Below are positions 1-34,677 of a stretch of DNA of 34,677 nt, in pieces. Origin of the DNA: Roseobacter sp. (GTDB lineage: Bacteria; Pseudomonadota; Alphaproteobacteria; Rhodobacterales; Rhodobacteraceae); the NCBI RefSeq assembly GCF_024639605.1, contig NZ_JAHEHZ010000019.1, positions 1 to 34,677 on the forward strand, written 5' to 3'. The notes under the pieces are model-generated. The model saw nothing but the letters and a program-made list of their open reading frames with translations. It was not told where the DNA came from and ran no database searches. How positions within the stretch are numbered: the stretch's first letter is position 1; every line of letters starts with the position of its first letter. The position numbers and the translations under genes were made by a program.

Positions 1-269
1 CGGGCGTTACCATCCTTGGCGGCCCGGCCAATCCCGGACGCGAGGGTCTTGTCTGTTTTGCGCTTGATCATGTGCCTGCGGACAGCATCGTAAGCCGCCT
101 GAACGCAGCCGGAATCCGCACGCACATCCGCAAAGCAGACCACTATTCAGGAAACATCCTGACGCCCCTCGGTCTTGAAGCCGCCGTGCGCGTATCTTTG
201 TGTCACTATAATACGGCGGCTGAGGTGTCTGCGCTGCTCGCCGCGATGAAGGAAATTGCCGCCCCCTGA
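1..269 (+). CDS. Class V aminotransferase / cysteine desulfurase-like protein, C-terminal part
   Basis: Only the last 88 residues lie in the window; the open frame enters from the left edge at base 3. The visible part is the C-terminal small domain typical of PLP enzymes of aminotransferase class V. It contains NAAGIRTHIRKADHYSGN and then RVSLCHYNTAAEV, which matches the usual 'R-x-S-x-x-Y-N-T-x-x-E-V' ending of SufS/CsdA-like proteins. The lysine that binds PLP would lie upstream and is not visible, so desulfurase, selenocysteine lyase and other class V activities cannot be told apart. The M20 hydrolase gene follows after about 70 bases on the same strand and may be co-transcribed. Confidence 0.75.
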   Translation, partial: GVTILGGPANPGREGLVCFALDHVPADSIVSRLNAAGIRTHIRKADHYSGNILTPLGLEAAVRVSLCHYNTAAEVSALLAAMKEIAAP

Positions 270-341
270 TCTCTTCCGGGTACATGTCCGCAGCAAACAG
301 CGCCTCTTGCCATTCCGGCTGACACGTCCAAGACTGATCGT

Positions 342-1622
342 ATGACGTCTCCGCTTTCCGCTCTTATTGAGGCCCGCCGCGACGATCTGGTCGCGCTCAC
401 TCAGGATCTGATCCGAATTCCCACGCTCAACCCGCCGGGACAGGATTACCGGGCGATCTGTGAATACCTGGACCGCCGTCTGAGCGCGCGCGGTTTCAGA
501 ACCGAACTGATCCGCGCAACCGGCGCGCCCGGTGACAGCGACCGCTACCCGCGCTGGAATATCATCGCCCGCCACTCCGGCCCGCACAGGGGCGACTGCG
601 TTCATTTCAACAGTCACACGGATGTCGTCGAAACGGGCAAAGGCTGGAGCTTTGATCCCTTCGCCGGCACAGTGAGCAATGGCAGGATCTACGGGCGCGG
701 GGCCTGCGATATGAAAGGCGGCCTTGCTGCTTCCGTTATCGCCGCAGAGGCCTTTACGCAGACGCATCCGGATTACAGCGGCCACATTGAGATCTCAGGC
801 ACCGCAGATGAGGAATCCGGTGGCTATGGTGGTGTCGCTTATCTTGCGGAAAGGGGTTATTTCAGCCCGGACCGGGTGCAGCATGTGATCATCCCCGAGC
901 CGCTGAACAAAGACCGTATCTGTCTGGGTCATCGCGGCGGCTGGTGGGCGCAGATCGAAACCAAAGGCGAGATTGCTCATGGCTCGATGCCTTTTCTGGG
1001 CGACTGTGCTGTCCGTCATATGGGGGCTGTGTTGTCCGCCTTCGAAGAGACGCTCTTTCCTGCTATGGCTTCGCGCCGGACCGATATGCCCGTGGTACCC
1101 GAGGGCGCGCGCCAGTCCACCATGAACATCAATTCGGTACACGGCGGCGCGCCTGAGCCGGAGCCCGGTTTCTCCGGCCTGCCCGCGCATTGCGTTCCCG
1201 ACAGTTGCCGGATTGTGATCGATCGCCGCTTTCTGGCAGAGGAGCCGCTGGATCAGGTGCGCGCTGAGGTGACCGCCCTGCTGGAGGGGCTGAAGGAAAC
1301 CCGCACTGATTTCGACTACACCCTGACCGAACTGAACGCGGTGCTGCCCAGCATGACGGACCGCTCCGCCCCTGTGGTACAGACGGTGGCCCGGGCGATC
1401 GAGGATATCATGGGTAAAAAGCCCGACTATGTTGCCTCTCCCGGCACCTACGACCAGAAACACATTGACCGTATAGGCAGGCTGAAAAACTGCATCGCCT
1501 ATGGCCCCGGGATTCTGGAGCTTGCGCACAAACCGGATGAATACGTCGGCATCAGCGATATGCTCGACAGCGCAAAAGTCATGGGTCGCACGCTGGAAAC
1601 TCTGCTGACCGGCGCCGGCTGA
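342..1622 (+). CDS. M20 family metallopeptidase / deacylase (ArgE/DapE type)
   Basis: This 426-residue protein belongs to the zinc-dependent M20 family, which includes acetylornithine deacetylase and succinyl-diaminopimelate desuccinylase. Visible signatures are SHTDVV (H92 and D94, metal and catalytic), GRGACDMKGG (D123, bridging aspartate) and ADEESGG (E157/E158, general base and metal). Late in the protein, ILELAHKPDEYV carries the expected C-terminal metal histidine. The length is normal for the family. The start ATG has only a weak ribosome site. It sits upstream of a peptide-type solute-binding protein gene, which fits a role in hydrolysing an imported peptide or N-acyl amino acid. The exact substrate cannot be read from sequence, so no gene symbol is given. 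Confidence 0.85.
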   Translation: MTSPLSALIEARRDDLVALTQDLIRIPTLNPPGQDYRAICEYLDRRLSARGFRTELIRATGAPGDSDRYPRWNIIARHSGPHRGDCVHFNSHTDVVETGKGWSFDPFAGTVSNGRIYGRGACDMKGGLAASVIAAEAFTQTHPDYSGHIEISGTADEESGGYGGVAYLAERGYFSPDRVQHVIIPEPLNKDRICLGHRGGWWAQIETKGEIAHGSMPFLGDCAVRHMGAVLSAFEETLFPAMASRRTDMPVVPEGARQSTMNINSVHGGAPEPEPGFSGLPAHCVPDSCRIVIDRRFLAEEPLDQVRAEVTALLEGLKETRTDFDYTLTELNAVLPSMTDRSAPVVQTVARAIEDIMGKKPDYVASPGTYDQKHIDRIGRLKNCIAYGPGILELAHKPDEYVGISDMLDSAKVMGRTLETLLTGAG

Positions 1623-1946
1623 CCGCGCCTCTGCGCAACACCTGCCTGGCGGTGCTCCGCCTGACCCGCCTGAACGGGCCCTGTGGACCGCCACAACCGC
1701 CGCTTTGCGAGACTTTCTGGGTAAATGCACTGTTCGGCCCGCGTGGCGCCGCAGGCAGCCACCGGGCATGACGGCACCTCACCGCTGCTGCCAGCCGGGC
1801 AGCAGGCGGACCGCAAAGGTGCAGACATGACGTCGTGTCCCTTGCGGCGGACGCAAAAGGGGCTCTTGAATGCCGCCATGTTTGTTGGGACACTTACCGC
1901 CGACAGGGTGCCGCAGCTCCGCGGCGCGACAGATTAAGGAACCGTT
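1623..1946. other. Intergenic region, 324 bases, no convincing gene
   Basis: Short open frames exist here but none has a ribosome site or recognisable protein. A perfect 8-bp inverted repeat (CTGCTGCC, loop AGCCG, GGCAGCAG) lies at 1785-1805. It has no T-run after it, so it is at best a weak terminator for the M20 gene or an mRNA structure. An AAGGA ribosome site at about 1936-1940 serves the next gene. A promoter for the solute-binding protein gene is expected here, but no clear -35/-10 pair is visible. Confidence 0.5.
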
Positions 1947-3422
1947 ATGCAGTCCATCAAAAGCAGCCTTCTCGCCGTGGCGCTTGCCGTCACCGCCGCC
2001 AGCGCCACGGCGCAGACCGACATAACCGTGGCATTGCAACTGGAACCACCTCATCTCGACCCGACTTCGGCTGCGGCGGGTGCCATCGATTCCGTGCTCT
2101 ACTCAAACGTATTCGAGGGGCTTACCCGGTTCATGGCCGACGGTTCAGTGGTTCCCGGTCTGGCAAAGTCCTGGGAAATCTCTGATGACGGCCTTCGTTA
2201 TACCTTCACTTTGCAGGACGGTGTTCTCTTCCACGACGGCACAACCATGGACGCAGAAGACGTGATATTCACGCTTGACCGGATCCTCGCGGAAGACAGC
2301 GCGAATGCGCAAAAAGCGCTGTACGAGGCCATCAGCGCCGTCGACGTCATTGATCCGCTGACCCTGCGCGTCACCCTCTCTGAGCCCAACGGCAATCTGC
2401 TTTTCAATCTTGCCTGGGGAGATGCGGTGATCGTGGCCCCCGAAAGCATCGAAAACATCAAACAGATGCCGGTAGGCACCGGTGCCTTTAAGTTCGTGGA
2501 ATGGGCGCAATCAGACCGGATTGAACTGGTGCGCAACGACGATTACTGGGGCACGCCGGCCGTGCTGGACTCTGCGACATTCAAATTTATTTCCGATCCT
2601 ACCGCCGCTTTTGCCGCTGTTATGGCCGGAGACGTAGACTTCTTCTCCGCCTTTCCCGCCCCGGAAAATCTGCCACAGTTCGAAGCCGACCCGCGCTTTC
2701 AGGTGCTTGTCGGCTCTACCGAGGGTGAAACGATCCTGAGCATAAACAACAAAATGCCGCCCTTCGACAATCTTCTCGTTCGCCGGGCTGTGGCCCACGC
2801 CATTGACCGCCAGGCTATTATTGACGGCGCGATGTTCGGGTATGGCACGCCGATCGGTACCCATTTCGCGCCACACAATCCGGCCTATGTCGATCTGACG
2901 GGTAAGTCCGCCTACGATCCCGAAAAGGCGAAAAGCCTGCTGGCTGAAGCGGGCCTTGCGGACGGATTTGAAACGACGCTTTATCTGCCACCCCCCTCTT
3001 ATGCCCGGCGCGGCGGCGAGATTATCGCCTCGCAACTCGCTGAGGTCGGCATCACGGCAAAGATTACCAACGTTGAGTGGGCGCAGTGGCTCGAATCAGT
3101 CTTCCGCGGCAAAGACTTCGGCCTGACCATCGTCAGCCACACCGAACCCATGGACATCGGCATCTATGCCAACCCGGATTACTACTTTCAGTACGACAAC
3201 CCGGCGTTTCAGGACCTGATTGCGACACTGAACAGGACCACCGACCCTGAAATGCGCATCGAAATGATGGCAGAGGCACAGACGATCATCGCGGATGATT
3301 ATGTTAACGGATACCTTTTCCAGCTTGCCAATACCTCGGTGGCCAAAGCCGGCCTCCGGGGTCTCTGGGCCAACGCGCCGACCCAGGCTACTGATCTGAC
3401 AGCTGTAAGCTGGGCGGAATAA
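1947..3422 (+). CDS. ABC transporter solute-binding protein, family 5 (peptide/nickel/opine type)
   Basis: The 491-residue protein begins with a Sec signal peptide (charged start, hydrophobic stretch, Ala-x-Ala-type end near residues 20-23, ATAQ). It continues with the family 5 (DppA/OppA) fold: ALQLEPPHLDP at the mature N-terminus, then SNVFEGLTRF, LAKSWEISDDGLRYTFTL and VLFHDGTTMDAEDV, a very typical series. It should act in the periplasm, delivering a peptide or a related compound to an inner-membrane ABC transporter. The AAGGA ribosome site is seven bases before the ATG. No permease gene follows directly; the matching DppB/DppC/ATPase genes start about 2.7 kb downstream after three unrelated genes. 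That partnership is an inference. Confidence 0.9.
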   Translation: MQSIKSSLLAVALAVTAASATAQTDITVALQLEPPHLDPTSAAAGAIDSVLYSNVFEGLTRFMADGSVVPGLAKSWEISDDGLRYTFTLQDGVLFHDGTTMDAEDVIFTLDRILAEDSANAQKALYEAISAVDVIDPLTLRVTLSEPNGNLLFNLAWGDAVIVAPESIENIKQMPVGTGAFKFVEWAQSDRIELVRNDDYWGTPAVLDSATFKFISDPTAAFAAVMAGDVDFFSAFPAPENLPQFEADPRFQVLVGSTEGETILSINNKMPPFDNLLVRRAVAHAIDRQAIIDGAMFGYGTPIGTHFAPHNPAYVDLTGKSAYDPEKAKSLLAEAGLADGFETTLYLPPPSYARRGGEIIASQLAEVGITAKITNVEWAQWLESVFRGKDFGLTIVSHTEPMDIGIYANPDYYFQYDNPAFQDLIATLNRTTDPEMRIEMMAEAQTIIADDYVNGYLFQLANTSVAKAGLRGLWANAPTQATDLTAVSWAE

Positions 3423-3725
3423 TCATTGAGCGAGGCTTGCTCCGGTACAGTGTGCCGGGGCAGTCAGCCCTGGCATACACCTGAGACAGCCGGTCTCCCC
3501 CTCAGGGTCAGAGACTGCAGACCAGGCGAAATTCCGCAGGGTCTTCTGACCTGTTTGATCGCGGATGCGCAGCAGACGATGAATTTTGAGGCAGCGGCAC
3601 AAAATTGAACAACCTGACCGAAGAACGAACATGCGCAACAGTCACGGGTATGTTACAAGCTGAAACCATCTTCACGTGTGAAGCCTGCGGCAAGGCAGGA
3701 TCCACAGCGCATAAGGGAGCTTACC
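3423..3725. other. Intergenic region with a stem-loop after the solute-binding protein gene
   Basis: A stem-loop at 3454-3474 (GCCGGGGC, loop AGTCA, GCCCTGGC; one G-T pair) follows the solute-binding protein gene. It has no T-run, so termination there is uncertain. An AT-richer stretch around 3580-3660 could hold a promoter for the next gene. A very short frame with a CxxC motif (about 3605/3650 to 3739) is discussed as a finding and is not called as a gene. Confidence 0.45.
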
Positions 3726-3935
3726 GTGACCGATCTTGAAGAACGTGCCATTCATCTTCAGTCTCTGCTTGAACAGACCCCGCATCGTGAACAACTGGTC
3801 CTTCAGCCAAGAATCGACCGGGTGATTGCTGCACTCAGATCGCAGGGCCTTGCGGTTCCGCCGCGCCTGCGGCAGCTGAACGAACGTCTGCGTGCGGACG
3901 CCTTTGACGATATGTTTGACAATATGCCGGTCTGA
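3726..3935 (+). CDS. Small conserved-looking helical protein, 69 residues, unknown function
   Basis: The GTG start is chosen because a GGGAG ribosome site at 3715-3719 lies six bases before it. An in-frame ATG 48 bases upstream has no such site. The protein starts M-T-D-L-E-E-R-A and is acidic and basic throughout with no membrane segment. It looks mostly alpha-helical (LQSLLEQTPHREQLVLQ, RLRQLNERLRADAF) and ends DDMFDNMPV. I cannot give it a function; from memory, similar small proteins occur in Rhodobacteraceae, but that was not checked. Its stop codon is only 15 bases from the convergent stop of the next gene. Confidence 0.6.
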   Translation: MTDLEERAIHLQSLLEQTPHREQLVLQPRIDRVIAALRSQGLAVPPRLRQLNERLRADAFDDMFDNMPV

Positions 3936-3950
3936 AGCCGGCCCCGGCGC

Positions 3951-4598
3951 TCAGGCGCGCCGTGGTGAGGCAAAAACGGACGGTGCTGTGCGCGGTTTCG
4001 CGGCGGTCGGGCCATGCCCCGGTGTTGCCGGGGCGACCGCCTGACCGGCGCGCAGAAACCGGCAGATCTGTTCGTGGGCGGCTTTGATCTCGTCCGTCCG
4101 CCCGCGCACAAGACAGACCGGTCGCGGGTTTGCGCGGACCCTGAGACAGAGGACGGCATCTGCTGTCTGCCCTTCAGGGCGGAACACATAGATACTTTTG
4201 ATGTCCGATGTTGCGAAATGCCGCCGCACCCGGGCACGGCCCTGGTTGTTCAGCATGCAGGTCCAGACTTCACGCTTTTCCCGGTCAATCCCGAATTCGG
4301 GCAGATATCCGCGGGTCATCCATGCATATAGCCCAAGACCCGCAGCCACTGCCGAACCGGACAGCATCAGCGGTGCTGAAACCCCGAAGGCTGCCGGGAA
4401 AATCTGCGGCAAAAAGAGTTGCAGATAAGCGCAGATAAAGAGCAGGACAACCAGCCCGCCGGTCAGTGCTTCGGCATTTCGCCGCGACCGGGATTTTTCA
4501 CGACGCTCCGACAGCACAAGGCGCTGCGGGGTTACGGCTGTCTCCAGCAGGACCATCCGCGTCTGCGAAGGGCTTCCGAATGTCAGTTTACTGCTCAT
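3951..4598 (-). CDS. Membrane-anchored protein of unknown function, two transmembrane segments
   Basis: The 215-residue protein has a cytoplasmic-looking charged start (about 1-45, including SERREKSRSRRN). Two adjacent hydrophobic segments follow at about 47-67 (LTGGLVVLLFICAYLQLFL) and 73-92, then a soluble region of about 120 residues with the pattern of a small beta domain (EFGIDREKREVWTCML, DIKSIYVFRP, AVLCLRVRANPRPVCLV). The tail is rich in Pro and Ala. A GGAGCAAGG ribosome site stands before the ATG. I do not recognise a family; the layout of two helices plus a possible PH-like domain is only a guess. It is transcribed in the same direction as the deacetylase-like gene upstream, with a 330-base gap. 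Confidence 0.6.
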   Translation of the reverse strand: MSSKLTFGSPSQTRMVLLETAVTPQRLVLSERREKSRSRRNAEALTGGLVVLLFICAYLQLFLPQIFPAAFGVSAPLMLSGSAVAAGLGLYAWMTRGYLPEFGIDREKREVWTCMLNNQGRARVRRHFATSDIKSIYVFRPEGQTADAVLCLRVRANPRPVCLVRGRTDEIKAAHEQICRFLRAGQAVAPATPGHGPTAAKPRTAPSVFASPRRA

Positions 4599-4928
4599 GC
4601 CTTGCTCCGGGCTTTTTGTTTCTGTGCATGGCTATGCCCGCCCAAAATGGCATGGTGCAGACCCCGGCATGTGCAACCCAGGGTAACTTTGTGTCAGATT
4701 TTAATCATTTTGTCGGGTTTATGGTAAATCACCGGGCACAACTGGTGCCGGGCATAACGGTCGGGTAAGGCCCGGGAGGCGCAAAACCCGATGAATTCGC
4801 GGCCCTCAGTACGACAGCCATATATCGCAGTTCCAAGCTGTTCCGGAGTGGCGGAAATGCGTCCGGCGGAGCGGACAGGAAAAGCATCCGGGCCTGTGTC
4901 ATCACCTGTTGTGACAGCCGTGCGTGCT
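4599..4928. other. Intergenic region, 330 bases, no gene seen
   Basis: It lies between two - strand genes. The stretch 4690-4735 is clearly richer in A and T than its surroundings and is the most likely place for a promoter of the downstream membrane-protein gene. A 6-bp inverted repeat (CCGGGC/GCCCGG) occupies 4748-4775. Open frames on both strands here lack ribosome sites and recognisable protein features. Confidence 0.4.
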
Positions 4929-6065
4929 TCAACCGGGCGGGCGCGCCAGTAAAACCTGCACGCGGTCTTTGATAACATCGCGCACCGGCCCGTTGCGCGG
5001 TGCATCGCGCAGGGTCGTAAACCAGTGCACCGGCGGATTTTTACCCCGCCGGTTGCCTTCAAAACGCAGCCCGCGCAGCACAGCTTCCGCCGCAGGGGGC
5101 AGCCGGTCGGGGATCGTGTGGCCGTTCAGCGTCGCCCAGACACCCGTCCAGAGACGGCCCACCGACCAGGGATTGTATCCGCCGCCGCCCAGCACCAGGA
5201 GACGGGGCGCCAGCCCCATCAGCGCCTCCAGCACCGCCCAGTGCGCGTTATTGCTAAGGCACAGATGCGCCAGCGGGTCTTCTTCCACCCCGTCGGCCCC
5301 GCACAGCAGCACAATGGCGTCAGGTCGGAACGCCGTCACCCGCGGCACGATCAGCGCGTCACGGATAAATGCCATTTCGCTGTCGTTCAGCCCGCGCGGC
5401 ACCGGCATGTTAATCGCCGACCCGCCCGCGTCATCCTCCAGTGGACCGGTCCGCGGCCAGAGACGTTCTTCATGCACCGAGATCATCAGACATTCAGCGT
5501 CGCCGTGAAACCCAACCGCCACCCCGTCACAGTGATGCGCATCAATATCGACATACGCGATGCGACGCACCCCGCCCCGTCGCAGGCTCAGCATCGCCAG
5601 AACGGGATCGTTCAGATAACAAAAGCCATTGGCGCGATCAGGCATGCCGTGATGCGTACCGCCGGGAGGGTTATAGATAACACCCCCCTCGCGCAGCAAC
5701 TCACCCGCGAGCAGCGAGCCGCCCGCCGCCGTCGCAGGGCGTCGGTAAATTTCCGGATAGACCGGGTTGGTGACCGATCCGATATCATGGCGCGCGGTAT
5801 CAGTTCCGGTTGCCAGCTGTGTTGCCTCGACCCGCTGCAGCGCCGCGAGATAATCAGGAGTGTGCCAGACCTCCAGCGCTTTCGGCTTGGCCCGAGGGGC
5901 AGTGATGAACTGCGCAGATGGAAGCCAGCCCAGAGCGCGGCTGAGATCCATCACCGTGCTCACCCGCGGCACCCTCAGCGGATGCCAGCGACCATAGCTG
6001 GAGTGGCGGAAAATCTCGGCACCAATGAAAAGAGGGCGGTTCATACAGGCCAGCAGATAAACCAT
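4929..6065 (-). CDS. Histone deacetylase-like zinc amidohydrolase (AcuC/HdaH class)
   Basis: The protein shows all the main signatures of the arginase/deacetylase superfamily. These are PPGGTHHG with the catalytic His pair (H138-H139), DIDAHHCDG with zinc ligands D175 and H177, GADG with the third ligand D258, and GGGGYN with the transition-state Tyr (Y297). Bacterial members remove acetyl groups from small molecules (polyamines, acetoin-related compounds) or from proteins; the substrate cannot be deduced. Length (378, or 371 from the inner ATG at 6044) is normal. The outer ATG is kept because GGAG lies just before it, although the spacing is short. It is divergent from the transporter operon, with only 56-59 bases between the starts. 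Confidence 0.9.
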   Translation of the reverse strand: MVYLLACMNRPLFIGAEIFRHSSYGRWHPLRVPRVSTVMDLSRALGWLPSAQFITAPRAKPKALEVWHTPDYLAALQRVEATQLATGTDTARHDIGSVTNPVYPEIYRRPATAAGGSLLAGELLREGGVIYNPPGGTHHGMPDRANGFCYLNDPVLAMLSLRRGGVRRIAYVDIDAHHCDGVAVGFHGDAECLMISVHEERLWPRTGPLEDDAGGSAINMPVPRGLNDSEMAFIRDALIVPRVTAFRPDAIVLLCGADGVEEDPLAHLCLSNNAHWAVLEALMGLAPRLLVLGGGGYNPWSVGRLWTGVWATLNGHTIPDRLPPAAEAVLRGLRFEGNRRGKNPPVHWFTTLRDAPRNGPVRDVIKDRVQVLLARPPG

Positions 6066-6124
6066 TCGCTCCGCCGAACAAGCCCTCTGGACCAGGCCCG
6101 GGGCAGGGCCTAACCTGCGCCGTG

Positions 6125-7072
6125 ATGCTGCGGTATATTCTGAAACGTTCCGGCTCGCTCGTCCTCAGCCTCGCAGTTGCGTCGCTGATTATCTTTGCCG
6201 TGACAGAGATCGCGCCCGGCGATCCCGCCTCCTTTATGCTGGGGCTGAACGCACAGCCTGAAACGCTCGCTGCCCTGCGCACGGAACTCGGCCTCGATGT
6301 GCCCAAAATCCAGCGCTACTTTTCGTGGGTCGGCGGAATGCTGACGGGTGATTTCGGCACCTCTTACACCTACCGCACGCAGGTCTCCGAGATGGTTGCG
6401 GACCGGATCGCGGTCTCAATCCCCCTGGCGGTCTATGCGCTGACGCTTTCTGTGATCATCGCCATTCCGGCGGGGCTTTTCGCCGCGTCCCGGCGCGGTG
6501 GCGCAGGCGACACCGGCGTGATGGCCGCCACACAGCTGGGCGTCGCAGTGCCCAATTTCTGGTTTGCGATGATGCTGGTGCTGGTCTTTGCGATCCACTG
6601 GTCGTGGTTTCCCGCGGGCGGTTTTCCCGGCTGGGACAAGGGCTTTGGCACCGCACTGCGCGCCCTCACCCTGCCCGCCATCGCACTTGCGCTGCCCCAG
6701 GCCGCCATTCTGACCCGTGTGATGCGATCTGCCCTGCTGGATGTTCTGGGCGAAGATTTCATGCGCACCGCCCGCGCCAAAGGGCTCAGCCCGCGGCAGG
6801 CGCTCTGGCGGCACGGGCTGCGCAACGCCTTTATCCCGGTGCTGACAGTGATCGGCCTGCAATTCTCCTTCCTCTTTGCCGGGACCATCATCATTGAGCA
6901 GGTATTTTATCTGCCCGGTCTTGGCCGCCTCATTTTTCAGTCAATTTCGGCGCGCGACCTCATTGTGGTCGAAAGCGTGGTGATGCTGGTCGTTTTCGGT
7001 GTGATCATGATCAACTTTCTGGTGGATCTGGCCTATGCGGCCATCGATCCCCGACTGAGAACCCGCGCATGA
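6125..7072 (+). CDS. ABC transporter permease, DppB/OppB type
   Basis: This 315-residue inner-membrane protein starts MLRYILKRSG and has the usual N-terminal helix followed by EIAPGDPASFMLG, a hallmark of DppB-like permeases. It continues with at least five more hydrophobic segments and the EAA-type loop that contacts the ATPase (MRTARAKGLSPRQALWRHGLRNA, G about residue 220). The ending YAAIDPRLR is also typical. A GTG three bases upstream is an alternative start. A 6-bp inverted repeat (AGGCCC/GGGCCT, 6094-6111) lies just before the start and might be an operator. The stop overlaps the next gene by ATGA, so translation is coupled. Confidence 0.9.
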   Translation: MLRYILKRSGSLVLSLAVASLIIFAVTEIAPGDPASFMLGLNAQPETLAALRTELGLDVPKIQRYFSWVGGMLTGDFGTSYTYRTQVSEMVADRIAVSIPLAVYALTLSVIIAIPAGLFAASRRGGAGDTGVMAATQLGVAVPNFWFAMMLVLVFAIHWSWFPAGGFPGWDKGFGTALRALTLPAIALALPQAAILTRVMRSALLDVLGEDFMRTARAKGLSPRQALWRHGLRNAFIPVLTVIGLQFSFLFAGTIIIEQVFYLPGLGRLIFQSISARDLIVVESVVMLVVFGVIMINFLVDLAYAAIDPRLRTRA

Positions 7073-7884
7073 ACCGTCAGCTTGCCATCGGTCTCGGCCT
7101 GTCGGGGTTTTTCATTCTGCTCGCACTGGTCTCGCTTGTCTGGACACCTTTCGATCACACCAGTCTGGATATTCCGGGCAAGCTGCAGCTGCCCGGCAGC
7201 GCGCATCTTCTGGGCACGGACCATCTGGGGCGCGATATCCTGTCGATGGTCATGGTCGGTGCGCGCACCTCGGTCGCCGTGGCGCTGGTTGCACTGGTGA
7301 TCGGGCTCAGCTTCGGCGTGCCGCTGGGTCTGGCCGCCGCTGCCCGGCGCGGCAGCTGGCTCGATCAGACGATCATGCGCGGCAATGACATCGTCTTTGC
7401 CTTTCCGCTGCTGGTGATGGCAATCCTGATCACAGCTGTCTTTGGCCCCTCGGCGGTTAATGCGATCATCGCTTTCGGTATCTTCAACATCCCCGTTTTT
7501 GCACGGGTGACGCGGGGGGCCGCCCTGCCGCTGTGGGAGCGCGAATTCATCATGGCCGCCCGGGTGGCCGGCAAGGGCCCTGCGCGGATCTCGCTGGAAC
7601 ATATCCTGCCCAATGTGACGAATATGCTGATCGTTCAGGGTACAATTCAGTTTGCGCTCGGCATCCAGGTCGAGGCGGCACTTTCGTTTGTCGGACTTGG
7701 CGTGCAGCCACCCACCCCGTCTCTGGGCCGCATGCTGGCTGATGCGCAGACCCTGGTGACCCTGGCACCGCATCTGGCCATCGTGCCGGGCCTGGCAATC
7801 ATCCTGATCGTTCTGGGGCTTAACCTTGCAGGCGATGGGCTGCGCGACCAGCTCGACCCGCGGCTGAGGCGGCATCGGGTATGA
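7069..7884 (+). CDS. ABC transporter permease, DppC/OppC type
   Basis: The 271-residue membrane protein is the partner of the preceding DppB-like permease. It has one N-terminal helix (residues 6-26), the conserved LLGTDHLGRDILSMVMVGARTSV segment near residues 45-67, further hydrophobic helices, the EAA loop (FIMAARVAGKGPARISLEHILPN) and the typical ending GDGLRDQLDPRLR. It overlaps both neighbours by four bases (ATGA), so permeases and ATPase are made in a coupled way. The transported compound is probably a di- or oligopeptide or a related amino compound; the family also carries nickel, opines and sugars. Confidence 0.9.
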   Translation: MNRQLAIGLGLSGFFILLALVSLVWTPFDHTSLDIPGKLQLPGSAHLLGTDHLGRDILSMVMVGARTSVAVALVALVIGLSFGVPLGLAAAARRGSWLDQTIMRGNDIVFAFPLLVMAILITAVFGPSAVNAIIAFGIFNIPVFARVTRGAALPLWEREFIMAARVAGKGPARISLEHILPNVTNMLIVQGTIQFALGIQVEAALSFVGLGVQPPTPSLGRMLADAQTLVTLAPHLAIVPGLAIILIVLGLNLAGDGLRDQLDPRLRRHRV

Positions 7885-9488
7885 GCCTTCTGGACATCAG
7901 CAACCTGTCGCTCAGCATCGGAGAAACGCCTGTCCTGCGCGATGTCTCCCTGCGGATAGGCAAAGGAGAAATCGTGGCACTGACCGGGGAAAGCGGCTCG
8001 GGAAAATCGCTGACAGCCTTTTCTGTGATGCGTCTGTTGCCGCAGGGCTCTGCGCTTTCGGGCGCCATCCGGCTTGGCGACACCGATCTGACAGCCATGG
8101 ATGAACCGGGGCTCTGCGCTTTGCGCGGCAAAGACATCGGCATGGTGTTTCAGGAACCGATGACCGCGCTCAATCCGGTGCAGACAATCGGCGCCCAGGT
8201 CAGCGAACCCGTGAGGCTGCACGAAGGCACAACCCGCGCCGCCGCCCGCGCGCGCGCCGAAGACGTCCTGGCCCGCGTCGGCCTGCCACCCGACCGCTTC
8301 CCCCTGTCACGCTATCCGCATGAGCTTTCGGGCGGCCAGCGCCAGCGGGTTGTCATCGCCATGGCCATCGTGCTGCGCCCGCGTTTGCTGATTGCTGATG
8401 AGCCGACAACCGCGCTTGACGTGACCACCCAGGCACAGATCCTCGATCTGCTCACCGGGCTCACACGCGAGGATGGCATGGGTCTGATGATGATCACCCA
8501 TGATCTGGCCGTGGTCGCCGGGATGGCCGACCGGATCGCGGTGATGCGCGAAGGCCGCATCGTCGAAGAAGCGCCGACGCGTGACCTGCTGACCGGCATG
8601 CAGCACCCCTATACCAAAGCGCTCTTTGCCGCCTCCGCGCACCGCGTGGCCCTGCCCCCTGCCCCGCCGCCCGAGCCGCTTCTTGTGGCGCAGAATGTCA
8701 CGCGCAGCTACACCCTGCGCCGCACCCGGCTCTTTGCGAAACCGCGTGTGGTCGAGGCCGTGCGCGACGTGAGCTTTACGCTGAACCGCGGTGAACGGCT
8801 GGGGCTGGTGGGCGAAAGTGGCTGTGGCAAATCCACGCTTACGCGCGTCCTGCTGGGCCTTGACCCCGCGCAGGCCGGCCGGATCACTCTTAACGGCGCA
8901 CCACTGCGCGCCGGCAGTGCCGAAGCGCCGGTGCAGAACCGCATGCAGGTGGTGTTTCAGGACCCCTTCGGCAGCTTCAACCCACGTCATACGGTCGGCC
9001 GTCTGATCAGTGAGCCTTTTCACGCTCTGCCCGATGCGCCAGGCGGGCAGGCCCGAGCGCAGGCCATCGCCGCAGCCTTGTCGGATGTCGGCCTCAGTCC
9101 TGATGACCAGCACCGCTATATTCACGAATTTTCCGGAGGTCAGCGCCAGCGGATTGCCATTGCCCGGGCGCTCATCACCCGCCCCGACCTGGTTATCTTT
9201 GACGAGGCGGTTTCCGCCCTTGATGTCTCCGTACGGGTGCGCATTCTGGACCTGCTGGCGGATCTCTGCCGCAGCTATGGTCTGACATGGCTTTTTATCT
9301 CGCATGACCTCAGCGTGGTCCGGTCCGTTACCGACCGGGTACTGGTTATGCAGGCAGGAAAAATTGTGGAAGAAGCGCCGACAGAGACCCTTTTTACCGC
9401 CCCCCGGCACCCCTATACCCGCAAACTGCTGGCCGCAGTGCCTACGCTTGATCTGCCTCTGCGCGAAAGCACGGAGCGGCATGTCTGA
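7881..9488 (+). CDS. Fused double ATP-binding protein of a peptide-type ABC transporter (DppD-DppF fusion)
   Basis: This 535-residue protein carries two complete nucleotide-binding domains in one chain. Domain 1 has Walker A GESGSGKS (36-43), signature LSGGQRQRV (about 150), Walker [10 protein letters not shown] (about 172) and the H-loop ITHDL. Domain 2 has Walker A GESGCGKS (about 311), signature FSGGQRQRI (about 416), Walker B DEAVSALD (about 440, with Ala where Pro is usual) and ISHDL. Fused ATPases of this kind are common in alphaproteobacterial peptide, opine and glutathione-type importers and replace separate DppD and DppF. The start overlaps the permease gene (ATGA), and its end overlaps the GNAT gene by eight bases. 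Confidence 0.92.
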
Positions 9489-9990
9489 CATCACACTGAA
9501 ACCGATCAGCGCCCCGCGGGATTTCGACGACGTTCTCGATCTCGCAGAACGGGCCCGCGACTATGTTGTGCTGGAGGTCGGTCACCCTGCAGATGACGCC
9601 TATGTACGGGACTTTTTCGAGGCCTGCCCGCCCGGCCGAACATCCGACAGCCTGATCCATTTTGCGGTCATGCGCGGCCAGGAGATGGCCGGCATCGTCG
9701 GTATCGCGTCAGGCTATGAGCAACCGGACGACTGGTGGATTGGTCTGATGCTGCTCGATCCTGCCTACCGGGGGAGCGGGATCGGCCATACTGTGATAAA
9801 GCTGATCCGGCGACTTGCCCGCAACGAGAGGATCGCGATGCTTAAGCTCTCGGTGCTTGACGCCAATCCGCGTGGCGAAAGCTTCTGGCGGCGCGAGGGG
9901 TTTGTGACGCACCGCGTGGCCCCGGCCACGCCGGAGAGTGACGGGCACGACAGAGTTGTTCTGAGATATCAGATCAGGGAGGATGACTGA
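9481..9990 (+). CDS. GNAT family N-acetyltransferase
   Basis: The start is the ATG inside the last codons of the ATPase gene; the frame is open further upstream but that part is a shadow. The 169-residue protein has the GNAT core: a beta hairpin (HFAVMRGQEMAGIVGIAS), then WWIGLMLLDPAYRGSGIG with the acetyl-CoA loop R-G-S-G-I-G at 97-102, and ANPRGESFWRREGF near the end. It should move an acetyl group from acetyl-CoA to an amine; the acceptor is unknown. Coupling to the transporter operon suggests it works on the imported compound or protects the cell from it. This link is inferred from position only. Confidence 0.8.
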   Translation: MSDITLKPISAPRDFDDVLDLAERARDYVVLEVGHPADDAYVRDFFEACPPGRTSDSLIHFAVMRGQEMAGIVGIASGYEQPDDWWIGLMLLDPAYRGSGIGHTVIKLIRRLARNERIAMLKLSVLDANPRGESFWRREGFVTHRVAPATPESDGHDRVVLRYQIREDD

Positions 9991-9991
9991 G

Positions 9992-10738
9992 ATGCGACTG
10001 ACGGGAAAAACGGCAATTGTGACAGGTGGCGCCTCGGGCTTCGGGGCCGGTATCGTGCGTAAATTCACCGCCGAGGGCTGCCGGGTAATGATCGCCGATA
10101 TCAACGGTGCGGCGGCAAAAGATCTTGCTGATCAGATGGGAGATCACGCTGTGGCGCATGAGGTCGATGTGGCGGAGGGTGCTTCGGTCGACGGGATGGC
10201 CAGGGCGGCACACGCGCTTTGGGGTCACGTCGATATCCTCGTCAATAACGCGGGCGTCACCCACCTGCCAACTCCGATGGAAGACGTCAGCGAAGCGGAT
10301 TTCGACCGCGTCACAGCTGTGAATATGAAATCAGTCTATCTGACCGCGCGCGCACTGGTCGGTGGCATGAAATCCGCCGGGAAAGGCGCCATTCTCAACA
10401 TCGCTTCCACCGCGGGTCTCTCACCGCGCCCGAACCTGAACTGGTATAACGCCTCCAAGGGCTGGATGATCACCGCGACCAAAACCATGGCCGTCGAACT
10501 GGCACCCTCCGGCGTGCGCGTCAACGCGCTCTGCCCTGTGGCCGGCGAAACGCCGTTACTGAAATCTTTCCTTGGCGAGGACACACCCGAGATGCGCGCA
10601 AAGTTTCTCGCGACAATCCCGCTGGGGCGCTTTTCCACGCCGCAGGATATGGGAAATGCCGCCTGTTTTCTCTGCTCGGACGAGGCCTCGATGATCACCG
10701 GCACCGCCATGGAAGTCGACGGAGGCCGCTGCATATGA
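9992..10738 (+). CDS. Short-chain dehydrogenase/reductase (SDR, FabG-like)
   Basis: The second of two in-frame ATGs is chosen as start because GGGAGG lies nine bases before it; at the first ATG (9983) the same site would have no spacing. The 248-residue protein has the NAD(P) motif TGGASGFG (about 11-18), NNAG (about 87), the catalytic Ser in LNIASTAG, and YNASK (Tyr about 152, Lys about 156), followed by the standard C-terminal substrate loop and EVDGGRCI. It is a classical SDR oxidising or reducing an alcohol/ketone; the substrate is not predictable. It begins one base after the GNAT stop and overlaps the cupin gene by ATGA. Confidence 0.88.
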   Translation: MRLTGKTAIVTGGASGFGAGIVRKFTAEGCRVMIADINGAAAKDLADQMGDHAVAHEVDVAEGASVDGMARAAHALWGHVDILVNNAGVTHLPTPMEDVSEADFDRVTAVNMKSVYLTARALVGGMKSAGKGAILNIASTAGLSPRPNLNWYNASKGWMITATKTMAVELAPSGVRVNALCPVAGETPLLKSFLGEDTPEMRAKFLATIPLGRFSTPQDMGNAACFLCSDEASMITGTAMEVDGGRCI

Positions 10739-11085
10739 AGCCCGTCAACCTTGCCCGGAAACTGGCGCAGTTCTCCAGCCACTGGGATCCGCATGTGATC
10801 GCCGAATACAATGATAATGAAGTCATGGTCGTGCGCTTTCAGGGCGAATTTCCCTTTCATCTGCATGAGAACACAGATGATTTCTTTCTCGTCCTCGAAG
10901 GGGAAATGATCATGGATCTGGAAGACACGTCTCACCCCGTCGGGGCGGGCGAGCTTTTCATAGTGCCGCGTGGTGTGACCCACCGCCCCCGCGCAGAGGC
11001 CGAATGCAAAGTGCTGCTCATTGAGCCCAAAGGCGAGCCTAATACGGGCGATGCTGCCACCGCCGCGGCGAAACCGAGGATCTGA
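10735..11085 (+). CDS. Small single-domain cupin protein
   Basis: The 116-residue protein is one cupin barrel. Motif 1 is HLHENTDDFFLVLEGEM with metal-type histidines H42 and H44, and with Asp in the place of the usual Glu (D48 or D49). Motif 2 is GELFIVPRGVTHRPR with H83. Proteins of this size and layout include isomerases, dioxygenases and metal-dependent regulators of small-molecule pathways. The function here is unknown, but tight coupling to the SDR gene suggests a step in the same catabolic route. The lost Glu ligand is worth noting, although Asp substitutions occur in the family. Confidence 0.8.
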   Translation: MKPVNLARKLAQFSSHWDPHVIAEYNDNEVMVVRFQGEFPFHLHENTDDFFLVLEGEMIMDLEDTSHPVGAGELFIVPRGVTHRPRAEAECKVLLIEPKGEPNTGDAATAAAKPRI

Positions 11086-11150
11086 TCCAGCGTGACTTTT
11101 CCGATTGAAAACGCACCGGCGCCCTGCCTTCCTCAAAGGAACCGCTTCGA

Positions 11151-12140
11151 ATGATGCGCCCCGGACCCCGCAATCTGATTACCGATGTACCCGGTCTCCG
11201 GGTCGGCAACGCGCAGGATGACGCGCTGAAATCGGGCGTGACGGTACTCACGGCGGACGCGCCATTCACGGCCTCGGTGCATGTCATGGGCGGTGCGCCG
11301 GGCACGCGTGAAACCGATCTGCTGGCGCCCGATAAATCCGTGGCCGCGATTGATGCGCTGGTGCTCTCAGGTGGTTCAGCTTTTGGGCTTGATGCCTGCT
11401 CGGGTGTTGTCGCGGGGCTGCACGCCGCCGGACGCGGCTTTGTGGTGGGGTCTGCGCGGGTGCCGCTGGTGCCGGGTGCCATCCTCTTTGATCTGCTGAA
11501 CGGCGGCGCTAAAAACTGGTCTGACAACCCCTATCCGGCCCTTGGGCGTGCCGCTCTGGAGGCCGCAGGCGAGGACTTCTGTACCGGTACGTCCGGAGCG
11601 GGCACCGGCGCACTTACCGCGATGCTCAAGGGCGGTCTGGGCTCTGCCTCACTGGTGCTGGACGACGGCCATACAGTGGGCGCGCTGGTCGCCGCAAATC
11701 CGCAGGGCGCTGTGACGACACCAGGCGAGCGTCACTTTTTCGCCGCCCCTTTTGAGATTGATGCGGAGTTCGGCGGGCTTGGCCCGGACCCTGCCACCGG
11801 CCTCGGGCGCGAGCTCAAAAGCCGCAAGGCGCAGGCATATACTGCAGGCGCAAGCACCACCATCGCCATTGTCGCCACCTCGGCGCGGCTGAACAAATCC
11901 GAGTGCCAGCGCATGGCCATCGCCGCGCATGACGGGATCGGGCGCGCCTGCGTGCCTGCACATTCTCCGATGGACGGAGATCTGGTTTTCGCCGTCTCAC
12001 AGGGCGACGCGCCGGGCAATCTGCCGCTGATCGGACATGCGGCCTCGCTCTGCCTTGCACGCGCCATCGCGCGCGCAGTCTATGCCGCACGCGCCGCCCC
12101 GGGCGATCTGCTGCCCTGCTGGCAGGAGGTGAACGGCTAG
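11151..12140 (+). CDS. P1/DmpA-type aminopeptidase, peptidase family S58
   Basis: The 329-residue protein has the features of self-processing S58 (DmpA/NylC-like) N-terminal nucleophile hydrolases. They are N[11 protein letters not shown] near the start, [11 protein letters not shown] (72-82), GTSGAGTGA (146-154) and [31 protein letters not shown] (235-249) marks the new beta-chain N-terminus, where Thr236 is the likely nucleophile. Members cleave N-terminal D- or beta-amino acids or amide oligomers. An AAGGA site precedes the ATG pair. It is the last gene of the coupled transporter operon, so it probably hydrolyses the imported compound. Its stop codon overlaps the convergent dxs stop in the sequence CTAG. 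Confidence 0.85.
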
Positions 12141-14074
12141 CTGCGCTGGCTGGCCAGATCCACAATCTTGCGGTCGCGGCCAAAAGCGCGCAGCACGGTC
12201 GCCACGATCCCTTCGGCGTCAACACCGGCATCGCGGTACATTTCCGCCGGGCTCGCCTGATCAATGAAGCGATCCGGCAGACACAGCGTGCGCAGTTTGC
12301 ACCCGTGATCCAGCAGGCCCTCGCCCGCCATCGCCTGCAGCACCATCGCACCAAATCCGCCCTGTGCACCCTGTTCCACGGTGATGACCGCTGCATGGGT
12401 CTGCGCAAGGCGCGCAATCAGCTCCATGTCCAGCGGCTTGGCAAAACGCGCATCGGCCACCGTGGCACTCAGCCCTTCGGCCTCCAGCATTGTGGCCGCA
12501 GCTTCGCAATCGCTCAGCACCGTGCCAAGCGACAGCAGCGCCACATCGCCGCGGCCCTCGCGGATCATCCGGCCCTTGCCGATCTCCAGAACCTCGCCAC
12601 GGTCGGGCAGCGTGACACCGGTGCCATTGCCGCGCGGATACCGGAAAGCAACCGGGCCGCTGTCATGCGCGACCGCCGTGGCCACCATATGCATCAACTC
12701 TGCCTCATCGGCTGCTGCCATCACCGTCATGCCAGGCAGTGCGCCCAGATAGCCGATGTCGAAAGCACCGGCATGGGTCGCCCCGTCAGCGCCCACAAGA
12801 CCCGCCCGGTCTATGGCAAAGCGCACCGGCAGCCCCTGAAGCGCTACATCATGCACCACCTGATCGTAACCGCGCTGTAAGAACGTCGAGTATATCGCGC
12901 AGAATGGTTTCAGCCCCGCCGCAGCCATTCCGGCGGCAAAGGTCACCCCGTGCTGCTCGGCAATGCCCACATCGAAAACCCGGCCCGGAAAGCGTTTGGC
13001 CATACGGTCCACGCCGGTACCCCCCGGCATCGCCGCGGTGATCGCCACAACTCGGGGGTCGCGCGCGGCTTCATCGGTCAGTGTATCGCCGAAAACGCCG
13101 GTGTAAGACGGCGCATTGGCGCGCGCCTTTGACTGCACCCCGGTGCCCACATCGAATTTGCTGACGCCGTGATATTTGTCGGCGGATCCCTCGGCAGGCG
13201 CATAGCCCTTGCCCTTGACTGTACAGCAGTGGATCAGCACCGGCCCGGTCGCCCGGGTTTTCGCGGCGCGCAGCACACTCAGCAGCTGGCCCATGTCGTG
13301 CCCGTCAATCGGACCGATATAGTCAAAGCCAAGCTCTTCAAAGAAAGTGCCACGGCTTTCCAGGCCGGTGACCATTTCCCGGGCGCGACGTGCACCTTCG
13401 CGCACGGGCTTCGGAGCCAGCTGTTCCATACCCTCGGCCATGGCGACAAGCCCGCCAAAGGGGCCTTTGCGGCTGAGATCCGAGAGCGAGGAGAGATAAG
13501 ACGACATCGCGCCCACCGGCGGCGCGATGCTCATTTCATTGTCGTTCAGGATGACGAACATCCGCCGCCCTTCGGCGCCGGCGTTGTTGAGCGCCTCATA
13601 AGCCATGCCGGCGCTGATGGATCCGTCACCGATCACCGCCACCGCATCGCCCGTAGGCAAACCCATATCGCGGCCCACAGTGAAACCGAGGGCCGCCGAA
13701 ATCGATGTGCTCGAATGTGCCGCGCCAAAGGGGTCGTATTCGCTCTCGCTGCGTTTGGTAAATCCGCTGATCCCGCCGCCCTGGCGCAGCGTGCCCATCC
13801 GGTCGCGCCGCCCGGTCAGGATCTTATGTGGATAGCACTGGTGGCCCACATCCCAGATCAGCTTGTCACGCGGCGTGTCAAATACAGCATGGATCGCCAC
13901 GCTGAGTTCCACCACCCCCAGCGACGACCCCAGATGCCCGCCGGTCTGGCTGACAGCGCCGACGACCTCCTGGCGCAACTCATCTGCGAGCGTTCTGAGA
14001 TCGGGGTCTGAAATGCCGCGCAGATCGGCGGGGCCGGCCACGCGGTCAAGCATGGGTGTCAGGGATCGGGTCAT
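12137..14074 (-). CDS. dxs: 1-deoxy-D-xylulose-5-phosphate synthase
   Basis: Dxs joins pyruvate and glyceraldehyde 3-phosphate with thiamine diphosphate, the first step of the MEP isoprenoid route that feeds carotenoids, the phytyl or geranylgeranyl tail of bacteriochlorophyll, and quinones. The thiamine motif GDGSIS...N is at 149-178, the substrate histidine lies in [10 protein letters not shown] (H47), and HSSTSIS (120-126) and the transketolase pyrimidine domain with [10 protein letters not shown] follow. The start is set at MTRSLTPML (645 residues) because AGGAG lies nine bases upstream; the frame is open 28 codons further but without a site. A dxs copy directly after puf is also known in Rhodobacter. 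The intrinsic terminator before it suggests its own promoter or partial read-through. Confidence 0.95.
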
Positions 14075-14143
14075 GGCGCACATCTCCTTTGCGGGACCTT
14101 CCGGGGGGCGTCTTGCCAGTGCCCGTATCCGGTGTCCGGAATG

Positions 14144-14182
14144 AAAAAGGGGTCGCACCGGCTGTTATACCGCTGCGACCCC
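14144..14182 (-). terminator. Intrinsic terminator of the puf operon, between pufC and dxs
   Basis: Read on the - strand, a perfect 9-bp GC-rich stem (GGGGTCGCA at one arm, TGCGACCCC at the other, loop of 16 bases) is followed directly by TTTTT. This is the clearest Rho-independent terminator in the window. Two further stem-loops lie between it and the pufC stop: CCTGT-loop-ACAGG within GGTTCC/GGAACC at about 14184-14211, and GGGGT-loop-ACCCC at 14213-14228. They probably protect the 3' end of the puf mRNA. Confidence 0.85.
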
Positions 14183-14300
14183 GGGTTCCTGTAGCCAACA
14201 GGAAGGGAACCGGGGTGTTGAGACCCCGTGCCCGGATCAGGGAAGCCGATGATCCGTGCCTGGCGAAACGGGGGCGACCCTGTGGGGGCCGCCCTGCCGC

Positions 14301-15413
14301 TTATTCGTAAACCGGCGCCTCGCTGGTCGCGAGCTCGGGCCAGTCGGCGATCACGTTCATACCCTGAAGCGGGCGCTGATAGCCTTTGTGACAGGTTTTG
14401 CAGGCCGCTTTGGGCGCATCGCCATAGATCGGGCCAAGCCGGTCCTGGGGATACTCCGCTTCAAGCGGGATCAGATATTCCTGATTAAGTTCGATCACCA
14501 TCTGACGTCCCAGCAAAGCCGTGGCCCACTGTGGTGTCACCTGACCCGGGTCATAGAAGGCGCGGCTGTTGTGACAGAACACGCAGTTCACCCCGAGGCT
14601 GTTGGAGAAATAGTTCATCAGTGAATAGGTCTGCTCGGTTTTCTGGATCGAGGCATTGTCGATGCCCGGAACCCCTTCTTCACGGCTCTCCAGAGCGTGT
14701 ACATTCACCGGCTCATAGTCGGTCAGATACACTTCCAGCGCGTTGGAGGGCAGCGAGGTCGCCTGGCTTACGGATGTGGCGCGGTTCTGCACCGATGCCC
14801 ACCCGCCTGCCGCCTCATTGACCGGGCTGATGTTGAACCAGATCTCAGAAGGCACGTTTTCGCCGCGGTGGCAGGAATAACAGTTCACACCGACCTCCCC
14901 GACCGCATTGACGTGACCGCCCCAGTTCTCGTTGATGTTCTGCGTCATCTGGATCATCCGGCGGGAGACGACCTTGGTATAAAGGTTATCCTCGCCGTAG
15001 GTCTCCGGATCACCGTCGCCATGGCAGTAAGCACATCCCTCGTCGGGTGATACCCACTGGGTCATGGCGGCCATGACCCGGTTGAAGTTGTCCTCTGTCA
15101 GATCGCCCAGCACCTGGACGTTCTGATAGATGTCTTTTGCCAGATCCTCTCCGCCTTCCGGGATATAAGGCTCTTCTGTGTAGTAGGCCTCTATCGTGGG
15201 GTCAGCATCGAGCCGGTCCATATTGAACTCCGGGACCGACATGCCGGTGCCGCGGGGGCCGGTCTGCAGACTGGCCGTTTGCGCCGGGTTACCCCATGTG
15301 ACCACGATGGCAGCGGCAAAGACCGCCCCTCCGAGCACACCGATCAGGATCGCGGGACCAAAGACATTTGTCGGGTTGTCCTGGTTCCATTTGTTAAACC
15401 ACTTGGGCAGCAT
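14301..15413 (-). CDS. pufC: Reaction centre tetrahaem cytochrome c subunit
   Basis: PufC re-reduces the photo-oxidised special pair from the periplasmic side. Four CxxCH haem motifs are visible in the 370-residue protein: CAYCH (127-131), CYSCH (178-182), CVFCH (277-281) and CKTCH (338-342). Candidate axial Met residues lie in helices before each (for example MAAM, MIQM, MNYF, GRQM). Residues 18-40 form one hydrophobic N-terminal segment. No lipobox cysteine follows it, so the protein is probably held by an uncleaved membrane helix instead of lipids. The gene starts two bases after the pufM stop and ends the puf message before the terminator. Confidence 0.97.
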   Translation of the reverse strand: MLPKWFNKWNQDNPTNVFGPAILIGVLGGAVFAAAIVVTWGNPAQTASLQTGPRGTGMSVPEFNMDRLDADPTIEAYYTEEPYIPEGGEDLAKDIYQNVQVLGDLTEDNFNRVMAAMTQWVSPDEGCAYCHGDGDPETYGEDNLYTKVVSRRMIQMTQNINENWGGHVNAVGEVGVNCYSCHRGENVPSEIWFNISPVNEAAGGWASVQNRATSVSQATSLPSNALEVYLTDYEPVNVHALESREEGVPGIDNASIQKTEQTYSLMNYFSNSLGVNCVFCHNSRAFYDPGQVTPQWATALLGRQMVIELNQEYLIPLEAEYPQDRLGPIYGDAPKAACKTCHKGYQRPLQGMNVIADWPELATSEAPVYE

Positions 15414-15415
15414 GA

Positions 15416-16417
15416 TCAGTTCTCCTTCCCGATAAAGGCTTCGTAAGAACCGTAGTCTGCGTAGCCATATGATCCGTCATACATCGGCGCGAAGTTGTGC
15501 TCCTGCGCCCAGATGAACCAGTTATCGACAACCGTGCCGGTCAGCAGGATCCCGATACCGCCCGTGATGGGGGTGAGAACTGCGAACCACCAGGCCCAGC
15601 GGTGGATACCTTCCATGGTTGCGTTAAAGCCCATGGTCCAGCGCCAGAAGAGAGCCGCACGTTCGGTCGCTGTTCCGCGGTCATAGATCTGTTCCAGCTC
15701 GCGGTCTCCGCCGTAACGGGTTACCGCCAGAATGGTTCCGCCATGCATACAGAAGAGCAGGACAGAGCCGTAAAGGAACACAATCGAAAGACAGTGGAAC
15801 GGGTTGTAGTAGAGGTTGCCGTAGCGGATCGAGAACGCCGTGGTCCAGTCGAGGTGCGGGAAGATCCCGTAAGGCACCGCTTCCGACCAGGACCCCATCA
15901 GGACCGGGCGGAAGAGACCAAGCACCAGGAAGAGCCAGACCGCAGCCGCAAAACCCCAGAAGATATGTTTGCCCATCTTGTGCTGTTGCGCCAGCAGATA
16001 GGCCCGCAGCAGCCAGGTCATCACCGAGACCAGCAGAAAGAAGCTGGCGATGATGTACCAGCCGCCCTCATCGAGCGGTGGCATCGACAGACCGTACTCC
16101 GGAGAGGGTGGTTCAAGCGCCAGCCAGAAAAGCTGCCGGATGAACTGCGGGATCGAATAGCCGACCTGCGCCAGCATGTTGAACCCCACGATAAAGAACC
16201 AGGCCAGACCGGTGGCAAAGGCCACCATGGAGGTCCAGCCCCAGTAGTAGGGGCCGATCTGGCCGTTACCGATCAGACCGGCAAGGGTATTGAACCGCGG
16301 TCTGCCGACCCGCTCTTCCATCATGTTGTTGCCGGTGTCGTCCATGCCCATCTCGGGCGTGCCCTGCACCTGCACCTGGGTGAAGATATTCTGATATTCA
16401 GGAAACATCATGATCAC
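15416..16417 (-). CDS. pufM: Photosynthetic reaction centre M subunit
   Basis: PufM is one of the two core subunits of the type-II reaction centre and binds bacteriochlorophyll, bacteriopheophytin, the QA quinone and the non-haem iron. The 333-residue protein starts with [19 protein letters not shown], typical for the family. Five hydrophobic helices follow, with conserved [28 protein letters not shown]-type residues (His ligand region) and [12 protein letters not shown] (iron ligand region). Length is close to the usual 305-330. The start overlaps the pufL stop by ATGA, so L and M are made in equal amounts. Confidence 0.97.
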
Positions 16418-17262
16418 ATTCCTCCCACGGCTATGGGTTCACCCCAGATCGGCAGATCAAGCCACCAGTTCCACCACTCGGGCCAGCCCGCGGTCCAGAC
16501 CGGACCGGAGATAATGATACAGACCGCCGAGAAGAACACCGCGTTGATCGCCAGCAGATAGCCAAGGCGGTGAATGCCCAGTGTGCCGATCGAATAGCCG
16601 ATGAAATCCCGGAAGAACGTGTCTTCGTGATCGGGTGTCTTGGCTTCTTCACCCTTTTCAGGGTTGGCAGCTGACAGGATCAGACCACCATGCAGCGCCA
16701 GCGCCAGTGTGGTGGTGAAAAAGAGCGTCACCGCCAGCATATGCGCCGGGTTGTAATGAAAGTGCAGATAGGCGTAGCCGGTGTTGCTCACCCAGTCGAG
16801 ATGGCTGAAGATCCCGTAGGGAAATCCGTGCCCCCAGGCGCCCATCAGCAGCGGGCGGAAGATCACCAGCGTCATATAGGCGAGGATCGCAAAGGCAAAC
16901 CCGAACGGCACGTGATAGCCCATGCCGAGCTTGCGGCAGATTTCCACCTCGCGCAGCGCCCAGCTGATAAAAGCGCCCGTCGCACAGATTGTGATGATCT
17001 GCCACAGGCCCCCTTCGAGAAGCGGCGCCATGCCCAGACCGTAACTCAGGTCAGGCGGTGCGATATTGATAAGCCAGGGATTGAATGTCCCCTGCTGTGA
17101 TGCGCCCCAGAATATAAGGATCGTGCCCAGAAGGGCAAAAAAGGCTGTCGTGACCCCGAAGAAGCCCACATAGAAAGGCCCCACCCAGAAGTCGAACAGA
17201 TCGCCGCCGATCAGCGTCCCTCCGCGGACGCGATATTTTCTTTCGAAGCTGAGCAAAGCCAT
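16414..17262 (-). CDS. pufL: Photosynthetic reaction centre L subunit
   Basis: PufL pairs with PufM and carries the active electron branch and the QB site. The start ATG ([15 protein letters not shown], a classical PufL N-terminus) is 13 codons inside the longest open frame and has GGAG eight bases upstream. This gives 282 residues, the usual length. Conserved features are GWPEWW near the end, [15 protein letters not shown] (special-pair and accessory chlorophyll ligands) and [12 protein letters not shown] (iron and QB region). A 249-base leader separates it from pufA and holds stem-loops. Confidence 0.97.
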
Positions 17263-17426
17263 CTTCTGTTCTCCGCGTGTGTGCGGCGCGCCTTGGGTCA
17301 TCGGGGACGCCCTGCACCGGGACCCCGCCTTCCCCTTGACGGGGGGACTGGGCTGGTCCGGCAGGACGGGCCGCTGTCAGGCGGAGGCCGTCGTGTTATT
17401 GCGTTATGTCCGTTGGTTCGCCGCGG

Positions 17427-17454
17427 GCGGGCGGCGCACATATTGACCGCCCGC
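17427..17454 (-). promoter_or_regulatory. Strong stem-loop between pufA and pufL (mRNA processing/stability element)
   Basis: On the - strand GCGGGCGG pairs perfectly with CCGCCCGC across a loop of about 12 bases, and the arm can also pair in a second register four bases away. There is no T-run, so this is not a plain terminator. In Rhodobacter capsulatus a hairpin at this same place protects the pufBA part of the message from 3' decay, giving more LH1 than reaction centre; the same role is inferred here. A smaller perfect hairpin (GGTAC, loop TGAA on the - strand, GTACC) lies at 17466-17479, right after pufA. Confidence 0.7.
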
Positions 17455-17511
17455 AGCATTTCTTGGGTACTTCAGTACCGGTATGGTCAGTCCCTGGCCG
17501 GGTCTGTCCAT

Positions 17512-17670
17512 TTACTGAGCGGATTGCGCCGCCAGTTCGAACCAGTTGAAGTGATCTGTGCTCAGCAGGACGAGGTGAATCATCGCTGCCAGCAGGAAAA
17601 GGAAGACACCCTGTGCGACAAACACACGACGGGGATCGAAAATGAGCCAGATCTTGTAGAACTTTGCCAT
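17512..17670 (-). CDS. pufA: Light-harvesting complex 1 alpha polypeptide
   Basis: The 52-residue antenna protein begins [17 protein letters not shown], the standard LH1-alpha start. It has one membrane helix (about 17-38), with the bacteriochlorophyll ligand His32 in MIHLVLLST, and ends [12 protein letters not shown]. The start is the inner ATG, with AAGGA just upstream; an ATG two codons earlier overlaps that site. The gene lies 11 bases after pufB. It forms the LH1 ring around the reaction centre with PufB. No LH2 genes are seen in the window. Confidence 0.96.
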
Positions 17671-17681
17671 ATCCATTTCCT

Positions 17682-17831
17682 TCAGAACCACGGACGCCAG
17701 ATGAACGTTGCCAGATGAGCGACAACGGCCACAGCTGAAAACAGCCAGAGCCCGCTCATGTAGACAGCGTGCAATTCTTGCGCCTGCTCGTCAGTTAGAC
17801 CTGTGAAAGACAGGTTTGTATTATCAGCCAT
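17682..17831 (-). CDS. pufB: Light-harvesting complex 1 beta polypeptide
   Basis: The 49-residue protein reads [20 protein letters not shown] at its start, then one membrane helix with the chlorophyll ligand His39 in VAHLATF, and ends in the conserved IWRPWF. A perfect GGAGGA ribosome site precedes the ATG by six bases, and it lies inside the upstream pufK-like frame, which ends eight bases into pufB. It is too short to stand out among longer open frames but is unmistakable by sequence. Confidence 0.96.
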
Positions 17832-18021
17832 AAATATTCCTCCGGAACGTTATGCTGACGCCGCGCACCCCGCGGCCGGGTCCTTTGGGGACGGATCCCC
17901 TCGGGGTCTCCAAAGCCCTGTTACCAGGCCTTCGGTCCTTGCTCCCGGCAGGCGCACACACACCAGGAATTCGGGTCACGCACGGGGCCTTGCCAGCCCT
18001 GATGTGCGTGAGGTCGTTCAT
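17824..18021 (-). CDS. pufK-like coupling ORF between pufQ and pufB, 65 residues
   Basis: The ATG lies two bases after the pufQ stop, has no ribosome site of its own, and the frame ends at a TGA eight bases inside pufB. A ribosome leaving pufQ could therefore pass through this frame and be delivered to pufB. The predicted protein ([13 protein letters not shown]..., then [11 protein letters not shown]) is basic and rich in Gly, Pro and Arg, with no domain. It uses AGG arginine codons five times and one ATA, both rare in such genomes. In Rhodobacter sphaeroides an ORF called pufK in this position, with rare codons, was reported to control translation of pufB; I recognise the arrangement from memory and have not aligned the sequences. 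It may be a regulatory leader more than a functional protein. Confidence 0.55.
17883..17915 (-). promoter_or_regulatory. Stem-loop inside the pufK-like ORF upstream of pufB
   Basis: CTTTGGGGAC and GTCTCCAAAG form a 10-bp stem (one G-T pair) around a 13-base loop. It lies in the middle of the pufK-like frame, some 50 bases before the pufB ribosome site. It could slow ribosomes or mark an RNase E-type processing site that separates the bch part of the message from pufBA. No T-run follows, so it is not a terminator. Confidence 0.55.
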
Positions 18022-18023
18022 AT

Positions 18024-21493
<3,470 letters not shown>

Positions 21494-21497
<4 letters not shown>

Positions 21498-21667
21498 TCG
21501 CTCACGGCCTCGCGCCGGGTACCAAAAGTGCGCAGCCGTTCCAGCAACTGCCGGGACGCTTCCACAGCGTTCAGCGATGCATGACAGGCCTCACGCGATG
21601 TGCGTTCGGTCGAGGCACTCTGACGGATCGCGGTATAGGACTGATACAGATGCTCAGGCTTCGTCAT
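21494..21667 (-). CDS. Unknown 57-residue protein encoded between bchX and bchY
   Basis: This small gene overlaps the end of bchX by 14 bases and the start of bchY by four. Its ATG has a perfect GGAGGT ribosome site at 21673-21678, five bases away, which lies within the last bchX codons. The protein starts [15 protein letters not shown] and continues through CHASLNAVEASRQLLERLR to EAVSE. It is soluble, has one Cys, and is predicted by eye to be nearly all helix with heptad-like hydrophobic spacing. I do not recognise it, and the Rhodobacter bchX-bchY junction as I remember it has no annotated gene here. Position and coupling suggest a small accessory or assembly partner of chlorophyllide a reductase, or a translational coupler for bchY. 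Confidence 0.7.
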
Positions 21668-22658
21668 AGACCACCTCCAGCGATGGCTTCGGCGCCGCAT
21701 TCTTGCCGCGCATGTCCACGTCTGTTGCGGGCACAAGAACATAGTCACCACCGGTCTCGGAGGCATCGAAAAGCCCCAGCAGTCCATCCTGATCAAGCGG
21801 CACCGGGCGCACAGGCGGTGCGACAGCGACGTTCTCGCCAAGCTCTGCAAAAAGTGCGCCCCACTGCGACTGCGCGGTGCCGACAATCTGATAGTTGGCG
21901 GATTTCTTGCGCAGGTCGTCATCCTGCGGGATGCTTGCGAGAACCGGAATATCGACAGCTTCGGCAAAAGCCGCAGCCTCGCCGGTACCGTCATCTTTGT
22001 TGATCACCAGGCCTGCGACACCGACATTGCCGCCAAGCTTGCGGAAATATTCCACCGCCGAGCACACGTTGTTGGCCACATAAAGCGACTGCAGATCGTT
22101 GGAGGCGACAAGAATAACCTTCTGCGCCATATCGCGCGCAATCGGCAGACCAAAGCCGCCGCAGACCACGTCGCCCAGGAAGTCGAGCAGAACGTAATCG
22201 AAATCCCAGTCGTGAAACCCGAGCTTCTCCAGGAGCTCGAACCCGTGAATGATGCCACGTCCGCCACAGCCGCGACCGACTTCCGGGCCGCCAAGCTCCA
22301 TCGCGAATACGCCGCCGCGTTTGAAACACACGTCACCGATCTGCACTTCTTCACCGGCAAGCTTCTTGCGGGTCGAGGTCTCGATGATTGTCGGGCAGGC
22401 CTTGCCACCAAACAAAAGCGATGTTGTATCGGATTTCGGATCGCACCCGATGAGCAGCACGCGCTTGCCCTGCTCGGCCATCATATGGCTGAGGTTGGCC
22501 AGCGTGAAGGATTTGCCGATCCCGCCTTTGCCATAGATCGCGATAATCTGGGTTTTGGAAGTGGGCGCGCCCTGGGGCACTTCAAGGGTCGGCTCGTCTT
22601 TCGCTTCGTCGCGCAGACGCTTGTCAAAATCCTTGAGGTTCGGGACTTCGTCCTTCAT
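21654..22658 (-). CDS. bchX: Chlorophyllide a reductase iron protein (subunit X)
   Basis: The 334-residue BchX is a NifH-like ATPase that passes electrons from its 4Fe-4S cluster to BchYZ. The P-loop GKGGIGKS is at 43-50, and the two cluster cysteines are C131 (GRGCGGRG) and C166 (VVCGGFG). The DPKSDTTS segment (73-80) is also typical. The N-terminal 35 residues are charged, as usual for BchX compared with BchL. The start overlaps the bchC stop by ATGA, and the stop lies inside the following small gene. Confidence 0.97.
21673..21678 (-). promoter_or_regulatory. Shine-Dalgarno site of the 57-residue gene, inside bchX
   Basis: GGAGGT on the - strand, five bases before the ATG at 21667, is as good as the pufB site and is embedded in the bchX codons for Glu-Val. 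It decides the start of the small gene and is the main evidence that the gene is translated. Confidence 0.7.
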
Positions 22659-23596
22659 GCCGCATCCTTCCAGTTGAGTATCATCTTGAGACAGTCAGGA
22701 TCGGTGAATGCCTGTTGGTACGCCGCAGGCGCATCGGCCGCGTCGCTGGTATGTGTGATAAGCCCGTCAAGGCTCAGCGATCCGCCTTCGACCAGCGCGC
22801 GTGTCGCGGCCAGGTCGTCGCGGGTCCACTCTGCCGCGACCCGGAACCGCGCCTCTTTCATGAAAGCGGGCGGAAAGGCAAAGCTGATCGGCTGGGAGTA
22901 AAACCCGGCGAGCACGATCTCTCCGCCCCGCCCCATGCAGGCGACAAGATCGTTCAGAACGTCGACACTACCCGAAGCATCATAGACCGACATGTAATCG
23001 CGGCGCTCGTCTTCGCGCGGATCGATCACCTGATACCCGGTGGCACCGGTGCGCCGGCCGGGATCGGTTTCCCAGACGGTGGGCGCCGGTGCACCCGCGG
23101 CCATGGTCAGCCGCGCAAGCAGCCGGCCCAGCACGCCGTGACCCACGATGAGATCCGGCACAGATTTGTTCAGACCGGCCATTGCGTGGCGGGCGGTCGC
23201 CGCCAGAGCGAGCAACGCACCGCTTTCACCAAACCCTGGATCGATTCGTGTCACCCGGTCCGCCGCCGTGACCACGCGGGAAGCTGCCCCCCCGAAAAGG
23301 CCAAAGGCACCATCATAGCAGTTTGCCCCCGGCACAAAGACGCGGTCGCCCGTGCGGTAGCCTGTGGCAGGGGCCGCTGCGACAACTTCGCCAACGGCTT
23401 CATAGCCCGGCACCAGCGGATAACCCATGCCCGGAAAGGGCGGCATCTGTCCGGTCCAGAACAGTTTTTCGGTGCCGGTGGAAATTCCTGAGTGAGTGAT
23501 GTCGACAACCAGGTCCCCCTCGCCCGGCGCAGTCAGCGTCAGACGGCCGACATCCAGATCGCGGGGACCTTTCAGGAGTACGGCGGTGGTTTCCAA
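22655..23596 (-). CDS. bchC: Bacteriochlorophyllide a dehydrogenase (3-hydroxyethyl oxidising)
   Basis: BchC oxidises the 3-hydroxyethyl group to acetyl late in bacteriochlorophyll a synthesis. The 313-residue protein has the MDR/alcohol-dehydrogenase layout: [16 protein letters not shown] near residues 35-50, [24 protein letters not shown], then a nucleotide-binding half ([13 protein letters not shown]) and EIVLAGFYS. It is the first gene after the promoter with two PpsR-type sites, 72 bases downstream of the nearer palindrome. The stop overlaps bchX. Confidence 0.96.
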
Positions 23597-23668
23597 GTGT
23601 CTTATCCTCCGGCTGTTCCACGGACTTTGATCGATGTCAAAGACTCACCGGACAGCATACTGTTGTTC

Positions 23669-23712
23669 TGTCAGTTTAAACTTACATACCAATGTGTCAA
23701 TCAAATTGGACA
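23669..23712 (-). promoter_or_regulatory. bchC promoter with two PpsR/CrtJ-type palindromes
   Basis: Two TGT-N12-ACA sites are exact: TGTCAGTTTAAACTTACA at 23669-23686 and TGTCAATCAAATTGGACA at 23695-23712, eight bases apart. This is the spacing described for cooperative CrtJ binding at the Rhodobacter bchC promoter. On the - strand a sigma-70-like pair fits between and within them: TTGACA (23695-23700) and TAAACT (23673-23678), 16 bases apart. Repressor bound to both sites would cover both hexamers. Redox- and light-dependent repression is inferred from the family. Confidence 0.85.
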
Positions 23713-23721
23713 GTCATTCGG

Positions 23722-24864
23722 TTACACATTCCCCGGGACAGCCGGTCTGACGGCCGTCAGGGTTCGCGTGACATAGCTGCGCGCGGGTGTCGCACTGCGG
23801 ATGTCTGTGAAACCGGCTGCTTTACACAGTGCTGCGATTTCCTCTGCCGACCGCGTTCGCCCGGTTTGCATCGCCATCGTGTAGAAAGCGAAATAGACAT
23901 CCCCCGCCCGGTCGGGCTGCCGGCCACCGCCCATCGGCTCTGAGATGATGAGGCGCCCGCCGTCCGGCAGAGCATCAAAAACCGCACGCAGCAGATGCGC
24001 GACGGTGTCATCCGTATGATCGTACAGAACCCGGATGAGCGAAATCGCATCCGCGCCCCGCGGCAACGGATCATCGCGGAAAGAACCAGGGCAGAGGGTC
24101 ACGCGCCCGGACATGCCCGCCTGCGCAAACCGCGCGGTGGCCGCCGGCGTCACCTGCGGCAGATCGAAAAGCGTCATGGAAAGGTCAGGGTATGCGCCGC
24201 CCGCAGCTTCGAGAAAGGCGCCTGTTCCGCCGCCGATATCCTGCAGATGTTCCACGTCTCTGAGCGACACAGCACGCAGGGTATCTTCGGCCACCAGTCG
24301 CTGGCTTTGCGCCATGAGATCGGAATAGGTCGCGGCGACCTCCGGGGCGATCTCCCCGCGCGCACCGAAGACATACGGCCAGAATTCGGACAGCCTGGTG
24401 CGCTCCGGCCCGCGCAGCAGCGCAACAGGGTCCGCAAGATCCGCGTAAAAGGCGCGGTGGTGACGGATCATCGCATCGAGCCCCGGCACGCCCATCAGCG
24501 CCGCTCCTTTACGCGCCAGAGCAAAACGCCCGTCACGCCGGCGTTTCATCAGCCCCAGCGCCGCCGCTGCCTGCAGCAGGATCTGCATCCGGTCCGCCGG
24601 CACATCTGCAGCACGCGCGAGGTCTTCAGCGCTTTGCGGCCCACCACGCAGACGCGGCAGCAGATCAAGTTCCACCAGCGCCATCAGCACCTGGCTCTGA
24701 ACGAACCCCTGCACCAGATCAAAAAGAACAGCGCCATCCCGCCGCGCCTGGCCACGGGTCAGCGGAAAGCGGCTCGCCCAGCTCTGGAAGCCGGGACGCG
24801 CGATCAGCCGGTTCAGCCAGCCGCCCCGCCAGGCCGGCGACGGCGGCGCGCTGAGATCAGACAT
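23722..24864 (-). CDS. crtF: Hydroxyneurosporene O-methyltransferase
   Basis: CrtF methylates the C-1 hydroxyl group of demethylspheroidene-type carotenoids with S-adenosylmethionine. The 380-residue protein has an N-terminal dimerisation and winged-helix part (about 45-115) and the SAM motif DIGGGTGAF (about 214-222). It also has RVLYDHTDD, and IISEPMGGGRQPDRAGDVYF in the C-terminal third, all typical of this O-methyltransferase family. It overlaps the crtE stop by eight bases and runs into the bchC promoter region, so it is the second gene of the superoperon. Confidence 0.95.
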   Translation of the reverse strand: MSDLSAPPSPAWRGGWLNRLIARPGFQSWASRFPLTRGQARRDGAVLFDLVQGFVQSQVLMALVELDLLPRLRGGPQSAEDLARAADVPADRMQILLQAAAALGLMKRRRDGRFALARKGAALMGVPGLDAMIRHHRAFYADLADPVALLRGPERTRLSEFWPYVFGARGEIAPEVAATYSDLMAQSQRLVAEDTLRAVSLRDVEHLQDIGGGTGAFLEAAGGAYPDLSMTLFDLPQVTPAATARFAQAGMSGRVTLCPGSFRDDPLPRGADAISLIRVLYDHTDDTVAHLLRAVFDALPDGGRLIISEPMGGGRQPDRAGDVYFAFYTMAMQTGRTRSAEEIAALCKAAGFTDIRSATPARSYVTRTLTAVRPAVPGNV

Positions 24865-25750
24865 GGCGGGTGGGTGTGGCGGCAGCCGTTACTGTCGGCG
24901 CAACCGGCGTCAGACGCTCGGCATACATGCGCACCATTTCCGCCAGCTGTGCTTCGCCGGCGCAGGAGGGGATAGAGGCAATCGCCCCGCCCAGAATATC
25001 ACGCAGACGCGAAATCGCGCCCTGCACGCCAAGCTGCGCCACAGCGTTCGGCCGTCCGTGCAGATCATCCTGACCCGCAGGTTTGCCCAGCGTTTCAGCA
25101 TCATAAAGTGCGTCGCGCAGATCGTCCGCGACCTGGAAGGCCTCACCGATCCGGGCACCAAGCTCAAACCAGGGTTCGGCCTCCTGACCGGCGGCGATCG
25201 CGCCCATCTGTGTGGCGGCAATAAAGAGCGCGCCGGTTTTCGCCTGGTGATAGGCGGACAGATCAATCTCGGTTTCGCTTTCCCAGCCCTGGCCCGCACA
25301 GATACCGCCCGGCATGCCGGTGCGCTGTGCCAGGGTCATGATAAGTTGCGCCACCCGGTCGGGCGCATGCGCGGACTGCCGCGCGAGAATTTCAAATGCC
25401 AGCACGATCAGGCTGTCACCCGTGAGCACGGCAAGCGGCTCGGAATAGGCTTTGTGCACCGATGGTTTCCCGCGCCGCAGATCGGCATCGTCAAAGCAGG
25501 GCAGATCATCATGCACGAGGCTGGCGCAGTGGATAAGCTCAAGCGCTGCCGCCGCCGCGTCAGAAATCATCGGGCGGTCATCGCCGCAGGCCATCGCCAC
25601 CGACATCAGGATCGTCGGGCGGATCCGCGCACCGCCCGGTGCCGTTGCATACCCCAGCGCAGAGGCGAGTTTTGGCGGGACTGAACCGCGTCCCTGGCCG
25701 AGTGCAACTGATTGCGCGATGCACGCTTCGATCCGCGTATTCAGACCCAT
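24857..25750 (-). CDS. crtE: Geranylgeranyl diphosphate synthase
   Basis: CrtE makes the C20 diphosphate used for carotenoids and the bacteriochlorophyll tail. The first Asp-rich motif DDLPCFDDAD is at 81-90 (the longer bacterial form), and the second, DDLRD, at 209-213. The start is set at the inner ATG (MGLNTRIEAC, 297 residues) because GAGGG lies nine bases before it; the outer ATG at 25759 directly abuts the ribosome site. It is divergent from crtD across a region with two PpsR-type sites and opens the crtE-to-puf superoperon. Confidence 0.95.
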   Translation of the reverse strand: MGLNTRIEACIAQSVALGQGRGSVPPKLASALGYATAPGGARIRPTILMSVAMACGDDRPMISDAAAAALELIHCASLVHDDLPCFDDADLRRGKPSVHKAYSEPLAVLTGDSLIVLAFEILARQSAHAPDRVAQLIMTLAQRTGMPGGICAGQGWESETEIDLSAYHQAKTGALFIAATQMGAIAAGQEAEPWFELGARIGEAFQVADDLRDALYDAETLGKPAGQDDLHGRPNAVAQLGVQGAISRLRDILGGAIASIPSCAGEAQLAEMVRMYAERLTPVAPTVTAAATPTRHV

Positions 25751-25774
25751 AGAAAACATCCCTCAAAGGCATTG

Positions 25775-25816
25775 TGTCAGAATAATTCGACACCAATGTG
25801 TAAATCATACTGGACA
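25775..25816. promoter_or_regulatory. crtE/crtD divergent control region with two PpsR/CrtJ-type palindromes
   Basis: Two exact TGT-N12-ACA sites lie in the 94-base gap: TGTCAGAATAATTCGACA (25775-25792) and TGTAAATCATACTGGACA (25799-25816), six bases apart. One pair can serve both directions. For crtE on the - strand, TTGACT-N17-CAGTAT is a possible promoter just outside the second site. The two-base shorter gap than at bchC puts the sites 24 bases centre to centre, so cooperative binding geometry may differ. Confidence 0.8.
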
Positions 25817-25844
25817 CATTGCACGCTTGAGTCAACAATCGCCT

Positions 25845-27395
25845 ATGCTTGTTTCTGCCACCCCGCTGCATCCTGAAAGGGTCCGCGCCGTCGTGATCGG
25901 TGCCGGTGTGGCCGGGCTTGCGACCGCCATCCGGCTTGCCGCAGGCGGGTTGCAGGTCACTCTTCTGGAACGTCACGCCCACACCGGGGGCAAAATCCGG
26001 ACCCTGCCCAGTGCTGCGGGGCCGGTCGATGCCGGGCCTACGGTACTGACCATGCGCCATGTCTTTGACGACCTCTTTGACTGCGCCGGCGCCCGGCTCG
26101 AAGATCACGTGACACTGATCCCTCAGGACATTCTCGCGCGGCACTTCTGGCCCGACGGCAGCAGCCTTGATCTCTACGCGGATGCCGGAAAGAGCGCCGA
26201 TGCCATTGCGGATTTCGCGGGAGCGCGCGCCGCCGATGATTTCACCCGGTTCAACAGACGCACCGCGCAGCTTTTTCAGGCCTTTGATGCGCCCATGATG
26301 CAGGCCCCTGCCCCGCGCCTCGCCGACCTGATCCCGCACGTGCTGCGCCAGCCTGCGCTGATCCGCGCGATGGCGCCGCTGTCCACGTTGAAATCCGCAC
26401 TAGGGCGGCAGTTCAGCGACCCCCGTCTGGCGCAGCTTTTCGGACGCTATGCCACCTATGTCGGCGGCGCGCCGCACCTGAGCCCCGCTATACTCTCGCT
26501 GATCTGGCAGGCCGAAGCCGCCGGCGTCTGGGTCGTCGAGGGCGGCATGCACCGCCTCGCGCTGGCGATGGCGACCGTTGCCCGGACCCTCGGCGTCGAG
26601 ATCCGTACCAATGCCCACGTCGACCGCATCGGCCTGACGCAGGGCCGCGCAACCGGCGTGCACCTGACAGGAGGCGAAACGCTGACCGCGCAGGCCGTGG
26701 TCTATGCCGGTGATCCGCGCGCAATTGCCGCCGGCAGTCTTGGCGCAGACCTCCGCCATGTGGCCCCCCAAACCCTCAGGTTGCCGCGCTCCTTTTCCGC
26801 CCGGGTGCACAGCTTTGCCGCCACGCCCGCCGGACGCGATCTGGCCCATCACAACGTGTTTTTCGCCGCCGATCCGCAGTCGGAATTCACCGATCTTGCC
26901 GCAGGCCGCATACCCGCCGACCCCACGCTCTATCTCTGCGCCGAAGACCGCGGGCAGCAGACCCCACCGCCGGCACAGGAGCGCTTTGAAATCATCTCGA
27001 ACGCGCCCGCCACCTCTGACACCACTGACCCAACGGACCTTGACCAATGGCATCATCAGATCACTCACCGGCTCATTTCTTCGGGCGTGACCTTCAGCCC
27101 GACACCGGACGCGACAACCATCACGACACCGCAGACTTTCGCGCGGATGTTCCCGGACAGTCTGGGCGCGCTTTACGGCCAGACGCCGCACGGCATGACC
27201 GCCGCCCTGAAACGACCAACCGCTGTGACGCCGGTGCCGGGGCTCTGGCTCGCGGGCGGGGGGACGCATCCGGGCGCGGGGGTGCCGATGGCGACGCTCT
27301 CCGCACGGCACGCGGCCGGGGCGATCTTACGCGACCTAACTTCAACGTCGACGTTGCGGCCAACGGTTATGCCTGGTGGTATGTCGACGGCCTGA
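25845..27395 (+). CDS. crtD: Carotenoid 3,4-desaturase (1-hydroxy/methoxyneurosporene desaturase)
   Basis: CrtD introduces the C3-C4 double bond into acyclic carotenoids in the membrane. From the ATG at 25845 the protein has 516 residues; the frame is open upstream only by chance, across crtE. The FAD motif VVIGAGVAGLATA is at about 16-28 with GGKIRT after it, and the C-terminal FAD motif is GGGTHPGAGVPMATLSARHAA. No strong ribosome site precedes the ATG. The last 22 codons overlap the crtC coding region in another frame and give an unusual tail (TSTSTLRPTVMPGGMSTA). Confidence 0.93.
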   Translation: MLVSATPLHPERVRAVVIGAGVAGLATAIRLAAGGLQVTLLERHAHTGGKIRTLPSAAGPVDAGPTVLTMRHVFDDLFDCAGARLEDHVTLIPQDILARHFWPDGSSLDLYADAGKSADAIADFAGARAADDFTRFNRRTAQLFQAFDAPMMQAPAPRLADLIPHVLRQPALIRAMAPLSTLKSALGRQFSDPRLAQLFGRYATYVGGAPHLSPAILSLIWQAEAAGVWVVEGGMHRLALAMATVARTLGVEIRTNAHVDRIGLTQGRATGVHLTGGETLTAQAVVYAGDPRAIAAGSLGADLRHVAPQTLRLPRSFSARVHSFAATPAGRDLAHHNVFFAADPQSEFTDLAAGRIPADPTLYLCAEDRGQQTPPPAQERFEIISNAPATSDTTDPTDLDQWHHQITHRLISSGVTFSPTPDATTITTPQTFARMFPDSLGALYGQTPHGMTAALKRPTAVTPVPGLWLAGGGTHPGAGVPMATLSARHAAGAILRDLTSTSTLRPTVMPGGMSTA

Positions 27396-28264
27396 GCGAC
27401 TGCGGCACGCGCGCAGTCTCTGTTATTGGGTTTATAGGCTCTGTTTTCTCGCCCTGGTACCGCTGGTCCGGGCGGCGCAACCCGCAGAACCACGTCTGTA
27501 TCAACGTGGCCACTTACGGGGCTGGCGGGCGGTTTACGATGACCGACCGGGGCGAAAGCGCGCTGCGCCAGACTGCCTCGCGGTTCGAGGTCGGCCCCTC
27601 AATGATGCGCTGGGAGGCAGGCCGTCTGGTGATCGACATTGACGAGGTTTCCGGCCCGCCGCTCATCAGCAGGGTGCGGGGCCGCATCACGCTGACGCCG
27701 TCCGCGATCACGCATGCAGAACTGCCACTGACACCTGACGGCGCGCATATCTGGCGGCCCTTTGCCCCCTGCGCGCGCATCGAGGTCGATATCGACCGCC
27801 CGGGATGGCAGTGGCAGGGCGAGGGGTATTTCGACGCCAATTTCGGGACCCGCGCACTGGAAGAAGATTTCAGCTACTGGACCTGGGGGCGCTATCCCAC
27901 GGGCAAAGGTGCGACCTGTTTTTATGACGCCACACGGCTTGATGGATCAGAACTTGCCGCGGGTTTCCGATTTGGCCACGACGGGCAGGCCAGCGCCATC
28001 TCCCTGCCCCCGAAAACGAAACTGCGCCGCAGTCTCTGGGCCGTCTCCCGCGAAACCCGGGCTGATCCGGGACAAGGTGCACGCCAGACCCTCGGCATGC
28101 TGGATGCGCCGTTTTATACGCGCTCCGCGGTGGAGACGGTGCTTGACGGCGAGCGCACGACCGGCGTGCATGAGGCGCTGGATCTGCGACGCTTCCGCTC
28201 CCCGCTCCTGAAACCGATGCTGGCCGTCAGGGTCCCGCGCCGCCGGAACTGGCGGTGGTCCTGA
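27329..28264 (+). CDS. crtC: Carotenoid 1,2-hydratase (hydroxyneurosporene synthase), no standard start codon
   Basis: CrtC adds water to the end of neurosporene-type carotenoids. The conserved N-terminal region is clear (NGYAWWYVDGLSD, IGFIGSVFSPWYRWSGRRNP, NHVCINVATYG), as are WQWQGEGYFDANFGTRALEEDF and YWTWGRYPTGKG in the middle. No ATG, GTG or TTG exists in this frame between an ATG at 27047, deep inside crtD, and the conserved region. The position given uses an ACG codon at 27329 (reading x-RPNFNVDVAANGY), eight codons before the conserved part, with GGGGCG upstream; this would give 311 residues. A CTG at about 27242, a sequence error, or a mutated ATG are alternatives. The identity is certain; the start is not. 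Confidence 0.85.
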   Translation, partial: TRPNFNVDVAANGYAWWYVDGLSDCGTRAVSVIGFIGSVFSPWYRWSGRRNPQNHVCINVATYGAGGRFTMTDRGESALRQTASRFEVGPSMMRWEAGRLVIDIDEVSGPPLISRVRGRITLTPSAITHAELPLTPDGAHIWRPFAPCARIEVDIDRPGWQWQGEGYFDANFGTRALEEDFSYWTWGRYPTGKGATCFYDATRLDGSELAAGFRFGHDGQASAISLPPKTKLRRSLWAVSRETRADPGQGARQTLGMLDAPFYTRSAVETVLDGERTTGVHEALDLRRFRSPLLKPMLAVRVPRRRNWRWS

Positions 28265-28318
28265 CCGGCGCCCCGATCCGAAGCCACGGTCCTGCGCCTC
28301 TTGCACAAAGCCGGCTGC

Positions 28319-28946
28319 TCACTCGTTCTCCTCCGGTGCGCCGGCGCCAAAGCGTGACCGCAACGACAGATAAGAGCCCAGCAGGATCAGCGTATAACTG
28401 GCCAGTTCAGTGCCTTCCTGCACGAGGGATTTGACCACGTCAGAGCCCGCGCTGCCTTCAGCAAAATCCCACAGATGGCCACTTCCGAAGAGGCGGCTGA
28501 ACACCATCAGCTGGAAAAAGCCGGTCATCAGAATCCAGAACGGACCGGTTTCAGCATGCGCAATGAACGGGCCCGTCACAGTATCCCGGCTGCGGCGCAG
28601 GATAAGACCCCCGGCAAAGGCTGTCACAGAGGCCGGCACAACCCAGAACCCATGGACGATTTTGTCCAGCAGCCCGTCATTTTCGCGGATGAACATACAC
28701 AAAAAAGAGCGTGGCAATCAGCACCAGATATCCGCGCTGCGCGGGCTGCGCCTGTGCGCCTGCTACAAAGAAAAAAGCGCCCGCCAGGATCATCAGCACC
28801 TGAGCGATCTGCACCAGAGAGCTTTCGCCCATGGTGCTGTTCAGCATGATCACGTCGGCATAAATAATGGCCACAGGCACCAGAAAGGCAAAGATAAGCG
28901 CAAGGATGTGGCGGATGCTGCGGGATTTACTGTGCGCAGCATTCAT
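28319..28946 (-). pseudogene. Unknown multi-pass membrane protein, split by a +1 frameshift in a T6 run
   Basis: Two overlapping open frames together read as one protein. The first (28946 down to 28677) starts MNAAHSKSRSIRHILAL, has three hydrophobic segments and runs to ATLFF before losing homology-like character (VYVHPRK, stop). The second takes over at CMFIRENDGLLDKIVHG and continues with three more hydrophobic segments to the stop at 28319. The junction is a run of six T on the - strand (28701-28706); with five T the frame is continuous at 208 residues, six helices. An AGGTG site precedes the first ATG. I do not recognise a family. It may be a true pseudogene, a sequencing error at a homopolymer, or a gene that uses slippage. 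It lies in the crtI-crtB-tspO transcription unit. Confidence 0.65.
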
Positions 28947-29091
28947 CTGAGAGCACCTGTCACCGCACACCAACGCCCCGTCCCGTCCGCATAGCAGGTG
29001 ATGACCCGTTGTCCTGCAGGAACATGGTTTTTCTGCATGTCCGGAGCGCTGCAAAAACGCCAGGGTGCCTTAAAGGGTCTGCGCATTCCTT

Positions 29092-29574
29092 TTACGTTTC
29101 AATCGGTGGCGGATTGCGGGCCTCTTCCGGGTTCAGACGCCAGACGCCCGCATTGAGAGCCGCCGCGATCGTGACCCAGATCAGATAGGGCACGAACAAA
29201 AGCCCGGAGAGCCAGTCAACCTGCCACAAGGCCACCATCCCGGCCGCCACGACGAGCCACAGAAACGAGACCACCGCCATGCCCAGACGGATGTTGCGCA
29301 GTCCGAAAAAGACCGGTGTCCAGAGCCCGTTAAAGGCAATCTGCATCGCCCAGAGCCCCATCGCGAGGCCGTTACCTTCAAGCATCGCGACTCTCGCGCC
29401 CGCAGTGGCGATACAGAAATACAGCACCGTCCATGTGACCGGAAAAACCCAGTCGGGCGGCGTGAACCAGGGCTTTTCCAGCGTGCGGTACCAAGGGCCC
29501 GGCGGAAACAAACCGCCTGTGAGACCAGCACCGGCACAGGCGCCGAAGAAGACTGCAAACGTAAGCCAGAACAT
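29092..29574 (-). CDS. tspO: Tryptophan-rich sensory protein TspO (MBR family, also called CrtK)
   Basis: TspO is an outer-membrane-located five-helix protein that, in Rhodobacter sphaeroides, lowers expression of photopigment genes in response to oxygen and binds tetrapyrroles. The 160-residue protein has the family signatures PPGPWYRTLEKPWFTPPDWVFP (split here as PPGPWY, KPWFTPPDWVF), VTWTVLYF, and the WAMQIAFNGLWTPVFFG segment. Its ATG lies four bases after the crtB stop, so it belongs to the crtI-crtB unit. Its place beside crtB matches Rhodobacter. Confidence 0.95.
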   Translation of the reverse strand: MFWLTFAVFFGACAGAGLTGGLFPPGPWYRTLEKPWFTPPDWVFPVTWTVLYFCIATAGARVAMLEGNGLAMGLWAMQIAFNGLWTPVFFGLRNIRLGMAVVSFLWLVVAAGMVALWQVDWLSGLLFVPYLIWVTIAAALNAGVWRLNPEEARNPPPIET

Positions 29575-29578
29575 CGCG

Positions 29579-30616
29579 TCAGGTCGCCCCGGCGCGCTGG
29601 CCGGTCAGGTGCGCGCGCTGGTCCTGACGATGCTGTTCCAGCGTGGCCAGTACAGAAATCAGCGCATCGCTGCGCGTGGTCTGAGGCACACCCCGGGCTG
29701 CGGCATCAACGAGAAACTGCACCTCTTCAAGTGGCCGGGCATAAAGCACCGCCGAACGCGGCATCACAACCGTGGCGCCGCTCAGCAGCAGTGACTGGCC
29801 CAGCCAGCCGACCTTTTGCCATTTGCCCGTGCGCGCCCGCGCCGAGATCGAATCGTATTTCATTGTGCGCAACCGTCCGCCAATGCCGGCATAAATAAAC
29901 CGCGCTCCATAAATGCCGGGGCGGCAGGACAACGGCAGGGCCCCCACCCCGGCCTCGGATCTCATATAGAGCCTGTTGGCCTCCATCACGAGGCGGCGCA
30001 CCATGGCGCGCACCGCGTCTGAGGCCTCCGGGTTTGTGCAATGCGCGTCGGGGTCGATCCCTGCCTCTTCCAGCCAGTCGAGTGGCAGATATATACGACC
30101 TTCGATCGCGTCCTCACCCACATCCCGGGCGATATTGGTCAGCTGCATCGCCACACCGAGATCACAGGCCCGCGCCAGCGCATCCGCGTCGCGCACGCCC
30201 ATAAGAACGCACATCATCGCGCCCACCGCCGAGGCCACACGCGCGGAATAATCCCGCACACCGGAGAGCGTTTTATAGCGCCGCGCCTCCGCGTCCCAGG
30301 CCAGCCCCTCCAGCAGCGCATCGGGCAGCGCGCGGGGCATCTCGAAATCGTCCACAAGGGCGGCGAACGCCCGGTCAGGGGCGGCATTCTGCGGGCGTCC
30401 GGCATAGACAGCGTCGAGTCTGTCCCGCAGCCGCAGGACCGCCTCTGCCTTTTCCGCCTTCAGATCGACCTCGTCATCGGCCAGCCGGCAAAAGGCATAA
30501 AGCGCCAGAGCGGGATCGCGGACCTTTGCGGGCAACAGTTTCGAGGCGGCGTGAAACGACAGGGATCCGTGACGGATCGCCTCGCGACAATGCTCAAGAT
30601 CTGCGGGTGCAATCAT
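29579..30616 (-). CDS. crtB: Phytoene synthase
   Basis: CrtB condenses two geranylgeranyl diphosphates to phytoene, the first committed carotenoid step. The two Asp-rich motifs are DDEVD (47-51, active DxxxD at D47 and D51) and DVGED (165-169) within NIARDVGEDAIEGRIYLP. The protein has 345 residues, normal for the family. An AAAGGAAG ribosome site is six or seven bases before the ATG. It is 130 bases after crtI, across a short repeat region. Confidence 0.96.
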   Translation of the reverse strand: MIAPADLEHCREAIRHGSLSFHAASKLLPAKVRDPALALYAFCRLADDEVDLKAEKAEAVLRLRDRLDAVYAGRPQNAAPDRAFAALVDDFEMPRALPDALLEGLAWDAEARRYKTLSGVRDYSARVASAVGAMMCVLMGVRDADALARACDLGVAMQLTNIARDVGEDAIEGRIYLPLDWLEEAGIDPDAHCTNPEASDAVRAMVRRLVMEANRLYMRSEAGVGALPLSCRPGIYGARFIYAGIGGRLRTMKYDSISARARTGKWQKVGWLGQSLLLSGATVVMPRSAVLYARPLEEVQFLVDAAARGVPQTTRSDALISVLATLEQHRQDQRAHLTGQRAGAT

Positions 30617-30679
30617 TGGTCTCTTCCTTTGCGCAGCACCATCGCACTGCCATCCATCTCACCGGTTACGCTGTGCCAT

Positions 30680-30756
30680 CTTCCAGGCGCAGTCATCGCA
30701 GTACTTTCAAGGCGCGCGGTTATCGCACGCGTTTCAAGGCGCGCGGTTATCGCACG
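30680..30756. repeat. Tandem repeat made from the 3' end of crtI (period 27)
   Basis: Two identical 25-base copies lie at 30705-30729 and 30732-30756, with two bases between them. A more diverged copy lies at about 30680-30704. On the - strand each good copy reads GTGCGATAACCGCGCGCC and onwards, so the first copy contains the last crtI codons (Val-Arg-stop) and the second repeats them in frame. It looks like a small tandem duplication of the crtI terminus that is now part of the crtI-crtB spacer. Confidence 0.8.
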
Positions 30757-32294
30757 ACCTCCGGATCGGGCACCAGCTGGCTCAGCACTTCCGCCGTCGA
30801 AATCACGCCCGGCACACCTGCGCCGGGATGCGTTCCTGCCCCTACAAGATAGAGCCCTTTCGCCTCTTCAGAGACGTTATGCGGCCGGAACCAGGCGCTT
30901 TGCAGAATGCGCGGCTCAATCGAGAAACCGGCACCAAAGGGGCTGAGATACCGGTCGCGGAAAGTCTCGGGTGTGAACACCACTTCGGTGCTGATCTTAT
31001 CGCGCAGTCCGGGCAGCAGCTGGTCCTCCAGCACCTTCAGCATTTTTTCTTTATAGCGCGGCTCCTCCGTGGCCCAGTCCACGCCGTTGTCGTGACCCAG
31101 ATGCGGCACCGGGCTCAGCACATAAAAACTGTCATCTCCCTCGGGCGCCACGCCCGGATCCGTGACCGACGGGCGATGCACGTACAGACTCATGTCATCG
31201 CAAAGTTTGCCCCTGATAAAGATATCTTTCAGCAGCCCCGTATAGCGCGGCCCGTTCAGGATCGTATGGTGGCCCACATCCTGCCAGTCACCACGCGTGC
31301 CCTTCGTGCCGAAGTACCACACAAAAAGGCTCATGGAATACCGCGTCCGCGCCAGCCGTTTGCTGGTCCACCGCCGGCGTTTGTGATTGCGTAGCAGCCG
31401 GTCATAGGTATGGCCCGCATCCGCGTTTGAAACAACCACATCGGCCCCCATCTCAAGACCACTCGCCAGGCGCACACCGGTGGTCACACCGTCGCGGATC
31501 ACGATCTCGTCGACTTCGGTTTCCATCAGCAGCGTGCCGCCCTGATCGTTGATCACCCGGCCCATGGCTTCGGCCATACCGGCAATCCCGCCCATCGCGT
31601 AGTGCACCCCGAATTCCTTTTCGAGATATGCCACAAGAATATACATCGACGTGACATGCAGCGGGTCGCCCCCGATGAACAGCGGATGAAAACTCAGCGC
31701 CATGCGCAGCTTTTCGTCCTTCACCCGTGAAGCGGCATGGGCGTAAACAGACCGGTCCGCGCGCAGGCGGGCAAATGTCGGCAGCACCTTGATCAGGTCC
31801 AGCAGCCTGTGCATCGACCGGCGGCCGAGATCCTCGAACCCGAACCAGTAACGCCGCGCGCTGTCGTCGAGGAATTTGTCGAACCCCGCCACGTCGCCCG
31901 GTGCAAGTTTCGCCACCTCAGCGCGCAGCTTACCGGTGTCCTGCTGGGCCACGAACTTCGTACCATCCGGCCAGCGAATTTCATAAAACGGATCGAGAGA
32001 GCGCAGTTCCACGTCCTTGTCGAAATCGCGCCCGCAGGCGGCCCAGAGTTCGCGGTAAAGCTGCGGCACTGTCACGATCGTCGGACCCAGATCAAACCGG
32101 TGCCCGTCCTGGCGGATCGCCGACCCGCGCCCGCCCGGCACATCAAGACGGTCAATCACCGTGACACGGTAACCTTTGGCCCCTAGACGCATCGCGGCGG
32201 CCAGACCTCCGAGCCCCGCGCCGATTACAATGGCCCTGTCCCGCCGGTCACGCCCGGCTGACAGAGATTCGATGGGATCCACGCGTGTCATCAT
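30747..32294 (-). CDS. crtI: Phytoene desaturase (neurosporene-forming type)
   Basis: CrtI desaturates phytoene in the membrane; in this carotenoid pathway the product is neurosporene. The 515-residue protein has the FAD fold AIVIGAGLGGLAAAMRLG (GxGxxG at 25-30), PGGRGSA, and the C-terminal motif LVGAGTHPGAGVPGVIS, close to the family norm. The start is an ATG-ATG pair with a weak site (TAAGAAT). On the - strand TTGTCA-N17-TACTGT just upstream is a possible promoter overlapping a PpsR-type palindrome. The last three codons and stop are repeated downstream. Confidence 0.96.
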   Translation of the reverse strand: MMTRVDPIESLSAGRDRRDRAIVIGAGLGGLAAAMRLGAKGYRVTVIDRLDVPGGRGSAIRQDGHRFDLGPTIVTVPQLYRELWAACGRDFDKDVELRSLDPFYEIRWPDGTKFVAQQDTGKLRAEVAKLAPGDVAGFDKFLDDSARRYWFGFEDLGRRSMHRLLDLIKVLPTFARLRADRSVYAHAASRVKDEKLRMALSFHPLFIGGDPLHVTSMYILVAYLEKEFGVHYAMGGIAGMAEAMGRVINDQGGTLLMETEVDEIVIRDGVTTGVRLASGLEMGADVVVSNADAGHTYDRLLRNHKRRRWTSKRLARTRYSMSLFVWYFGTKGTRGDWQDVGHHTILNGPRYTGLLKDIFIRGKLCDDMSLYVHRPSVTDPGVAPEGDDSFYVLSPVPHLGHDNGVDWATEEPRYKEKMLKVLEDQLLPGLRDKISTEVVFTPETFRDRYLSPFGAGFSIEPRILQSAWFRPHNVSEEAKGLYLVGAGTHPGAGVPGVISTAEVLSQLVPDPEVVR

Positions 32295-32310
32295 ATTCTT
32301 ACAGTAGATG

Positions 32311-32375
32311 TGTCCAGTTCACTTGACAATTGCGTTCTTCCCATCTGTGGCTTGGCGTGTCAGACTTGGTTGACA
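32311..32375. promoter_or_regulatory. crtI/crtA divergent control region with two PpsR/CrtJ-type palindromes
   Basis: The 103-base gap holds two exact TGT-N12-ACA sites: TGTCCAGTTCACTTGACA (32311-32328, nearer crtI) and TGTCAGACTTGGTTGACA (32358-32375, nearer crtA). They are 29 bases apart, much more than at the other two regions. Each lies close to one start codon, which suggests one site per promoter, or looping between them. This matches the known crtA-crtI layout with CrtJ sites in Rhodobacter capsulatus. Confidence 0.8.
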
Positions 32376-32397
32376 CAAATTCAGTAACAGCGCGCCG

Positions 32398-33114
32398 ATG
32401 CAGGATACCCCGATTGTGACTTTGAGCTTTTTCCGCTTTGCGGGGCCACTGGCGCGCGCCTGGGCGCTGGGGATGATGGGGGCCGCACGGGTATCGCTGC
32501 CCCGGGTGCCCGGCATCGGGTTCTGGAAGCTCTGCGGGTCCGGCACCGGTGAGGGGTTCACACCCCTGCCCAACACGGCAGTCTATGCAATCCTGGCGAG
32601 CTGGCCTGATGAGGAAACTGCGCGCCAACAAACTGAAAACGCTGCTGTTTTTCAGCGCTACAAGCGACGTTCGGATGAAAACTGGACCGTTTTTCTGGAG
32701 ACCAGTTCTGCGCGGGGCAACTGGTCCGGACGGGCCCCCTTCTGCCCCACGGGTCGCCGGCCCACCGGCCCGCTTGCCGCCCTCACCCGTGCAACGATCC
32801 GGCCCGGCGTTGCGATGAAATTCTGGCAGCGCGTACCCGACATCAGCCGCATGATCGGCGCGGACCGTAACGTCGCCTTCAAAATCGGCATCGGTGAGGT
32901 TCCTCTGCTGCACCAGGTGACCTTTTCCATCTGGCCGGATGCCGCAGCCATGGCCGGTTTTGCCCGCGAAAACGGACCCCATGCCGCAGCGATCCGGGCG
33001 GTTCGGGACGGCAACTGGTTTTCCGAAGAACTCTATGCCCGCTTTGCCATCCTCGGCGATGCCGGCACATGGGACGGCACGAGCCCCCTCAGAAATCTGG
33101 ATATCTCAGCATGA
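32398..33114 (+). CDS. crtA: Spheroidene monooxygenase
   Basis: CrtA adds the keto group that turns spheroidene into spheroidenone when oxygen is present, which is the typical pigment of aerobic Roseobacter phototrophs. The 238-residue protein begins VTLSFFRFAGPLARAWALG, has GFWKLCGSGTGEGFTP and FCPTGRRP, and then TRATIRPGVAMKFWQRVP, all family hallmarks. Its stop overlaps the bchI start by ATGA, so it leads a crtA-bchI-bchD unit. Confidence 0.95.
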   Translation: MQDTPIVTLSFFRFAGPLARAWALGMMGAARVSLPRVPGIGFWKLCGSGTGEGFTPLPNTAVYAILASWPDEETARQQTENAAVFQRYKRRSDENWTVFLETSSARGNWSGRAPFCPTGRRPTGPLAALTRATIRPGVAMKFWQRVPDISRMIGADRNVAFKIGIGEVPLLHQVTFSIWPDAAAMAGFARENGPHAAAIRAVRDGNWFSEELYARFAILGDAGTWDGTSPLRNLDISA

Positions 33115-34115
33115 AGACCCCTTTTCCGTTCTCCGCAATTGTCGGTCAGGCCGAGATGAAACAGGCGATGATCCTGACCGCAGTGGATCCCGGCATCGGC
33201 GGCGTCCTGGTCTTTGGCGACCGCGGCACCGGCAAATCAACCGCCGTGCGCGCGCTGGCTGCTTTGCTGCCGCCGATCCGGGCTGTCGAAAGCTGTCCGG
33301 TCAACTCGCAAAAGACGGCTGATTGCCCGGAATGGGCCGAATTAGGGTCGAAAAAGATCGTAACACGCCCCACGCCGGTGATCGATCTGCCGCTGGGTGC
33401 GACCGAAGACCGTGTGGTCGGCGCGCTGGACATCGAACGGGCGCTGACCCGGGGCGAAAAGGCCTTTGAGCCCGGTCTGCTGGCCCGCGCAAACCGTGGG
33501 TATCTCTACATCGATGAAGTCAATCTGCTGGAGGATCACATCGTCGATCTGCTGCTCGATGTGGCGCAGTCGGGCGAGAATGTCGTGGAGCGCGAGGGGC
33601 TCTCGATCCGCCACCCTGCCCGCTTTGTGCTTGTCGGCTCCGGCAATCCCGAGGAGGGCGAATTGCGCCCGCAGCTGCTCGACCGTTTCGGGCTGTCGGT
33701 CGAGGTCCGCTCGCCCGGCGACATCGATGAACGGGTCGAGGTGATCCGCCGCCGCCACGCTTTCGAAACCGATGCGGAAAATTTCATGGAATCCTGGGCG
33801 CCGCGGGACGCAGAGGTGCGCGAGACGATCCTGAAAGCACGCAAACGGCTGGCGAAAGTACAGACCCCGGATGAGATCCTGAACGATTGTGCGCGGCTTT
33901 GCATCGCACTTGGCTCGGACGGGTTGCGAGGCGAACTGACGCTGCTGCGGACCGCCCGCGCACTCGCCGCCTGGCAGGGCGACCGCAAACTCACCCGGAC
34001 GCATCTCGCCGCAATCGCGCCCTCAGCCCTGTCCCACCGCCTGCGCCGGGATCCCCTCGATGAGGCAGGCTCCGGCGCCCGTGTGACACGCATCGTCTCG
34101 GAGGTGCTGGGGTGA
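33111..34115 (+). CDS. bchI: Magnesium chelatase ATPase subunit I
   Basis: BchI is an AAA+ ATPase that, with BchD and BchH, puts Mg into protoporphyrin IX, the first committed step to bacteriochlorophyll. The 334-residue protein has FSAIVGQ near the start, Walker A GDRGTGKS (36-43), Walker B YLYIDEVN (131-138) and sensor-type GSGNPEEGELRPQLLDRF. The ATG is at the crtA stop (ATGA overlap); an open frame 14 codons earlier is inside crtA and has no start signal. It overlaps bchD by GTGA. Confidence 0.97.
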   Translation: MKTPFPFSAIVGQAEMKQAMILTAVDPGIGGVLVFGDRGTGKSTAVRALAALLPPIRAVESCPVNSQKTADCPEWAELGSKKIVTRPTPVIDLPLGATEDRVVGALDIERALTRGEKAFEPGLLARANRGYLYIDEVNLLEDHIVDLLLDVAQSGENVVEREGLSIRHPARFVLVGSGNPEEGELRPQLLDRFGLSVEVRSPGDIDERVEVIRRRHAFETDAENFMESWAPRDAEVRETILKARKRLAKVQTPDEILNDCARLCIALGSDGLRGELTLLRTARALAAWQGDRKLTRTHLAAIAPSALSHRLRRDPLDEAGSGARVTRIVSEVLG

Positions 34116-34677
34116 GCGATGACCCCGACAGCTGGGGCCGCGCCGCACTTGCGACCGGCCTGCTGCTCTATGATCCGGTCTGCGCCGGCGGCCTGCACCT
34201 GCGGATGCGCGCGGGCCCTGCCCGTGACCGCATCCTCGACGCGCTCAGCCCGCTTGCCGCGCGCCGTATCCACCCCACTATCTCCGACGATCAGCTCTTT
34301 GGCGGGATTGACCTCGGGGCGACGCTTAAATCCGGCTATCTTATTAATAATAAAGGGATATTAGAAACGGCACAGGTCATAATCCTGAGCATGGCAGAGC
34401 GGTGCAGCACAGGTCTCGCCGTGCGACTCGCGGGCCGGACCGACCGCGCAAATACCCCGGTGATCATCGCCCTTGATGAAGGTGCAGAGGCCGACGAAAC
34501 GCTGCCCCCTGCCCTCTCCGGGCGGCTTGCGCTTTATATCTCGCCGGAGGGTCGTATGCCTCCCGGCTGGGCACCTGTCCCCGCGGGGACAGAGGCCTGC
34601 GACCCTGCGGATGTGACCATCGCGCCGGACCAGATCGACGCGCTGACAACGCTGGCCGCCCGCTTTGGCATCGATAA
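34112..34677 (+). CDS. bchD: Magnesium chelatase subunit D, N-terminal part
   Basis: The frame starts with GTG in a GTGA overlap with bchI and is open to the right edge, giving 188 residues of a protein that is normally about 550. It shows the BchD N-terminal pattern: a degenerate AAA+ module without a good P-loop (LLLYDPVCAGGLHLRMRAGP), HPTISDDQLFGGIDLGATL, MAERCSTGLAVRL and PVIIALDEGAEAD. The integrin-like metal-binding part lies beyond the window. Around 34338-34369 the coding DNA is sharply AT-rich with codons such as ATA, TTA and AAT, unlike the rest of the gene, but the reading frame and protein pattern are kept. Confidence 0.92.
   Translation, partial: MSDDPDSWGRAALATGLLLYDPVCAGGLHLRMRAGPARDRILDALSPLAARRIHPTISDDQLFGGIDLGATLKSGYLINNKGILETAQVIILSMAERCSTGLAVRLAGRTDRANTPVIIALDEGAEADETLPPALSGRLALYISPEGRMPPGWAPVPAGTEACDPADVTIAPDQIDALTTLAARFGID

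Follow-up and report, generated by a model that had tools for sequence, protein, structure and literature searches.

A small gene in the bchX-bchY overlap of Roseobacter sp. is very probably coupled to bchY and may encode a helical helper of chlorophyllide a reductase

Introduction

Chlorophyllide a reductase (COR), formed by BchX and BchYZ, belongs to the nitrogenase-type enzyme superfamily. It catalyses the committed reduction on the way to bacteriochlorophyll and is regarded as the product of three genes. The closest described small components are VnfG and AnfG, which serve the alternative nitrogenases as their small delta subunits and whose gene sits between the D and K genes. At the level of gene arrangement, ATGA stop-start coupled genes are known in bacterial operons.

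Here we analyze a small gene lying between bchX and bchY in a window of 34,677 nucleotides from Roseobacter sp. (the whole stretch of DNA, contig NZ_JAHEHZ010000019.1). Like VnfG/AnfG, it encodes a small protein within the structural-gene operon of an enzyme of the nitrogenase type. Its product, however, gives no Pfam sequence match to them, it lies between the H-like and D-like genes instead of between D and K, and about half of the bchX-bchY junctions read lack a small gene. With stop-start coupled operon genes it shares the ATGA overlap and a ribosome site inside the preceding gene, yet it is tiny, its sequence evolves fast, and relatives have unrelated sequence in its place. Of the junctions read across the family, about half have a tiny coupled gene inside the COR operon. 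The junction is also a well-sampled natural case of tiny-gene turnover at an operon overlap. If their products act on COR, reconstitution and pathway engineering must account for them.

Results

Position and signals of the small gene

The features of the locus are as follows, with the evidence in brackets.

21494..21667, minus strand: 57-aa small gene, a class C junction gene (frame-specific selection; annotated R. ponti orthologue)
21673..21678, minus strand: GGAGGT ribosome site within the C-terminal codons of bchX (sequence; junction counts)
21654..21667, minus strand: 14-base overlap of the small gene with the end of bchX (sequence)
21494..21497, minus strand: ATGA overlap of the small-gene stop with the bchY start (sequence; NTGA in 95 of 107 classed genes)
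21654..22658, minus strand: bchX (TIGR02016)
19911..21497, minus strand: bchY (TIGR02015)
22655..23596, minus strand: bchC (4-base overlap with bchX; length equal to that of the annotated R. ponti bchC)

The small gene runs from an ATG at 21667 to a stop that ends at 21494, comprising 57 codons, and GGAGGT (21678-21673) ends five bases ahead of this ATG. Ribosome site and ATG are both encoded in the last bchX codons, in the +1 frame, and GGAGGTNNNNNATG is found once in the window against 0.19 occurrences expected. The four-base overlap of bchC and bchX covers 22655-22658. A first-pass annotation of this DNA had described the 57-residue gene, its overlaps of 14 and 4 bases and GGAGGT five bases before its ATG; all of this is confirmed, on the minus strand, which it had left unstated.

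The small gene as coding sequence

In Roseobacter ponti the small protein is 77% identical to that of the window. Comparing synonymous with non-synonymous change outside the overlaps, as the first-pass annotation had proposed, we obtained for codons 6-56 a dN of 0.148 and a dS of 0.453 (dN/dS 0.33; Fisher P 0.009 for the substitution pattern). The same pair of genomes gave a dN of 0.006 and a dS of 0.53 for bchX (300 codons), and 0.015 and 0.50 for bchY (380 codons). The synonymous rate of the small gene resembles that of its neighbours, and its protein is much freer, evolving far faster than BchX and BchY. Over the first 61 codons of bchY, dN was 0.007 and dS 0.20, compared with a dS of 0.50 in the rest, so synonymous rates vary near the junction.

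Of the 19 members of class C defined below, 14 sequences from the genus are exactly 57 codons long, and we examined these further. Their own frame contains no stop, whereas the five others hold 12-29, and the mean BLOSUM score per codon is 0.996. Column shuffling, repeated 2000 times, gives -0.085 ± 0.111 and never more than 0.318, and 2000 rounds of shuffling within codon position give 0.227 ± 0.073 and never more than 0.464. Related genomes have matching frames at the junction and substitutions respect the frame, so the gene as first proposed is not refuted. Altogether, this is almost certainly a real coding gene, and the substitution pattern indicates that its product itself is under purifying selection. 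A single-sequence search with the small protein returned one strong match among 58 other genomes; further relatives were found only through position and profile.

Annotation and database searches

A 'hypothetical protein' is annotated at the same place in the records of R. ponti (WP_169642524.1), R. litoralis Och149 (WP_158308178.1) and Tateyamaria omphalii (WP_076630660.1), all three annotations standing in plasmid records. In these relatives, the gene is not 'previously unmarked', as had been stated.

Searches of Pfam, NCBIfam and PHROGs with the small protein and the class C members gave weak matches below the cut-offs and no family, and single members of classes A, B and C likewise gave only weak sub-cut-off matches. 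For the small protein, Pfam returned no match at E up to 10, and the sole NCBIfam match was to an amidase model (E 0.046), far below the cut-off. In the PDB, the sequence of the 57-aa protein found nothing meaningful (best E 2.8), the best match of the class C profile was a designed helical heterodimer (E 0.12, not meaningful), and the BchY sequence retrieved only subunit N chains of the light-independent protochlorophyllide reductase and no COR structure. A literature search over largely open-access full texts found no report of a small gene between bchX and bchY. Of the signs of a regulatory leader peptide with an attenuator, neither was found: Rfam gave no match at gathering score in the window, and 21494-21667 has no terminator-like site.

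Junction genes across the family

We gathered 282 loci with bchX and bchY, corresponding to 254 distinct junctions, and left out L281, where bchY is alone on its piece. Junction genes were sorted into classes from seeds that were picked by eye and then iterated as profiles; since the seeds were hand-picked before iteration, the E-values of members are partly circular, and the frame and shuffle tests serve as the independent check. The 107 classed genes comprise class A (53 junctions), with the motif MFDLDxLxxxDxAL, class B (35), with ARPxQLxRLLxDI, and class C (19), the window's type, with serines at 10, 17, 24, 31 and 38 and a predicted single helix. Class B is followed by class C at one and the same junction in L005 and L070, and likewise in L072 by a weak match (E 0.02). 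In the frame test, class A (51 of 53 members) scored 1.70, where 500 shuffles reached no more than 0.99, and class B (33 of 35) scored 2.34, where shuffles reached no more than 1.67. Neither has in-frame stops, and by these measures both classes behave as coding.

A family-wide draw found BchY in 163 of 394 genomes and allowed 148 junctions to be read. At 72 of them lies a tiny frame of 20 or more codons: class A at 42, B at 19, C at 2 and another coupled frame of this length at 9. The remaining 76 have no frame of this length; 12 of these have a shorter coupled frame, and in 28 the bchY frame is open from a start codon lying at the bchX end. None of the 25 alphaproteobacterial junctions from outside the family has a tiny frame of 20 codons or longer. 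Among the named loci, 45 of 80 have a junction gene. Profile searches of 149 whole genomes found class A in 17 and class B in 10, and 16 and 9 of these matches, respectively, adjoin bchY, as judged by coordinates or by re-reading of L316 and L322. The two off-junction matches are weak (E 8.9e-4 in G024 and 3.4e-4 in G138) and come from genomes that gave no BchY. The comparison of sequences thus indicates that the bchX-bchY junction carries a fast-changing set of tiny genes in many relatives.

Class A members are 23-64 aa long, some of them with a Cys-Pro tail. Locus L041, which we take to be R. sphaeroides 2.4.1, has a class A frame of 28 aa, MLDLDTLARLDQALRQIAARQKRKGAGR, whose end overlaps bchY as ATGA; if this assignment is right, the view in the first-pass annotation that no such gene is known at the Rhodobacter junction is not supported. 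In L228, presumably D. shibae, the junction has an 18-codon frame only, and D. shibae itself may lack a junction gene. A D. shibae-based cluster table (PMC6052148) gives bchX followed directly by bchY, with no gene between them.

Spread within the genus

BchY is present in 17 of the 19 genus genomes. The class C profile, which was built from the same genus genomes that it was searched against, matched once each in 16 of the 19, all 16 matches lying beside bchY; among these genomes is G010, which fits R. denitrificans OCh114 and whose class C gene is that of locus L081. Neither of the genomes that lack bchY gave a class C match. In the one bchY genome missed by the profile, G013 (locus L079), a class B gene stands ahead of a 29-aa frame, which looks by eye like a cut-down class C gene (profile E only 0.26) and whose stop overlaps the bchY start as GTGA.

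Coupling to bchY

An NTGA stop-start overlap with a start in the bchY frame is found in 95 of the 107 classed genes (A 50/53, B 26/35, C 19/19), and three of the nine class B exceptions (L005, L070 and L079) lie upstream of a class C or C-like frame. The distance from the bchX stop to the bchY anchor, where it is at least 210, equals 1 modulo 3 in 107 of 140 junctions, compared with 38 of 114 for shorter distances. At the upstream end, of the 92 junctions whose classed or coupled frame starts at -13, 52 have GGAGGT, compared with 18 of the 116 that lack such a frame; these counts and the Fisher tests are uncorrected for relatedness. Class A genes directly after bchX (51 of 51) start in an overlap with the bchX stop, as ATGTTTGA in 38, ATGCTTGA in 12 and ATGTGTGA in one. 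In L057 and L122, an extra frame between bchX and the class A gene also ends in ATGTTTGA. On this evidence from gene arrangement, the small gene is very probably coupled translationally to bchY, which fits the idea in the first-pass annotation of a translational tuner of BchY.

The N-terminus of BchY before GCHSG (21375-21497 in the window, minus strand) varies in length and sequence among relatives, and in Rhodobacterales records the BchY match starts anywhere from query residue 1 to 43. In a search for junction motifs fused to this N-terminus, no class A, B or C match at E < 0.001 was found in the bchY frame; a few weak profile matches (E 0.13-0.84) do fall in it.

Predicted product and relations among the classes

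In the window's small protein, serines stand seven residues apart at 10, 17, 24, 31 and 38, and further ones at 19 and 56. Across the 14 aligned sequences, 47 of the 69 serines of residues 6-46 are in the heptad register, S24 and L41 are invariant (14/14), and the hydrophobic profile has a period of 3.5 (P 0.0006; for 3.6, P 0.08). AlphaFold2 predicts one helix from residue 4 to 56 (mean pLDDT 88, pTM 0.55). The description of the product as helical and free of known domains is therefore borne out by a predicted helix and by the absence of any Pfam, NCBIfam or PHROGs family.

Class B, found in Roseovarius, Yoonia and others, shares with the window gene the junction, the NTGA overlap and a helix motif; it differs in its predicted structure of two helices (mean pLDDT 76), unlike the single helix of class C, and it can coexist upstream of C. 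In hhalign, the B and C profiles align over 18 residues around (I/P)EQxxxLLxDI with a score of 25.3, whereas 200 column shuffles did not exceed 14.0, and B and C are thus probably distant relatives. Class A resembles the window gene in its junction and NTGA overlap, yet its profile shows no similarity to C beyond shuffles and is linked to neither B nor C. A derivation of class C from class A was rejected, the profile comparison being no better than shuffles. Mapped with the fewest changes on a rough BchX-BchY tree (FastTree, built from 253 of the 254 junctions with up to 214 residues apiece), class C requires 5 changes, A 20 and B 30, and the presence of any junction gene 51. On this tree, class C appears nearly clade-bound, and A and B appear to come and go.

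Discussion

The explanation to which we give a modest preference is that of a coupled relay gene with a selected helical product, probably a dispensable helper of chlorophyllide a reductase. Ribosomes finishing bchX would start the small gene and pass on to bchY via the stop-start coupling. The product, predicted to be one long amphipathic helix bearing heptad stripes of Ser/Ala and of hydrophobic residues, would most likely assemble as a coiled coil and could bind BchYZ or BchX during assembly of the reductase, being helpful yet dispensable. Both the coding nature of the frame and its coupling have good support, and the helper role is an inference. That the product matters in trans is likely, and its specific target may tentatively be taken to be chlorophyllide a reductase. 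Against this explanation count the fast evolution of the small protein, the single relative found by single-sequence search and the 76 of 148 family junctions without a frame of 20 codons or longer. Of the original interpretation, a real, selected and coupled gene with a predicted helical product stands, and its being unmarked in relatives and absent from Rhodobacter is not supported. The finding is true and larger than first noted, with a helper role as the candidate function of the product.

The main rival, which we consider rather unlikely, is a pure cis relay, where all that counts is that the frame is translated and that translation ends at the start of bchY, the peptide being a loosely constrained by-product. 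Such a relay accounts for a coupling that is kept while length varies and classes change, yet it leaves unexplained why the class motifs are conserved in the coding frame only. The 29-aa frame in G013 (L079), which looks like a shortened class C gene and retains GTGA with bchY, is readily accommodated by it, as are the coupled frames of fewer than 20 codons at 12 of 148 family junctions, although these may be due to chance. Fast evolution of the small protein also agrees with a by-product; against it stand a dN/dS of 0.33, the conserved heptad, whose register a pure relay has no need of, and the invariant S24 and L41.

A selected helical product need not act on the reductase, and it could instead be an accessory protein of the photosynthesis cluster that serves a pigment, the membrane or another assembly step and is sited here for co-expression. 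We regard this as improbable. That the gene occurs within the genus only where bchY does would fit any photosynthesis role, and an amphipathic helix would suit such targets as well, but the gene lies inside the bchX-bchY overlap and not elsewhere, and genes of two dissimilar kinds (A, and B/C) turn up repeatedly at this single junction. A non-coding spacer with a chance open frame is scarcely credible: 50-codon open frames are common in such G+C-rich DNA, many being listed on both strands, but the frame-specific substitution pattern, the genus distribution, the NTGA coupling and the heptad argue against it, and the window has no Rfam family at gathering score and the junction no terminator-like site.

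The preferred reading, that of a coupled gene with a helper product, would bear on how COR is reconstituted. In work on bacteriochlorophyll a synthesis in E. coli (PMC10443036), R. sphaeroides bchCXYZ was amplified as one piece of genomic DNA. If our assignment of L041 to R. sphaeroides 2.4.1 is right, the reported minimum gene set contains a class A gene that it does not list. Another report describes capsulatus and B. viridis components in mixed pairs in vitro, and therefore the enzyme can turn over in vitro without a further added partner. A more general picture, in which tiny helical COR helpers arise at the Rhodobacterales bchX-bchY junction, replace one another and perhaps fuse, with the E. 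coli minimum set silently including one, is rather unlikely.

Several smaller observations concern the composition of the junction genes. CP pairs, such as CPFH, CPLH and CPHL, occur in the second part of 15 of the 53 class A members (L097, L116, L207, L229, L255, L214, L250, L239, L045, L273, L280, L199, L234, L160 and also L260, where the CP looks incidental), and the Cys-Pro pairs of the longer members could possibly be metal or haem ligands. A CxxC start is present in seven of the 35 class B members (L127, L132, L152, L210, L215, L220 and L248), some of which have a further Cys (for example MTMCEECRIHKVDC), resembling a small metal site. In eight loci (L046, L088, L165, L172, L235, L246, L261 and L277) with no clear class, the translated stretch is Pro-rich and similar-looking, and our impression is that it is a repeated intergenic DNA element and not a gene. 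Finally, the Litoreibacter loci L117 and L159 have a class A-type start followed by a long tail, possibly a fusion of A with a second part.
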